A DNA stretch of 64,000 nucleotides from Planktomarina sp. (GTDB taxonomy: Bacteria; Pseudomonadota; Alphaproteobacteria; Rhodobacterales; Rhodobacteraceae). Of this stretch, positions 1-64,000 are shown piece by piece. The notes under the pieces were generated by a model, which was not told the origin of the DNA, made no database searches, and saw only the letters and a list, made by a program, of their open reading frames with translations. The stretch covers positions 138,189 through 202,188 of the forward strand of contig JAHDBC010000001.1 in assembly GCA_020630595.1 (NCBI GenBank), given 5' to 3'. The first letter of the stretch is position 1, and each line of letters opens with the position of its first letter. Made by a program: the position numbers and the translations under genes.

Positions 1-678
1 GGCGAATTGGATTTTGAAATCCCGTTTTCGGTGGATGAAATCGAAGACGCCAAGAAAGCCGTGCTAAAGGCCAACGGATTGTCCGACGCATATGTGCGCG
101 CAATCGCATGGCGCGGCGCAGGCGAAGACATGGGCGTCGCATCTGCACGCAACCCGGTTCATCTTGCCATCGCGGCATGGGAATGGGGCGCATACTATGG
201 CGACGCGAAATACGATGGCGCCAAGCTGGATATTTCGAAATGGAAACGGCCATCCCCGGAAACCATTCCCGTCCATGCCAAGGCCGCTGGATTGTACATG
301 ATCTGTACAACCTCCAAACACGCCGCCGAAGCCAAAGGGTGCAGCGACGCCCTGTTCATGGATTATCGCGGCTACGTGGCCGAAGCGACCGGCGCGAATA
401 TCTTTTTCGTGAAAGATGGCGAAGTGCACACCCCGCTGGCTGATTGTTTCCTGAACGGCCTGACGCGGCAAACCGTGATTGGCATGCTGCGGGACAAACA
501 GATCAAGGTTCACGAACGCCACATCATGCCAGAAGAACTGGACAGTTTCGAACAGTGCTGGCTGACCGGCACCGCCGCCGAAGTCACACCGGTTGGGCAG
601 ATCGGCGAACACAAATATGTCGTGGGTGATCTGTGCCGCCAGATGGCCGAAGATTACGAGGCATTGGTCCGGTCTTAA
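1..678 (+). CDS. ilvE: Branched-chain amino acid aminotransferase, 3' part (partial)
   Basis: PLP-dependent fold-type IV aminotransferase that makes Val, Leu and Ile from their 2-oxo acids with glutamate as amino donor. The frame is open to the left window edge, so the N-terminus is missing and the track start at base 7 (a TTG) is artificial. The visible part holds the class IV pattern: a probable PLP lysine in HAKAAGLYM, a conserved glutamate in EATGANIFF, and the cofactor-binding NGLTRQTVIGMLRD. It ends in TAA, followed by an intrinsic terminator. D-amino-acid aminotransferase or ADC lyase are less likely, because the long VHAKAAGLYMICTTSKHAAEAKG stretch (quoted in part) fits IlvE better. 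Confidence 0.88.
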   Translation, partial: GELDFEIPFSVDEIEDAKKAVLKANGLSDAYVRAIAWRGAGEDMGVASARNPVHLAIAAWEWGAYYGDAKYDGAKLDISKWKRPSPETIPVHAKAAGLYMICTTSKHAAEAKGCSDALFMDYRGYVAEATGANIFFVKDGEVHTPLADCFLNGLTRQTVIGMLRDKQIKVHERHIMPEELDSFEQCWLTGTAAEVTPVGQIGEHKYVVGDLCRQMAEDYEALVRS

Positions 679-696
679 CCCGGCCCATAATCAATC

Positions 697-728
697 AAAA
701 AGCCCCGCCAACCGGACGGGGCTTTTTT
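697..728. terminator. Intrinsic terminator between convergent genes
   Basis: AAAAAGCCCCG, a short loop, then CGGGGCTTTTTT. The GC stem is flanked by A-runs on one side and a T-run on the other, so it can stop transcription from both ilvE (plus) and the small minus-strand gene that ends at 729. Confidence 0.85.
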
Positions 729-989
729 CTATTTTCGTTCCAGATCAGTCAGCCGCTGGCCGTCATCGCCCAGATGGTTGCCCGCATCGCCAGCCCAATC
801 GCCTTCCTGTTTGATCGCTTCGGCCTGTTCGGGTGGCAGTTCACGGGCCAAATCTGCGACTGGACGGTCGTCGCGGTCCACTTCTTCCAGTTCAGTCAAC
901 TGCGCGGCACCGGCATTTGGAATCTCTGTCAGGTTTTCCGTATGCGTGCCGGATCCCGGCTGGGTGCTGTCTGTTGTTTTGTCGGCCAT
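729..989 (-). CDS. Small acidic hypothetical protein (86 aa)
   Basis: Not recognised. The track shows a 276-aa frame, but the part beyond residue 191 is better read as a separate gene. An ATG at 987-989 is preceded by a strong ribosome binding site (AAAGGAGAACGCAC-ATG), and the upstream residues are antisense to copD. The product is strongly acidic, rich in Asp, Glu, Gly and Thr, with no signal peptide or membrane segment (for example TELEEVDRDDRPVADLAREL). It is probably a soluble, partly disordered cytosolic protein. It ends at the terminator shared with ilvE. Function unknown. Confidence 0.7.
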   Translation of the reverse strand: MADKTTDSTQPGSGTHTENLTEIPNAGAAQLTELEEVDRDDRPVADLARELPPEQAEAIKQEGDWAGDAGNHLGDDGQRLTDLERK

Positions 990-1033
990 GTGCGTTCTCC
1001 TTTGGATAAAGAACGCGGGTGGATCGAATTGGT

Positions 1034-1828
1034 TCAAATTGCGGGGGGCGACTGATGCGTCAGCCATGCGGTAGCGCAAATCACAGCCCCAAAGATCACT
1101 GTTTCGACGCGCACCGTTCGGTGCAGGGCGGCAGCCGACTGTGTTGCGACACTGCGGCGGTTGTACACAGCGCACAGCAAAACACCCACCACCAGCGCAA
1201 CCTTGACCAAAAGCGTGCGGCCATAGGAGTCTGATACCAACGCGCTGACGGACCCAACCATCAGGTAAGACAGGACAAGTCCGAATGCGATTGCAAGTGG
1301 CACCAATGCCATGGCCCAGCGCCCAAACCACGCACCGACCGAAACCTTGGCACCCCGGTCCGCACACAGGATCAGGACAATCCCACCGGCCCAGAACGCC
1401 ATAACACCCACGTGAAAGGCCACAAGGGACATGGCATACCCAGACACGGCAGCGCCATGCCCCGTCGATGCGATGGCAAACACAACGCCAACGACCGCCG
1501 CAACGCCAAACCCGAACCACAGGCCGGACAGCATCAAAAAGCCCCCGGCAATCGCCCATGCAAAATCAGATCGCGCTTTGGGGGTTTCCAACAGAATTTC
1601 ATGGATAAACGGATCAAACATCCCGTCCCATGCCCCGGCCAGATCATAGGCTGACGTCGCATAACTGCCCGCCGCCCCAGCCAGCAGAACCGCCCCAAAC
1701 GCAGCGCCCCACCATGGTCGGGGCATCATCGCCTGCCCAGCGCCAAGCAAACGCAGAACAAAGGGGCCTGTTCCAAAAAAGCCCGCACCCAAAAGCACGG
1801 CCTTTAGGGTGACAGTCAGGATGATCAT
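1034..1828 (-). CDS. copD: CopD-family copper resistance membrane protein
   Basis: Integral inner-membrane protein of 264 aa with about eight hydrophobic helices throughout (for example ALVPLAIAFGLVLSYLMVG). It matches the CopD family, whose members are linked to copper import or handling together with periplasmic CopC. The assignment rests on topology and on its place directly after copC: the two genes overlap by 4 nt (ATGA), which indicates one transcript and translational coupling. A conserved cytochrome-like His pattern is hard to confirm by eye. It lies downstream of gyrB on the same strand. Confidence 0.75.
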   Translation of the reverse strand: MIILTVTLKAVLLGAGFFGTGPFVLRLLGAGQAMMPRPWWGAAFGAVLLAGAAGSYATSAYDLAGAWDGMFDPFIHEILLETPKARSDFAWAIAGGFLMLSGLWFGFGVAAVVGVVFAIASTGHGAAVSGYAMSLVAFHVGVMAFWAGGIVLILCADRGAKVSVGAWFGRWAMALVPLAIAFGLVLSYLMVGSVSALVSDSYGRTLLVKVALVVGVLLCAVYNRRSVATQSAAALHRTVRVETVIFGAVICATAWLTHQSPPAI

Positions 1829-2175
1829 TGTTCCGTCAATGTGAACGAAACAGTCCCCGTTTGAACGTGGCCATCAGACCCGATCCCGCGCCAGTCCAGC
1901 GTGATCAACCCCGGTGCCAGCGCTGTGTCAGCCGGGATGTCAAACACCGTGGCCGCAGGGCCGCGCGGCACATCCAACCGAACCACTGTTTCGTTTTCAG
2001 TCAACGTCACAACCGCAAGCCGCATGGGGTTGGCAAAGGTCAGCGTGATCACAGGGGGCAGTTCAGCAATAACCGACCCCATCGCCGGATTTGATCCGGA
2101 CAGCTTTGAATGCGCCTGCGCAACGTGCGCCCCAAAGATTGAAACGGCGACCAATGTCAGAACACGTATCCACAT
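1825..2175 (-). CDS. copC: CopC-domain periplasmic copper-binding protein
   Basis: Small periplasmic beta-barrel protein of the CopC family, about 116 aa. A signal peptide (MWIRVLTLVAVSIFGAHVAQA) would be cut after AQA to leave a mature N-terminus HSKLSGSNP, whose His1 is the known Cu(II) ligand. A second conserved His lies in SDGHVQTGTVSF near the C-terminus. I chose the ATG at 2175 over the track start at 2199: it places the signal peptide correctly and begins one base after the gyrB stop. The protein should deliver or bind copper for the overlapping copD product. Confidence 0.85.
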   Translation of the reverse strand: MWIRVLTLVAVSIFGAHVAQAHSKLSGSNPAMGSVIAELPPVITLTFANPMRLAVVTLTENETVVRLDVPRGPAATVFDIPADTALAPGLITLDWRGIGSDGHVQTGTVSFTLTEQ

Positions 2176-2176
2176 G

Positions 2177-4600
<2,424 letters not shown>

Positions 4601-4641
4601 CTATCTTTCGTTGCCCGTTTTATAGGGGATTTACAGGTCAA

Positions 4642-4658
4642 TGTCACGTGTCTGACAC
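4642..4658. promoter_or_regulatory. Inverted repeat upstream of gyrB
   Basis: TGTCA-N6-TGACA, overlapping a second dyad GTGTC-T-GACAC, in the 79-bp interval between the desaturase stop and the gyrB start. The symmetry suggests a dimeric regulator site or a weak hairpin near a gyrB promoter. The binding protein is unknown. Confidence 0.35.
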
Positions 4659-4670
4659 AAGATGTTGGGG

Positions 4671-5552
4671 CTATAGATCGCGGGTGTATTCCGCCGTGAA
4701 CGCCCGGTAGCCCTGCGTGGTCACGGCCAGATGATCCTGCACCTGTTCATGCAATTCAGGCAACTTGTGAAAGGGCACCGAAGGATAGGCATGATGTTCC
4801 GCATGGAACGGCATGTTCCATGCAAAAAACCGCACGATCCGGTTGGTCAGCGTTGTGCGGCTGTTCATGAACATATCGGCAACCTGCGGGCACCGACCAT
4901 GTTCTGCCAATGTGTACAGGCGCAAAACCGGCTGACCTATCAACGCTGGCACGATCCACAGCCAAACCAATGCTGGCGTAACCAACAGGCTTGCAAGGCC
5001 GATGGCATAAACCCCCACCAGAATACGCGCTTCCCGCACCACGCGGGGTTTCGCGCGGTCCGGAACAAAATCGCCGTCCACCTGACCCCGGGCCAAACGC
5101 AGCGTTGTACGGATCATGGACCCCCAATAGGGCAACCCAGACAGGTACCAGATAAATTGCAGCCATGTTTCTGGTCGGGGCGTTGCGATTTCCGGGTCTT
5201 TGCCGGGAATGTTTGTGTGCCGGTGATGCGCCAGATGAAAATAACGAAACCATTCGAATGGCAGGATCAAAACGACCCCACACAGACGCCCCACCCATTC
5301 GTTCAAGGGATCAAGGGCAAAGGGCGTTTTATGGGTGCATTCATGTTCCAGCGTGAACAGGAAAACCAAGGCAGTGCCGTACAGCGGCAAAACAACCGCC
5401 CAAAAGGGCCAGCCTTGGGCGATCCAGACCGCACAAATCCCCAAAACCCCAACATGCCCTGCCAAATGCAAAAGCCCGGCCCCATTGGACCGTTTCGTCA
5501 AATCGGCTTTTGCATCTGCTGAAAGCTGGGACAGGTATGTTTTGTAATCCAT
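4671..5552 (-). CDS. Membrane fatty acid desaturase family protein
   Basis: Di-iron integral membrane desaturase/hydroxylase, 293 aa. The three histidine boxes that hold the iron pair are all present and in order: HECTH (~85-90), HLAHHRHTN (~127) and HAEHHAYPSVPFHKL (~250), with hydrophobic pairs between them. The substrate cannot be told; acyl-lipid desaturation or a carotenoid ketolase/hydroxylase-like role are both possible. It starts 3 bp after the LysE-family gene and probably shares the dnaA-recF transcript. It is an accessory insertion between recF and gyrB. Confidence 0.85.
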   Translation of the reverse strand: MDYKTYLSQLSADAKADLTKRSNGAGLLHLAGHVGVLGICAVWIAQGWPFWAVVLPLYGTALVFLFTLEHECTHKTPFALDPLNEWVGRLCGVVLILPFEWFRYFHLAHHRHTNIPGKDPEIATPRPETWLQFIWYLSGLPYWGSMIRTTLRLARGQVDGDFVPDRAKPRVVREARILVGVYAIGLASLLVTPALVWLWIVPALIGQPVLRLYTLAEHGRCPQVADMFMNSRTTLTNRIVRFFAWNMPFHAEHHAYPSVPFHKLPELHEQVQDHLAVTTQGYRAFTAEYTRDL

Positions 5553-5555
5553 CGA

Positions 5556-6179
5556 TTAAGCCGTAAAGGGGATGATCACACCCACGATAATCAGCATGCC
5601 CCCCGCTGCAAGGTTTGTGCGCCGCACCGCCGTATCAGACCGAAGAAATCGCCGGATCCGATCCACAAACAGCGCCAGCGCCAAATTCCCAGTCAGCGGA
5701 ACAAAGAATGATGTCGCGCAGATCGCGGCGGTATCTATCCCGTTCACTGCGCTGACATCGAAAAAGCTGGGCAACAGGGCAAGGTAAAACACACTGGCCT
5801 TGGGGTTTGCCCCAACCGCCACAAGCCCTGCCAAAAAACCGGGCACGAAACCCGGGCGGGTCAAACGGGAATCGCCCGTGATCAGGGACCCCGCAGACCG
5901 GATCACGATCCAACCCATCCAAATCAGGATGCCCCCCGCAGCAAAGCGCAGAACGGTCAACGTGCCGTCATAGGCATCTGCCAGAACGCTAAGGCCCAAA
6001 ATAACCAAAAGCGCCCACAGAACATCACCCACAGCCACCCCCAATGACAGGGACAGCGCGCCATGAAAGCCACCTGACATGGCCCGTGCCAAAACCGCCA
6101 GCCAGACGGGGCCGGGTGTGATGAACAAAACGAACAACGCCCCAGCGTAAAGCGCCAATTCAGTGGCCGTGATCGTCAT
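5556..6179 (-). CDS. LysE/RhtB-family amino acid exporter
   Basis: Inner-membrane efflux protein of 207 aa with about six helices. The N-terminal LFVLFITPGPVWLAVLARAM and following glycine-rich helix GVAVGDVLWALLVILGL are typical of LysE/RhtB translocators, which export amino acids or related metabolites by proton antiport. The start codon overlaps the recF stop by 4 nt (ATGA), so it is translationally coupled to recF although the functions look unrelated. The transported substrate is unknown. Confidence 0.87.
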   Translation of the reverse strand: MTITATELALYAGALFVLFITPGPVWLAVLARAMSGGFHGALSLSLGVAVGDVLWALLVILGLSVLADAYDGTLTVLRFAAGGILIWMGWIVIRSAGSLITGDSRLTRPGFVPGFLAGLVAVGANPKASVFYLALLPSFFDVSAVNGIDTAAICATSFFVPLTGNLALALFVDRIRRFLRSDTAVRRTNLAAGGMLIIVGVIIPFTA

Positions 6180-7276
6180 CCGCGCACCGCAACGGTGGAT
6201 CGGTTTTCAATTTCTGCAACTTCCAAATGCTGTGCGCGATCGCCCAATTCATCAAACAATTCAGGGCCTGTGCCTGTCATCCAGGCCTGCGCCCCCAACG
6301 CACAGATTTCATCATAAAGCGCGGCGCGGCGGTCTGCATCCAGATGCGCCGCCACTTCGTCCAACAGCAATACGGGCGGTTCGCCAACGCGGTCTTTCAG
6401 CGCGCGCCCGTTGGCAAGGATCAGTGAAATCAGCAACGCCTTTTGTTCGCCGGTGCTGCTGTCTTTGGCGGGCACGTTCTTGGCCGCAAAAACCCCGTAA
6501 ACGTCATCGCGATGCGGCCCGATCAAGGTGCGCCCGGCCTGAATGTCGCGCGGGCGGCTGTCTGCGATCATCGCGGCCAGTTGCGCGGGATCGTTGGGCA
6601 GATCGTCCACTTCGCTGTTGGTTAGGGTCAAATCCGCCGTGGGAAAGGCCGTTTCGGCCCGGTCCTGCGCAGCGGCGATTTCGGCAATCGTGTCTTGTCG
6701 GTTGCGGCGGATGGCGGCCCCCGCTTCGCCCATCTGTTGTTCCAACACCCCGTACCAATGGGGGTCGCGCACCATGTCCTTTAGCAGACGGTTGCGTTCG
6801 CGCATGGCTTTTTCATAGGCCAGCACGTGATCGGCGTGGGACGGTTCGAACGACAGGGTCATACGGTCCAGAAAACGCCTGCGCCCTTCGGCCCCTTCGA
6901 TCCACAACCGGTCCATGGACGGGATCAGCCAGACGACCCGCATGATACGGCCCAACGCCACTTGCGTTGCGGCTTTGTCGTCAATTCTGACCTGACGCGC
7001 ACCCCCCTGTTCGGACCATGTTTGCACTTCGTGCAGGCGCCCTTGTGATGTGACATTGGCCTTGATTTTCCACCCCAAGGCTTCGGGGCGGCGTGTCATA
7101 TCCTCTGCGCTGGCGCGGCGAATGCCCCGGCCCGGCGACAGCAGCGATACAGCTTCCAGAATATTGGTTTTTCCCGCCCCATTGGCCCCGAAAATGGCCA
7201 ATGGGCGATCATCACAGTCCAGACGCACCACATGGTGCGACCGAAAATGTGACAGGGTAAGATGGCTGACAGACAG
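6176..7276 (-). CDS. recF: DNA replication/repair protein RecF (probable CTG start)
   Basis: SMC-like ATPase that helps load RecA at gaps together with RecO and RecR. Visible are Walker A GANGAGKTN, a signature region near TLIGPHRDD and STGEQKALLISL, and Walker B PVLLLDEVAAHLD. The track start is a GTG at 7231, but the codons upstream encode HLTLSHFRSHH, the conserved first strand of RecF. With the CTG at 7276 as start, Walker A falls near residue 30, as in known RecF proteins, and the length is 366 aa. No ATG, GTG or TTG exists between the dnaN stop and 7231. recF shares its reading frame with dnaN, which ends just upstream at TGA 7283-7285. Confidence 0.88.
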   Translation of the reverse strand: MSVSHLTLSHFRSHHVVRLDCDDRPLAIFGANGAGKTNILEAVSLLSPGRGIRRASAEDMTRRPEALGWKIKANVTSQGRLHEVQTWSEQGGARQVRIDDKAATQVALGRIMRVVWLIPSMDRLWIEGAEGRRRFLDRMTLSFEPSHADHVLAYEKAMRERNRLLKDMVRDPHWYGVLEQQMGEAGAAIRRNRQDTIAEIAAAQDRAETAFPTADLTLTNSEVDDLPNDPAQLAAMIADSRPRDIQAGRTLIGPHRDDVYGVFAAKNVPAKDSSTGEQKALLISLILANGRALKDRVGEPPVLLLDEVAAHLDADRRAALYDEICALGAQAWMTGTGPELFDELGDRAQHLEVAEIENRSTVAVRG

Positions 7277-7282
7277 GGTGCG

Positions 7283-8401
7283 TCAGACCCGCATCGGCAT
7301 AACGACATAGATCGCAGACGTATCGTTGCCTTCGCGCATCAATGTCGGGTCACCGGGCGAATTGAACAGGAACACGGCATTTTCGCGGTCCACCTGATTG
7401 GCAATTTCCAACAGGTATTTCGCGTTGAACCCGATTTCCATTTTTTCATCACCATAAGCGACGGCAAGTTCTTCTTCGGCGTTGCCCGCATCCGGTGCAT
7501 TGACAGACAGGATCAGTCGATCTTCGTCCAATGCCAGCTTCACTGCGCGGGATCGTTCGGATGACACCGTTGCCACACGATCAACCGCTTTTGCAAAGTC
7601 TGCGGCATCGACTTCCAGTTTCCGCGTGTTCGCGGCTGGGATGACGCGCATGTAATCGGGGAACGTTCCATCGATCACCTTGGACGTCAACGTGACATCC
7701 GGCGTTGCAAAACGCACTTTGGTTTCTGAAACGGATACCGCAATCTGTGCGTCATCATCATCCAGCAATTTGCGCAGTTCGTTCACCGTTTTGCGCGGTA
7801 CGATCACGCCCGGCATGTCTGCGGCCCCCGCTGGAACATCCGCATCAATGCGGGCCAACCGATGGCCATCGGTTGCGACGGCACGCAAAACCTTGCCATC
7901 ATCACCGTCAGCGACGTGCAAATAGATGCCGTTCAGATAATAGCGCGTTTCTTCGGTTGAAATCGCAAACTTCGCCTTGTCGAACAGGCGGCGCAAAACC
8001 ATCGCAGACGCGGAATAATTCGCCGCGTAATCGGTGGTTGGCATGATCGGGAAATCTTCTTTCGGCAGGGTTGCCAGCTGAAAATTGGACCGCCCGGCTT
8101 CGACGGTCAAACGACCAGATGCGCTGTCGTCTGTCAGATTCACCAACGACCCATCCGGCAGTTTGCGCACAATTTCGTGCAAGGTCACAGCGCTAACCGT
8201 GGTGGCCCCGGATCGTTCGACCATTGCGCTGACCTTGTCGACCACTTCGATATCCAGGTCTGTCGCACGGAACGATACATGATCGCCTTCGGCTTCGATC
8301 AGAACATTCGCCAAAATCGGAATGGTGTTGCGGCGTTCAACAACTGACTGGGCCTGACTGACAGCTTTCAGCAAAGCGCTGCGTTCAATAGACAGTTTCA
8401 T
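7283..8401 (-). CDS. dnaN: DNA polymerase III beta subunit (sliding clamp)
   Basis: Ring-shaped processivity clamp that tethers DNA polymerase III to DNA and binds many replication and repair factors. The 372-aa product starts MKLSIERSALLKAVSQAQSVVERRNTIPIL, quoted here only to SQAQ as the typical N-terminus, and ends with the family's hydrophobic tail YVVMPMRV. It has the usual three-domain length. It lies 67 bp downstream of dnaA and 6 bp upstream of the proposed recF start, so the three are one operon. The stop is TGA in the recF frame. Confidence 0.97.
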   Translation of the reverse strand: MKLSIERSALLKAVSQAQSVVERRNTIPILANVLIEAEGDHVSFRATDLDIEVVDKVSAMVERSGATTVSAVTLHEIVRKLPDGSLVNLTDDSASGRLTVEAGRSNFQLATLPKEDFPIMPTTDYAANYSASAMVLRRLFDKAKFAISTEETRYYLNGIYLHVADGDDGKVLRAVATDGHRLARIDADVPAGAADMPGVIVPRKTVNELRKLLDDDDAQIAVSVSETKVRFATPDVTLTSKVIDGTFPDYMRVIPAANTRKLEVDAADFAKAVDRVATVSSERSRAVKLALDEDRLILSVNAPDAGNAEEELAVAYGDEKMEIGFNAKYLLEIANQVDRENAVFLFNSPGDPTLMREGNDTSAIYVVMPMRV

Positions 8402-8468
8402 GGCGCTGACTCCGTAACATCACTGCGGGGGTAGACCGTAGCGGCTTTTGGCACGGACTCAAGAGGGT

Positions 8469-9815
8469 TTAACCCTCCAAAGCCCGCCGCAGCATAATGA
8501 TATCGTCGGAAATCTGGCTGTCTTGGTTCTGCAGCTCTTCGATCCGTTTCACACCGTGCATGACTGTCGTGTGATCGCGCCCACCAAACCGGCGTCCAAT
8601 TTCAGGAAGGGACCGGGTGGTCAGCTGTTTGCACAGATACATCGCAATCTGCCGGGGCCGCGCAAAGGTACGAACCCGTTTCGGGCCCAGCATATCTGAC
8701 AAACGAATGTTGTAGTGGTCGCTGACTTTGCGCTGAATGTCTTCGACCGTGATCTTGCGGTCGCTGGCGCGCAACACATCCGACAAACAGTCCTGTGTCA
8801 GTTCAATCGTAATGGCCCGCCCAACCAAAGATCCAAAGGCGAACAGCCGGGTCAACGCGCCCTCCAGAACGCGCACGTTGCTGGAAATACGGTGAGCCAG
8901 GAATTCGACCACTTCGGGTCCAATATCGATGCCGGGATACGCTGACCGGTACATATCGATCTTGGCCTGCAAAATCCCAAGCCGCAGTTCGTATGTCGTG
9001 GGGTGCAGATCCACAACCAGACCGCACTGCAGACGGCTGGCGATGCGATCTTCCAGATCCTTGATTTCAGACGGTGCGCGATCTGCGGAAATGATGATCT
9101 GCTTGTTCTGATCCACAAGCGCATTGAACGTGTGAAAAAATTCTTCCTGCGTGCTGTCCTTGCCGGCGATGAATTGAACATCATCCACCATCAACACATC
9201 AACCGACCGAAACAGTTCCTTGAAATCCATCATTTTGCGTTCGCGCAAAGATTGTACAAAGCGGTACATGAACTGTTCCGCAGACAAATACATGACATTC
9301 AGTTTGGGCTGATTGCGCTGCAATTCCCACGCAATTGCGTGCATCAAGTGCGTTTTGCCCAAACCGACACCGCCGTACAAAAACAGCGGGTTAAAGGTCA
9401 CAGGCCCGCCTTCGGCAACGCGTTTGGCGGCGGCATAGGCCAATTCGTTTGGCTTTCCGACGATGAAGTTTTCGAAGGTGAACCGATCATCCAGTTTGGC
9501 ACCGGTCAATTCCTGTGGCCGTTCAGGGCTGGCCACACTTTCGAATGTTGAACGGTTCAGGTTTTGTGGAACCTGTGCGGGAACAGAAAACAGAACACGG
9601 CTGACTTGCAGCCCGGCATTCCGCAATTGATACAAAATATAATCTTCGAAATGTTGCTGAACGTAATTCCCGAAAAAGCTGGTGGGCACTTCGAATACGG
9701 CTGTTTCGCCATCTTCGCCCTTGTAGGTCAGCGGTTCGATCCAAGAGGTATGATTGTTCTGCCCGATCGAATTTTTGAGTTTATCTGACGCAACCTGCCA
9801 AGCGCTAAAGCCCAT
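8469..9815 (-). CDS. dnaA: Chromosomal replication initiator DnaA
   Basis: AAA+ protein that binds DnaA boxes and melts oriC. N-terminal domain I has FSAWQVASDKLKNSIGQN and SWIEPL; Walker A is GGVGLGKTHLMHA; Walker B lies in DVLMVDDVQF; the C-terminal DNA-binding signature is GGRDHTTVMHGVKRIEEL. The ATG at 9815 gives 448 aa; the track start three codons upstream is a TTG and less likely. It is the first gene of dnaA-dnaN-recF and is preceded by a 420-bp non-coding region. The likely oriC is not here but about 37 kb away at 47.0-47.4 kb. Confidence 0.97.
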   Translation of the reverse strand: MGFSAWQVASDKLKNSIGQNNHTSWIEPLTYKGEDGETAVFEVPTSFFGNYVQQHFEDYILYQLRNAGLQVSRVLFSVPAQVPQNLNRSTFESVASPERPQELTGAKLDDRFTFENFIVGKPNELAYAAAKRVAEGGPVTFNPLFLYGGVGLGKTHLMHAIAWELQRNQPKLNVMYLSAEQFMYRFVQSLRERKMMDFKELFRSVDVLMVDDVQFIAGKDSTQEEFFHTFNALVDQNKQIIISADRAPSEIKDLEDRIASRLQCGLVVDLHPTTYELRLGILQAKIDMYRSAYPGIDIGPEVVEFLAHRISSNVRVLEGALTRLFAFGSLVGRAITIELTQDCLSDVLRASDRKITVEDIQRKVSDHYNIRLSDMLGPKRVRTFARPRQIAMYLCKQLTTRSLPEIGRRFGGRDHTTVMHGVKRIEELQNQDSQISDDIIMLRRALEG

Positions 9816-9904
9816 ATTCTTCAAAGTCCATTTTCTGAACGTGCAAACACACGCAATACTTTACCGCCACCGATTCGTCCCAAACCGGTATTGGTTCCCA
9901 CAAC

Positions 9905-9919
9905 CATGGCTAAGCCATG
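9905..9919. promoter_or_regulatory. 15-bp dyad upstream of dnaA
   Basis: CATGGCT-A-AGCCATG, perfect 7-bp arms around a single central base, 90-104 bp upstream of the dnaA ATG. The one-base spacer argues for a protein-binding operator rather than an RNA hairpin. Confidence 0.45.
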
Positions 9920-10023
9920 CTTCCACTAATTATTGGACAAAAGCGCGGCATTATTCTGTCGTCGCGCGGGCGTGTTCTGGTGCACGCTTTCAATGTCCCC
10001 CCATGACCGATCCACAAAAAAGT

Positions 10024-10107
10024 GACTCGATAAGGGAAAATACCAATGGGGGGGCGGGACAATCAACGACTCTTCATTGTTGACTCGGCGATTCACGAAA
10101 AGGAATC
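10024..10107. promoter_or_regulatory. Cluster of five GANTC sites
   Basis: GANTC occurs at 10024, 10068, 10082, 10090 and 10103. Chance expectation is about one per 256 bp. GANTC is the CcrM methylation target in alphaproteobacteria, and methylation state of the dnaA promoter is known to time dnaA expression in Caulobacter. A similar role here is inference. Confidence 0.55.
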
Positions 10108-10186
10108 TGTTAAGCATTTGTAAATCTGGGTAAATTTTAGCAATTCAGGTCGGGACCAACCCGGGGCTGGGGGGCATGCCCAAAAA

Positions 10187-10217
10187 TGAAAAAGGCCAGC
10201 AAAATGCCAGCCTTTTC
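10187..10217 (-). terminator. Intrinsic terminator of rpsT
   Basis: On the minus strand AAAAGGCTGGCATTTTGCTG then GCCTTTTT. GGC/GCC and GCA/TGC pair around a TTT loop with two G-U wobbles between, followed by a T-run. It lies about 20 bp after the rpsT stop. Confidence 0.8.
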
Positions 10218-10235
10218 TTGAATATATAAAGGGGT

Positions 10236-10499
10236 TTAGCCCAGTGCCTTAACCCGTGCGGCCAAGCGCGACACTTTCCGTGACGCAGTGTTTTTATGGA
10301 AAATTCCCTTGGTCACGCCGCGCATCAATTCAGGCTGTGCGGCCTTCAATGCATCAGCGGCAGCAGCCTGATCGCCGGATGCGATCGCTTCTTCCACTTT
10401 GCGCAGATATGTGCGGATGCGGGATTTGCGTGCTTTGTTGACGGCAGTGCGGCGTTCAATCTGACGGGCGCGTTTCTTTGCCTGGGGCGAATTTGCCAT
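10236..10499 (-). CDS. rpsT: 30S ribosomal protein S20
   Basis: Small basic protein that binds 16S rRNA early in 30S assembly. The 87-aa form beginning [17 protein letters not shown] is the normal length and sequence; the track's 39-residue extension is upstream leader and is rejected. Basic residues dominate, with the conserved [21 protein letters not shown] at the C-terminus (shortened here to [16 protein letters not shown]). It is a single-gene unit with its own terminator, next to the dnaA region as in many alphaproteobacteria. Confidence 0.96.
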
Positions 10500-10640
10500 G
10501 GTGTGTTCCTTGATCCAAAAATAAGACGCATATGTTCGCCAGACCCACAACCGGATCGGATCAAGTTCAAGCCAAAGCGGGCCACACGCGCATGTCTGGC
10601 GCGGCGTATAGGACAAACCCGCACCAGATGCAAACCCCGA

Positions 10641-11417
10641 TTATTTGTCGCGGAATTGCGGTTCGCGCTTTTCGATAAAGGCTGACATGCCCTCTTTTTG
10701 GTCTTCGGTGGCGAACATCGAAAAGAACAGGCGCTTTTCAAACAACAGCCCTTCGGCCAATGGCGTTTCAAAGGAACGGTTCACCGCCTCTTTCGCGGCC
10801 TTGACCGAAATTTGCGATTTTTCCGTGATCTTTTGCGCCGCGCTCATGGCTTCTTCCATCAGCTTTTTGGCGGGCACCACGCGGCTGACAAGGCCGGATT
10901 TTTCCGCTTCTTCCGCATCCATGAAACGGCCAGTCAGATGCATGTCCATCGCCTTGGCCTTGCCAATGGCGTGGGTCAGGCGTTGCGTGCCACCAATGCC
11001 CGCAATCACGCCCAGGTTGATTTCAGGTTGCCCGAATTTCGCGGTATCGGCACAGATGATGAAGTCGCACATCATGGCAATTTCACAGCCACCGCCCAGC
11101 GCGTAACCCGCGACGGCGGCGATGATCGGCTTGCGGGCCCGTTCCAACGCCCGCAATTCGCCGCCCAACAGATCGCCCTGTTCCGCATCGACAAACGTCT
11201 TTTCAGCCAATTCCGTGATATCCGCGCCTGCGGCAAACGCCTTGTCTGACCCGGTGATGATCATGCAACGCACTTTGTCGTTCACATCACAGTCCGCCAC
11301 GGCCTGACCCAGTTCCTGGCACAATTGTGCATTCAGGGCATTCAACGCATCCGGGCGGTTCAGTTTGATCACCGCAACGTGGTCTTTGATATCAACGATT
11401 ATGGCTTCGTATGCCAT
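10641..11417 (-). CDS. Enoyl-CoA hydratase
   Basis: Crotonase-fold enzyme, 258 aa, that hydrates trans-2-enoyl-CoA to 3-hydroxyacyl-CoA in fatty acid or related acyl-CoA breakdown. The oxyanion-hole motif [11 protein letters not shown] and the catalytic glutamates in [11 protein letters not shown] and [10 protein letters not shown] are present, as is GIGGTQRL. The usual proline in this loop is alanine (GVIAGIGG). All marks fit a true hydratase rather than an inactive homologue. The exact substrate chain length is unknown. It stands alone between mutM and rpsT. Confidence 0.9.
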
Positions 11418-11480
11418 GGGGCGGTCCCCTGAATTGTTTCAAGAAGTTTCAGCGTTAGCAGGTTCAACCCATCAATCAAG

Positions 11481-12332
11481 CTATCTTTGGCATTGCGCAC
11501 AGTAGAAAGATGACCGTCCTGATTGAACGATTCGGGTGATGGACCCACAGCATCCGTCCGTGCGGCAGGGCCGCCCTTCTTGATCGTAAACCCGGAATGT
11601 GTGTTGAAAATATCCAAGCTCTCCATCGGCTTGGCGGTAATCGCGCAGGGATGATCCCCCGGCTGCGATTGCCTCTTCCAGCACCTGACGAATGACTGGA
11701 ACCATGGCCCGCACACGGGGCGCAGAAATACGCCCCGCTTTGCGTTTTGGGGATATTCCAACACGGTGCAACACTTCGCAGACATAGATATTGCCCAGAC
11801 CTGAAACGATTCTCTGATCCAACAACGCGGATTTGATCGGTGTGTTCCGCCCTTTCAGCCGCGCGACCAAATAATCTTCGTCAAAGGCATTTCCCAATGG
11901 TTCCGGGCCAAGCCCCGCCAACAGTTTGTGCGCTTCAGCCCCCGCTGTGGGCAGCAGATCCATGGCCCCGAACCGGCGCGGATCGTTGAACGTGACCCGC
12001 CCACCGTCGGACATGTGCAAAACCACGTGATCATGTTTTGCGGGCGCCGGATGATCGTAGTGAAAATCACCCAAGGATACGCCCGAAATCAACATCCGCC
12101 CCGACATGCCCAGATGCACCAGCAGCGATTCCCCCGAACCCAGGTCGGCCAGAAGGTATTTCGACCGCCGCCGCAGCCGTTCGACCCGCTGCCCCGTCAG
12201 CCGTGCGGCCATATCAGGCGGGAAAGGCCAGCGCAGATCCGGGCGGTTGATGTCGGCTTGTTCGATCACTTTGCCCTCCATCACGGGGATCAGGCCGCGA
12301 CGGACTGTCTCAACCTCTGGCAATTCGGGCAT
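11481..12332 (-). CDS. mutM: Formamidopyrimidine-DNA glycosylase
   Basis: Bifunctional glycosylase/AP lyase that removes 8-oxoguanine and ring-opened purines. The start at 12332 gives the essential N-terminus [14 protein letters not shown], where Pro2 is the catalytic nucleophile after Met removal; the 26-residue extension in the track would destroy it. The C-terminal zinc finger is present ([12 protein letters not shown] and [12 protein letters not shown]). Length 283 aa is typical. It is divergent from ubiE with 83 bp between the starts. Confidence 0.96.
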
Positions 12333-12415
12333 TGGTGTCTTCCTTATGGGACATGTGATTGTAACGGGCGCTGGGCGCTCTATAACCACGGTGACTATAT
12401 AAAGGCGCAAGATCG

Positions 12416-13168
12416 ATGGCCAAGGCTGAACAACCCACCACCCATTTCGGCAATGAAACCGTCCCCGAATCCGAAAAGGCGGGGCGGGTGCAAGGGGTGT
12501 TCACGTCAGTTGCGTCGAAATATGACGTGATGAACGATGTAATGTCAGTCGGGATCCATCGCATTTGGAAAGAAGCGATGATGGATTGGCTGGCCCCCCG
12601 TGGCGGTCAACAACTGCTGGATGTCGCCGGGGGAACCGGTGACATTTCCTTCAAATTTCTGGGCCGCGCCGGTCATGGCCACGCGACGGTGTGCGATATC
12701 ACCGAATCCATGCTGGTCGAAGGCCGCAAACGCGCCGAAGCGGAAAGCATGTCTGACAGCCTTGATTGGGTGGTCGGGGATGCCATGGCGTTGCCGTTCC
12801 CGGACAACAGCTTTGACGTCTACACCATCAGCTTCGGCATCCGAAATGTGACCCGCCCGCAAGAGGCGTTGAACGAAGCCTACCGCGTGCTGCGCCCCGG
12901 TGGGCGTTTGATGGTTCTGGAATTCAGCCAGTTGCCCAACCCGATGATGCAAAAAGCGTATGATTTGTATTCGTTCAACGTCATTCCGCAGATGGGCAAA
13001 ATGATCGCCAATGACCGCGACAGCTATCAATATCTGGTCGAATCGATCCGCAAATTCCCGGATCAGGATACGTTTCTGGGCATGGTGAAACAGGCAGGCT
13101 TTCACAACGCCAGCTATCGCAATCTGACAATGGGCGTGGCCGCCCTGCATTCTGGGTGGAAAATCTAG
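12416..13168 (+). CDS. ubiE: Ubiquinone biosynthesis C-methyltransferase UbiE
   Basis: SAM-dependent methyltransferase acting on the benzoquinol ring during ubiquinone (and, in some bacteria, menaquinone) synthesis. The SAM site is [15 protein letters not shown], and further UbiE signatures are [17 protein letters not shown] and [14 protein letters not shown]. 250 aa matches the family. The stop is followed after one base by the ubiB start, so both belong to one operon. Confidence 0.96.
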
Positions 13169-13169
13169 C

Positions 13170-14705
13170 GTGCGTGGCCCCCACAATATCCTGCGCCTGA
13201 TCCGCACCGGTGCAACGCTGGAACGCACAGGTGCGATGAACCTTGTGCTGGATGCGTTCAACGCGCCGCTGGGGTTGCGCATCGTCGCCAAGGTTTTGGG
13301 CTGGCCCTTTCAATGGCTGGGATACAAAGGGGACCCGTCACAACCCCCTGCCCCCCGTGCGCTTCAGGCGCTGGGTCCGGCATACATCAAATTCGGGCAG
13401 ATCCTGTCGACCCGCCCCGATGTGGTGGGCGACGAACTGGCCATCCAACTGCGTGTGTTGCAGGATAAACTGCCGCCCTTTTCGATGCGTGAAGCCAAAC
13501 GCGAAATTGAAAAGGAGCTGGAACGCCCGGTAGAGGCGATCTTTAGCGAATTTTCCGAACCCGTTGCCGCCGCGTCCCTGGCCCAGGTGCACCGCGCCCG
13601 TCTGCGTGACACCGGCGAAGAAGTTGCGGTCAAAGTCCTGCGCCCCGGCATCGAACGCGCGTTCCGGCGCGATGTGGACGCATTTTATCTGGCTGCGCGG
13701 ATTGTTGAACTGACAGCGCCATTTGCCCGCCGGTTGAAACCCATGGACGTGATCGAACACTTCGAAGGGGTGGTCGAAGGCGAATTGGATTTGCGGCTGG
13801 AAACATCCGCCGCCGCGGAATTTGCAGCAAACACGGCCAACGATCCCGGCTTCAAGCTGCCGGAGGTAAAATGGTTTTTGTCATCCCGCCGCGTCATGAC
13901 GCAGGGATGGGCCGAAGGGATCCCAGCCGGTGATGTGCCGGCCATCGATGCCGCAGGCCATGATCGCAAGGCATTGGGTGAAAGCGTGTTGCGCCTGTTC
14001 CTGTTGCACGCGTTGCGGGATGGCTATTTTCACGGCGATATGCACCACGGCAACATCAAGATCGCCGCAAATGGCGATATCATCGCCTATGATTTCGGGA
14101 TTATGGGGCGGTTGGATGAATATACACGCCGGGTCTATGCGGAAATCCTGTTCGGATTCATTCGCAAAGATTACCGCCGCGTGGCCGAAGTTCACTTCGA
14201 AGCCGGATATGTCCCAGCCGACAAGGATGTCGATGAATTTGCACGTGCCCTGCGGTCCGTGGGCGAACCAATCTTTGGCATGGATGCCAGCCAGATCAGC
14301 ATGGGGCGGCTGCTGAATTACCTGTTCGAAGTGACAGAAACATTCGGCATGGAAACCCGCACGGAACTGATCTTGCTGCAGCGAACCATGGTTGTGGTCG
14401 AAGGCGTGGCGCGCAGCCTGTACCCACAGATCAACATCTGGGAAGTCGCGCAGCCGGTCGTCGAAGATTACATCAAGGAATCGATCGGCCCCAAAGCCTT
14501 GGCCAAAGATCTGGCAAAGACCGTGCGTGTGTTATCACGCTTTGGGCCAAAACTGCCGCAAATGGCCGAAGATCTGTTGATCCGCACTTATAATCCGCCC
14601 AAAGACCCCCCAAAACCGAAAACCCCATGGGGCTTGTTCCTGCTGACCGCGGCGATTGGCGTGGCCGCGGGCATGGGTGGCGCGGTTCTTTTTTCGATCC
14701 TTTAA
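13170..14705 (+). CDS. ubiB: UbiB/ABC1-type atypical kinase for ubiquinone biosynthesis
   Basis: Membrane-anchored member of the UbiB/COQ8 protein-kinase-like family, needed for efficient ubiquinone synthesis. It has the KxGQ-type motif YIKFGQILSTRPDVVGDEL, the Ala-rich loop AAASLAQVHRARL, the lysine VAVKVLRPG, the catalytic region HGDMHHGNIKI and AYDFGIMG. The C-terminus ends in a transmembrane segment (LFLLTAAIGVAAGMGGAVLF). The start is GTG, one base after the ubiE stop. 511 aa is usual. Confidence 0.94.
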   Translation: MRGPHNILRLIRTGATLERTGAMNLVLDAFNAPLGLRIVAKVLGWPFQWLGYKGDPSQPPAPRALQALGPAYIKFGQILSTRPDVVGDELAIQLRVLQDKLPPFSMREAKREIEKELERPVEAIFSEFSEPVAAASLAQVHRARLRDTGEEVAVKVLRPGIERAFRRDVDAFYLAARIVELTAPFARRLKPMDVIEHFEGVVEGELDLRLETSAAAEFAANTANDPGFKLPEVKWFLSSRRVMTQGWAEGIPAGDVPAIDAAGHDRKALGESVLRLFLLHALRDGYFHGDMHHGNIKIAANGDIIAYDFGIMGRLDEYTRRVYAEILFGFIRKDYRRVAEVHFEAGYVPADKDVDEFARALRSVGEPIFGMDASQISMGRLLNYLFEVTETFGMETRTELILLQRTMVVVEGVARSLYPQINIWEVAQPVVEDYIKESIGPKALAKDLAKTVRVLSRFGPKLPQMAEDLLIRTYNPPKDPPKPKTPWGLFLLTAAIGVAAGMGGAVLFSIL

Positions 14706-14802
14706 CCCCGCAGCCCCCAAACAAAATTGTGAATGTATCCCATCAGCGTTGATTTATATGGCACGCCCCCGCTAAGCCTTCACCGGGAAGAGGGGACGCA
14801 CC

Positions 14803-16287
14803 ATGACAAACAACCAAGGCGATCAACGCCATCTCACCACACTTGACCGTGATCTGGGCCGGTTTTCCAGCCTGACATCTGCGACGCAGTTCGTGGGTCG
14901 CCCCCTGATCGGGATCGGCATTTCCGGCGCGTTTATCGCGCTGGCGGGGATCGTGGCCATGATCTATTTTGGCCTGTCCAACAACAGTTTCATCGTGATC
15001 GTTGCGGCCTGTTTGGGGGCGTATATGGCCCTGAACATCGGGGCGAATGACGTCGCCAACAATATGGGGCCCGCCGTGGGGGCAAATGCCCTGACCATGG
15101 GTGGCGCGATTGCAATCGCCGTGGTGTTTGAAACCGCTGGTGCCCTGATTGCCGGGGGCGATGTGGTGTCGACAATTGCCAAGGGCATCATTGCGCCCGA
15201 ACGCATGGGCACCGCATCGGTGTTCATCTGGGCGATGACATCGGCTTTGTTGGCCGCCGCGATTTGGGTGAATCTGGCCACATGGGTGGGCGCGCCCGTT
15301 TCCACGACCCATTCGGTTGTGGGTGGTGTTATGGGCGCGGGCATCGCAGCCGCCGGATTTGCCGCAGTCAGCTGGCCCACGATGGGAAAGATCGCCGCCA
15401 GCTGGGTGATCTCACCTGTTTTGGGTGGGGCCATCGCGGCGCTGTTTCTGGCGCTGATCAAATCACGCATCATCTACCGCGACGACAAGATCGCGGCCGC
15501 CAAAACATGGGTGCCCATTTTGGTTGGCATCATGGGTGGCGCATTCGCATCGTATTTGGCCCTGAAGGGGCTGAAAAAGATCATCAAGATTGATCTGCCC
15601 ATGGCGCTGATGATCGGTCTGGCAGTCGGCATTGTGATCTGGGCCATCACGATCCCCCTGATACGCAAACAGGCACAGGGGCTGGAAAACCGAAATAAAT
15701 CGCTGAAAGTTCTGTTCGGCATCCCATTGGTGGTATCTGCCGCCCTTCTTAGCTTTGCGCATGGGGCCAATGATGTGGCGAATGCCGTCGGGCCGTTGGC
15801 GGCCATCGTGCAGGCCACGCAATCGGGTGATTTCCTGCAAGCCGTCACCATTCCCACATGGGTCATGGTGATCGGTGCGTTCGGCATTTCGTTTGGGTTG
15901 TTGTTGTTCGGGCCAAAGCTGATCCGCATGGTGGGCAGCCAGATCACAAAATTGAACCCGATGCGCGCATACTGCGTGGCGCTTTCCGCGGCGATTACCG
16001 TGATCGTGGCAAGTTGGCTGGGCTTGCCCGTCAGTTCGACCCATATCGCAGTCGGTGCGGTCTTTGGTGTTGGGTTTTTCCGCGAATGGGATGCCGAACG
16101 GCGTTTGCGCAAAGCGCGGGTCGCGATGCCACACCGCACGCAATACGGCCCGGAAGAACGGCGGCGGCGGAAATTGGTGCGCCGGTCGCATTTCATGACG
16201 ATCATCGCAGCCTGGATCATCACAGTGCCTGCCGCGGCGATATTGTCTGCGGTGATCTTTTTCGTGATCAACAGCGCGACGGTTTGA
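14803..16287 (+). CDS. pit: PiT-family inorganic phosphate transporter
   Basis: Inner-membrane phosphate (metal-phosphate) symporter of 494 aa. It shows the internal duplication of the family: GANDVANNMGPAVGA in the first half and GANDVANAVGPLAA in the second, each followed by a helix with a conserved GxPVSTTH (GAPVSTTHSVVGG, GLPVSSTHIAVGA). About ten membrane helices surround a cytoplasmic loop. The SD is GAAGAGGGGACGCACC before the ATG. It ends at an intrinsic terminator. Sulfate or other anion transport is possible for some homologues but less likely. Confidence 0.92.
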   Translation: MTNNQGDQRHLTTLDRDLGRFSSLTSATQFVGRPLIGIGISGAFIALAGIVAMIYFGLSNNSFIVIVAACLGAYMALNIGANDVANNMGPAVGANALTMGGAIAIAVVFETAGALIAGGDVVSTIAKGIIAPERMGTASVFIWAMTSALLAAAIWVNLATWVGAPVSTTHSVVGGVMGAGIAAAGFAAVSWPTMGKIAASWVISPVLGGAIAALFLALIKSRIIYRDDKIAAAKTWVPILVGIMGGAFASYLALKGLKKIIKIDLPMALMIGLAVGIVIWAITIPLIRKQAQGLENRNKSLKVLFGIPLVVSAALLSFAHGANDVANAVGPLAAIVQATQSGDFLQAVTIPTWVMVIGAFGISFGLLLFGPKLIRMVGSQITKLNPMRAYCVALSAAITVIVASWLGLPVSSTHIAVGAVFGVGFFREWDAERRLRKARVAMPHRTQYGPEERRRRKLVRRSHFMTIIAAWIITVPAAAILSAVIFFVINSATV

Positions 16288-16304
16288 TCGAATGATACGA
16301 AAAG

Positions 16305-16340
16305 CAAAGGCCCAGCACACAGCGGTGTCTGGGCCTTTGG
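16305..16340 (+). terminator. Terminator after the phosphate transporter gene
   Basis: CAAAGGCCCAG ... CTGGGCCTTTG with an additional ACAC/GTGT pair near the loop, followed by GTTTT. It lies 18 bp after the stop of the transporter gene and 14 bp before the opposing tRNA. Confidence 0.8.
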
Positions 16341-16353
16341 TTTTATGCGCTTC

Positions 16354-16429
16354 TGGTGCCGCTGAAGGGACTCGAACCCCCGACCCCATCATTACGAATG
16401 ACGTGCTCTACCAGCTGAGCTACAGCGGC
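16354..16429 (-). tRNA. tRNA-Thr (anticodon CGT)
   Basis: Read on the minus strand: acceptor GCCGCTG pairs with CAGCGGC and is followed by ACCA, so the CCA end is encoded. The D arm is GCTCAGCTGGTAGAGC, the anticodon loop is TTCGTAA (anticodon CGT, reading ACG), and the T arm is GGGGGTTCGAGTCCC. 76 nt in all. It reads the rarer-wobble threonine codon ACG. Confidence 0.95.
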
Positions 16430-16473
16430 CCGCCCCAGTGTTTATCAGGTGATCTTCCGGGGGTGTAGGGGAT

Positions 16474-17946
16474 TTAAGTCTTCCCCTCCGAATTTTCTGC
16501 AGGATCAGATTGATTTTCGATCACCACGACATCTTCGACAACCGAAACCGCGCCGTCGTCTGCCAATGCGACGGCCTGCGATGCGCCCGTGATCATCGGC
16601 AACGTTGCGATTGACAGCGACGTGGACTGTGATGGGCGTTTCCATGAAATGCTGTCAAACGTATCGCAGTTCAGGCAAACGGGTTCCCAATCCTTGTGCG
16701 CTTCGCCACAGGCGTCGCAAATCCATTCCGGATCCCGCTGCGCGGCAAGGGCGCGGGTCAACAAACCACGCACGGTGTCATCATCGCCGCCCTGACCCCG
16801 TTCAATCGCGGCCATGATTGTCAATGACCGCATGGTCGGATCTTCTTCGACCAGATTGCCCAGCGCGGATGCCGCCGCGGCATAATCTTCGTTGGCGATA
16901 TGGCTTTCGGCCAGCACCATTTTGCTTTCCGGGTGCGCCGCGTTTGTCTTGGCCAGTTTCTGGAAACGCTTCACACGATCCGCAGCTGTTTCATCAGGCG
17001 CAATCGCTGCGTAAGCTGCCGCCAGATCGGGATGCGGCACGGTGGACCACGCCGCCTTGATCACCCGTTCCGCCAGTTTTGGCTGGCCTTTTTCCATGTG
17101 GGCCCGTGCCGCCAAAACAACGCCCGGTACCAGATCCGGTGACAGGCGATTGGCTTCGACGGCCAATTCCTGTGCATCGTCCATTTTCCCGGCTTCACGC
17201 AGCTTTCGCGCCTCTGACAGCGCCATGATGCCATCGCGGCGGCGGTGCACATCGCGGGGCAACGACCCATAACGCAGCTTGGACGCCAGCGTTTTGCGCG
17301 CGCCGGTCCAATCTTCATCACCGGTTTGCAGTTTCAAAAGCGTATCTTGCGTTTCTTCATGCTTGGGTTCGATTTCGTTCGCCTTTTCCGCAAGTTTAAG
17401 TGCGGTTTCGGTGTCACCGGTTTCAAGCTTTTGCTGCAGCAAGCCGCGCACCCCGACAAACCGGGTTCGGTCATGGTTCAGCAATTCCTTGTACGTTTGT
17501 TCCGCAACCCGGCTGTCACCCGCCTGTTCGGCTGCCTGCGCGATGACAAGGTTCGTCACATCGGGCTTGTTCAGCAAACGGTCCGCCTTTTTGGCCTTGG
17601 CCATGGCGGTTTTGCCATCCCCGCTGGCCAGCGCGACCAATCCATCCGACAGCGCATCAATCCCGCGGCGTTCGCGGCTGCGATCAAAATAGCGCGAAAA
17701 TGCGGTTTCATCACCATTGATGAACTTCAACAGCGCGATGATCAGGCTGAAGACCTTTAGGAAAAGCCAGACCGCCAAGATCAGCAAGATCAAGGCCAGC
17801 GTTGCCTGCAGAACGGTCAACGTCACTTCTACCCCGGCAACGGCCACGGTGATGCCGCCGCTGGTTTCCATCAATTGCCCAAAACCAAACGCAAGCGCGG
17901 CAACCATTGCCACAAAAATCAGAACCTTTGTCAAAGACCACAACAT
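16474..17946 (-). CDS. hemY: HemY-like membrane TPR protein
   Basis: Inner-membrane protein of the proteobacterial HemY family (not protoporphyrinogen oxidase), about 490 aa. It has two N-terminal membrane helices (LIFVAMVAALAFGFGQLM and ATLALILLILAVWLFLKVF), then a HemY N-domain and a long TPR-type helical region, and ends with a Cys-rich pair CDACGEAHKDWEPVCLNCD (shortened) resembling a rubredoxin-like zinc site. The ATG at 17946 is chosen because it begins the membrane helix. It is the last gene of hemD-mitofilin-hemY, an arrangement known in alphaproteobacteria. Its molecular role is not settled. Confidence 0.85.
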   Translation of the reverse strand: MLWSLTKVLIFVAMVAALAFGFGQLMETSGGITVAVAGVEVTLTVLQATLALILLILAVWLFLKVFSLIIALLKFINGDETAFSRYFDRSRERRGIDALSDGLVALASGDGKTAMAKAKKADRLLNKPDVTNLVIAQAAEQAGDSRVAEQTYKELLNHDRTRFVGVRGLLQQKLETGDTETALKLAEKANEIEPKHEETQDTLLKLQTGDEDWTGARKTLASKLRYGSLPRDVHRRRDGIMALSEARKLREAGKMDDAQELAVEANRLSPDLVPGVVLAARAHMEKGQPKLAERVIKAAWSTVPHPDLAAAYAAIAPDETAADRVKRFQKLAKTNAAHPESKMVLAESHIANEDYAAAASALGNLVEEDPTMRSLTIMAAIERGQGGDDDTVRGLLTRALAAQRDPEWICDACGEAHKDWEPVCLNCDTFDSISWKRPSQSTSLSIATLPMITGASQAVALADDGAVSVVEDVVVIENQSDPAENSEGKT

Positions 17947-17956
17947 GGCAATATCC

Positions 17957-19216
17957 TTAATTTTGGGACAGTTGTGCGGCCATGTCAGCGGCGGCACGTT
18001 GCGCATCGGCGCGTGTGTTGGCTTGGTTGACCCATGGGGCCAAGATGTCTTTTGCGGATGAGGGCAAGGCGGCTATTTCTTCCAGCGCATCTGAAATGGC
18101 GCCTGTTTTTACCGCTGCTTCTGCGCGCGACAAAACGGCATCCGGGCCAGATCCTTCCTGCGGCGACAAAGACCGCACGTTCAGTTGCGACCGGAAAAAC
18201 GCACCCAATCCAGATTCACCTTCTTCGCGTGGGGCATCCACACGCGCGGCGGCCAGCGCTGCACGGGCCAGATCCGGGAATTGTTCCTGAAGCGCCGCTT
18301 GGGTCGGCACACCATCAGTTGCGTTTTCGGTCAGAATGTCCGGCACAGCGATGTCGGAATTTTCCTGCAAAACGGCAAGGGTGTCTGCATAGCCACCCCC
18401 CGACGCAAGGGCGGCCGCAATGGAATTCAGCGCCGATTGCGCGGCGCCCAAACGGGCGGCGTCCACGGCACTTTGTTCCAATGCTGCTGCCTGTTCCTTG
18501 GCAGTGGTGATTTCGGCGCGGGCGGCATCTGCGACATTGGTCACATCGTCCAACTGCGCGGCCACGCTGTCGCGCAGGGCCTGAAGCTCCGCGTTATAGG
18601 CGGCGATCGCCTCTGGTGCGACAACTTCGGTCAATGGGCGCTTTTCCAAAACGGTGATGCGGTCGTTGATTTGGGTCGCGCTGGCTTCAAGCGTGGCGAT
18701 TTGATCCGATATATCGGTCAGGCGTGTCGATAGATCAGCCACATCTGATGACAAATCCGGTACAGCCGGGGTTGCCGCCAGTGCAGACACATCGGCAGAC
18801 AAGGCGGCAACGTCAGACTGCAATTCCGATTGCGCGGATTCCACGGACGCCAATGGGTCAGGGGCATCGCCATTCAGGTATTCGGGCAAATATGTTGCCG
18901 CGCCATACCCGATGCCCCCGGCCACCAAACCGCCCAACACCATGGGGACAAAGCCACCCTTGCGCTGCACAACAACCGGTTCGGGCGCAGGTGCCATCGG
19001 TGTTTGCGCATCCTGCACTTCTTCCGCAGCGTCGCCGGACGCTGATGGGTCATCATCGGCAGGCGTGTCTTCCGCGACGATATCGCCATCGGCCACGGGT
19101 AGTTCTTCGGCAGAACCCTTTTCAGCGTCAGGGGCTGACGTTTCTTCGATAACGACTGCGTCTTCGACGGGTGTGTCTTTTGCGTCCGGTTCGACGGATG
19201 TCTTTTTCTTCGCCAC
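17957..19216 (-). CDS. Alphaproteobacterial mitofilin (Mic60-like) membrane protein
   Basis: COG4223/mitofilin family protein, 419 aa. The first ~85 residues are acidic, Ala/Asp/Glu-rich and low complexity; a single membrane helix follows (about 88-110, GGFVPMVLGGLVAGGIGYGA). Residues ~120-280 are predicted coiled coil, and the C-terminus (from about 300) holds the conserved mitofilin region with FPDLARAALAAARVD. Homologues shape inner membranes (intracytoplasmic membranes in bacteria, cristae junctions in mitochondria). The gene lies between hemD and hemY, the context reported for bacterial Mic60. Confidence 0.8.
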   Translation of the reverse strand: MAKKKTSVEPDAKDTPVEDAVVIEETSAPDAEKGSAEELPVADGDIVAEDTPADDDPSASGDAAEEVQDAQTPMAPAPEPVVVQRKGGFVPMVLGGLVAGGIGYGAATYLPEYLNGDAPDPLASVESAQSELQSDVAALSADVSALAATPAVPDLSSDVADLSTRLTDISDQIATLEASATQINDRITVLEKRPLTEVVAPEAIAAYNAELQALRDSVAAQLDDVTNVADAARAEITTAKEQAAALEQSAVDAARLGAAQSALNSIAAALASGGGYADTLAVLQENSDIAVPDILTENATDGVPTQAALQEQFPDLARAALAAARVDAPREEGESGLGAFFRSQLNVRSLSPQEGSGPDAVLSRAEAAVKTGAISDALEEIAALPSSAKDILAPWVNQANTRADAQRAAADMAAQLSQN

Positions 19217-19288
19217 GTAACGTGTACCTTCCGATATGCGGTGCGGACCATATCATCCGCAGAAAACTATAACTGCCGGGTCAGATGC

Positions 19289-19969
19289 TCAACCCCGGTG
19301 CGATTCTTCCAGTGTTGCGACCATCATGTCGTGTGACGTTGGGCTGTCCGCAACCCGAATCCGTGAAAACCCCGCGTCGCGGCAGATGTTGGCAACGGAA
19401 TTGCTGATGCAAACAGCATGATGATTTCGTGTGACTGTCATTTGATCGATCAATAGCTGTGCGGACCGGGGCGAAAAAAGGGGAAGAACCACGGGCGTTC
19501 CCCGCTGCAATACAGCCACCGCATCCGGTGAAAGGTCTTGTTCGATCTGATCGTATACAATGCAGTCTGCCACATCGGTCCCTTTTGCTGCCAACACCCC
19601 AACCAAATCACCGGTCGTATGGTTCCCCCGCACATGCAGATACCGCACGCCCGGCATTGCGACGAAATCAGCCATCAGGTCCGACACGGTCGCGCCACCG
19701 AACCGGGCCTGAAATCCACGATCCAACGTGCGCCGCGTCGTCGCTTGCCCTACGCAAATAGCGCGGCGCCCATGCGGTTCAAAATCTTGGGGCAGGGATT
19801 TGATCGCTTGCGATGATGTGACCAGCGCCACATCGAAATCGGGGATTTGAACGTCCCGCGGTTTGACAGCAATCACGGGGCTGATCACCACATCCACCTG
19901 CGCCCCCAGCTGGGTTTTGAACGCAATGGACTGCGCCTGCGGGCGGGTGATCAAGATTGGGTGCGCCAT
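19289..19969 (-). CDS. hemD: Uroporphyrinogen-III synthase
   Basis: Cyclises hydroxymethylbilane to uroporphyrinogen III with inversion of ring D in heme, siroheme and cobalamin synthesis. The 226-aa sequence begins [18 protein letters not shown] and has the two-lobe layout of HemD; sequence conservation in this family is low, so the call also rests on its position upstream of the mitofilin and hemY genes. hemC, often adjacent, is not in this window; tsaD diverges 68 bp upstream instead. Confidence 0.85.
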
Positions 19970-20037
19970 TGGTCCCGGGATTGAGCGTTCGGATATCAGA
20001 TGCTAGGCCCCTGCCAACCAAGATGCAATGGACCCCC

Positions 20038-21132
20038 ATGCCAACACCCCTTTCCATATTGGGTATCGAAAGCAGCTGCGACGATTCCGCCGCCGCAGTC
20101 GTGCGGTTTAGTGGGTCATCTGCCGCCATGTTGTCAAACGTCGTACACGGGCAGTCAAAACTGCACGCGGATTTCGGTGGTGTGGTCCCTGAAATTGCCG
20201 CCCGCGCCCATGCAGAGGTTTTGGACCACTGCATTCTTCAGGCCATCAAAGAAGCGCAAACGGATTTAGCCTCTATCGATGCCATCGCCGTCACGGCTGG
20301 GCCGGGTTTGATCGGTGGTGTGATGTCGGGTGTGATGATGGCAAAGGGATTGGCGGTCGGTCTGGGCAAGCCCCTGATCGGGGTGAACCATCTGGCCGGT
20401 CACGCGCTGACGCCCAAATTGACCGATGATCTGGCATTTCCGTATCTGATGCTGCTGGTATCGGGCGGGCACTGCCAGTTTCTGGTTGTGCATGGCGCAG
20501 ATCAATTTGAACGGCTGGGCGGCACAATTGATGATGCCCCGGGCGAAGCATTTGACAAAACCGCCCGCATTCTTGGCCTGCCACAACCGGGCGGGCCTTC
20601 GGTGGAAGCCATGGCCAAGGATGGCGACGCAAAACGATTTCGGTTGCCGCGCCCGCTGTTGGATCGGGCGGGGATGGATATGTCCTTTTCCGGGTTAAAG
20701 ACCGCCGTTTTGCGCACGCGCGATCAAATTGCCCTGCCGGGGGGCGATTTGCGGCAGGGCGATGTGGCAGATCTGTGTGCTGGCTTTCAGGCCGCGGTCA
20801 CCGATGTTTTGGCGGAAAAGACCCGCCGGGCCCTACAGGTTTATCTGGACCTTGCACCGGCCACACCGGCCCTTGCGGTCGCGGGTGGTGTGGCCGCAAA
20901 TGGGGCAATCCGCGCCGCATTGTCATCATTGGCCGCAGACCATGGCGTTGCATTCACTGCACCCCCGCTGGCCCTGTGCACAGACAACGCAGCCATGATT
21001 GCCTATGCTGGCGGGCTTTTGTTTCAAGCGGGGCATCAGGACGACATGACATTGCAAGCGCGTCCGCGCTGGCCGCTGGACACATCGCAAGCCGCCATGC
21101 TGGGATCAGGGAAAAAGGGGCCAAAGGCCTGA
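20038..21132 (+). CDS. tsaD: tRNA N6-adenosine threonylcarbamoyltransferase TsaD
   Basis: Transfers threonylcarbamoyl to A37 of ANN-decoding tRNAs together with TsaB and TsaE. ASKHA fold: [15 protein letters not shown] at the N-terminus, [14 protein letters not shown] and [10 protein letters not shown] carrying metal-binding histidines, [10 protein letters not shown], and [12 protein letters not shown] with the metal-binding Asp. The ATG at 20038 gives 364 aa and a normal N-terminus; the track start 27 codons upstream overlaps hemD. Its partner gene tsaE is also in this window (29126). Confidence 0.95.
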
Positions 21133-21147
21133 ACGAAAGGAACAACA

Positions 21148-21420
21148 ATGCTGTATGCTGTCGTGACGAAAGACAAACCGGGACATTTGCAAGTGCGTCT
21201 GGACACGCGCCCCGATCATCTGGAATTTCTGAAATCCAGCCCGGAATTGCGCATGGCCGGTCCGTTCTTGAATGCAGATGACGAAATGTGCGGGTCGTTG
21301 TTGGTGATTGAAACCGACACCCTGAAACAGGCCGAAGCCTGGGCCGCGAATGATCCCTATGCCAAGGCGGGTCTGTTTGAATCCGTGACGGTGCAGGCTT
21401 GGAAAAAGGTCATCGGGTGA
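21148..21420 (+). CDS. YciI-family protein
   Basis: Small (90 aa) ferredoxin-like alpha-beta protein of the YCII family. Conserved features are LYAVVTKDKPG at the N-terminus, RPDHLEFL, the GPFLNADDEMCGSLLVIE core and the C-terminal DPYAKAGLFESVTVQAWK. Several YciI homologues are of unknown function; a few have dehalogenase-like or hydrolase roles. An AAAGGAACAACA leader precedes the ATG. The stop overlaps the start of the EVE-domain gene (TGATG), so the two are co-translated. Confidence 0.88.
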   Translation: MLYAVVTKDKPGHLQVRLDTRPDHLEFLKSSPELRMAGPFLNADDEMCGSLLVIETDTLKQAEAWAANDPYAKAGLFESVTVQAWKKVIG

Positions 21421-21845
21421 TGGCCTATTGGCTGTTCAAATCCGAACCATCCACATGGTCATGGGATCAGCAGGTCGCCCGGGGGGACACCGGCGAAGAA
21501 TGGGATGGCGTGCGCAACTATCAGGCGCGGAATTTCATGCGGCAGATGGCCGTAGGTGATCTGGGCTTTTTCTACCATTCACAGAAAGAAAAGGCGGTGG
21601 TGGGGATTGTTCAGGTGATCGCACAAGCGCACCCGGACAGCACAACCGATGATGATCGTTGGGACTGTGTGGATATCAAGGCCATCGCCCCAATGGTGCA
21701 GCCCGTCACATTGGAAATGGTGAAATCAGACCCTAACCTTGCCCAAATGGCGCTGGTGAAATCATCGCGGCTGTCGGTTCAGCCCGTCACTGATAGTGAA
21801 TGGGCACGGGTTTTGGAATTGGGGCAGACGCCAGACCCCGGTTGA
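21420..21845 (+). CDS. EVE-domain (PUA-like) protein
   Basis: 141 aa, with the EVE fold that in other proteins binds modified bases in RNA or DNA. It starts MAYWLFKSEPSTWSWDQQ and has RNYQARNFMRQMAVGDLGFF and HSQKEKAVVGIVQV, which line the ligand pocket in this family. The track start 7 codons upstream lies inside the YciI gene; the ATG at 21420 overlaps the YciI stop. The substrate is not known. Confidence 0.92.
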   Translation: MAYWLFKSEPSTWSWDQQVARGDTGEEWDGVRNYQARNFMRQMAVGDLGFFYHSQKEKAVVGIVQVIAQAHPDSTTDDDRWDCVDIKAIAPMVQPVTLEMVKSDPNLAQMALVKSSRLSVQPVTDSEWARVLELGQTPDPG

Positions 21846-21897
21846 TTTTGTCGCACCCCCGGCGCAAGGTTTCATCACAAAACCAAAAACAACCGGG
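21837..21897 (+). other. Hairpin covering the ribosome binding site of the DUF1761 gene
   Basis: CCCGGTTGATTTTG (21837-21850) pairs with CAAAAACAACCGGG (21884-21897) at 13 of 14 positions around a 33-nt loop. The first arm overlaps the EVE-gene stop; the second contains the upstream part of the Shine-Dalgarno CCGGGAGGG of the next gene. Could act as a translation control element or a processing/attenuation hairpin. Confidence 0.55.
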
Positions 21898-21905
21898 AGG
21901 GACCG

Positions 21906-22301
21906 ATGGAATTTTTGAATGTGATTGTGGCGGCGCTGGGGTCGTTCGCCTTTGGCGCGGTGTGGTACATGGCACTGGCCAAACCATGGATGGCCGCATC
22001 AGGCGTGGCGGTTGGCCCGGATGGAAATCCAGCCAACAGTTCAGACCCAAAACCCTATATCATGAGCGCGGTCAGCGCGTTGCTGGTGGCGGGCATGATG
22101 CGCCACGTGTTTGCCACGGCCCCAGTCGACAGCATCTTTGACGGGGCGTTGAACGGGTTCGGCATTGGCCTGTTTTTCATCAGCCCGTGGATCATGATGA
22201 ACAACGGCTTTGCGGGCCGTCCGTTCAAGCTGACACTGATTGATGGTGGGTATGCGACCATCGGCTGCACGATCATCGGCGCAATCCTGATGGCGTTCTA
22301 A
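21906..22301 (+). CDS. DUF1761 family membrane protein
   Basis: 131-aa integral membrane protein with about four hydrophobic helices, matching DUF1761. It opens with NVIVAALGSFAFGAVWYMAL and has a conserved proline/tryptophan turn GLFFISPWIMMNNGF. Homologues are of unknown function. The Shine-Dalgarno CGGGAGGGACC is nearly identical to that of the LysM gene at 22853 and lies at the foot of a hairpin with the preceding gene's end. It ends at a strong GC hairpin terminator. Confidence 0.82.
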   Translation: MEFLNVIVAALGSFAFGAVWYMALAKPWMAASGVAVGPDGNPANSSDPKPYIMSAVSALLVAGMMRHVFATAPVDSIFDGALNGFGIGLFFISPWIMMNNGFAGRPFKLTLIDGGYATIGCTIIGAILMAF

Positions 22302-22310
22302 AACGACAAA

Positions 22311-22332
22311 GGCCCGGGTCAATTGCCCGGGC
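22311..22332. terminator. Terminator between convergent DUF1761 and DUF2853 genes
   Basis: GGCCCGGG-tcaattg-CCCGGGCC, a perfect 8-bp stem. On the minus strand it is followed by TTTGTCGTTTT, so it best terminates the DUF2853 gene; the plus side lacks a T-run. Confidence 0.72.
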
Positions 22333-22354
22333 CCCAATTCAGTTGGCAACAGAT

Positions 22355-22696
22355 TTAACCGTAAACGGATTCTTTGCCGAAATGCTTGGTCAGCATGTAA
22401 TACACGACCGCACGGTATTTGTTGCGTTCGGATTTGCCGTAGACTTCGATGACCTTGTTGATGCCGTCCATCAATTCCGGACCATCCGCCAGACCCAGCT
22501 TTTTCATCAAGAAGTTCTTTTTGACGGTTTCCAGTTCGCTGGGCTGCGACCCGGCCACTGTTGACGCATCCGCATTGTAAATGGCTGGTCCGCACCCGAT
22601 GGTCACCTTTGTCAAAAGGTCCATGTCAGGGGACATGCCGCATTTATTTTTCAGATCATCCGCATACTGCGCAATCAAATCGTCCCGTTTACCCAT
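22355..22696 (-). CDS. DUF2853 family protein
   Basis: 113-aa soluble protein that fits DUF2853. It begins MGKRDDLIAQYADDLKNKCG and ends YRAVVYYMLTKHFGKESVYG, with KVTIGCGPAIYNADAS in the middle. Mostly helical. The track shows a 255-aa frame, but the ATG at 22696 has GGGAGCAAAGAT in front and the upstream part overlaps the divergent LysM gene. Function unknown. Confidence 0.82.
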   Translation of the reverse strand: MGKRDDLIAQYADDLKNKCGMSPDMDLLTKVTIGCGPAIYNADASTVAGSQPSELETVKKNFLMKKLGLADGPELMDGINKVIEVYGKSERNKYRAVVYYMLTKHFGKESVYG

Positions 22697-22799
22697 ATCT
22701 TTGCTCCCAAATGGTTCCAATCCCAGTCGACCCTCAAGCCGCCTGAACAAAGCGTAAGGCCTGAAATCGCTGCGATCAAAGGAAATATGCCCTTGAACA

Positions 22800-22827
22800 G
22801 GGGGGAGATTTCCGCCCAAATCCCCCC
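22800..22827 (+). other. GC-rich hairpin in the leader of the LysM gene
   Basis: GGGGGGA...TTT and AAA-TCCCCCC can pair across a short loop, 25 bp before the ATG of the LysM gene and just before its Shine-Dalgarno. Possible leader hairpin; no ligand class recognised. Confidence 0.45.
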
Positions 22828-22852
22828 AAGCACACAATAACGGGAGGGACCA

Positions 22853-23275
22853 ATGGGTTTGTGGGCATTTGTAAAGGGCGCAGGCGAAAAGATTTTCGGC
22901 GGCGGTGATGACGAACCAAACAAGGAAGATCTTGAAAATCTGGTCAGCAATTTGGGGCTGAACTACGAAGGTCTGGATTTCAAAGTATCCGGCGATACCG
23001 TGGAAATCAGCGGCGATGCGGCGGATCAGGAAACAAAAGAAAAGATCATCATGGCGGTCGGAAACGTCAATGGGATCGCAGCCGTGGACGATAAGGCAGG
23101 CGGGGATGACCCGGTATTCCACACGGTTGAAAAAGGTGACACCCTGTGGGCCATCGCGTCAAAAACACTGGGCAACGGTGCGCGCTACGAAGAAATCTTT
23201 GAAGCAAACAAACCGATGCTGTCACATCCAGACAAAATCTATCCCGGTCAGGTCCTGATCATCCCCAAAGGATAA
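22853..23275 (+). CDS. BON and LysM domain protein (Kbp/YgaU type)
   Basis: 140 aa. Residues ~30-85 form a BON domain (FKVSGDTVEISGDAADQE), and residues ~90-138 form a LysM domain (HTVEKGDTLWAIASKTLG ... IYPGQVLIIPKG). This pair matches E. coli YgaU/Kbp, a cytoplasmic potassium-binding protein; no signal peptide is visible here, which supports that type rather than an exported LysM protein. The leader carries CGGGAGGGACC. Its TAA directly abuts the stop of the opposing extensin-like gene, with no base between. Confidence 0.88.
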   Translation: MGLWAFVKGAGEKIFGGGDDEPNKEDLENLVSNLGLNYEGLDFKVSGDTVEISGDAADQETKEKIIMAVGNVNGIAAVDDKAGGDDPVFHTVEKGDTLWAIASKTLGNGARYEEIFEANKPMLSHPDKIYPGQVLIIPKG

Positions 23276-23977
23276 TCACCGGCACAACCCCCACCCGCGC
23301 GTTTGCAGGTGGAAATGATCTGCATGGGCCCGGTTGTAATCGGGCCCAAGCGTGGTGGCATACCAATCACACGATGCATCGCGCACACGGGCCAGAAACG
23401 CCCCCTTTGGCCCACCGTCGCCCCAATCATCCAACAGTTCGATCCGCGTGCCATCGGCAAGCGTGAATCCCGCAACATCAATAGCGGCGGCTGTTGCATG
23501 TGTGCTCATCCGTGATGACCCGCCGATGGTTCGGCAATTGTAACTGCCCTGTGTGCGGATCGATGCAACGCGCTGGCCAAAAATGTCTTGCGCCGCGGGC
23601 TGGACCCCATGTTCCAACCACAGGGCCGTGGTCAACGCCGTGTCACAGCGTGTTTCGGTAGATCGCAGCGCAACATTGGCCAACGCCGTGGTCCGCACCC
23701 GCGTTTCGATATGACAGGCATCGCTGACCCGAAAATCCGAAAGAATATCAAAACGCGCGCCGTCTTCCAGCACGGCAGGGCAGTGTTCCGGGTCGTTTCC
23801 AACGCGCGACAGTTTCCACGATGTCAGGGGGGTGACGGGGTCACTGATCCGCATGGGTTTGATCGGATTCCAGTGATCTGGCAGCGGCGTCGCCGGGTGC
23901 ACGATCAAAAATGCACCGCCGCCCACGATGGCGATAACCCCAAGACAAAAGGTGAAGATACGAAAAAACCTGCGCAT
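23276..23977 (-). CDS. Extensin-like family protein
   Basis: 233-aa protein of the extensin-like C-terminal family, anchored or exported by an N-terminal helix (FCLGVIAIVGGGAFLIVH). The conserved part has VSDACHIETRVRTTALANV, YNCRTIGGSSRMSTHATAAA and ADHFHLQTRGWGLCR. The His/Asp/Cys pattern resembles D-Ala-D-Ala metallopeptidase folds (peptidase M15-like), so a periplasmic role at peptidoglycan is plausible but unproven. It converges tightly with the BON-LysM gene. Confidence 0.82.
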   Translation of the reverse strand: MRRFFRIFTFCLGVIAIVGGGAFLIVHPATPLPDHWNPIKPMRISDPVTPLTSWKLSRVGNDPEHCPAVLEDGARFDILSDFRVSDACHIETRVRTTALANVALRSTETRCDTALTTALWLEHGVQPAAQDIFGQRVASIRTQGSYNCRTIGGSSRMSTHATAAAIDVAGFTLADGTRIELLDDWGDGGPKGAFLARVRDASCDWYATTLGPDYNRAHADHFHLQTRGWGLCR

Positions 23978-24095
23978 GACTTGGACCTAAACACTGCTGA
24001 AACCCCATTCAACCAATATGGGTCAATCCACATCTGTCATGTCTTATCGGGATGGCCTAAGCTGGGACAAAGCAGCAACATCAAGGGGCACCACA

Positions 24096-24686
24096 ATGAA
24101 ACAGCCGCGCGCATGGCAACGCATGCTGTCGGGTCGTCGGCTGGATCTGTTGGACCCCACGCCCGTCGACATAGAGATCGAGGATATCGCCCACGGGCTG
24201 GCGTTTGTGGCCCGCTGGAACGGGCAAACCATGGGGGATTATCCCTATTCCGTGGCCGAACATTCGTTGCTGGTTGAATCGATCTTTGGCCGGATCGCGC
24301 CCAAGGCCACGCCACAGCAACGCATGACAGCCCTGCTGCATGACGCACCGGAATACGTGATCGGCGACATGATTTCACCGGTTAAAACGGCGGTCGGACC
24401 GGGATACAAGGAATTGGACAAGCGGCTGGAAGCGGCCATTCATCTGCGGTTTGGATTGCCCGCCGAAACGCCACCCGCCTTGAAGCGCCAAATCAAAAAG
24501 GCAGACAATGTTTCTGCATGGTTAGAGGCGACGCAGCTGGCCGGATTTACACCAGCCGAAGCAAACAAATTCTTTGGCCGCATCCCGTCCGAATGGCATG
24601 ATGGATTGACCCTGCAACTGCGACCGCCCAAAGATGTACGCGCAGATTTCACCAACCGCCACGCCGAACTGTTGGGCCAGCTGTGA
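24096..24686 (+). CDS. HD-domain phosphohydrolase (YfbR-like)
   Basis: 196 aa with the HD metal-dependent hydrolase pattern: AEHSLLVESIF, ALLHDAPEYVIGDMISPVK, and KKADNVSAWLEATQL. YfbR-type members dephosphorylate deoxynucleoside monophosphates; the substrate here is not known. The ATG at 24096 has AAGGGGCACCACA before it; the track start is upstream in the divergent promoter region. It overlaps the GNAT gene by 4 nt (GTGA). Confidence 0.85.
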   Translation: MKQPRAWQRMLSGRRLDLLDPTPVDIEIEDIAHGLAFVARWNGQTMGDYPYSVAEHSLLVESIFGRIAPKATPQQRMTALLHDAPEYVIGDMISPVKTAVGPGYKELDKRLEAAIHLRFGLPAETPPALKRQIKKADNVSAWLEATQLAGFTPAEANKFFGRIPSEWHDGLTLQLRPPKDVRADFTNRHAELLGQL

Positions 24687-25153
24687 CACTTAGCGTACGC
24701 CCGATGACCGCAGATGACGTGCCCGCCTGTCACAGGATTATCAATCGCGTGATTGAAATTGGAGGGTCGACCGCGCATCAGCCATTTTCATTCGAAGCGT
24801 TCAAACAATACTACTTCCACGACCCAGCAATTTCGAACGTCGCCCTGGAACAGGGGCGGGTCGTTGGGTTTCAGGCTGTTTTTGAACAGGAACCGGGGCT
24901 GTATTCCATTGGATCATTCACGGATCGTGACCGGCCCGTGCGCGGCGCAGGGCGCGCGTTGGCGGATCAAATGATCAAAGCGTGCCGCGCCGCGGGTGGT
25001 CACACGCTGATTGCCAAGATCACATCCGACAACACGGGTGGCCTCGCGTTTTATGCCAAGGTCGGATTTCAGGATTGGAAAACAGTTCCAAATCACCTGA
25101 CCCGCCCCGATGGGACGGTCGTAGATCAGATCATCAAGCGCATCATTTTGTGA
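24683..25153 (+). CDS. GNAT-family N-acetyltransferase
   Basis: 156-aa acetyltransferase of the phosphinothricin/YncA-like type. It begins LSVRPMTADDVPACHRIIN and has the acetyl-CoA loop in RPVRGAGRALADQMIKACRA and the C-terminal KVGFQDWKTVPNHLTRPDG. Start is GTG overlapping the previous stop. Members acetylate amino acids or xenobiotics; target unknown. A tandem GGGGGTGTAC repeat follows the stop. Confidence 0.85.
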   Translation: MTLSVRPMTADDVPACHRIINRVIEIGGSTAHQPFSFEAFKQYYFHDPAISNVALEQGRVVGFQAVFEQEPGLYSIGSFTDRDRPVRGAGRALADQMIKACRAAGGHTLIAKITSDNTGGLAFYAKVGFQDWKTVPNHLTRPDGTVVDQIIKRIIL

Positions 25154-25167
25154 CACCTGTCTGTACG

Positions 25168-25188
25168 GGGGGTGTACAGGGGGTGTAC
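25168..25188. repeat. Tandem GGGGGTGTAC repeat
   Basis: Two copies of GGGGGTGTAC separated by one A, in the 62-bp gap between convergent GNAT and regA genes. A third partial TGTAC precedes them. Function unknown; too short to be a mobile element. Confidence 0.6.
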
Positions 25189-25215
25189 GCATGGTGACAT
25201 GGTGTTTTTGCCCGA

Positions 25216-25767
25216 TCAGCGTGGGCTGCGTTTGGCCAGAATGCGCTGCAAGGTACGCCGATGCATGTTCAAACGGCGTGCGGTTTCGCTGACGTTTCGG
25301 TCACACAATTCATAGACCCGCTGGATATGTTCCCAGCGCACACGATCTGCCGACATCGGATTTTCAGGGGGGGGTGGCAGTTCATCATCTGGCGTCACCA
25401 ACGCATTCATGATGTCGGCCGCGTCCGCTGGTTTGGACAGGTAATCGGTCGCACCGATTTTCACCGCAGCCACCGCCGTCGCAATGGCACCATACCCTGT
25501 CAGCACCACGATGCGGCTGTCTGGCCGCCGGGCGCGCAAAACCTCCACAACGTCCAGCCCATTGCCGTCTTCCAGACGCAAATCCACCACTGCGTATGCG
25601 GGCGGACGGGCGGTCGCAATCGCGCGACCCGCAGCCACGGACCCGGCAGTTTCCACCTGAAACCCCCGTTTTTCCATGGCTTTCGCCAGCCGTTTCAAAA
25701 ACGGTTCATCATCATCAACAAGCAATAGGCTTGGGTCTGGTCCTAGATCCCGCTGCGGTTCGGTCAT
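25216..25767 (-). CDS. regA: Redox response regulator RegA/PrrA/ActR
   Basis: Response regulator of the global redox system. Receiver: acidic pair in LLVDDDEPF, phospho-acceptor Asp in AYAVVDLRLEDGNG, Thr in VVLTGYG and Lys in DYLSKPADA. A proline linker (PPPPENP) leads to the Fis-type helix-turn-helix VSETARRLNMHRRTLQRILAKRSPR (shortened to VSETARRLNMHRRTLQRI), which is highly conserved in RegA. 183 aa is normal. It lies 50 bp after senC on the same strand; the partner kinase regB is divergent from senC. Confidence 0.96.
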   Translation of the reverse strand: MTEPQRDLGPDPSLLLVDDDEPFLKRLAKAMEKRGFQVETAGSVAAGRAIATARPPAYAVVDLRLEDGNGLDVVEVLRARRPDSRIVVLTGYGAIATAVAAVKIGATDYLSKPADAADIMNALVTPDDELPPPPENPMSADRVRWEHIQRVYELCDRNVSETARRLNMHRRTLQRILAKRSPR

Positions 25768-25817
25768 TGGTGTTTCCCCTTATTGGCCCAGCGCGCTGTG
25801 CGTGTGACGGACAACAA

Positions 25818-26420
25818 TCACCCTGTTTCCATCACGCACGCCATTTGGGCCGCCATTTGTTCAGATGATAGATCATTTCCAAAAATCTCAACCACTTGCG
25901 CACCTGGGCGCCACAAATAACTAAGACCGGAATGGTTCACCATCGTTGATCCAGCCGCATGCCCCGCCGATTGGGCATATGCGGCAAATGCCTGAACCAA
26001 TGTCCGGGTTTCGGATTTTGTTCCCGCAACGGCAATCAGCCCACCCGCATGATCATTTGCATAATCCGCAAGAACGGCAGGCGTATCCCGGTCTGGATCA
26101 ATGGACACAAAGATCGGTTCAATTGCCAAGCCTGCGTTCTTTAGAATGTCTGTCGCCCCGACATTGCGCGGCACATCTATCGGGCAAATATCCGGGCAGG
26201 CCGTAAAGCCGAAATAGATCAGCCTTGGCGTATCCTTTGGTGCAATGCTGAACCGTGCGTGGTCTGGCGACGTTAAAATCAGGGGGTCGTCAGTCTGTAT
26301 TTTGTGCCGTGATACGCCACATGGCGGGCGGTCTTGGCCCACAAACCCAATCAAAACCGGGCCCAGCGCCAGCGCAGCCAAAGCAACGCAGGCAATTAAT
26401 GCTGTTTTCTGTGTTGCCAT
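25818..26420 (-). CDS. senC: SCO1/SenC copper chaperone
   Basis: Membrane-anchored, periplasm-facing thioredoxin-like protein that delivers copper to cytochrome oxidase and, in the Rhodobacter locus (SenC/PrrC), affects RegB signalling. N-terminal anchor TALIACVALAALALGPVLIG; copper site CPDICP in FTACPDICPIDVP and the conserved His in VNHSGLSYL. 200 aa. It is divergent from regB with 48 bp between starts and upstream of regA, the classical arrangement. Confidence 0.94.
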   Translation of the reverse strand: MATQKTALIACVALAALALGPVLIGFVGQDRPPCGVSRHKIQTDDPLILTSPDHARFSIAPKDTPRLIYFGFTACPDICPIDVPRNVGATDILKNAGLAIEPIFVSIDPDRDTPAVLADYANDHAGGLIAVAGTKSETRTLVQAFAAYAQSAGHAAGSTMVNHSGLSYLWRPGAQVVEIFGNDLSSEQMAAQMACVMETG

Positions 26421-26468
26421 ATCGGTTGCAACCTTTGACGTTGGGCGGGCACCAAGCAGGGAATATCG

Positions 26469-27842
26469 ATGATGTCAGCCGTTTCCGGGGATTATATCGG
26501 CCAAAAGGCCCGCAGCAACTGGCTGCGGTTGCGCACGCTTGTCTATGTTCGTTGGTTTGCCATTGCCGGGCAGCTGTTGGCGTTGCTGCTGGCACAAGAA
26601 CTTTACGGGATCGTTCTGCCATTTCTGCCCTGCCTTTTGGCGGTTGGGCTGTCTGTTCTGGGCAATTTGATCGCAATCACCGCCTACCCCGACAATCGCC
26701 GCCTGTCCGAAGGGGAAACGGTTTTCATGCTGTTGTTTGATATCATTCAGCTGTCGTTTCTTCTGGCGTTGACGGGCGGTCTGAACAATCCGTTTGCCGT
26801 CCTGATTTTGGCCCCGGTCACCATTGCGGCAACCGTCCTGCCAACGCGGCTGACCTTGTTCTTGGGCAGTGTTGCGGTGTTTCTGGTCACATTGGTCAGC
26901 AGCTTTCATTTGCCGCTAACCACACAAGACGGTGCGATCCTGCGCATGCCCAACGTGTTTGCGTTTGGGTTTTGGGTCGCAATTCTGGTCAGTATTGCAT
27001 TCATCGCCGTCTACACGCGCCGCGTTACCATCGAAATGGCGTCGATGGCCGAAGCGTTGCTGGCAACACAAATGGCATTGGCGCGGGAACAAAAGCTGAC
27101 GGACCTGGGCGGGGTTGTCGCGGCCACAGCGCACGAACTGGGAACACCGCTGGCGACGATCAAACTTGTCAGTTCGGAATTGACCGAAGAATTGGAAGGG
27201 CAAGATGATCTTCAGGCCGATGCGCGGTTGATCGGGGAACAGGCCAAACGCTGCGGGGACATTTTGAAATCCATGGGCCGGGCTGGCAAAGATGACACCC
27301 ACCTGCGTACCGCGCCGCTGATCGCGATTGTGGAAGAAGCGGCAGACCCCCACATGGATCGGGGCAAGCTTGTTCAATTCGAAGTGTTGGGCCCGCCCAC
27401 AAATCATCCGACCATACCGCGAAAGCCCGAAATCATTCACGGCTTGCGCAACCTGATCCAGAACGCTGTCGATTTTTCACGCGAAACCGTCTTTGCAGAG
27501 GTGAATTGGTCTGATGAATTTGTCAGCGTTAGAATTTCAGATGATGGAAAAGGGTTTTCCCCACAGGTGATCAACCGGCTGGGTGATCCGTTTGTGCGCC
27601 GGCGCTTTTCGTCAGACACCACATCCCGGCCCGGCTACGAAGGCATGGGGTTGGGCCTGTTCATTGCTAAAACACTTTTGGAACGCAGCGGCGCACGGGT
27701 CGATTTTTCCAACGGGTTTGACCCCTTGACGCCCGGCATGGCCGAAAACCACCGGGGCGCAATCATCCATGTTGAATGGCCGCGCAGCACGATCGAAGTG
27801 CCCGAATCATTCATACTTGAACAAAATCGTCCAATCCGATGA
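26469..27842 (+). CDS. regB: Redox sensor histidine kinase RegB/PrrB/ActS
   Basis: Membrane sensor kinase that reports quinone/respiratory state to RegA. Six helices fill residues ~25-185; the quinone-site motif GGLNNPF is at ~103-109. The H-box ATAHELGTPLATIK has His222, and the redox Cys in AKRCGDIL is Cys262; the 40-residue spacing equals that of R. capsulatus RegB (H225/C265). The ATP-binding domain has NAVDFS, DDGKGF and GMGLGLFIAKTLLERSG. 457 aa. Confidence 0.96.
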   Translation: MMSAVSGDYIGQKARSNWLRLRTLVYVRWFAIAGQLLALLLAQELYGIVLPFLPCLLAVGLSVLGNLIAITAYPDNRRLSEGETVFMLLFDIIQLSFLLALTGGLNNPFAVLILAPVTIAATVLPTRLTLFLGSVAVFLVTLVSSFHLPLTTQDGAILRMPNVFAFGFWVAILVSIAFIAVYTRRVTIEMASMAEALLATQMALAREQKLTDLGGVVAATAHELGTPLATIKLVSSELTEELEGQDDLQADARLIGEQAKRCGDILKSMGRAGKDDTHLRTAPLIAIVEEAADPHMDRGKLVQFEVLGPPTNHPTIPRKPEIIHGLRNLIQNAVDFSRETVFAEVNWSDEFVSVRISDDGKGFSPQVINRLGDPFVRRRFSSDTTSRPGYEGMGLGLFIAKTLLERSGARVDFSNGFDPLTPGMAENHRGAIIHVEWPRSTIEVPESFILEQNRPIR

Positions 27843-27900
27843 CCTGATTAATCCGCTGTTAAGGGCTGACCCCCAAGGTTCTGCCGCAGGAGGTTTCTGG

Positions 27901-29094
27901 ATGTTGTTCGATTCTCTTCAAGCGCCCTTTCTGGTCGGTTTGGCTGTTTTTCTGGCGATACAATTGATCCCATGGGTTTGGGTGCCGCGCAGGCCTGTGC
28001 AAGACAAAAATGGTCTAGCGACGGATGCCATTTTTCAGGCAAGTCATCCGTTTCCGTGCTGGCGCGTCGATCAGTTTGGCGTGGTGAAATGGGCAAACAA
28101 TGCCGCTGATAATATTGGCACCCCCTTTCAATATCAGGCGTTCAAACAACATTTCCATGATCCGCAATCGGCGCGGCACGTTATCGCATCAGACGCAGAT
28201 GGCGCATCAACATCGTATGATGTGTTCGCAACAGCCTTGGAAAACGGCACCTATTTTTCGGCCTTTCCCACAGACACAGACAGCAAGGGCACGGATGCAC
28301 AGAAAACCGCCATTCGAACGCTTGCCAATACGTTTTCACATCTTTCCACAGGGCTGGCGATTTTCAGCGCTGATCGCAGCCTAACGACATTCAACCCGGC
28401 CCTTTTGGACCTAACGGGTTTCAAATTCGAAACGCTGTCGCGCGGAACCGATGTTCTGTCATTTCTTGATAAGATGCGGGACAGTGGGTTTCTTTTCGAA
28501 CCCCGTGATTACCAATCCTGGCGCAAGGATTTTGAAAACCTGCATTCTGCCCCGTCGGGCACGGATATCATGGAAAGCTGGACATTGGCGGACGGCCGAA
28601 CCCTGCGCATGACCGCAAAGGCACAGGCCGATCATTCCGTCGCCTTGTTGCTGGAAGATGTGACCCTGAACACAGATGCAATTCGGGAACTGCGCGAAGA
28701 CTTGTTTGTTTTGGAACGCATGCTGGACAACAGCAATGTGCCACAGATCACCTTTGATCTTATGGGTCGAATTGTGCATGCCAATGGCCCCTACAAGGCA
28801 TTTTGGAACCATGATCCGGAAGAAGACGAAATAAAACCGAACCTGCATCGGTGCTGTCGAATGTGGCAGATGAAATCAAATCTGGATGCAAATTGGGCCA
28901 CCCTGGCGCGTTTGGGGGCGCATTTGTCCCGGGGAAAACAACAAAGTTTCCGTATCGAATGTGAAGGACGCGCACCGTTTGATGTTCAATGCACGGTGCT
29001 GTCCGGTCAGATTACGGCGGTCAGTTTTATTGAAGATCGCGGAATTCGGCCCAACGTTCTAAAACCCGCTCAGGAATTCAAAATGCGGGCCTGA
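27901..29094 (+). CDS. PAS-domain membrane-anchored signalling protein
   Basis: 397 aa, one N-terminal membrane helix (APFLVGLAVFLAIQLIPWVW) and two or three PAS-like regions: ~45-120 (FPCWRVDQFGVVKWANNAA), ~180-290 (LSTGLAIFSADRSLTTFNPAL) and ~310-400 (VPQITFDLMGRIVHANGPYKAF). No kinase, GGDEF or output domain follows, so it may signal through a partner. The ATG at 27901 has a perfect AGGAGG; the longer track start lies inside regB. It sits 58 bp after regB and may be cotranscribed with it. Role unknown. Confidence 0.8.
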   Translation: MLFDSLQAPFLVGLAVFLAIQLIPWVWVPRRPVQDKNGLATDAIFQASHPFPCWRVDQFGVVKWANNAADNIGTPFQYQAFKQHFHDPQSARHVIASDADGASTSYDVFATALENGTYFSAFPTDTDSKGTDAQKTAIRTLANTFSHLSTGLAIFSADRSLTTFNPALLDLTGFKFETLSRGTDVLSFLDKMRDSGFLFEPRDYQSWRKDFENLHSAPSGTDIMESWTLADGRTLRMTAKAQADHSVALLLEDVTLNTDAIRELREDLFVLERMLDNSNVPQITFDLMGRIVHANGPYKAFWNHDPEEDEIKPNLHRCCRMWQMKSNLDANWATLARLGAHLSRGKQQSFRIECEGRAPFDVQCTVLSGQITAVSFIEDRGIRPNVLKPAQEFKMRA

Positions 29095-29125
29095 CAACCC
29101 ATGCGCCGGTTTGTAGGCTGGCGCA

Positions 29126-29572
29126 ATGAATGCACATCCACAGCAACTGGTCGTTCCTACGCCCGACGATATGGCCACCCTTGGGGTGGCGCTGTCGCAT
29201 CGGCTGTCAGCTGGAACGGTTGTTGCACTGTCTGGCGACATTGGTGCCGGGAAATCGGTCCTGTGTCGGGCTTTGATCCAATCGCTTTTGCCCCAACCAG
29301 AGGATATCCCGTCACCAACGTTTACACTGGTCCAAACCTATGACGGTCGGGATTTCGAAATCTGGCACTGCGATCTGTATCGGTTGAACAGCCCGGATCA
29401 GGTTGATGAACTGGGGCTGTTCGATGCATTCGCGACCGCACTTGTTTTGATCGAATGGCCGGACGTCATTGCGAATGATCTGCCCGACGGGCATGTATCG
29501 ATCAAAATTTCCACCACACCAGATAACAACAGCCGCATTGTGCACATCAATGGGCTGAAAGACAGGATTTGA
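29126..29572 (+). CDS. tsaE: tRNA threonylcarbamoyladenosine biosynthesis ATPase TsaE
   Basis: P-loop ATPase that assists TsaB-TsaD in forming t6A. Walker A is GDIGAGKSVLCRAL; the family signature SPTFTLVQTYDG and WHCDLYRL follow; LIEWPDVI near the C-terminus is also typical. 148 aa is normal. One base separates it from amgK. Such an order, tsaE-amgK-murU, is common in this bacterial group. Confidence 0.94.
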   Translation: MNAHPQQLVVPTPDDMATLGVALSHRLSAGTVVALSGDIGAGKSVLCRALIQSLLPQPEDIPSPTFTLVQTYDGRDFEIWHCDLYRLNSPDQVDELGLFDAFATALVLIEWPDVIANDLPDGHVSIKISTTPDNNSRIVHINGLKDRI

Positions 29573-29573
29573 A

Positions 29574-30551
29574 ATGACCGCGCGCATCGAAATCCGAACC
29601 CGTTTTATCCAAGATGCCGGTTGGGGGTCTGCAGCCAGTGTTCCCTTGGCTGGGGATGCATCAAACCGCAAATATTTGCGTCTGACGGACGCTGAAAAAG
29701 GGGCAACAGTCCTGATGGACGCAGACCCCCAAAAAGGCGAAGATGTGCGCCCTTTCGTTTTGATTGCAAAGCATCTTGCGGATGCCGGCCTGTCAGCGCC
29801 CAAGATTTTCGCGGCGGATGTGGAACAGGGTTTTCTCATCATCGAAGATTTGGGCGATGCGCTGTATGATCGGGTGGTCAACGGCGATCCCGGCAGCGAA
29901 CTTGAAATCTATCTGGCTGCGTGGGACGCGTTGAAGGTGATTTGGGCAACGCCCCTGCCGCCTGATATTGCGCCCTATGATCCGGCTGACATGGCGCAGA
30001 AAGCGGCACTTGTCGCGCAATGGTACGATACCAACCTGCCAGCGGAACCGATCGTATCAGCGCTGCAGGATGTTCTGGAACAGCTTGATTGGTCCGCACC
30101 CACACTTGCCCTGCGGGATTTTCATGCCCAAAATCTGCTATGGTTGCCAGATCGCAAATCCGCAGCACAGGTCGGTTTGCTTGATTTTCAGGACGCGCAG
30201 CCATCCCATGTTTTGTATGATGTTGTATCGCTGCTGTACGACGCCCGCCGCGATGTGGCGGATACGGTTCGCGCGGCTGTGCTGACCGCAGTGCGCAATG
30301 ACACCAATCTGTCTGATTTCGATTTGGCGGCCGCCGCACTTTTGGTTCAACGTTCGCTTCGGATTTTGGGGGTGTTTGCACGGTTGTGGGTGCGCGATGG
30401 GAAACCAGATTATCTGGAATTGATCCCGCGCGTCTATGGTCAGCTGATGGTCGGTCTGGCCCATCCGGGTCTGGCACCCGTGGCTGCTGCGCTGTCTGAC
30501 CTTGCAGCGCCAGATGACAATCATATTGCACACATCCGGTCCCGGCGATGA
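29574..30551 (+). CDS. amgK: N-acetylmuramate/N-acetylglucosamine anomeric kinase (AmgK-like)
   Basis: Aminoglycoside-phosphotransferase-fold kinase of 325 aa. The catalytic motif is ALRDFHAQNLLWL and the metal-binding Asp is in GLLDFQDAQ. AmgK phosphorylates MurNAc at C1 in cell-wall recycling so that MurU can activate it; the call is supported mainly by the directly overlapping murU-like gene (4 nt). Without that neighbour it could only be called a phosphotransferase. Cytosolic. Confidence 0.85.
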   Translation: MTARIEIRTRFIQDAGWGSAASVPLAGDASNRKYLRLTDAEKGATVLMDADPQKGEDVRPFVLIAKHLADAGLSAPKIFAADVEQGFLIIEDLGDALYDRVVNGDPGSELEIYLAAWDALKVIWATPLPPDIAPYDPADMAQKAALVAQWYDTNLPAEPIVSALQDVLEQLDWSAPTLALRDFHAQNLLWLPDRKSAAQVGLLDFQDAQPSHVLYDVVSLLYDARRDVADTVRAAVLTAVRNDTNLSDFDLAAAALLVQRSLRILGVFARLWVRDGKPDYLELIPRVYGQLMVGLAHPGLAPVAAALSDLAAPDDNHIAHIRSRR

Positions 30552-31225
30552 CCCGGCCCGCCATGATATTTGCGGCAGGTTTTGGCACGCGGATGCGCCC
30601 ATTGACCGATACAATGCCAAAACCAATGATCCCGGTGGCCGGACGTCCATTGTTGGATCACACACTGGACCTGATCGATGCGGCAGCCGCAGGCCCGGTG
30701 GTGATCAACGCGCATTATCTGGCGGATCATATTGCCAAACATTTGGCCAACACGCCCCATGTCATCCAAATCGAAGACCCCATATTGGAAACCGGGGGCG
30801 GTTTGAAACGGGCGGCCGCTGATTTGGCCGCGCCAACCTGCTTTACGCTGAACAGCGACGCCATCTGGGCTGGACCCAATCCACTGAATGTATTGGAACA
30901 GAATTGGTCGGATGACATGGGCGCGCTGCTGTTGTTGCAACATGTTGATCAGGTCGCGGGTCGCGCACCACCGGGCGATTTCCACATGGATCCATCTGGC
31001 AAGCTGCGCCGTGGCGGGGACTGGGTGTTTCTGGGCGCACAAATCACCACACTTGCGCCTGTAACAGCGCGCCCTGAAACCGTGTTTTCCCTGAACGTCG
31101 TTTGGGACGATTTGATCGAACAAGGCCGCGTGTTTGGCGCCGCATATGACGGCGGTTGGTGCGACGTCGGCCGCCCAGAAAATATCGCCAAGGCAGAACA
31201 GATGATGCTGAACCGACATGTTTGA
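30548..31225 (+). CDS. murU: N-acetylmuramate-1-phosphate uridylyltransferase (MurU-like)
   Basis: Sugar-1-phosphate nucleotidyltransferase, 225 aa. The N-terminal NTP-binding loop is FAAGFGTRMRPLTDTMPKP, and further marks are EDPILETGGG, TLNSDAIW and GGWCDVGRPENI. With AmgK it would make UDP-MurNAc directly from recycled MurNAc, bypassing early MurA-MurB steps. It overlaps amgK (4 nt) and addB (8 nt). Mannose-1-phosphate guanylyltransferase is the main alternative by sequence alone. Confidence 0.87.
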   Translation: MTRPAMIFAAGFGTRMRPLTDTMPKPMIPVAGRPLLDHTLDLIDAAAAGPVVINAHYLADHIAKHLANTPHVIQIEDPILETGGGLKRAAADLAAPTCFTLNSDAIWAGPNPLNVLEQNWSDDMGALLLLQHVDQVAGRAPPGDFHMDPSGKLRRGGDWVFLGAQITTLAPVTARPETVFSLNVVWDDLIEQGRVFGAAYDGGWCDVGRPENIAKAEQMMLNRHV

Positions 31226-34112
31226 CCCACAATCCACGCCACGTGTATTTGCCGTTCCGCTTGGCGTTCCGTTTGCAGATGCGCTGCTGGATGGGCTTGA
31301 ACATCGTGCGGGATCATCTGATCAGATCACGCTGGCCCGCACACAGGTTTATCTGAACACCGAACGATTGCGCCGACACGTGATTGACCGTGCTTCCATG
31401 CAAAGCGTGCGGCTGTTGCCACAGCTTAAGCTGGTGACCCAGCTGCCATTCGTGGGAACGGACGATGCTGTTTCACCGCTGGAACAGCAACTGCGTCTGG
31501 CCGATCTGATACGCCCCTATCTGAAGGCGTCGCCGAATCTTGCCCCGCGGCAAGCGGCGTTTGATCTGGCCGTCAGCCTGTCTAACCTGATGGACGAAAT
31601 GATCATCGAAGGCGTTTCTGAGGATGACATATCCGACCTGAACGTGCAGGATCAGTCTGGCTATTGGCGCGACACCCTGAAATTCCTGAACATCGCGAAC
31701 ACCTACGTCCGTTCCGGAAAACATGTCACGTTGGCCCAGCGCAGCCGGATGGCCACCGATCAACTGATCCAGCGCTGGCACGATGATGCACCAAACCACC
31801 CGGTCATCATTGCGGGGTCCACGGGTTCCAGACAGACCACGTTCGACCTGATGGCTGCAGCGTGCCGTTTGCCGAATGGCGCGGTCATCCTGCCCGGGTT
31901 TGATTGGAACGCGCCCTGGTCTGATCTTTCGGGTCCCAATGCCCGTGAAGATCATCCCCAATACCGATTTGCCAAGTTTCTGGACGATGTGGGCCTAAGC
32001 CCGCAACAGGTGAAACCGTGGTCACATACGGCCGCACCAGAACCGAACCGCAACGCCTTGATCAGCTTGTCGCTGCACCCTGCGCCTGTAACAAACCGGT
32101 GGCTGAAAGATGGGCCAAAATTGACAGGGCTGGATCAGGCGCTGCGCAATGTCACATGGATCGAAGCCCCCGACCCCCGAACCGAAGCGCAGACCATCGC
32201 CGCCAAAATCAGAACGGCGTTGGAACAAGACAAAACCGTCGCGGTCATTTCACCGGACCGCATGCTGACCCGCCGACTGACAGCTGCCTTGTCGAAATGG
32301 GGCATCGTTCCCGACGACAGCGCCGGGGTTCCGCTGTCACAGACGCCGCCCGGTCGTTTGCTGCGGGAACTGGCCGATATGCTGTCAAAACCTGTCACCG
32401 TGCCCGTTTTGCTGTCTGTTTTGAAACATCCGTTGACACACACCGGTCAAGACCGCGGCCCACATCTGAAACACACCCGTGACTATGAACTGAAACTGCG
32501 CCGCGAAGGGCCCCCGTTCCCGGATGCGGCAGACCTGATGGATTGGGCGGCTGATGATGCAGACCGTGCGGATTGGGCGCGCTGGGTTTGTAATGTTATC
32601 GAAGGGGTCGATCCAACCCAGCCCCAGTCGTTGGCGGATTGGACGCATGATGTTCGAACCCGGGCCGTGGCGCTTTCATCCGGGCCGTCGGGCGCCACCG
32701 GAACACTTTGGGACGAAGAGGCGGGCCGGGAATGCCTGTCGGTTTTGGATGATCTGGTCGCAACCAGCGATGCCACCGGTCCGCATATTTTCAGCGACTA
32801 TGCCGTTGTCCTGAAACGGTTGCTGCAAGCAGGGCAAATTCGCCAACAATCCGTGCCCAATCCAGCTGTAAAGTTCCTTGGCACGCTTGAGGCGCGATCC
32901 CAATCGGCGGATGTCGTCATTCTGGCGGGCTTGAACGAAGGCGTATGGCCCACACTGGGCACGCCAGACCCGTGGATGAACCGGGCCATGCGTGCAGAAG
33001 CCGGGCTTTTGCTGCCGGACCGTTCGGTCGGGCTGTCTGCGCATGACTATCAGATTGCGATGGCAAACCCGGATGTCTGGGTCACCCGGTCCTTGCGGTC
33101 AGCTGACGCGGAAACGATTCCATCCCGATGGCTAAACCGGTTTGCAAATCTTTTGAACGGTTTGTCAGAAGATGACACGCATCCCCTTTGGGATGCGATG
33201 ACCCAGCGTGGCGCGCAATGGATGGCCGCAGCAGGGGCATTGAATGATCCGATCGTTACGCCCCCGGCCAGCCGCCCGTCCCCGTGCCCCCCAGTGGATG
33301 CGCGCCCGACCAAACTGCCCGTCACCGCGATCACCCGTTTGATCCGCGATCCCTATGCGATTTACGCGCAATACATTCTGGGCCTATACCCGCTTGATCC
33401 GCTGTTGGCGGAACCCGATGCGCTTTTGCGCGGGAATGCCGTGCACACCATTCTGGAAGACACGCTGGTTCAGGGGCCATTCCCAGATGCCCACGCAGCC
33501 ATTTCCGTGCTGATGGCGGAAACGCAACGCATTCTGACCGAACAGGTGCCGTGGCCTGCAGAACGACGCAGGTGGGCCGCAATGATGGCCCGCAATGCCA
33601 CGGCACTTATGACGACAGAGGTTGCGCTGCAGGCTGGCGTCATGTCCCGCCATTCTGAAATCAAGGGGCAGGCCCTGATCCCGCATCTGGGCTTTACCCT
33701 GACCGCAAAGGCGGATCGCATTGATCTGCGCCATGATGAAGTGGTGATCTATGACTACAAGACCGGAAGACTGCCCACCAAAGACAGCCAAAAGGCGTTC
33801 GATAAACAGCTTCTTCTTGAAATCGATCTGTTGAAACGCGGTGGATTCGCAGGAATAGACACGAAACTGCCCGTGCGCGCCGAATATGTGGGCGTTGGGT
33901 CAGATCTGCGCCGCATCGAAGCGAACACAGAAGATGCAGGCGACAGTTGGCAAGGGTTGATCAAGCTGATCCAAGTCTATCAGACCCCATCACAGGGTTA
34001 TACTGCACGTCGCGCCATGTTGGCGTCAAATGACGTGGGTCGATACGATCATCTGGCCCGGTACGGCGAATGGGATGTCACCCGATCCCCCAGCGAAAAG
34101 GGATCATCGTAA
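31218..34112 (+). CDS. addB: Double-strand break repair protein AddB
   Basis: Subunit of the AddAB helicase-nuclease that processes DNA ends for RecA. 964 aa: an N-terminal inactivated helicase-like part (IIAGSTGSRQTTFDLM replaces a true Walker A), a central region with LAGLNEGVWPTLGTPDPWMNR, and a C-terminal RecB-type nuclease (YDYKTGRLPTKDSQKAFD, with GNAVHTILED upstream). The four cysteines of the iron-sulfur staple known in Bacillus AddB are not visible around this nuclease. Its TAA overlaps the addA ATG by one base. Confidence 0.93.
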   Translation: MFDPQSTPRVFAVPLGVPFADALLDGLEHRAGSSDQITLARTQVYLNTERLRRHVIDRASMQSVRLLPQLKLVTQLPFVGTDDAVSPLEQQLRLADLIRPYLKASPNLAPRQAAFDLAVSLSNLMDEMIIEGVSEDDISDLNVQDQSGYWRDTLKFLNIANTYVRSGKHVTLAQRSRMATDQLIQRWHDDAPNHPVIIAGSTGSRQTTFDLMAAACRLPNGAVILPGFDWNAPWSDLSGPNAREDHPQYRFAKFLDDVGLSPQQVKPWSHTAAPEPNRNALISLSLHPAPVTNRWLKDGPKLTGLDQALRNVTWIEAPDPRTEAQTIAAKIRTALEQDKTVAVISPDRMLTRRLTAALSKWGIVPDDSAGVPLSQTPPGRLLRELADMLSKPVTVPVLLSVLKHPLTHTGQDRGPHLKHTRDYELKLRREGPPFPDAADLMDWAADDADRADWARWVCNVIEGVDPTQPQSLADWTHDVRTRAVALSSGPSGATGTLWDEEAGRECLSVLDDLVATSDATGPHIFSDYAVVLKRLLQAGQIRQQSVPNPAVKFLGTLEARSQSADVVILAGLNEGVWPTLGTPDPWMNRAMRAEAGLLLPDRSVGLSAHDYQIAMANPDVWVTRSLRSADAETIPSRWLNRFANLLNGLSEDDTHPLWDAMTQRGAQWMAAAGALNDPIVTPPASRPSPCPPVDARPTKLPVTAITRLIRDPYAIYAQYILGLYPLDPLLAEPDALLRGNAVHTILEDTLVQGPFPDAHAAISVLMAETQRILTEQVPWPAERRRWAAMMARNATALMTTEVALQAGVMSRHSEIKGQALIPHLGFTLTAKADRIDLRHDEVVIYDYKTGRLPTKDSQKAFDKQLLLEIDLLKRGGFAGIDTKLPVRAEYVGVGSDLRRIEANTEDAGDSWQGLIKLIQVYQTPSQGYTARRAMLASNDVGRYDHLARYGEWDVTRSPSEKGSS

Positions 34113-37100
34113 TGATCAACGACGCAACCGCCCGGCAGGTCAAATCCGCGAACCCCGCCACATCCACCTGGCTTTCTGCGAATGCGGGGTCAGGCAAAAC
34201 CCGGGTGCTGACAGACAGGGTGGCCCGGTTGTTGCTGTCTGGCGTGCGCCCGGAAAACATTCTGTGCCTGACCTATACGAAGGCGGCAGCATCAGAAATG
34301 CAGAACCGGCTGTTCCAGCGGCTTGGCCGTTGGACGATGCTGGATGAAGCAACGCTTCGAACGGAATTGGCTGAACTGGGCGTCGATCCGGCCGATGTGC
34401 CGCATGATTTGCAACGCCCCCGTACCCTGTTTGCAACCGCCATCGAAGCGCCGGGCGGATTAAAGATCCAGACCATTCATTCGTTTTGTTCCGCCCTTTT
34501 GCGGCGCTTCCCGTTGGAAGCGCAGGTTTCCCCCCAGTTCCGCGAAATGGAAGACCGTGAACAACGGATGTTGGTGCGCACCATATTGGATCAGATGGCC
34601 GATGGTTCAGGCCCATCGCCGTTCGATGCCGTCGCGTTTGAAATGCCAACTGGGTCAGTGGAAGATTTGCTTTTGTCGGTCATTGGCACGCCCGATCTGT
34701 TCCAGACAGTCCGAACACAGGATGAAATCTGGTCATCGCTTGGCCTTTCGCCCGGAAAATCAGAAGACGATATCCTGCAAGATGTGTTTTTGCCGGGCGA
34801 TCATGCGCTTTTGGCGCAGCTTCAGTCTGATATTGCGTTCGATCCTGATGAAAAAACAAATGGTCCCAAGATGGCGGTCGTGCCGCTGACCATGGATCGT
34901 GCGACTTTTGATGCGCTTGTCCCGTTGATGTTGGTGAAATCCGAAAAGGATGGTCAGGCGTATCGGTCAAAGGCAGGCGCGTTTCCCAAAGTCGCCACGC
35001 GCAAAAAGCTGGCCTATTGCGATGCGCTGGATGCGTTGATCGACCGGATCGCGCTGGGCCATCAGATGATGCTGCATCTGACGGTTGCGAAACGGACCCA
35101 TGCTCTTGAATCCTTTGCTGTTCCATTTCTTGACGCGTATCGGGCCGAAAAGGCGCGCATTGGGGTGCTTGATTTCAATGATCTGATCACCAAAACCAAT
35201 GCGCTGTTGCAGGACCGGTATGTGGCCGATTGGGTGCTGTACAAACTGGATGGGGGCATTGACCACATTCTCGTCGACGAAGCGCAAGACACAAGCCCGG
35301 ACCAGTGGAAGGTGATTGAAAGCCTGACACAGGAAATGACATCTGGTTTGGGTGGGCGTGATGTGGACAGAACCATTTTTGTCGTCGGCGACAAGAAACA
35401 ATCGATCTATTCATTTCAGGGCGCTGACCCCGCCGGGTTCGACCGGATGCGCGATCATTTTGAACAAAAGCTAAAGACAATCGAACAGCCCTTCCAAAAA
35501 GAAGAGCTGGCCCATTCGTTTCGATCTTCGTGCGCAATCTTGCGTGTCGTGGACAAGGTGTTCGAAGGCCAAACCGGGCTGGGACAAGCGTCCGATCATA
35601 TTGCCTTTAAATCATCCTTGCCCGGTCGGGTTGATGCCTGGGCCTTTGTCGAAGCGCAGTCATCGACAGAAGAAACCAATTGGACCGATCCCGTTGATCT
35701 AAAGGCAGACGACCATCACGACAAAATTCTGGCCAACGCAATTGCCAGTGAAATCAAAAAGCTGCTGAAAACGGGAACCTTGCCAGACATCCGGGATGGC
35801 GCCGTTCACATGCGCAAGATTGAACCGCGCGATATCCTGATTTTGGTGCGCAGCCGTCAGGCCGGGCTGTTTTCAGAACTGCATCGCGCCTGCAAATCCG
35901 CGGAACTGCCTGTGTCTGGGTATGACCGCCTGACCGTGACGGAAGAATTGGCGGTCAAAGACATTCTGGCCCTGCTGTCATTCCTTGCCACGCCCGAAGA
36001 TGACTATGCGCTGGCCTGTGCGTTGCGGTCCCCTTTGTTCGGCTGGTCAGAAGACGATCTGTATGAACTGACCGCACATCGGGGGGGTGCATTTGTATGG
36101 GCCGCATTACGTGATCGGGCGGATGACTGGCCAGAAACAGTGTCTAACCTGCAGGATTTGCGAAAACGCGCAGACTTCATGCGCCCCTACGATCTGTTGG
36201 AATACATTCTGACAGATTTGAAAGGCCGGCACCGGCTGATCGGTCGTCTGGGTCGCGAAGCCGAAGAAAGCATTGACGCATTGTCGGCGCTGGCCCTCGA
36301 TTTTGAACAGGTTCAGGTGCCCAGCCTGACGCAATTCTTGGTCTGGCTGGAACAGGGCGATATCGAAATCAAACGCCAGTTGGATGGGCGCCACAATGAA
36401 ATCAGGATCATGACAATCCATGGGTCCAAGGGGTTGGAAGCCCCGATTGTGATCCTGCCACAAACCAATCGGCAAAATGCCCCCCGGCAAACCCAGATCG
36501 TTGATGAAGATGGGCTGTTGTGGCTGCCCAAACGCGACGATCTTCCCAACAGTCTGCGCAAACGTGACAGCCGCGATACCGCCAAAAGTTTGGAAGAACG
36601 CGATCGGCTTTTGTACGTGGCCCTAACCCGCGCCGAAAAATGGTTAATCGTCGCCGGATCGGGAAAAACCGCAAAAGATGATGACAAGAACCAGTATTGG
36701 TACAAATCCGTGTGGAATGCGCTGGCACAATGTGGCGCCGAACCCTTTGACAGCCCAACGGGGCCCGGGTTGCGATTTGAACCGCTGAAATGGACGGGCC
36801 TGATCGACATGCGCGACGATCACACCGCGACAAAACCGGCTGTTCACACCATTTCGCAAGACCCATTGCCAAAACCCGCGGCGGCGACAAAGCCATTGAA
36901 CCCGTCGACCCTTCCCGGGCCAAAGACAGTTCCCGGTGATATGGACGGCAGCCCAGACGCCCTTGAATATGGCATTGCGGTGCATGCGTATCTTGAACAT
37001 TTGCCGGAAATCCCCCGCAATGACTGGCAAAGTGTCACTGAATTTGGAGGCGACGCCGCCCGGGCAGAGGCTGTTTCGATTTTGAACCATCCTGATCTGG

Positions 37101-37417
37101 CGTGGTTGTTTGGCCCCGGATCCGCTGCAGAAGTGCCCGTGGTTGGGGAATACGCCCCCGGAAAATCAATTTCCGGCGTGATTGACCGCTTGGTGATGCA
37201 GGACGATCACGTATGGATCGTGGATTACAAGACCAACCGTGTTGTTCCCGATGATGCAAAAGACATACCGGCGGGGCTGGTTTCCCAAATGCACGCTTAT
37301 GTGTCGGCCATCCGGCCAGTGTTTCCCGATCATACCATCAAACCCGCAATTCTTTGGACAAAGACAGCGACGATGATGTTGGTTGAAACACCAGATCGTG
37401 AGGGGGATGACATATAG
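34112..37417 (+). CDS. addA: Double-strand break repair helicase AddA
   Basis: UvrD-type helicase with C-terminal nuclease, 1101 aa from the ATG at 34112. Walker A is SANAGSGKTRVL; Walker B region ILVDEAQDTSPDQW; motif III/IV FVVGDKKQSIYSFQGADP; motif V MTIHGSKGLEAPIV; motif VI LLYVALTRAEKW. The nuclease motif is WIVDYKTNRVVP with QMHAYVSAI. AddAB replaces RecBCD here. The chosen start overlaps the addB stop (TAATG) and removes 14 unlikely residues from the track start. Confidence 0.96.
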   Translation: MINDATARQVKSANPATSTWLSANAGSGKTRVLTDRVARLLLSGVRPENILCLTYTKAAASEMQNRLFQRLGRWTMLDEATLRTELAELGVDPADVPHDLQRPRTLFATAIEAPGGLKIQTIHSFCSALLRRFPLEAQVSPQFREMEDREQRMLVRTILDQMADGSGPSPFDAVAFEMPTGSVEDLLLSVIGTPDLFQTVRTQDEIWSSLGLSPGKSEDDILQDVFLPGDHALLAQLQSDIAFDPDEKTNGPKMAVVPLTMDRATFDALVPLMLVKSEKDGQAYRSKAGAFPKVATRKKLAYCDALDALIDRIALGHQMMLHLTVAKRTHALESFAVPFLDAYRAEKARIGVLDFNDLITKTNALLQDRYVADWVLYKLDGGIDHILVDEAQDTSPDQWKVIESLTQEMTSGLGGRDVDRTIFVVGDKKQSIYSFQGADPAGFDRMRDHFEQKLKTIEQPFQKEELAHSFRSSCAILRVVDKVFEGQTGLGQASDHIAFKSSLPGRVDAWAFVEAQSSTEETNWTDPVDLKADDHHDKILANAIASEIKKLLKTGTLPDIRDGAVHMRKIEPRDILILVRSRQAGLFSELHRACKSAELPVSGYDRLTVTEELAVKDILALLSFLATPEDDYALACALRSPLFGWSEDDLYELTAHRGGAFVWAALRDRADDWPETVSNLQDLRKRADFMRPYDLLEYILTDLKGRHRLIGRLGREAEESIDALSALALDFEQVQVPSLTQFLVWLEQGDIEIKRQLDGRHNEIRIMTIHGSKGLEAPIVILPQTNRQNAPRQTQIVDEDGLLWLPKRDDLPNSLRKRDSRDTAKSLEERDRLLYVALTRAEKWLIVAGSGKTAKDDDKNQYWYKSVWNALAQCGAEPFDSPTGPGLRFEPLKWTGLIDMRDDHTATKPAVHTISQDPLPKPAAATKPLNPSTLPGPKTVPGDMDGSPDALEYGIAVHAYLEHLPEIPRNDWQSVTEFGGDAARAEAVSILNHPDLAWLFGPGSAAEVPVVGEYAPGKSISGVIDRLVMQDDHVWIVDYKTNRVVPDDAKDIPAGLVSQMHAYVSAIRPVFPDHTIKPAILWTKTATMMLVETPDREGDDI

Positions 37418-37430
37418 CACCCCCAATACC

Positions 37431-37459
37431 TTGACCTTGGGTCGGCTGGTCCTTACCTT
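37431..37459 (+). promoter_or_regulatory. Possible trxA promoter
   Basis: TTGACC, 17 bp, TACCTT, ending 38 bp before the thioredoxin ATG. The -35 is a good match, the -10 only partial (3 of 6), so this is tentative. Confidence 0.3.
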
Positions 37460-37497
37460 CCGAGTCCAACAAATTTCCATCTTCGGAGTATCTGACA

Positions 37498-37818
37498 ATG
37501 GCAACACACGCCGTAACCGACGCGACTTTTGACACTGAAGTCCGCGAATCCGACATCCCCGTTGTTGTCGATTTTTGGGCTGAATGGTGTGGGCCGTGCA
37601 AACAGATCGGCCCCGCTTTGGAAGAACTTTCCGAAGAATTCGAAGGCAAGGTGAAAATCGCAAAGGTCAACATCGACAGCGATCCATCAGCCGCTGCCCA
37701 ACTGGGTGTGCGCGGCATTCCTGCGCTGTTCGTGTTCAAAGACGGCCAAGTGGTTGCAAACAAGACAGGTGCCGCACCAAAGGCCGCCCTGCAATCTTGG
37801 ATCAACGACGCGATCTAA
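37498..37818 (+). CDS. trxA: Thioredoxin
   Basis: Cytosolic dithiol-disulfide oxidoreductase, 106 aa. The active site is [13 protein letters not shown] and the cis-proline lies in [14 protein letters not shown]. The size and single domain match classical Trx1. It has its own 80-bp upstream region and a hairpin after the stop, so it may be transcribed alone although it follows addA. Confidence 0.96.
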
Positions 37819-37830
37819 CGATCCTTGATC

Positions 37831-37854
37831 GGGCATTCCGGCTTCGGGATGCCC
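37831..37854 (+). terminator. Hairpin after trxA
   Basis: GGGCATTCCG-gctt-CGGGATGCCC, a 10-bp stem with one G-U pair, 13 bp after the trxA stop. No T-run follows, so it may be a weak or Rho-assisted terminator or a 3' stabiliser. Confidence 0.5.
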
Positions 37855-37914
37855 CCACCCTTGTGCAACGGCCCGCCCAGCGCCATATAACCGCCCATGC
37901 ACAAAGGAAGTTTT

Positions 37915-38475
37915 ATGTCCCATTCAGATTTTCCCGGCTGGCACGGCACGACTATTGTCGGGGTCAAGCGTGACGGAATGGTGGCCATCGCCGGTGACGG
38001 TCAGGTCAGCCTTGGTCAAACAGTGATCAAAGGCACGGCACGCAAAGTGCGCCGCCTGACGCCGGGTGGGCAGGATGTTGTGGTCGGATTCGCAGGGTCA
38101 ACAGCTGATGCATTCACACTGTTGGAACGGCTGGAAACCAAGCTGGAAGCGACGCCGGGCCAACTGGCCCGCGCATCCGTGGAATTGGCCAAAGACTGGC
38201 GGACCGACAAATACCTGCAAAAGCTGGAAGCCATGCTGATCGTGACCGACGGGTCCGAATTGCTGGTGATCACAGGCGCAGGCGATGTTTTGGAACCAGA
38301 ACACGGGATTGCGGCGATCGGGTCTGGTGGAAACTTCGCCCTGGCAGCAGCCCGTGGGCTGATGGAAACGGACAAAGACGCAGAAACCATCGCGCGACAG
38401 GCCCTGACCATCGCAGCCGATATCTGTGTCTATACCAACGGCAACATGACGGTAGAGGTGATCAAGAATGACTGA
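37915..38475 (+). CDS. hslV: ATP-dependent protease proteolytic subunit HslV
   Basis: Two-ring threonine protease that degrades misfolded proteins with HslU. The catalytic Thr follows FPGWHG in [11 protein letters not shown] and becomes the N-terminus after processing; [22 protein letters not shown] (shortened to [13 protein letters not shown]) is the family signature, and [15 protein letters not shown] lies near the end. The ATG at 37915 has AAAGGAAG at good spacing. It overlaps hslU by 8 nt. Confidence 0.96.
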
Positions 38476-39775
38476 TCTGACCCCCCGCGAAATCGTTTCG
38501 GAATTGGACCGATACATCATCGGGCAAAAAGACGCCAAACGTGCGGTTGCCGTTGCACTGCGCAATCGGTGGCGGCGCAAACAGCTGTCTGATGACCTGC
38601 GCGATGAGGTTTATCCGAAGAATATCCTGATGATCGGGCCAACGGGCGTTGGGAAAACAGAAATTTCCCGTCGTTTGGCAAAATTGGCGCGCGCCCCGTT
38701 TCTTAAGGTCGAAGCGACGAAATTCACCGAAGTTGGGTACGTGGGGCGCGATGTAGAACAGATCATTCGTGATTTGGTGGATTCCGCAATCGCCATGACC
38801 CGTGATCACATGCGCGAAGATGTGCGCCAAAAAGCCGAAGAAGCCGCCGAAGAACGGGTGATCACCGCCATCGCCGGCGAAGACGCGCGGCCCGGAACCC
38901 GTGATATGTTCCGCCGCAAACTGCACAGCGGCGAACTGGATAACACGATCATCGAACTGGAAGTCGCAGAACAACAATCCGGCATGCCGATGTTCGATAT
39001 TCCCGGCCAACCGGGATCCAGCATGGGGATGATGAACCTGTCAGATATGTTCGGCAAAGCCTTTGGCGGTCGATCGGTCAAAAAGAAAATGACCGTCGCA
39101 GAAAGCCACAAGGTGTTGGTCGCAGAAGAAGCGGACAATCTGCTGGATGATGAAACGGTGACAAAGGCGGCGCTGGAAGCTGTCGAACAAAATGGCATCG
39201 TGTTTCTGGATGAAATCGACAAAGTATGCGCCCGCGCTGACGCACGCGGGGCTGATGTCAGCCGCGAAGGGGTGCAACGCGATCTGTTGCCCCTGATCGA
39301 AGGAACGACCGTTTCGACAAAACATGGCCCCGTGAAAACAGACCATATCCTGTTTATCGCATCAGGCGCATTTCACGTGGCAAAACCATCGGATTTGTTG
39401 CCAGAATTGCAGGGCCGCCTGCCCATTCGCGTTGAACTGCGTGACCTGACAGAAGGTGATTTTGTGCGCATCCTAAGCGAAACGGAAAACGCGCTGACCT
39501 TGCAATATACGGCCCTTATGGGAACCGAAGGCGTCACCGTTACATTTACCGAAGACGGCATCGCCGCCCTTGCCAAAGCAGCGGCAGAGGTGAACGCATC
39601 CGTTGAAAACATCGGTGCGCGCCGACTTTACACGATTGTCGAACGGGTGTTCGAAGACCTGTCCTTCGATGCACCAGATCAATCGGGGTCCGATGTGACC
39701 GTTGATGCTGATTATGTGAACAGCCACATTGCCGATTTGGCGAAATCTGTCGATCTTAGCCGCTACGTTCTTTAG
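38468..39775 (+). CDS. hslU: ATP-dependent protease ATPase subunit HslU
   Basis: AAA+ unfoldase of the HslUV protease, 435 aa. It starts with [17 protein letters not shown]; Walker A is [18 protein letters not shown]; the pore motif GYVGRD follows; Walker B is [11 protein letters not shown]; sensor region [11 protein letters not shown]; and the C-terminal tail LSRYVL that docks into HslV is present. An I-domain insertion occupies the middle. Operon with hslV. Confidence 0.97.
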
Positions 39776-39804
39776 CGGTTGCTTGAACGGGGGCCGCTTG
39801 TCTA

Positions 39805-41028
39805 ATGGCCCCCATGATCACCTTTATCCGTGAAAATGCACCTTGGCTTGCCGTTGGCGGTTTGCTGACGTTCGGATCCAGTTTTGGGCAAACCTTCTTT
39901 ATCGCGCTGTTCGCGGCCGATATTCAGGGCGCGTTCGGCCTGTCGCATGGGGATTGGGGCGGAATTTACACCATTGCCACGCTTGGGTCCGCCGCTGTGA
40001 TGATCTGGGCGGGCAAGGCCACGGATGTGTTCCGGGTGCGCGCCATGGTTCCGGTGGTTTGGGGTGTTTTGGCAGGTGCCTGCATCTGGATGGGGGTGGC
40101 GGGGCAGGCATGGATGCTGCTGCCGATTATGTTTTTGCTGCGTTTCGCGGGGCAGGGAATGTCGACCCACATCGCGGTTGTGGCGATGTCGCGCTGGTTT
40201 GTGGCATCCCGTGGCAAAGCCCTTTCAGTGGCGCGGATCGGCTATTCCGTTGGCGAAGCCGTGTTGCCCCTGCTGATCGTGTGGGCTTTGGTTGTGTTTC
40301 AGTGGCAAACGGTCTGGCTGATCGTTGCTGCAAGTGTGATTGTTCTGACGCCACTGGTGGTCGGACTGTTAGGCCAAGAACGCACACCACAAACGCTCGC
40401 CAAAGAAAGTGCGTCTGTCGGCATGGCGGGCCGCCATTGGACACGCAACCAAGTTGCCCGCCACTGGTTGTTTTGGATGATGCTGCCAGCGTTGATCGGG
40501 CCACCTTGTTTCATAACGGCGTTCTTTTTCCATCAGGTTCATTACACGGGTGTTGTGGGGCTGGAACACATTCAGTTCGTGCAATTTTTTCCGGTCTATA
40601 CCGGCGTGGCGGTGATTTCCGTCCTGTGGTTTGGCGCGGCCCTTGATCGGTACGGGACAGCACGATTGTTACCAATTCACCAAATTCCGCTGGCGTTGGC
40701 CTTTTTCGCCTTTGCGTTTGCGGATGGTCCGTTGGGGATTGGCGTCGGGTTTGTCTTGCTGGGCATGACAGCGGGTGCCACAAACACGCTGCCAAATGCA
40801 TTTTGGGCGGAATACTTTGGCACCCAACATTTGGGGGCGATCAAATCCATGGCCATGGCCATCATGGTATTCGGGTCTGCGCTGGGCCCGGGTTTGACGG
40901 GGATTCTGTTGGATTGGGGCATCGAAATCTCTGCCCAGTTGTGGGCGATGGGCCTGTTTTTTGCCCTGACAACGGTGGCTATGGTGGTCGGATTCGCCCG
41001 CGCGCCGCGACTACCGTCTGCGCTTTAG
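39805..41028 (+). CDS. Major facilitator superfamily transporter
   Basis: About 400 aa with twelve hydrophobic helices and the MFS loop after helix 2 ([18 protein letters not shown]). The substrate is not recognisable. Two in-frame ATGs (39805 and 39814) are possible starts. A perfect 7-bp hairpin GGGGGCC/GGCCCCC (39789-39813) covers the first ATG, so translation may be regulated or may begin at 39814. The 3' end overlaps the convergent Smr gene by 18 bp. Confidence 0.86.
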   Translation: MAPMITFIRENAPWLAVGGLLTFGSSFGQTFFIALFAADIQGAFGLSHGDWGGIYTIATLGSAAVMIWAGKATDVFRVRAMVPVVWGVLAGACIWMGVAGQAWMLLPIMFLLRFAGQGMSTHIAVVAMSRWFVASRGKALSVARIGYSVGEAVLPLLIVWALVVFQWQTVWLIVAASVIVLTPLVVGLLGQERTPQTLAKESASVGMAGRHWTRNQVARHWLFWMMLPALIGPPCFITAFFFHQVHYTGVVGLEHIQFVQFFPVYTGVAVISVLWFGAALDRYGTARLLPIHQIPLALAFFAFAFADGPLGIGVGFVLLGMTAGATNTLPNAFWAEYFGTQHLGAIKSMAMAIMVFGSALGPGLTGILLDWGIEISAQLWAMGLFFALTTVAMVVGFARAPRLPSAL

Positions 41029-41580
41029 ATACACATAAAAGGCCCCGCCCCCACCGTGTTTTTGGTGTGCGGGCGTCACTTCCAATATGGTTTGTGCCAA
41101 TGGCGGCTGTCGCAACCATTGGGGCAGGCTTTGCCGCAACACCCCAACCCGTTCCGGAACCGGTCCGCTGTCAGCGCGGCCCTTTCCCTTGCCCGTAATG
41201 ACAAGAACAAGGCGCAACTGGCGCTGTGCAGCGGTCAGAATGAAATTTGCAAGGGCCGGGTGGGCTTCGGCGACTGTCATCCCGTGCAAATCCAGCGTGG
41301 CTTCTGGATGCATCCGCCCACGCGACATTCTCCGAAAATGCTTTGCGTCCATATTCGGCGATTGCTTTGATGGGATTTTGGTTTCGGCCTTGGGCTGTGC
41401 ACGTGATCCGATCCGAAACGCGGGGATCGGATCGGGCGCTGCGACCGGTGTTGGCGTGGGGTCAAAAACAGGGTCTAATACGGGCCGTTCCACTGTTTTT
41501 GGTCGTGGTGAAAGCGGGTTGGCGGTTTGGCGCACCTTGTCCCACAATTCCCGTTCATCAGGGCGCAGCTTTCGGGGCAT
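41011..41580 (-). CDS. Smr (small MutS-related) domain protein
   Basis: 189 aa. The N-terminal half is basic, proline-rich and likely disordered (MPRKLRPDERELWDKVRQTA). The C-terminal ~85 residues are the Smr domain: LDLHGMTVAEAHPALANFI and the TGKGKG loop followed by LRQSLPQWL. Smr domains nick branched DNA or cleave RNA at stalled ribosomes; which applies here is unknown. It starts 2 bp after the mltA stop, so mltA-smr (after a Tim44-like gene) form an operon. Confidence 0.9.
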   Translation of the reverse strand: MPRKLRPDERELWDKVRQTANPLSPRPKTVERPVLDPVFDPTPTPVAAPDPIPAFRIGSRAQPKAETKIPSKQSPNMDAKHFRRMSRGRMHPEATLDLHGMTVAEAHPALANFILTAAQRQLRLVLVITGKGKGRADSGPVPERVGVLRQSLPQWLRQPPLAQTILEVTPAHQKHGGGGAFYVYLKRRR

Positions 41581-41582
41581 GA

Positions 41583-42599
41583 TCAGAAATCACCAACCGC
41601 AGCAAAGGCGTGTTTGGTGGGCAAAAGAACAATCATCCGCCCCGGATCCTTGACCCGTCCTGCGGCCAAACCAGCTGAATCGCCCGTTCCGTAAAAGATA
41701 TCTGCGCGTTGCGCGCCATCGATTGCTGATCCCGTATCCTGTGCGATCATCAGGCGGTTCAGCGTGTCCCGACCGCCCTTTTCAATCCAGACAGGCGCAC
41801 CCAACCGGGTAAAGGTCGGATCAACAGCGATGGACCGCATCGTGGTCAACGACCTGTTCATCGCACCCAATGGCCCCTTTTCCGCCGGCACATGATCCAC
41901 GACACGGAAAAACACATAGGATGGGTTGTGCCACAAAAGTTCGCGCCCATCGTTTGGGTTATCGGCCACCCATTGGGAAATTCGACCCGCTGACACTTCG
42001 TGGGGTTCCAATATTTCGCGGCGGATCATTTCTTTGCCCACAGAACGGTAAGGGTGGCCGTTTGCACCGCCGTATCCCAGCCGCATCACCGTGCCATCTT
42101 CGAACCGAATGCGCCCCGATCCCTGAATATGCAGAAAGAACGCTTTGACAGGGTCATCCACCCAAGCCAGTTCCAATCCCTGCCCGGCCAGCGCGCCCTG
42201 CGAAATCTGGGCCCGTGTAGGGGCAGTTTCGCCGGTTTCAAAATCTTCGGGCATCGCGTGAAGCGGGGTTTGATACCGGCCCGTGCGCGTGCGCGATCCG
42301 TTCAGTTCCGGTTCGAAATAGCCCGTGAACAGCATTGGGGTTCCGTCTTCGATCAGAACCGGCTGAAAGAATGTTTCGAAAAACAGGCGCGGATTGGGTT
42401 CTTGAAGCGCAACCTGGCACACGGGATCCCAAATCGGATCATCCAGATCTGAACAGGTTTCCCGAAATGCGGAAAGGGCCGCAGCATGATCATCAGCAGC
42501 CCAACCATTCAGATCGGAAAAAGACAAAAGCGTTCGGCTGACATCCCCTGCGGCAGGCAATGCGATCAGGCCCAGCACCGCCGCAAGAAACATCCGCAT
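41583..42599 (-). CDS. mltA: Membrane-bound lytic murein transglycosylase A
   Basis: Periplasmic enzyme that cleaves peptidoglycan glycan strands to 1,6-anhydro-MurNAc ends. Signal peptide MFLAAVLGLIALPAAGDV; a lipobox cysteine is not visible, so it may be soluble rather than lipid-anchored. MltA core FTGYFEPELNGSRTR and the catalytic region LMIAQDTGSAIDGAQRADIF with GTGDSAGLAAG. 338 aa. It lies one base after the Tim44-like gene. Its products are substrates of the recycling pathway that includes AmgK-MurU. Confidence 0.93.
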   Translation of the reverse strand: MRMFLAAVLGLIALPAAGDVSRTLLSFSDLNGWAADDHAAALSAFRETCSDLDDPIWDPVCQVALQEPNPRLFFETFFQPVLIEDGTPMLFTGYFEPELNGSRTRTGRYQTPLHAMPEDFETGETAPTRAQISQGALAGQGLELAWVDDPVKAFFLHIQGSGRIRFEDGTVMRLGYGGANGHPYRSVGKEMIRREILEPHEVSAGRISQWVADNPNDGRELLWHNPSYVFFRVVDHVPAEKGPLGAMNRSLTTMRSIAVDPTFTRLGAPVWIEKGGRDTLNRLMIAQDTGSAIDGAQRADIFYGTGDSAGLAAGRVKDPGRMIVLLPTKHAFAAVGDF

Positions 42600-42600
42600 A

Positions 42601-43260
42601 TCATTCCCCGGTCGCCGTCAACTGCCAGTTCGGATCATCGGCACCCATGGTGCGCGAAAACGTCCAAACATCTTTTTGTCGTTTGATCAGGCTGGGGTCG
42701 CCTTCGATCACTGTGCCGTCGGCGTTTTTCACAACAGATGTCAGTTCAGCCACAAATTTCACATCGATTGAAGCACGACGGGTGTCGTCCACGAACTGGG
42801 CGGACACCAGCTTCACCTCTCTTAGTCCGATGAATTCGGCGTCGACTGTCAGACCTTGTTCCTTGCGGGATTGAACCACACCATCAAACGCATCAAACAC
42901 ATCCGCGTCCAGATAGGGGCGAATGGAATCCATATCGCCATTTTCGAAGGCCATAAGGATCATTTCATAGGCACCGCGGGCACCGCCCACGAATTCGTTC
43001 ACCGAAAAATCGTTTTCCACACGCTTCATCCGGGCCAGCGCATCGGCTGTGTCGCTGCCTTCTACGGCGTGATCGGTGATATCCCGATCCGGGCCACCTT
43101 CGATCACTTCAAAGTCGTGAGATTTTGCCGGTTCACCCATACGGCTGGCGCGGGGCGGGCCTTCGAACCCATCACGGGTTCCCAAAGCGCCACGCAGGCG
43201 CATGACCATGAACACGGCGATCGCTGCCAAAATTAGAAGTTGTATCATTTCGGAACCCAT
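42601..43260 (-). CDS. Tim44-domain membrane protein
   Basis: 219 aa with an N-terminal membrane helix (MIQLLILAAIAVFMVMRLRG), a short low-complexity spacer, then the Tim44/TimA-like domain (~75-219: VNEFVGGARGAYEMILMAFENGDMD, shortened). Bacterial TimA proteins are relatives of the mitochondrial import motor component Tim44; their bacterial role is unsettled. First gene of a Tim44-mltA-smr unit, divergent from fxsA. Confidence 0.86.
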   Translation of the reverse strand: MGSEMIQLLILAAIAVFMVMRLRGALGTRDGFEGPPRASRMGEPAKSHDFEVIEGGPDRDITDHAVEGSDTADALARMKRVENDFSVNEFVGGARGAYEMILMAFENGDMDSIRPYLDADVFDAFDGVVQSRKEQGLTVDAEFIGLREVKLVSAQFVDDTRRASIDVKFVAELTSVVKNADGTVIEGDPSLIKRQKDVWTFSRTMGADDPNWQLTATGE

Positions 43261-43359
43261 GCGCGCCTCGCTGGCAAAAATTGGTATTTTAGCTCTACCG
43301 CACTTATGTAAGGCACAGGCAGGGTCAAGTCCACTGACGCAAATGGGAAGGGAAGCACC

Positions 43360-43806
43360 ATGTGGCTGTTAATCGCTTTTATCGCGGTTCCGTTGATTGA
43401 AATTGGTCTGTTTATTCAGGTTGGTGGGTGGCTGGGTTTGTGGCCCACGCTGCTGATCGTTTTGCTGACTGCGATTGCGGGCACGTATCTGGTTCGGTCG
43501 CAGGGTTTGGCGGCACTGGCAAATTTGCAGCAGTCCATGGGCGAACTGCGTGACCCAACACAACCGTTGGCGCATGGCGCGATGATCCTGTTTTCCGGTG
43601 CACTTTTGCTGACACCCGGATTCTTTACCGATGCCGTTGGGTTCGCGTTGCTGGTGCCCGCCATTCGCGATCTGATCATTTCGCGCGTCAAATCACGCAT
43701 CCACATCCATCAAACCCATGCGAAACGGGCTGAAGACACCGTTTTAGACGGAGAATTCCGCGAAGTCCCGCCGTCAGATGGCCCTTCGCCATGGACGAAG
43801 GATTGA
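43360..43806 (+). CDS. fxsA: FxsA-family membrane protein
   Basis: 148-aa inner-membrane protein with about four helices. It begins WLLIAFIAVPLIEIGLFIQVG and contains GTYLVRSQGLAALANLQ and LLLTPGFFTDAVGFALLVPA, which define FxsA (suppressor of F exclusion of phage T7 when overproduced). The C-terminus is cytosolic and charged. A GGGAAGGGAAGC leader precedes the ATG. The normal cellular role is unknown. Confidence 0.9.
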   Translation: MWLLIAFIAVPLIEIGLFIQVGGWLGLWPTLLIVLLTAIAGTYLVRSQGLAALANLQQSMGELRDPTQPLAHGAMILFSGALLLTPGFFTDAVGFALLVPAIRDLIISRVKSRIHIHQTHAKRAEDTVLDGEFREVPPSDGPSPWTKD

Positions 43807-43860
43807 GACGGAACGAACGCTCTGCTAAACGCGGTTGAGTTTTATTAAGGAGAGTTCCGT

Positions 43861-44355
43861 ATGGCCGATGAAGACAAGGCAGCAGAAGCGCCACAACAAC
43901 AGGCCCCGAACATGCGCATTCTTGCGCAATTCATCCGTGATTTGTCATTCGAAAACATTCTGGCCCAAAAAGGCGTCAGCGGCGACGCACAGCCAGAAGT
44001 TTCGGTTCAGGTGAACCTGGATGCGCAAAAGCGCAACGTCGAACACCAATACGAAGTGATCGTAAAAACCAAGGTCGAATCAAAGACCAAGGAAAAAGGC
44101 GATCCGATGTTCTTGTTGGAAATGGATTATGCCGGGATTTTCCACATTGAAAACGTTCCGGATGATCAACTGCACCCCTATCTGATGATCGAATGTCCAC
44201 GCATGCTGTTCCCGTTCCTGCGGCGCATTGTATCCGACGTGACACGCGATGGGGGCTTCCCGCCGCTGAATCTGGAAACGATCGATTTCATGGGAATGTA
44301 CCGCGCAGAAATCACGCGACGCATCGCTGAAAAGGCGAAAGAAAACGCAAACTAA
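43861..44355 (+). CDS. secB: Protein-export chaperone SecB
   Basis: Tetrameric cytosolic chaperone that keeps preproteins unfolded and passes them to SecA. 164 aa: RILAQFIRDLSFENILAQKG at the N-terminus, YAGIFHIENVPDDQLHPYLM in the core and RRIVSDVTRDGGFPPLNLETIDF (shortened to VTRDGGFPPLNLETIDF) near the end. AAGGAGAG lies 6 bp before the ATG. It converges with dnaQ with a 4-bp overlap at the stops. secB next to dnaQ-coaE is typical alphaproteobacterial order near the origin. Confidence 0.96.
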   Translation: MADEDKAAEAPQQQAPNMRILAQFIRDLSFENILAQKGVSGDAQPEVSVQVNLDAQKRNVEHQYEVIVKTKVESKTKEKGDPMFLLEMDYAGIFHIENVPDDQLHPYLMIECPRMLFPFLRRIVSDVTRDGGFPPLNLETIDFMGMYRAEITRRIAEKAKENAN

Positions 44356-45047
44356 GCCGGTTTGGCCCAGATTGCACCATCACCAAGGGCGGCCACGAAT
44401 GAATCGTGCGCCGCCTTTTCTGTTTCAGACAGTCGCGATGGCAGGGGGTTGGGGCGCGGCGGCGGCGTCCACCGTTGGCCAGATACCGCAACCGACCCGC
44501 TATCGTTTCCATTTTCCTGCAGCATGAAATCGGGCTGTCTGCCGCCGATCAATTCCAGATAAACCTCTGCCAGAATTTCGGAATCAAGCAACGCGCCGTG
44601 CAGCGTTCTGGCGGAATTATCGATGGAAAAGCGACGGCACAGCGCATCCAAAGACGCGGGCGACCCGGGAAAGCGGCGGCGCGCGATCATCAATGTATCA
44701 ATTGCCTGATCCATGGGCAGCAACCGCATGTTGGCCCACCCCAGTTCAGCGTTCAGAAACTTCATGTCAAACGCTGCGTTGTGAATAACCAGCTTTGCGT
44801 CGCCCACAAAATCCAGAAACGCGCGGCCCACATCTTTGAAAACGGGTTTATCTGCCAGAAAATCGTCGCCCAACCCGTGCACTTCGAATGCGCCCTGCGG
44901 CATGGACCGTTCCGGATTGATGTATTGGTGATAGGTCTTGCCCGTTGGCACGTGGTTGAACAGTTCAACCGCGCCGATTTCAACGATCCGGTCCCCCTGA
45001 TCGGGTTCGAATCCTGTGGTTTCGGTATCAAGAACAATTTCACGCAC
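44352..45047 (-). CDS. dnaQ: DNA polymerase III epsilon subunit (3'-5' exonuclease)
   Basis: Proofreading exonuclease of the replicase, 231 aa. Exo I is VLDTETTGFEPDQGDRIVEIG (shortened to VLDTETTGFEP), Exo II is VIHNAAFDMKFLNAEL, and Exo III is HGALLDSEILAEVYLELIGG. The C-terminal part, with PNPLPSRLSETEKAAHDSFV, is where epsilon contacts alpha. The start is GTG with AAAGGA upstream; it overlaps coaE by 8 nt. Confidence 0.95.
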   Translation of the reverse strand: MREIVLDTETTGFEPDQGDRIVEIGAVELFNHVPTGKTYHQYINPERSMPQGAFEVHGLGDDFLADKPVFKDVGRAFLDFVGDAKLVIHNAAFDMKFLNAELGWANMRLLPMDQAIDTLMIARRRFPGSPASLDALCRRFSIDNSARTLHGALLDSEILAEVYLELIGGRQPDFMLQENGNDSGSVAVSGQRWTPPPRPNPLPSRLSETEKAAHDSFVAALGDGAIWAKPA

Positions 45048-45633
45048 GGGCGGTCCTTTCTTTGATATCTGTCAGGATACGGATCACCGCAGCCTTCGCT
45101 GCGTCAATCGTGTCTGTCGGGATGACGTAATCCGATCTAGCACATTTTTCGTCTATCGGCATTTGCTTTGACAGGATCATCGCGAAATGCGCGGCGGTCA
45201 TCCCATCACGCGCCAACACCCGCGTGCGTTGGGTGTCGCGATCAACATAGACACAGGCGACTGCGTCAAATTCATCTTGCGCACCTGTTTCGAACAAAAG
45301 CGGGATATCGCACACGGCGATGTCCGCCTGTGTCGTTTCCAGAAAATCCGCCCGGTCTTGTTGCACAAGTGGATGCACGACGGATTCAATTTGGGGCAGC
45401 GCGGCGGGATCATCGGCGATCCAGGATCGAAGCACAGACCGATCAACCATTCCGTCCACGATGGCAGAGGGGCAAAGGGCTGAAATCAAGGGCACCGCCG
45501 CGCCGTCGGGGCCATAAAGCCGATGAACGGCCGCATCCGCGTCCCAAATTGCGCACCCATGGTCAGCAAAGATTTTGGCTGTGGTCGATTTGCCCATGCC
45601 AATTGAACCTGTCAGCCCCAATCGAAACGTCAT
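45040..45633 (-). CDS. coaE: Dephospho-CoA kinase
   Basis: Last step of coenzyme A synthesis: phosphorylates the 3'-OH of dephospho-CoA. P-loop LTGSIGMGKSTTAKIFADHG; further CoaE marks are VWDADAAVHRLYGPDG-type sequence (here IWDADAAVHRLYG) and DIPLLFETGAQDEFDAV. 197 aa. It overlaps the maf-aroE gene by 4 nt and dnaQ by 8 nt, giving one tightly coupled operon. Confidence 0.96.
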   Translation of the reverse strand: MTFRLGLTGSIGMGKSTTAKIFADHGCAIWDADAAVHRLYGPDGAAVPLISALCPSAIVDGMVDRSVLRSWIADDPAALPQIESVVHPLVQQDRADFLETTQADIAVCDIPLLFETGAQDEFDAVACVYVDRDTQRTRVLARDGMTAAHFAMILSKQMPIDEKCARSDYVIPTDTIDAAKAAVIRILTDIKERTARA

Positions 45634-47036
45634 GCAAGCACCGCATCGCGCAAGGCGTGGTCGACCGTTGGTCTGGTTCCAAACCAGCCTTCGAAACCGG
45701 GAACAGCCTGATGCAGCAACATGCCCAACCCATCAATGGTCGCGCATCCCATGTGCCGCGCCCCCAACAACAGATTTGTTTCCAATGGTTTGTAGACGAT
45801 GTCTGTCACAATCGTGGTGTCGCGCAGTCCAGACAGATCAAATTCCAGCGACGGTTGACCGTCCATGCCAAGCGACGTGGTATTGACCAAAAAATCAATC
45901 TGGGTGTTGCGTGACGAACGCGCGTCCCACGGCAACACATGAACACGTTCCCCAAATTCCTGGGCCAGGGTTTCCGCCTTGGCACTTGTTCGGTTCGACA
46001 GGAAGACGCGCGCGGCACCATCTTCCAAAAGGGCAAAGATGATGGCCCGTGCCGCGCCCCCCGCGCCCAGAACCAAACATGTTTGCCCATCCGCCGACCA
46101 ATCCGCCCGATGGGCACGGATGTTTTCCATGAAACCAAACGCATCGGTATTGTCGGCAACGATGCCATCGGGGCGAAAGAACAGCGTATTCGATGCGCCG
46201 ATTGCCCTGGCCGCCGCTGATTGTTCTTTGGAACAGGCAAGGGCGGCTTCTTTGTGCGGAATGGTGACGTTGCAACCTGCAAACCCCGCGGCGCGCAAGA
46301 TGCGTATGGTGCGTTCAAATTGGTCCTTTGGCACGTGAACCGGAACATACATTCCTTGCAATCCATGTTGCCACAACCACGTTCCATGCAGGATTGGGGA
46401 TTTGGATTGTTTGATCGGGCAACCCAAAACCCCCGCCAGAACCGGGCGCTTGGCTGTTCCCGCAGCGCCATGCGCGCGAAGAATGTTGATCAAAGGCGTG
46501 ATCGAAAGCCCCAGAACATCAAACCAATCGCCCTTGATATCATCAAACAGATGCGGCGTCGTTTCAGCGTGGTAGCCGCCAGCGGAATGTTGAATATCAT
46601 CCCAGTGGGTTTCGATGTGATCATCAATTTCAGCGGCAGACAGAACCCGCATCGTCAGATCCACACGACCGATATGCCGCCAGATCGGTTCACCGTCTTT
46701 GTACAGAACTTGCGCCGTTAACAGTTTGTGGGGGCGTCCATTCATATGCCGCATCAAATCGCGCAGATCGCCGGGGGATGTTGGCTTTCCGAATATCGTC
46801 CCTTCGAACACAAGAACCTGATCACACCCCAAAACAAGACCGCCCTGTTTTGATGAAACCTTGCGGGCCTTGTATTCTGCCAAGGCATCAACCACATCAC
46901 GGGGGGATGCCCCATCGGCCAAAAGTGATGCCTTTAGGCTGTCTTCATCCACCCGCGCGGCCATTGCATCGAACGGCACGCCAGCCGCCCGCAGAATGGC
47001 CATCCTGCTTTCTGATTGAGACGCAAGGCATAACAT
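45630..47036 (-). CDS. Maf nucleotide pyrophosphatase fused to shikimate dehydrogenase
   Basis: A single 468-aa frame with two enzymes. Residues ~1-190 are a Maf-family nucleoside triphosphate pyrophosphatase (YceF-like: LCLASQSESRMAILRAAGVPF, LGCDQVLVFEGTIFGKP, HSAGGYHAE). Residues ~200-468 are AroE, which reduces 3-dehydroshikimate with NADPH: VLGCPIKQSKSP, NVTIPHKEAA with the catalytic Lys, NTDAFGF with the Asp, and the dinucleotide motif LGAGGAARAI. The join is LRAHGAAGTAKRPVLAGVLG with no stop and no ATG/GTG near the AroE domain start. These are usually separate adjacent genes. Promoter must lie within or beside oriC. Confidence 0.92.
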   Translation of the reverse strand: MLCLASQSESRMAILRAAGVPFDAMAARVDEDSLKASLLADGASPRDVVDALAEYKARKVSSKQGGLVLGCDQVLVFEGTIFGKPTSPGDLRDLMRHMNGRPHKLLTAQVLYKDGEPIWRHIGRVDLTMRVLSAAEIDDHIETHWDDIQHSAGGYHAETTPHLFDDIKGDWFDVLGLSITPLINILRAHGAAGTAKRPVLAGVLGCPIKQSKSPILHGTWLWQHGLQGMYVPVHVPKDQFERTIRILRAAGFAGCNVTIPHKEAALACSKEQSAAARAIGASNTLFFRPDGIVADNTDAFGFMENIRAHRADWSADGQTCLVLGAGGAARAIIFALLEDGAARVFLSNRTSAKAETLAQEFGERVHVLPWDARSSRNTQIDFLVNTTSLGMDGQPSLEFDLSGLRDTTIVTDIVYKPLETNLLLGARHMGCATIDGLGMLLHQAVPGFEGWFGTRPTVDHALRDAVLA

Positions 47037-47052
47037 TGTGGATAACCCTTCG

Positions 47053-47080
47053 AAGTTATTCGGACATCACCGCGATCCAT
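47053..47080 (+). repeat. oriC direct repeat, copy 1
   Basis: AAGTTATTCGG-A-CATCACCGCGATCCAT. It shares AAGTTATTCGG, CATCAC and GATCCAT in the same order with copy 2 at 47172-47199, 119 bp away. Not a DnaA box by consensus; may bind DnaA weakly or another origin factor. Confidence 0.6.
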
Positions 47081-47171
47081 CCCATATGATTCACAAGGAT
47101 ACAGCCAAAGGTGCAAGTCTTTTCATTCGATGCACGTTTTCCAATGGGATCATCCCACTATGGAAAAGAAC

Positions 47172-47199
47172 AAGTTATTCGGCATCACGATTGATCCAT
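47172..47199 (+). repeat. oriC direct repeat, copy 2
   Basis: AAGTTATTCGG-CATCACGATTGATCCAT, matching copy 1 with a one-base indel. Its end, TTGATCCATG (47191-47200), recurs inverted as CATGGATCAA at 47318-47327, right before the last DnaA box. Confidence 0.6.
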
Positions 47200-47398
47200 G
47201 ATCGATCATTCAGAACATTATCCACAGGAACATAAAAACCAGCATTCTGATTTCATTGTATTTTTCGCGAAATAGTACAGCGTGGCTTGCCATTATCCAC
47301 CCGTGCAAAAACCTGTGCATGGATCAATAATCCACAGAAATTGACGCCCCTAAATCAATCAACTTCCTTCTTTTAATATTCTATTTATATATGCATGC

Positions 47399-47848
47399 AT
47401 GGACGTTCTTTTTGCGCTGTATCCTTGGATCAAGGCGCTGCATATCATTGCTGTGATTTCATGGATGGCAGGGATCTTTTATCTGCCACGTCTTTTTGTT
47501 CATCATACCGAACAAGTCACACCGGGATCTGAAACCGATCAGCTGTTTCAAATGATGGAACGAAAGCTTTTGAAGGTCATCATGACGCCTGCCATGATCG
47601 TGACTTGGGCATGCGGTCTTTTTCTGGCGGTTTTGCCGGGGGTCGTGGATTGGGGCGCTGTGTGGCCGTGGCTAAAGCTGGCGTCTATTTTAGGCATGAC
47701 ATGGTTTCACATGTGGTTGGCCGCCCGCAGAAAAGATTTCGTTGCTGGCACCAATGAACGATCCGGAAAACAGTTCCGCATCATGAACGAAGTTCCAACC
47801 GTTTTGTTGGTCGTCATTGTTGTATCGGTAATTGTGCGTCCGATTTGA
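47399..47848 (+). CDS. hemJ: Protoporphyrinogen IX oxidase HemJ
   Basis: Membrane protein of 149 aa with four helices that oxidises protoporphyrinogen IX in heme synthesis of most alphaproteobacteria. Signature WIKALHIIAVISWMAGIFYL carries the heme-binding His and is followed by PRLFVHH; a conserved Lys lies in WLKLASILGMTWFHMW. The ATG follows the AT-rich end of oriC, without a clear Shine-Dalgarno. First gene to the right of the origin; 111 bp separate it from rho. Confidence 0.92.
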   Translation: MDVLFALYPWIKALHIIAVISWMAGIFYLPRLFVHHTEQVTPGSETDQLFQMMERKLLKVIMTPAMIVTWACGLFLAVLPGVVDWGAVWPWLKLASILGMTWFHMWLAARRKDFVAGTNERSGKQFRIMNEVPTVLLVVIVVSVIVRPI

Positions 47849-47859
47849 CTTTTGAACCT

Positions 47860-47887
47860 TAAATCGCGTAAGTCGCGATAAGTCGCC
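47860..47887. repeat. Three tandem TAARTCGCG units in the rho leader
   Basis: TAAATCGCG-TAAGTCGCGA-TAAGTCGCC, three near-identical 9-10 bp units, containing the dyad TCGCG-TAAGT-CGCGA. They lie 73-100 bp before the rho ATG. Possible operator or protein-binding array. Confidence 0.6.
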
Positions 47888-47959
47888 CGTTCGGGATCCA
47901 CGACGCCCTTCTTTATATCTGAACCCTGGTCGCAGCCCACGCTGTGATGGAGATGTGTT

Positions 47960-49231
47960 ATGTCGCAAGACCGTTTGACCCTGGCTGATCTGAAAGCCAA
48001 AAGCCCAAAATCGCTGTTGGCGATGGCCGAAGATTTGGAAATCGAAAACGCATCGACCATGCGCAAGGGCGACATGATGTTTTCGATCCTGAAAGAACGC
48101 GCAGAAGATGGCTGGGAAATTTCTGGCGACGGTGTTCTGGAAGTTTTGCAGGACGGTTTCGGTTTTCTGCGATCGCCCGAAGCGAACTATTTGCCGGGTC
48201 CCGATGACATTTATGTGTCACCAGATATGATCCGCCAGTTTTCGTTGCGGACAGGGGACACCATCGAAGGTGTCATCAAGGCGCCAGATGACAGCGAACG
48301 TTATTTCGCGATGACCAAAGTGGAAAAAATCAACTTTGGCGACCCCGAACAGGCCAAACACAAAGTGGCCTTTGACAACCTGACGCCGCTGTATCCTGAT
48401 GAACGTCTGAAAATGGAACTGGATGATCCAACCACCAAGGATCGTTCTGCGCGGATTATTGATTTGGTATCGCCCATCGGCAAAGGGCAGCGGTCTTTGA
48501 TCGTGGCGCCGCCACGGACAGGTAAAACAGTTCTGTTGCAAAACATCGCGACATCCATCGAAAAGAACCATCCAGAATGCTACCTGATCGTTCTTTTGAT
48601 CGACGAACGCCCGGAAGAGGTGACGGATATGCAGCGTTCCGTCAAAGGGGAGGTCGTGTCGTCCACCTTTGATGAACCAGCCACCCGGCACGTTGCAGTG
48701 TCTGAAATGGTGATCGAAAAGGCGAAGCGTTTGGTTGAACACAAACGCGACGTTGTGATTTTGCTGGATTCCATCACCCGGCTTGGTCGGGCCTTTAACA
48801 CCGTTGTACCATCATCGGGAAAGGTTCTGACGGGGGGTGTGGACGCCAACGCCCTGCAACGGCCGAAACGGTTCTTTGGTGCGGCACGAAACATTGAAGA
48901 AGGCGGTTCATTGACGATCATTGCGACCGCGCTGATTGATACCGGCAGCCGCATGGATGAAGTGATCTTTGAAGAATTCAAAGGGACCGGTAACTCTGAA
49001 ATTGTTCTGGATCGGAAAGTGGCGGACAAGCGCGTGTTCCCGGCGATGGACATTCTGAAATCCGGCACCCGGAAAGAAGATCTGTTGGTGGACAAGGGCG
49101 ATTTGCAGAAAACCTATGTCTTGCGTCGGATCCTGAACCCTATGGGAACGACGGATGCGATTGAATTCCTGATTTCCAAGCTGAAACAGACCAAGACGAA
49201 TTCTGAATTCTTTGATTCCATGAACACCTGA
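47960..49231 (+). CDS. rho: Transcription termination factor Rho
   Basis: Hexameric RNA helicase that ends untranslated transcription. 423 aa: N-terminal RNA-binding part ([19 protein letters not shown], then [22 protein letters not shown], shortened), Walker [13 protein letters not shown], Walker [17 protein letters not shown], and the secondary RNA site [20 protein letters not shown] (20 residues). Conserved length. Two bases separate it from mnmE, so rho heads the operon to parB. Confidence 0.97.
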
Positions 49232-49233
49232 CC

Positions 49234-50511
49234 ATGGCTGACACGATTTTCGCACTTGCGACGCCGGCAGGCCGTTCTGGTGTGGCGGTTGTGCGTGTGT
49301 CGGGGCCTGATGCAGTTTCAATATCCGATAAAATTTGTCGGATACCAGATGCTGGTTCATTTCGGCTGTCAAAATTGCGGGATCAGTCCGGCGCAGTTGT
49401 GGATCAAGCGTTGGTTCTTCGGTTTGCAAAGGGCCGCAGCTTTACCGGTGAAGATGTGGTTGAATTCCAGTGTCACGGCAGTCTGGCTGTTATTTCGAAG
49501 CTGACAGCGTTGCTGCGGGAACTTGGTTGCCGGGATGCTGATCCGGGGGAATTCACCCGGCGGGCCCTTGAAAACAGCGCGCTGTCGTTGGTAGAGGTTG
49601 AGGCGCTTGCCGATCTGATCGATGCAGAAACCGAACAACAGCATGCGCAGGCGATCCGGGCATTTTCTGGGTCTTTGCGATCAGAAATTGATGATCTTGC
49701 GCAATCCTTGCGTCATGCCATCGCCTTGCTGGAAGCTACGATTGATTTCGCTGACGAAGATGTTCCGGTCGATGTGAAGCCCGAAGTGCGCGAACGGTTG
49801 AACACGGTCAAAACGCGCCTGTCTGTGTTAGATAAGTCTGCTGCTTCGGCACATCGGGTTAGGGAGGGTTTCAAGGTCGCAATCCTTGGTGCGCCGAATG
49901 TTGGAAAGTCGACATTGATCAATTTTATCGCAGGCGAAGATATCGCAATAACGTCGGATATCGCCGGGACCACGCGTGATGTTGTGAAGGTGCGGGTTGA
50001 TCTGGATGGGTTTCTTGTTGAATTCGCAGATACAGCTGGACTGCGCGAAACAACTGATGTGGTGGAATCCATTGGTATTGAACGCGCACAATCCTATGCG
50101 CGATCTGCGGATCTGCGGGTTTTCCTGCAAGATGGGTCTGGGGATGCTGTTCCTGAAATAATCGGGGCCTCTGACGTTGTTCTATCGGCTAAACGCGATG
50201 ATGGTTCGGATGGTGGCATTTCAGGAAAAACCGGGGCGGGGGTCGAATCGCTTTTGGCTTTGGTGAAAGATCGGCTTGCGACTGATCAGGTTGGCGATAC
50301 GGCTTTGATTCGTGAACGTCAGGCAGAAGGTGTGCGATCAGCACTGCGATCTGTAGATAGTGCGATTGATGGAATTGCGCGTGATGCGCTGGAAGAACTG
50401 ATCGTCGCAGATCTGTACGCGGCGCGCCAATCCCTTGATTTTGTCTTGGGGCGTCTTGGTGTAGAAGATGTGTTAGACGATATTTTTTCTTCATTCTGCA
50501 TTGGGAAGTAG
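49234..50511 (+). CDS. mnmE: tRNA modification GTPase MnmE
   Basis: With MnmG it installs the cmnm5/nm5 group on wobble U34. 425 aa: formyl-THF-binding N-domain ([20 protein letters not shown]), G1 [13 protein letters not shown]2/G3 GTTRD and DTAGLRET, and the C-terminal CIGK that binds zinc/potassium-site chemistry of the family. The G4 motif, normally NKxD, reads SAKRDDG here, which may weaken guanine specificity; G5 is GKTGAG. The stop is 2 bp before mnmG. Confidence 0.95.
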
Positions 50512-50513
50512 GA

Positions 50514-52385
50514 GTGTTTCACGTGAAACATCGAAACTTTGACATCGTTGTTGTTGGTGGCGGCCATGCTGGGGCAGAGGCCGCTTTCGCCGCCGCGCGC
50601 ATGGGTGCGAACACAGCGCTTGTGACGCTGGACCCTTCCAAGATTGGTGAAATGTCATGCAACCCCGCCATTGGTGGTTTGGGAAAAGGGCATTTGGTTC
50701 GCGAAATTGATGCCTGTGGGGGATTGATGGGCCGCGCCGCGGACCATGGCGGCATCCAGTTCCGCTTGCTGAACCGGCGTAAAGGTCCAGCTGTACAGGG
50801 CCCAAGGGCACAAGAAGACCGTGATCTATTCAGATCAGCCGTGCAAAAGATTTTGGCCGATACAGATAATCTGACCATTTTGATGGGTGAGGTTGTCGAT
50901 GTTGAAATCACCGGGGGGCAGGTGTCTGCGGTCAAGTTGGCAGATGAAACCTGTCTTTCCACCGCCAGTGTGATTTTGACCACCGGCACATTTCTGAATG
51001 GCCTGGTCCATATTGGGGATGTTTCATTTCCGGCAGGTCGGATGAACGAAAATGCGGTCAGTCGACTGGCTGATCGACTTTCTGATCTTGATTTGCCGCT
51101 TGGGCGTTTGAAAACCGGAACACCGCCGCGTCTTGATACACGCACGATTGATTGGTCCATCTTGGACATGCAGGCAGGTGACGATGATCCTGTCCTGTTT
51201 TCCTACGGGTCCTGCGCGCCATTCGCGGCGCAAATTTCCTGCGGTATCACCCACACCAACGAACGCACCCACGACATCATTGCAAAGAATCTAGAACGTT
51301 CCGCAATGTATGGCGGCCATATCGACGGCGTTGGCCCACGTTATTGCCCGTCCATTGAAGATAAGGTCGTGCGGTTTGCCGATAAATCCAGCCACCAAGT
51401 GTTCTTGGAGCCTGAAGGCCTGAACAGTGATCTGGTCTACCCGAACGGAATTTCGACATCTTTGCCAGAATCTGTGCAAGAGGCGTATGTTCAAAGCATT
51501 CGTGGGTTGGAGCGGGCCAAAATTGTCCAGCCCGGTTATGCGATCGAATATGACTATGTCGATCCACGGTGCCTTACCCCAGATCTGGAGATCAAGTCAG
51601 TTCGCGGCTTTTTCCTTGCGGGGCAAATCAATGGCACAACGGGGTATGAAGAAGCTGCAGCTCAGGGCTTGGTCGCAGCCACAGCGGCAGCCAGTCGAAT
51701 TTTGGGCCGGGGAAAGCTCTCTTTCGGACGCGAAAACAGCTATATCGGGGTTATGGTGGATGATTTGGTCAGCCGCGGTGTGACGGAGCCTTATCGGATG
51801 TTCACATCGCGCGCCGAACACAGGCTGTCTTTGCGGGCAGACAATGCCGATCAACGACTGACGCGATTGGCCCGCGAAATTGGGTGCATTTCTGATGATC
51901 AGTGGGCTGCCTTTACAACAAAAATGGATCAGGTGGATGGGCTGCATGCAGAACTGGCGCAGGTGTCGCTGACCCCGCAAATGTTGATCGCGCGTGGGAT
52001 TTCTGTCGCGAAAGATGGTAGGATCCGGGATGGTCGCGATGTTCTTGCGCTCAACAATGCCGAATTTGCGGATATTTCGGACCTGTTGGAAACCAGCGAT
52101 GTGCCGGGCCACATTATCGCACAGGTTAAGGCCGATTGCTTGTATGCAACGTACATTGCGCGCCAGTCTGACGATATCAAAAGGCTGGAACGGGATCGCA
52201 ACACCTTGATACCTTCGAATTTCGATTATTCAGCGGTGTCAGGTCTTTCCGCAGAACTTCGGAACAAGCTGATCGCCCTTTGCCCGCCAACGATTGACGC
52301 CGCGAACCGCGTCGAAGGCATGACCCCGGCTGGGCTGACGGCGATCTTGTTGGCCGTCAAAAAGCTGGAAAAACAAGCGTCATGA
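50514..52385 (+). CDS. mnmG: tRNA uridine-5-carboxymethylaminomethyl modification enzyme MnmG
   Basis: FAD enzyme partnering MnmE, 623 aa. FAD site [22 protein letters not shown] (shortened to [13 protein letters not shown]), signature [23 protein letters not shown] (shortened to [14 protein letters not shown]), and the C-terminal MnmE-contact region present. The GTG start is followed directly by a perfect parS palindrome, so the first residues FHVKH are dictated by that site. The stop overlaps the rsmG start (ATGA). Confidence 0.96.
50515..50530. promoter_or_regulatory. parS: parS centromere site 1
   Basis: TGTTTCACGTGAAACA, a perfect 16-bp palindrome identical to the bacterial parS consensus bound by ParB. 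It covers codons 1-6 of mnmG, about 3.2 kb upstream of parB and 3.3 kb from oriC. Confidence 0.95.
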
Positions 52386-52969
52386 AAATTGTTTCACGTG
52401 AAACACAGCAGCGTTTCGAAGAATTCGAAACAGCAGTGCTGAAGTGGAACACCACAATCAATCTGGTATCCGCGTCACAATCCCGGTTTCTGAAACACCG
52501 GCATATCCTTGATAGTGCGCAAATTGCAGAAGTGGTGGATTTCCCCAAAATCTGGCTGGATATGGGGAGCGGTGGCGGATTTCCTGGGATCGTTATGGCG
52601 ATTATTGCAAAAGAACGTGCACCAGAAACCCGTTTCTGCCTTGTGGAAAGCGATCGTCGGAAATGTGCGTTTCTGATGTCAGTCGCATCTCAGATGGATC
52701 TTCGCGTGACGGTGCATCCAAACCGGATCGAGGCCTTCGAAGGGCCAAAGGCAGGGGTTATTTCCGCCCGCGCCCTTGCGCCTTTGTCACAGCTTATTTC
52801 ATGGTCGCGCCCTTTTGCGACAGAAGAAACCGTTGGTATTTTCCCAAAGGGGCAAACCCACCTTGAAGAGCTGAAAGAAGCCCAAAACCAATGGACGTTT
52901 GACGCCGAATTGGTGCAAAGTCAGACCGATTCCTCTGCGGCAATAATCAAAATCAGGAACTTCGTGTGA
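52382..52969 (+). CDS. rsmG: 16S rRNA (guanine-527-N7) methyltransferase RsmG
   Basis: SAM-dependent methyltransferase (GidB), 195 aa. The SAM motif is [17 protein letters not shown], preceded by [27 protein letters not shown] is also typical. Residues VSRET (4-8) are encoded by the second parS palindrome. It overlaps mnmG (4 nt) and parA (4 nt, GTGA). Confidence 0.95.
52390..52405. promoter_or_regulatory. parS: parS centromere site 2
   Basis: TGTTTCACGTGAAACA again, perfect, covering the end of codon 3 to codon 8 of rsmG. It is 1,875 bp from site 1 and about 560 bp before parA. Confidence 0.95.
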
Positions 52970-53751
52970 CCCAGAAAACCAAAGTTATTGCCATTACCAA
53001 CCAAAAGGGTGGCGTTGGCAAAACCACGACCACGATTAATTTGGCTGCCGCCTTGGCCGAGAAACAGAAATCTGTGTTGATTGTTGATCTGGATCCGCAA
53101 GGCAACGCATCCACTGGCCTTGGCGTGAACGTGAATGACCGGGTGCGCACAACATACGATGTTTTGATTGATGAAATTCCACTGAAGGATGCCCTGTGCG
53201 ATACCAGCGTTGATCGGGTTTCGATTGTGCCGACGACAACTGACCTAAGTTCCGCCGATATTGAACTTCAGGCCAATCAGGGCCGCAGCCACATTCTGAA
53301 GCGGGCGGTTGATCAGTTCGTGCAAGATCACGGGGCCGAATATGACTTTATCCTGTTTGATTGCCCGCCGTCGCTGAACCTTTTGACGGTGAATGCGCTG
53401 GTGTCTGCAGGATCTGTTCTTGTGCCCCTGCAAAGTGAATTTTTCGCACTCGAAGGGCTGTCGCAGCTGATGTTGACGATCAGAGAGGTGCGCGATGCCG
53501 CAAACCCAGACCTTCGGATCGAAGGGATCGTCTTGACGATGTTCGACGCGCGCAACAACCTGTCTATTCAGGTGGCGCAGGATGCCCGGGAAAACCTGGG
53601 ATCTTTGGTGTTTGATACAGTCATTCCGCGCAATGTGCGGGTGTCCGAAGCGCCATCGTTCGCGATGCCAGTGTTAAGTTATGATCCGAAATCCAAAGGC
53701 AGCGCGGCCTATCGCAGCCTTGCGTCTGAAATTTTGATGGGCACCAGTTAG
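52966..53751 (+). CDS. parA: Chromosome partitioning ATPase ParA
   Basis: Deviant Walker ATPase that moves the ParB-parS complex during chromosome segregation. Deviant Walker A is NQKGGVGKTTTTINLAAAL; A' region VDLDPQGNASTGLG; Walker B DFILFDCPPSLNLLTVNAL. 261 aa is the usual chromosomal (Soj) size without an N-terminal helix-turn-helix. The start is GTG in the rsmG stop; parB begins 9 bp after the stop with GGAGG in between. Confidence 0.96.
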   Translation: MTQKTKVIAITNQKGGVGKTTTTINLAAALAEKQKSVLIVDLDPQGNASTGLGVNVNDRVRTTYDVLIDEIPLKDALCDTSVDRVSIVPTTTDLSSADIELQANQGRSHILKRAVDQFVQDHGAEYDFILFDCPPSLNLLTVNALVSAGSVLVPLQSEFFALEGLSQLMLTIREVRDAANPDLRIEGIVLTMFDARNNLSIQVAQDARENLGSLVFDTVIPRNVRVSEAPSFAMPVLSYDPKSKGSAAYRSLASEILMGTS

Positions 53752-53760
53752 GAGGCTTCG

Positions 53761-54651
53761 ATGGCACCACAACCCCCCAAAACCCGCGGTTTGGGGCGCG
53801 GTCTGTCTGCGCTGATGTCGGATGTTGAACCAGAACAACGGCCCATCGCGCCACAGTCTGGGGCTGTGGCGTCAGAACGGTACATTCCCATCGAACAGAT
53901 TTATCCCAACCCGGATCAGCCACGCCGCACGTTTGATCCGGACGATCTGGAAGATCTGGCAAATTCGATCAAGACAAAGGGCGTGATTCAGCCACTGATC
54001 GTTCGGGCGCACCCAACCAAAGACGCATCTTTTGAAATTGTTGCTGGTGAACGCCGCTGGCGGGCCGCGCAAAAGGCGCAGCTGCATCAGGTTCCCGTTG
54101 TGGTGCGCAATCTGGACGACCAATCGGTCCTGGAAATTGCGATCATTGAAAACATTCAACGGGCAGACCTTAACCCGATTGAAGAGGCGATTGGGTATCG
54201 TCAGCTGATGGATCGCTTTGGACATACCCAGGAAAAACTGGGCGAAGCCCTGGGCAAAAGCCGCAGTCACATCGCCAATCTTCTGCGTTTGCTTAATCTT
54301 CCAGATGAGATTCAGCAAATGGTCACAGATGGGCAGCTTAGCGCGGGGCATGCCAGGGCGTTGATTACGTCAGACGATCCCGTTGGTTTGGCGAAAAAGG
54401 TTATTTCTGGTGGGCTATCTGTTCGTGCCACTGAAAAACTGGCCCAAACCGGCCAGACGAAAAACACGACGCCAAAACCAGCAGCACCAGAAAAAGACGC
54501 AGACACCCGCGCGCTAGAGGGCGATTTGTCAGCCACACTGAAAATGCAGGTTCGGATCAACCATAAACCCGGCACCGAAGGCGGCGAAGTTTCGATCAGA
54601 TACAAATCCTTGGAAGAATTGGATGATCTGTGCCGGCTGTTGGGCGGTTAA
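53761..54651 (+). CDS. parB: Chromosome partitioning protein ParB
   Basis: CTP-dependent DNA clamp that loads at parS and spreads. 296 aa: N-terminal ParA-stimulating RGLGRGLSALMSD, CTPase boxes including GERRWRAAQKA and ENIQRADLNPIEEA, the helix-turn-helix TQEKLGEALGKSRSHIANLL, and a C-terminal dimer region after a Thr/Pro/Lys-rich linker. Its TAA overlaps the hemW stop on the other strand. The terminator lies in the hemW coding end. Confidence 0.96.
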   Translation: MAPQPPKTRGLGRGLSALMSDVEPEQRPIAPQSGAVASERYIPIEQIYPNPDQPRRTFDPDDLEDLANSIKTKGVIQPLIVRAHPTKDASFEIVAGERRWRAAQKAQLHQVPVVVRNLDDQSVLEIAIIENIQRADLNPIEEAIGYRQLMDRFGHTQEKLGEALGKSRSHIANLLRLLNLPDEIQQMVTDGQLSAGHARALITSDDPVGLAKKVISGGLSVRATEKLAQTGQTKNTTPKPAAPEKDADTRALEGDLSATLKMQVRINHKPGTEGGEVSIRYKSLEELDDLCRLLGG

Positions 54652-55787
54652 ACCAGCAGGCGTTCAATGATTTGATTTAGCAACGGCCGCCCTTTGGCGG
54701 TCGTTTTTATCTGATCGCCCGAAACCTCAAGAAATCCCATTTCCACCAAATCAGGGTCGATTGCCAGATCGAACCCCAATATATCGTTGGTGCGCTGTCT
54801 GGATATGCCGTCGATATGGCGCAGGCCCATCATCACATATTCATTCAAAACATCTTGTGCTGACAAAACGGTCTGCTTTTGCGTCCCGCATGACGCCTGC
54901 ACCTGTTTCAGCCACGTTGCGGGGTTCAGAAAGCTTTCGGTCCCGATACGTTCGTCTTCAACCCACAGCCGCCCATGTGCCCCCGGCCCAATACCGGCCC
55001 AGGATCCCCCAGACCAATAAATCAGGTTGTGGCGTGATTGCATGCCCGATTTGGCGTGATTGGAAATTTCATACGCCGGCAACCCGGCGGCTGCTGTCAT
55101 ATCTTGGGTCAGATCAAACATATCTGCAGCCACATCTTCGTCTGGCAGACCTTTCAAATTGCCCCGATGAAACCGATCATGAAACGCGGTGCCCGGTTCA
55201 ATCGTCAATTGATACAAAGATAAATGTCCCGGATCGAAGGACAGCGCTTGGGTCAGTTCTGCTGACCAATCTGCCAATGTTTGATCCTGTCGTGCATAAA
55301 TCAAATCAAAGCTGACGCGATCAAACACGCGCCGCGCCACATCCAGTGCGGTCAACGCATCTTGTGTCGAATGAAGCCGCCCCAAACGCCGCAGATCATC
55401 TTCCTTCAGGGCTTGAACCCCCAGCGACAGCCGATTGACCCCGGCAGACCTGAAATCGGTCAACTTTCCGGTTTCGACAGATGACGGGTTGGCCTCTAAC
55501 GTGATTTCGATGTCGTTCGAAAAAGACCAGACCCGTTGGGCCGTATCAATCACAGCTTGAACCGTTTCCGCTGCCATCAGGCTGGGCGTGCCACCCCCGA
55601 AATAGATTGACCGAAGCGTTTGCGGCCCCACCAAATCAGCGTGGCGTTCAATTTCTGCCACATAGGCGGCCGTCCAGACAGACGCGTCTTCGGGCGTTCG
55701 GGCAAAGGAATTGAAATCGCAGTACGGGCATTTCTGCGCACAATAGGGCCAGTGGACGTATAGTCCAAACCCGGGATCAGTTTTCAC
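54648..55787 (-). CDS. hemW: Radical SAM heme chaperone HemW
   Basis: HemN-like protein of about 379 aa. The 4Fe-4S motif is CAQKCPYCDF in GLYVHWPYCAQKCPYCDFNS (20 residues); SIYFGGGTPSLM and SLGVQALKEDDLRRLGR follow, with a HemN C-terminal domain. HemW inserts heme in respiratory proteins; oxygen-independent coproporphyrinogen oxidase activity is less likely. The GTG at 55787 has AGGGTG upstream and gives [10 protein letters not shown]; the alternative ATG at 55820 would add 11 residues inside rdgB. It overlaps rdgB by 11 nt. Confidence 0.9.
   Translation of the reverse strand: MKTDPGFGLYVHWPYCAQKCPYCDFNSFARTPEDASVWTAAYVAEIERHADLVGPQTLRSIYFGGGTPSLMAAETVQAVIDTAQRVWSFSNDIEITLEANPSSVETGKLTDFRSAGVNRLSLGVQALKEDDLRRLGRLHSTQDALTALDVARRVFDRVSFDLIYARQDQTLADWSAELTQALSFDPGHLSLYQLTIEPGTAFHDRFHRGNLKGLPDEDVAADMFDLTQDMTAAAGLPAYEISNHAKSGMQSRHNLIYWSGGSWAGIGPGAHGRLWVEDERIGTESFLNPATWLKQVQASCGTQKQTVLSAQDVLNEYVMMGLRHIDGISRQRTNDILGFDLAIDPDLVEMGFLEVSGDQIKTTAKGRPLLNQIIERLLV
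54682..54708 (+). terminator. Intrinsic terminator of the rho-parB operon, inside hemW
   Basis: AACGGCCGCC-CTTT-GGCGGTCGTT then TTT. A 10-bp stem with one G-U pair, tetraloop and T-run, 31 bp after the parB stop. On the other strand the same bases encode hemW residues TTAKGRPLL. Confidence 0.8.
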
Positions 55788-56394
55788 GCAAACACCCTGC
55801 AACCAATTTTCGGAAGGCATCCGCGCGATGGGTTAAGGGTTGTTTTTCCTCTGGCAGCATTTCCGCGAATGTCCGGTCATGCCCATCTGGCTGAAACACC
55901 GGATCAAAGCCGAACCCGTGATCCCCACGCATGGGCCAAACCACTTGTCCCGGCGCAATGCCCGCAAAGATTTCATCATGCCCGTCTGGCCATGCAATGC
56001 ACAACGTACAGTTGAATTGTGCGGTCCGTGGTCGCGCCGCATTCTTGTCTTCCAACAGGGTCCATACCCGCGTCATGGCCATCACGAAATCACGGCCTTC
56101 GCCGGTTTCGGCCCAATCCGCTGTGTAAACGCCCGGTGCACCATCCAGCGCATCGACCGAAATCCCGCTGTCATCCGACAGCGCAGGCAATCCAGATGCC
56201 TTGGCGGCGTAATGCGCCTTGATCCGGGCGTTGCCTGCAAACGTGTCTTCGGTTTCTTCCGGTTCATCCAAACCCAGATCGCCCGCTGACACGCAGGTTT
56301 TGCCAAACGGATCCAGCAATGCCTGAATTTCGCGCAGCTTGCCCTTGTTGTGGCTGGCAAGAACGATCTTGGGTTCGGTCAAACGTCGTGTCAT
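55777..56394 (-). CDS. rdgB: XTP/dITP pyrophosphatase RdgB
   Basis: House-cleaning enzyme that hydrolyses dITP, XTP and similar non-canonical purine triphosphates. N-terminal [18 protein letters not shown], then [20 protein letters not shown] (20 residues) and [15 protein letters not shown], which form the substrate pocket. 205 aa. It overlaps rph by 4 nt and hemW by 11 nt. Confidence 0.96.
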
Positions 56395-57101
56395 CCAACC
56401 GCCTTCAACTGTGCGGCCATCAGTTCAGCGCCACCCTTTTCAGCCAAATCCATCAGCTGATTCATTTGGTTGCGGTTGAACGTCGATCCTTCTGCCGACA
56501 TCTGCACTTCGACCAGACGATCGCCGCCCAGCATGACAAAATTGCCGTCTACGCCTGCTTCGCTGTCTTCGGGATAGTCCAGATCCAGCACGGCTTGACC
56601 GGCATAAATGCCGCAGCTGATCGCGGCAACGGGATGGGTCAGGGGGTCTGATTTGATTTCGCCCGCAGCCATCAGTTTGTTCACCGCCAGCTTCAGGGCG
56701 ACCCAGCCGCCGGTGATCGATGCACAGCGGGTGCCGCCATCGGCCTGAATCACATCGCAATCAACACTGATTTGCCGTTCGCCCAAGGCCACACGGTCAA
56801 CGCCCGCCCGCAGGCTGCGCCCGATCAGGCGTTGAATTTCCTGTGTTCGACCCGATTGGCCGTTCTTGGCTTCGCGCCGCATGCGGGTGTGCGTGGCCCG
56901 TGGCAGCATACCGTATTCGGCCGTGACCCAGCCCAGCCCTGTGTTCCGCAGGAACGGCGGAACGCGGTCTTCGACCGACGCGGTGCACAACACATGCGTG
57001 TCGCCGCATCGGATCATGCAGCTTCCTTCGGCATGGCGGGTGACCCCGGTTTCGATTTCGATTGTCCGCATTTCGTCCAATGCGCGTCCAGATGGTCGCA
57101 T
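56391..57101 (-). CDS. rph: Ribonuclease PH
   Basis: Phosphorolytic 3'-5' exoribonuclease that trims tRNA 3' ends. The ATG at 57101 gives 236 aa beginning [20 protein letters not shown]; the 38 residues added in the track are upstream sequence with an unlikely composition. Signature [20 protein letters not shown] (20 residues) and [15 protein letters not shown] are intact. It is divergent from hrcA and heads rph-rdgB-hemW. Confidence 0.96.
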
Positions 57102-57168
57102 GGCTTGTCCTCCGCCGTTTGATGGGGGAATATGCGACCCGCGCCCATAAGGGCAAGGGGGTGTCCCG

Positions 57169-58227
57169 ATGGATGAAAAAAGCAAAGCACTGCTGGACGA
57201 TATGCACCCCCGCATGCGGGAGGTTTTTCAACGCATTGTCGAAGGATATCTGGACACTGGCGAACCCACGGGCAGCCGTACCCTGACCCGGCAATTGTCA
57301 GAAAAGGTGAGCGCGGCCACCATCCGCAACGTGATGCAGGATCTGGAACACCTGGGCCTTTTGGACAGCCCGCACGTATCCGCAGGCCGAATCCCAACCC
57401 AAATGGGACTGCGCATGTTTGTTGATGGTGTGATGGAAGTGGGTGACCCGGATGAGGCGGATCAGCGTAAGATCGCGTCTACGTTGGGCGAAAACGACAC
57501 GGTCACGGCAAAATTGGATCGTTTGACCAGTGCATTGTCCGGGCTGACGCAGGGCGCATCGTTGGTTTTGGCGCCCAAACAATCTGCGCCGATCAAACAT
57601 ATCGAATTTGTGCCACTGGCGCAGGATCGTGCGCTGGCGGTTTTGGTTTATGCCAACGGCAATGTGGAAAATCGGGTTTTTGAAACCCCCATGGGGCAAA
57701 CACCGTCGCAACTGCGCGAAGCCGTCAATTTTCTGAATGCGGTCGGGCAAGGCAAAACGCTGGAAGAATTGCAGCGGTCCATTGCGGTCGAAATCACACG
57801 CCGCCGCAATGAAATTGATTCGCTGACAGCGGATCTTGTTCAGATGGGTGTATCGGTATTGCAGGATGATGATGGCAATCCGGATCGGTTGATTGTGCGG
57901 GGTCGGTCCAATTTGCTGGACAATGCCGATAACGCCGAAACCTTGGACCGGGTGCGGATGCTGTTCGACGATCTGGAACGCAAGCAAGATATCGCCCAAT
58001 TCTTGAACTTGACCGAAGAAGGCGAAGGCGTTCGCATTTTTATTGGGTCAGAAAACAAACTCTTTTCACTTTCGGGTTCCAGTCTGGTCGTATCTCCTTA
58101 TATGAACGCTGATCGTAAGGTGATCGGTGCTGTTGGCGTGATCGGCCCCACACGGCTGAACTATGGCAGAATCGTTCCAATTGTGAATTACACCGCCCAT
58201 CTGATGGGGCGGGTTTTGTCTGATTAA
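57169..58227 (+). CDS. hrcA: Heat-inducible transcription repressor HrcA
   Basis: Represses groESL and other heat-shock genes by binding CIRCE elements, with GroEL as chaperone partner. 352 aa: winged helix at the N-terminus ([20 protein letters not shown], 20 residues; [20 protein letters not shown]) and the conserved end [20 protein letters not shown]. No CIRCE dyad is visible in the 67 bp before it. grpE follows 12 bp later, the usual order. Confidence 0.96.
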
Positions 58228-58239
58228 GGATTGACAGTC

Positions 58240-58800
58240 ATGGCTGCGGAAAAGCGCGAAGACGAAATGTTTCTGGATGACCTGGCAGAGGTCGAACAAG
58301 AAGAAATAGACGCGCAACTTGATGACGAAGGCGCGATTGCGATGGAAGAACTGATCGCAGAACGCGATGCGTTGAAAGATAAATGGATGCGGGCATTGGC
58401 CGATGCCGAAAATTCCCGCAAGCGGTCTGAACGGGACCGGCGCGAGGCGGAAAATTACGGCGGATCAAAATTGGCCCGCGATCTGTTGCCGGTGTACGAC
58501 AACCTGAAGCGCGGTCTGGAATCAGCGACCGATGACCAGAAAGAGGTTTCGGCGGCCCTGATCGAAGGCGTTGAATTGACGATGCGCGAACTGATCAACG
58601 TGTTCAAAAAGCACGGCATTGAACCCATCACGCCTGAAGTGGGCGACCGGTTCAACCCGCAAGATCACGAAGCCATGTTCGAAGCCCCGGTGCCAAACAC
58701 CAAAGCCGGCGACATCATTCAGGTGATGGCCGAAGGGTTCATGTTGCACGACCGCCTGTTGCGCCCGGCGCAAGTGGGTGTTTCGTCCAACCCGGGCTGA
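58240..58800 (+). CDS. grpE: Nucleotide exchange factor GrpE
   Basis: DnaK cofactor that releases ADP. 186 aa: acidic N-terminus and long helix (EELIAERDALKDKWMRALAD), then the beta domain VGDRFNPQDHEAMFEAPV and the C-terminal LLRPAQVGVSSNPG. The ATG at 58240 is preferred to the TTG three codons upstream; AAGGA lies 10 nt before it. Operon with hrcA. It converges on mutS with a 23-bp gap filled by a hairpin. Confidence 0.95.
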   Translation: MAAEKREDEMFLDDLAEVEQEEIDAQLDDEGAIAMEELIAERDALKDKWMRALADAENSRKRSERDRREAENYGGSKLARDLLPVYDNLKRGLESATDDQKEVSAALIEGVELTMRELINVFKKHGIEPITPEVGDRFNPQDHEAMFEAPVPNTKAGDIIQVMAEGFMLHDRLLRPAQVGVSSNPG

Positions 58801-58806
58801 CCGTGC

Positions 58807-58823
58807 GGTGGGTTCCACCCACC
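58807..58823. repeat. REP-like hairpin between grpE and mutS
   Basis: GGTGGGT-TCC-ACCCACC, a perfect 7-bp stem followed by CTACG. It fills the space between convergent stops and could end transcription both ways, though no T-run is present. The sequence resembles short GTGGGT-type intergenic repeats common in Proteobacteria; only one copy is in this window. Confidence 0.5.
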
Positions 58824-61436
58824 CTACGACAATGCTTTTAACGTATAGATCAGGTCCAATGCCTGTTTCGCGGTCAACTCATCCGGGTTGACCGTTTTCA
58901 GTTTGTCCTCAACCGCGCTGTCTTTCGATGGTGCGGGGGCGGGGGCCACAGCGGAAAACAGCGGCAAATCATCTATGATGGCCTTTTGCCCGCCACCTTC
59001 ACGCTCCCCTTTTTCCAACGCATCCAGCACGACCTTTGCCCGGTCCAGCACGGCTTTGGGCAATCCGGCCAGCTTCGCGACCTGCACGCCATAGCTGCGG
59101 TCCGCCTTGCCGGGCCGCACTTCGTGCAAAAACACCACATCACCATCATGTTCCTTGACCATGACGGTGGCATTGCCCGCATGATCCAACTGATCGGACA
59201 CTTGCGTCATTTCGTGATAATGCGTGGCAAACAGCGCCCTGCATTTGTTCACATCATGCAGATGTTCCAACGTGGCCCAAGCAATCGACAGCCCGTCATA
59301 GGTTGACGTACCGCGCCCGATTTCATCCAAAATCACCAATGCCCGGTCATCGGCATTGTTCAAAATGGCCGCCGTTTCAACCATTTCGACCATAAACGTC
59401 GATTGCCCGCTGGCCAGATCATCGGACGCACCCACCCGGCTAAAGATTTGCGACACCAAACCGATGGTTGCAGATGTTGCCGGAACAAACGACCCGGCCT
59501 GTGCCAAAATCGCGATCAATGCGTTTTGGCGCAGATATGTGGATTTCCCGGCCATGTTCGGCCCAGTAATCAGCCAGATGGATGTGGCATCGGGGTCCAT
59601 CTGGCAGTCATTCGCCACAAACTGCGCCGCATCGGCGCGTAAAACCTGTTCAACGACAGGGTGACGACCACCAGTGATGTGAAATTCCCGGGTTTGTGTG
59701 ATCACGGGCGCGACCCAATCGTGGGTGGCCGCCTGATGGGCCCATGCCGCCGCGACATCGATTTCGGCCAATGCCCGTGCACATGTCTGCAATGGGCCTG
59801 CGTGTTCCAACACCGTGGCACACAGATCGGCAAACACGTCCAGTTCGATCGCTTGGGCCTGCCCAGCAGCGTTCAGGATTTTGGTCTCCATGTCCGATAG
59901 GGCGACCGTTGTGAAACGGACCTGATTGGCCGTCGTTTGGCGGTGAATAAATGTATCAGACAGCGGCGGCGCCAGCATTTTTTCCGCATGCAGCGCCGTG
60001 GTTTCGATGAAATAGCCCAGGACGTTGTTGTGTTTGACCTTAAGGGACGCAATGCCCGACAGGCTGGCATAATCACTTTGCATCTTCGCAATCACGCTGC
60101 GGCCATCATCGCGCAGCTGTCGCTGTTCATCCAGATCAGCACGATGCCCCTGTGCCACAAACCCGCCATCGCGGGCCAACAGCGGCAAATCAGCGGCCAA
60201 AACAGTGTTCAGAACGGATTCCAGATCGCGAAACTGATCCAGCGTGCCGAATGCCTGTTGCAAACTTTTGGGCAGTTCCTGATCTTTGGCCAGTTCAAAA
60301 AGATCGCCAGCCTGTTGCAGGCCGGTTCGGATGGTGCCCAGATCACGCGGCCCGGACCGCCCCATCGCAAGCCTGTTCAAGGCCCGTTCGAAATCTGGAA
60401 CTGACCGCAGCAATTTGCGCGCAGCGTCCCGAAAGCCTGCATTTTCGAAAAAATGCTGAACCCTGGATTGGCGGACCATGACAACAGATTTTTGCTGGGA
60501 TGGTGTCGTCAGACGTTGCAAAATCAGCCGCGCCCCGGCGGCGGTCACGGTTTGATCGACCGTCGTCAACAGGCTGCCCTTGCGCGACCCGGAAAGGGTG
60601 TGGGTCAGTTCCAGACTTTTGCGTGTTGTTGCATCAATCGAAACAAAGGCATCGGTGTGATGTTGGGTGGGCAAACGCAGTATCGGCAACTGGCCCTTTT
60701 GGGTTTGCAACAGGTATTCAACCAAAGCGCCCAACGCGGAAACGCTTGGCCGGTCCAGACTTATGGATTCCCAACCTGGATACACTTTTTCGAGTCTATT
60801 GCTTGCCTTTTCGCTATCGAACAAATCATGGAAGACTTCAGTCTTTGCTGTTCCCGAAGCTGAAACAGTGGCGGCGATATGTGGTGGTGCGGTGTCAGAC
60901 ACCAAAACCTCTGCCGGGTTCAAGCGTGCCAGTTCTGGCCCCAGCCGGATTGGGGGGCATGCCATATGAAACGCATCCCCAGTGGAAATGTCGATCCACG
61001 CCAAACAGCCTTCATCCCGGATCAGGGTGTATGCCGCCAGAAAGTTGGATTGCGACGGTGTCAGCAACGCATCTTCGGTCAGGGTGCCGGGCGTGACCAA
61101 TCGCACAACGCCACGCTTGACGACGGATTTTGATCCGCGCTTCTTCGCTTCTTTCGGGTCTTCCAGCTGTTCGCACACGGCAACGCGGAACCCTTTGCGG
61201 ATCAGGGTCAACAGATACCCTTCGGCCGAATGCACGGGAACGCCGCACATGGGGATATCCGCGCCGTCATGTTTGCCCCGTTTGGTCAGGGCAATGTCCA
61301 ACGCCTCTGCCGCGGCGACGGCATCATCAAAGAACAGTTCATAGAAATCACCCATGCGATAGAACAAGAGAGCGGTGGGATATTCCGCTTTGATTTCCAG
61401 AAACTGCGCCATCATTGGCGTAACAGTTTGCGACAT
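58824..61436 (-). CDS. mutS: DNA mismatch repair protein MutS
   Basis: Mismatch recognition ATPase, 870 aa. Mismatch-binding Phe-x-Glu is in YRMGDFYELFFDDA; the core and clamp occupy the middle; Walker A is GPNMAGKSTYLRQN and Walker B region LVILDEIGRGTSTYDGLSIA (20 residues). The C-terminus ends in a helix for tetramer/clamp contacts (ELTAKQALDLIYTLKAL). It is divergent from maeB with 111 bp between starts. Confidence 0.97.
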   Translation of the reverse strand: MSQTVTPMMAQFLEIKAEYPTALLFYRMGDFYELFFDDAVAAAEALDIALTKRGKHDGADIPMCGVPVHSAEGYLLTLIRKGFRVAVCEQLEDPKEAKKRGSKSVVKRGVVRLVTPGTLTEDALLTPSQSNFLAAYTLIRDEGCLAWIDISTGDAFHMACPPIRLGPELARLNPAEVLVSDTAPPHIAATVSASGTAKTEVFHDLFDSEKASNRLEKVYPGWESISLDRPSVSALGALVEYLLQTQKGQLPILRLPTQHHTDAFVSIDATTRKSLELTHTLSGSRKGSLLTTVDQTVTAAGARLILQRLTTPSQQKSVVMVRQSRVQHFFENAGFRDAARKLLRSVPDFERALNRLAMGRSGPRDLGTIRTGLQQAGDLFELAKDQELPKSLQQAFGTLDQFRDLESVLNTVLAADLPLLARDGGFVAQGHRADLDEQRQLRDDGRSVIAKMQSDYASLSGIASLKVKHNNVLGYFIETTALHAEKMLAPPLSDTFIHRQTTANQVRFTTVALSDMETKILNAAGQAQAIELDVFADLCATVLEHAGPLQTCARALAEIDVAAAWAHQAATHDWVAPVITQTREFHITGGRHPVVEQVLRADAAQFVANDCQMDPDATSIWLITGPNMAGKSTYLRQNALIAILAQAGSFVPATSATIGLVSQIFSRVGASDDLASGQSTFMVEMVETAAILNNADDRALVILDEIGRGTSTYDGLSIAWATLEHLHDVNKCRALFATHYHEMTQVSDQLDHAGNATVMVKEHDGDVVFLHEVRPGKADRSYGVQVAKLAGLPKAVLDRAKVVLDALEKGEREGGGQKAIIDDLPLFSAVAPAPAPSKDSAVEDKLKTVNPDELTAKQALDLIYTLKALS

Positions 61437-61547
61437 AAGATGACCCCGGTTTTTGCGCAGACTATGCTGGCGCTACCATAAAATGAAGCGGTTGTGGCGT
61501 CTTTCCCCCCTGCTTAAAAGACAAGGACCGCAAAAGGAACGGACCCA

Positions 61548-63803
61548 ATGGCCAAGCAGAAAATTACCGATGCCGATGCACTGAATTTCCACATGGAACC
61601 CACGCCCGGCAAATTTGAAATCGCCGCCACTGTGCCCATGACCACGCAACGGGATTTGTCGCTGGCCTATTCCCCCGGTGTTGCCGTTCCCTGCGAAGCC
61701 ATCGCCGAAAACCCTGAAACAGCCTATGATTATACCAACAAGGGCAACCTGGTTGCCGTGATTTCCAACGGGACGGCGGTTCTGGGTCTGGGCAATTTGG
61801 GTGCGCTGGGCAGCAAGCCCGTGATGGAAGGCAAAGCGGTTCTGTTCAAACGGTTCGCAGACGTCAATTCCATCGACATTGAATTGGACACCGAAGACGT
61901 CGATGCGTTTTGCCAGGCGGTGAAGCTGATGGGGCCGACCTTTGGCGGCGTTAATCTGGAAGATATCAAAGCCCCTGAATGCTTTATCATCGAAGACCGT
62001 CTGAAAGAAGAAATGGATATCCCCGTCTTTCACGACGATCAGCATGGCACTGCGGTGATTTGCGCGGCGGGCCTGATCAATGCGCTGCATATTTCAGGCA
62101 AAAAGATCGAAGACGTGAAAATCGTTTTGAATGGGGCCGGGGCCGCCGGAATCGCCTGTATCGAACTTTTGAAACGCATGGGTGCACGGCACGAAAATTG
62201 TATCGTTTGTGACACCAAGGGCGTGATCTACCAAGGCCGCACCGAAGGCATGAACCAATGGAAATCGGCCCACGCCATTAAAACCGATGCCCGTTCATTA
62301 GAAGACGCGATGAAAGGCGCGGATGTGTTTTTGGGCGTTTCCGTCAAGGGCGCGCTGACGCCAGACATGGTTCTGTCGATGGCCGATGCGCCTGTGATTT
62401 TTGCCATGGCGAACCCGGATCCCGAAATCACACCCGAAGATGCGCATGAAGTCCGGCCCGATGCAATTGTTGCCACGGGTCGGTCCGATTACCCGAACCA
62501 GGTGAACAACGTTCTGGGGTTTCCGTACCTGTTTCGCGGCGCGCTCGACATTCATGCCCGGGCCATCAATGATGATATGAAAATCGCCTGCGCAAAGGCA
62601 CTGGCGGAACTGGCCCGCGAAGATGTGCCCGACGAAGTGGCGATGGCCTATGGCAAAAAGCTGTCGTTCGGGCGCGATTACATCATTCCCACGCCATTTG
62701 ACCCCCGCCTGATCCACCGTGTTCCGCCTGCCGTGGCAAAGGCCGGGATGGACACGGGCGTCGCCCGTCGTCCGATTGTGGATATGGACGGGTACGAGGT
62801 TTCGCTGAAATCGCGGATGGACCCAACCGCCAGCATTTTGCAGGGCATTCATGCCCGTGCCCGTGCATCACAGGCCACCATGCTGTTTGCCGAAGGCGAT
62901 GACCCCCGTGTCGTGCGCGCCGCCGTGGCCTATCAGCGCCAAGGCTATGGCAAAGCGATTGTCGTGGGCCGCGAGAACGAGGTGAAAGCGCATCTGGAAG
63001 CCGCCGGCATGGCAGATGCGTTCCGTGAAATTGAAGTGACGAATGCCGCAAAAACCCAGAATTTGGCTCTGTATAAGACGTTTTTGTATGATCGTTTGCA
63101 ACGCAAGGGATTTGACCGGGCTGATATTCACCGCCTTGCCACCCGCGACCGCCATGTCTTTTCTTCGCTGATGTTGGCGCACGGCCACGCAGATGGTTTG
63201 GTGACAGGCGCGACCCGCAAATCGGCGCATGTTCTGGACCTGATCAACCACGTCTATGACGTTGGCCCCCACGATGGGGCCGTGGGGGTCACGGCCGTTT
63301 TGAACCGGGGCAAGATCGTTTTGATTTCGGATACGTTGGTCCATGAATGGCCCGAAACCGAAGATTTGGCAGATATCGCAGAACGTGGGGCCAGCGTTGC
63401 CCGGGCGCTGGGCCTTGAACCGCGCGTGGCCTTTGTTTCGTTTTCCACCTTTGGATATCCAGTGTCTGAGCGGGCGGAAAAGATGCATTTGGCCCCCGCC
63501 GTGCTGGAAAAACGCGGCGCGGATTTCGAATACGAAGGGGAAATGGCCGTGGACGTGGCGCTGAACCCCGGCGTGGCGGAACAATATCCGTTCAGCCGTC
63601 TGTCCGGCCCGGCCAATGTGCTGGTTGTTCCGGCCCGCCATTCCGCATCGATCAGTGTGAAACTGATGCAGGAAATGGCCGGCGCCACGGTGATCGGCCC
63701 CATCCTGACCGGGATTGATCGACCGATTCAGATTTGTTCAACGGGGTCGTCTGTCAGTGACATCATGAATATGGCCGTCATTGCAGCGTGTAATATCAAA
63801 TGA
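61548..63803 (+). CDS. maeB: NADP-dependent malic enzyme with phosphotransacetylase-like domain
   Basis: Oxidative decarboxylation of malate to pyruvate with NADP. 751 aa in two parts. Residues ~1-430 are the malic enzyme: YSPGVAVPCEAIAENP, FHDDQHGTAV with metal ligands, and VLNGAGAAGIACIELL for NADP. Residues ~430-751 are a phosphate acetyltransferase-like domain (ATMLFAEGDDPRVVRAAVAY, 20 residues), thought to be regulatory (acetyl-CoA sensing) in MaeB. AAAAGGAACGG precedes the ATG. It overlaps the ribokinase gene by 4 nt. Confidence 0.95.
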   Translation: MAKQKITDADALNFHMEPTPGKFEIAATVPMTTQRDLSLAYSPGVAVPCEAIAENPETAYDYTNKGNLVAVISNGTAVLGLGNLGALGSKPVMEGKAVLFKRFADVNSIDIELDTEDVDAFCQAVKLMGPTFGGVNLEDIKAPECFIIEDRLKEEMDIPVFHDDQHGTAVICAAGLINALHISGKKIEDVKIVLNGAGAAGIACIELLKRMGARHENCIVCDTKGVIYQGRTEGMNQWKSAHAIKTDARSLEDAMKGADVFLGVSVKGALTPDMVLSMADAPVIFAMANPDPEITPEDAHEVRPDAIVATGRSDYPNQVNNVLGFPYLFRGALDIHARAINDDMKIACAKALAELAREDVPDEVAMAYGKKLSFGRDYIIPTPFDPRLIHRVPPAVAKAGMDTGVARRPIVDMDGYEVSLKSRMDPTASILQGIHARARASQATMLFAEGDDPRVVRAAVAYQRQGYGKAIVVGRENEVKAHLEAAGMADAFREIEVTNAAKTQNLALYKTFLYDRLQRKGFDRADIHRLATRDRHVFSSLMLAHGHADGLVTGATRKSAHVLDLINHVYDVGPHDGAVGVTAVLNRGKIVLISDTLVHEWPETEDLADIAERGASVARALGLEPRVAFVSFSTFGYPVSERAEKMHLAPAVLEKRGADFEYEGEMAVDVALNPGVAEQYPFSRLSGPANVLVVPARHSASISVKLMQEMAGATVIGPILTGIDRPIQICSTGSSVSDIMNMAVIAACNIK

Positions 63804-64000
63804 TCTATAACCTTGGCTCCATCAACGCTGACTATTTCTATCGGGTGCCCCATATCCCGCAGCCGGGGGAAACGCTGGCCTCTACCGCACATTCTGCGGG
63901 GTTGGGGGGCAAAGGGGCAAACCAGTCTGTTGCCATCGCAAAGGCCGGCGGGGCCGTGCGCCACATCGGGGCCGTTGGGCCGGATGGCGGGGCATGGCTG
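63800..64000 (+). CDS. Ribokinase / PfkB-family sugar kinase, 5' part (partial)
   Basis: The frame runs off the right window edge; 67 codons are visible and the ORF track omits it. The translation starts MIYNLGSINADYFYRVPHIP and has the PfkB sugar-binding glycine motif GLGGKGANQSVAIAKAGG followed by IGAVGPDG. This is the N-terminal half of a ribokinase-like fold; ribose is the likeliest substrate but other sugars or nucleosides are possible. The ATG overlaps the maeB stop (ATGA), suggesting an operon. Confidence 0.85.
   Translation, partial: MIYNLGSINADYFYRVPHIPQPGETLASTAHSAGLGGKGANQSVAIAKAGGAVRHIGAVGPDGGAWL

Follow-up and report, generated by a model that had tools for sequence, protein, structure and literature searches.

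The intergenic region between maf(-aroE) and hemJ spans positions 47037–47398 of the window (the whole 64 kb stretch of DNA that was analysed), with a length of 362 bp and a GC content of 40%. The maf-aroE ORF reads leftwards and its start codon ends at 47036; a hemJ/CopD-like ORF reads rightwards from 47399 and is followed downstream by rho, mnmE, mnmG, rsmG and parA (parAB). The ORFs flanking the region read as maf-aroE, coaE, dnaQ, hemJ and rho, with no Rep gene nearby; these gene names are our reading of the translations and not database annotations. We compared 104 maf–hemJ regions, comprising the window, 16 regions from the same genus and 87 from other Rhodobacteraceae (species may overlap between the two collections). 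The maf–hemJ synteny extends across these 104 loci, with a spacing of ∼400 bp in almost all of them. Directly beside the intergenic region (45630–47036, reverse strand), a single uninterrupted ORF of 468 aa encodes both Maf and AroE (shikimate dehydrogenase). This fusion is a clean genus marker: all 17 readable origins of the genus, the window's among them, have it, whereas 86 other loci all lack it.

The region is very probably the chromosomal oriC, a prediction that is based on its position between maf and hemJ, its canonical DnaA boxes, the nearby parS and the GC-skew minimum of a same-genus genome, and that bears out the assignment made in an initial annotation of this DNA. An oriC beside maf is reported to be conserved in Rhodobacteraceae (PMC4793288), and an intergenic maf–hemJ position upstream of rho-mnmE-mnmG-rsmG-parAB is that of a maf-adjacent oriC. 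The region contains two exact DnaA boxes (0.02 expected) and three with one mismatch (0.46 expected), which is far above chance. A pair of parS sites (TGTTTCACGTGAAACA) is located 3–5 kb past the origin, on the same side, both in the window (50515 and 52390) and in G019, a complete genome of the same genus. The skew was read in G019, the window's own assembly consisting of 63 contigs. Over the 248 kb read, the cumulative GC skew of G019 has its minimum at 3,220,183, about 1–1.3 kb from the start of hemJ (3,221,445), and the sampled skew switches sign near maf–hemJ. The dnaA locus (8469–9824 in the window) was considered as an alternative origin and rejected, as the G019 minimum is located at maf–hemJ and not at dnaA, which lies 68 kb from the skew minimum and hemJ in that genome. 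With the maf-adjacent origins of Rhodobacteraceae predicted in DoriC or by Ori-Finder, the region shares its place beside maf and near parAB/parS, DnaA boxes, a local GC minimum and a GC-skew minimum. It differs in being shorter than most relatives (362 versus ∼400 bp) and in its spacer sequence and a 44-bp repeat, both of which are particular to the window genome; the fusion of maf to aroE sets it apart from other Rhodobacteraceae origins but not from the rest of the genus. The features of the region are summarized in Table 1.

Table 1. Sequence features of the maf–hemJ intergenic region, in window coordinates.
Feature	Position	Strand	Remarks
DnaA box TTATCCACA, maf-proximal	47037–47045	-	Exact consensus
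Direct repeat copy 1, AAGTTATTCGGACATCAC...GATCCAT...TGATTCACAA	47053–47096	+	Gapped self-alignment
DnaA-like box TGATTCACA, one mismatch	47087–47095	+	Within repeat copy 1; overlaps the only GANTC of the region
Degenerate DnaA box TTTTCCATA, two mismatches	47159–47167	-	Position of the family reverse-strand box TGTGGATAA
Direct repeat copy 2, AAGTTATTCGGCATCAC...GATCCAT...TCATTCAGAA	47172–47215	+	Gapped self-alignment
Inverted pair arm 1, ATTGATCCATG	47190–47200	+	Inside repeat copy 2
12-bp palindrome ATGATCGATCAT	47198–47209	.	Chance level
DnaA box TTATCCACA	47218–47226	+	Exact consensus
Weak IHF-like site CAGCATTCTGATT, two mismatches to YAANNNNTTGATW	47240–47252	+	Column occupied in 51/104 origins
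DnaA box TTATCCACC, one mismatch	47293–47301	+	Spacing −34/−35 in four anchored genus members
Inverted pair arm 2, CATGGATCAAT	47318–47328	-	Exact 11-bp match to arm 1
DnaA box TAATCCACA	47328–47336	+	Among the most conserved boxes; adjoins the unwinding region
Presumed unwinding element	47337–47398	+	Spacer GAAATTGACGCCC, CTA (47350–47352), AT-rich tract to hemJ

The family alignment has fixed points in a reverse-strand DnaA box near maf and in forward-strand boxes in the middle of the origin, at 47293 and at 47328. Most members of the genus have reverse-strand boxes at a distance from the hemJ-side box similar to that of the window box at 47037. The exact box at 47218 is located at −110 from the hemJ-side box, and two genus members have forward-strand boxes at −107 and −117; the sequence TTATCCACC of the box at 47293 is identical in the genus member L083. 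A box with at most one mismatch starts at the 47328 column in 49 of the 104 origins. The hemJ-side family block consists of TAATCCACA (often with a direct second box), a short GC-containing spacer, CTAC, ATC repeats and a T-rich stretch, and the segment CCCTACA..ATCATCATC..TTT is conserved there. A tandem second box after TAATCCACA (window 47337–47345) occurs in 38 of the 104 origins; the window no longer has it, and in the genus sequences displayed it seems to have decayed. The family also has a back-to-back box pair, TTATCCAC(c)TGTGGATAA, at the position of window 47147–47168, which is decayed to ATCATCCCACTATGGAAAAG in the window. Additionally, the genus-conserved sequence ACTGTGGGGGTAAT (L083–L100), located near window 47085 in the interval from maf to the middle boxes, is absent from the window.

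An IHF-like sequence (YAANNNNTTGATW) occupies one fixed column (alignment column 388) in 51 of the 104 Rhodobacteraceae origins; in a control with 40 permuted patterns, the highest column count is 14 or fewer for 39 of the patterns and 52 for the remaining one, which makes the control good but not perfect. The exact IHF consensus is absent from the window region. The version found in the genus (TAAGTTTCTGTTT) is close to TAACGCTCTGTT, the IHF site of the Caulobacter Cori (PMC4285127). The Caulobacter crescentus Cori has in common with these origins its DnaA boxes (in some relatives also of the T-to-G type) and a mid-origin IHF-like site in the family. In contrast, the CtrA sites of Cori are without counterpart in the window (no TTAAN7TTAA) and show no excess in the family (four in the 104 origins versus three in shuffled sequences), and the hemE/COG1806 flanks of Cori are unlike those of the window (PMC1914354). 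The presumed unwinding element shares with the basal unwinding system a conserved DnaA box, a GC-containing spacer, CTA and an AT-rich tract on the hemJ side. The strict DnaA-trio pattern (PMC8287927), with a DnaA box, a spacer of at most 16 bp and at least three NAN trios, is matched in 49 of the 104 origins but not in the window. Owing to this and to the two mismatches in the IHF-like site, the origin of the window species, as judged from its sequence, is diverged in several places at once. An altered DnaA box specificity was also considered and is not expected, since the HTH of DnaA domain IV (GGRDHTTV) is of the genus type, with no genome-particular change at the signature; the E. coli row of this comparison served as a reference frame only.

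The initial annotation had reported three kinds of repeat in this region and had stated that none is a consensus DnaA box. The latter is correct, and all three repeats are present, with some adjustment of their extent. The direct repeat (AAGTTATTCGG at 47053 and 47172) is longer than the 28 bp originally given: its two copies measure 44 bp each, lie 119 bp apart and have diverged, aligning with two one-base gaps. The inverted pair (TTGATCCATG and CATGGATCAA, at 47191 and 47318) is exact over 11 bp rather than ten, and the palindrome ATGATCGATCAT at 47198 was found as described. To assess chance levels, the 362-bp region was shuffled with its dinucleotide composition preserved. Neither the inverted repeat of 11 bp (P = 0.158) nor the palindrome of 12 bp (P = 0.133) stands out from such shuffles; for the direct repeat, P is 0.035 for the exact 11-bp match and 0.003 over 6000 shuffles (0.001 over 1000) for the gapped alignment. 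Only the direct repeat exceeds chance, and modestly so given the choice among feature types. Of the 104 related origins, 18 score P ≤ 0.05 when tested for self-similarity in this way, and the window ranks third by z-score; self-similarity is rather common in maf–hemJ regions, partly from repeated DnaA boxes.

The repeats had been regarded as sites specific to this origin family, which the comparison with the 16 same-genus and 87 other Rhodobacteraceae regions refutes: in the alignment of related origins, the check that the annotation itself had named, the blocks are missing. Neither AAGTTATTCGG, ATTGATCCATG nor ATGATCGATCAT occurs in the 103 other origins, where even the nearest matches do not surpass those in shuffled sequence. 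The fixed columns of the family are the DnaA boxes, the IHF-like site and the hemJ-side block, and the repeats are not among them. Nucleotide searches returned no orthologous match to the origin in 20 same-genus and 397 family genomes and none to its upstream half in 396 other family genomes; the best non-self match (in G163) is 25 bp long and lies in unrelated genes. The nearest relatives compared share ∼70% HemJ identity, so that a feature limited to the species and unsampled sisters would escape these comparisons, and the loss of a true site by turnover is indistinguishable from its absence because the upstream halves diverge fast and same-genus members hardly align.

The suggestion that the blocks are regulator-type or iteron-type sites fared no better. 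Genome-wide searches show no regulon, with nothing beyond chance or coding occurrences: ATGATCGATCAT is found once more in the genome, inside a long open frame, the six further copies of ATTGATCCATG are all in ORFs of at least 137 codons and AAGTTATTCGG-type sites (17-mers like the direct repeat) occur elsewhere in the genome at control frequency. Plasmid iteron origins also have direct repeats in the origin, in the form of several near-identical copies bound by Rep; the window differs in having only two diverged copies, which at 119 bp apart make no iteron array, no Rep gene nearby and DnaA boxes. A search of IMG/VR viral contigs for a 29-bp block of the region gave no match. An RNA element was rejected for want of an Rfam match, as was a promoter or terminator, for which there is no excess.

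We consider it probable that the region is an ordinary Rhodobacteraceae oriC in which the direct repeat is a lineage-specific, diverged partial duplication and the inverted pair and the palindrome are words that arose by chance. DnaA would bind the boxes at 47037, 47218, 47293 and 47328, IHF-type bending would probably take place near 47240 and the AT-rich end adjoining hemJ (47353–47398) would melt. The repeats would then occupy the fast-changing spacer between DnaA boxes. A 44-bp segment may have been partially duplicated (or copied by gene conversion) and has presumably diverged since, without a sequence-specific role, and the inverted pair and the palindrome would reflect the chance matching of short words that contain GATC and overlap the direct repeat. 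Since no related origin has the repeats, the most likely reading is that they were left behind by a local duplication and do not form a new control system, and duplication is likewise the most likely origin of the 44-bp repeat, as inferred from one genome. Against this reading, the repeat runs through the matching DnaA-like words TGATTCACA and TCATTCAGA, as a functional module would too.

The main rival explanation, which we regard as unlikely, is that the blocks are low-affinity DnaA sites. The degenerate boxes TTATTCGG and TGATCCATG would then help DnaA to oligomerize from the strong boxes. The 44-bp repeat would serve as a DnaA-assembly module. This rival is consistent with the layout of the repeat copies, in which a reverse-strand box (47037) precedes copy 1, a degenerate box (47159) precedes copy 2 and the ends contain DnaA-like words, and with the position of TGATCCATG at 47192, which starts at a column with a box in 15 of the 104 origins. 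TGATCCATG is also close to the Caulobacter G-box TGATCCACA; low-affinity sites and G-boxes are known in other origins (PMC4285127). However, two-mismatch DnaA sites in the region are at the shuffle level (5 versus 4.4, P = 0.45), and arm 2 of the inverted pair (47318) is four bases out of register with the family box TGTGCATGG at 47314. Furthermore, CACA is a highly constrained part of the DnaA box and the blocks lack it. A placement of both TTGATCCATG arms on family DnaA boxes was rejected, as the position counts support 47192 only and the other arm is offset by four bases.

Pure chance, by which all three features would simply be the top-ranking words among the many that a sequence of 362 bp and 40% GC can offer, is very unlikely as a full account. 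The P values for the inverted pair (0.16), the palindrome (0.13) and the exact direct repeat (0.035) agree with it, as do the choice among many feature types from which the annotation was made and the P ≤ 0.05 reached by 18 of 104 origins, but the gapped 44-bp alignment (P = 0.003) argues against it. It is highly improbable that the blocks are sites of a lineage-specific origin regulator (a repressor or timing factor) like CtrA in Caulobacter: the direct repeat is above chance and the use of CtrA in origins is itself lineage-specific (PMC4468827), but the genome has no second cluster of such sites and the region has no CtrA or exact IHF consensus. We give equally little credence to the 44-bp copies being a recently evolved regulatory module that DnaA binds with low affinity in a new arrangement, or that another factor binds, and that replaces decayed family boxes such as the pair at 47147–47168; were such a module functional, it would illustrate how fast origin control can be rewired.

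With the repeats read as remnants of a duplication, the comparison points to the DnaA boxes, the hemJ-side unwinding block and the mid-origin IHF-like site as the selected parts of the origin, the rest of which would turn over freely. Repeats found in a single origin should be compared with those of relatives before being named regulatory. The region contains six GATC sites, which is not a notable enrichment. GANTC (CcrM) sites number 91 in the 104 maf–hemJ regions, about half of the shuffled level (170), and the window as a whole is poor in GANTC, with 76 sites in 64 kb.
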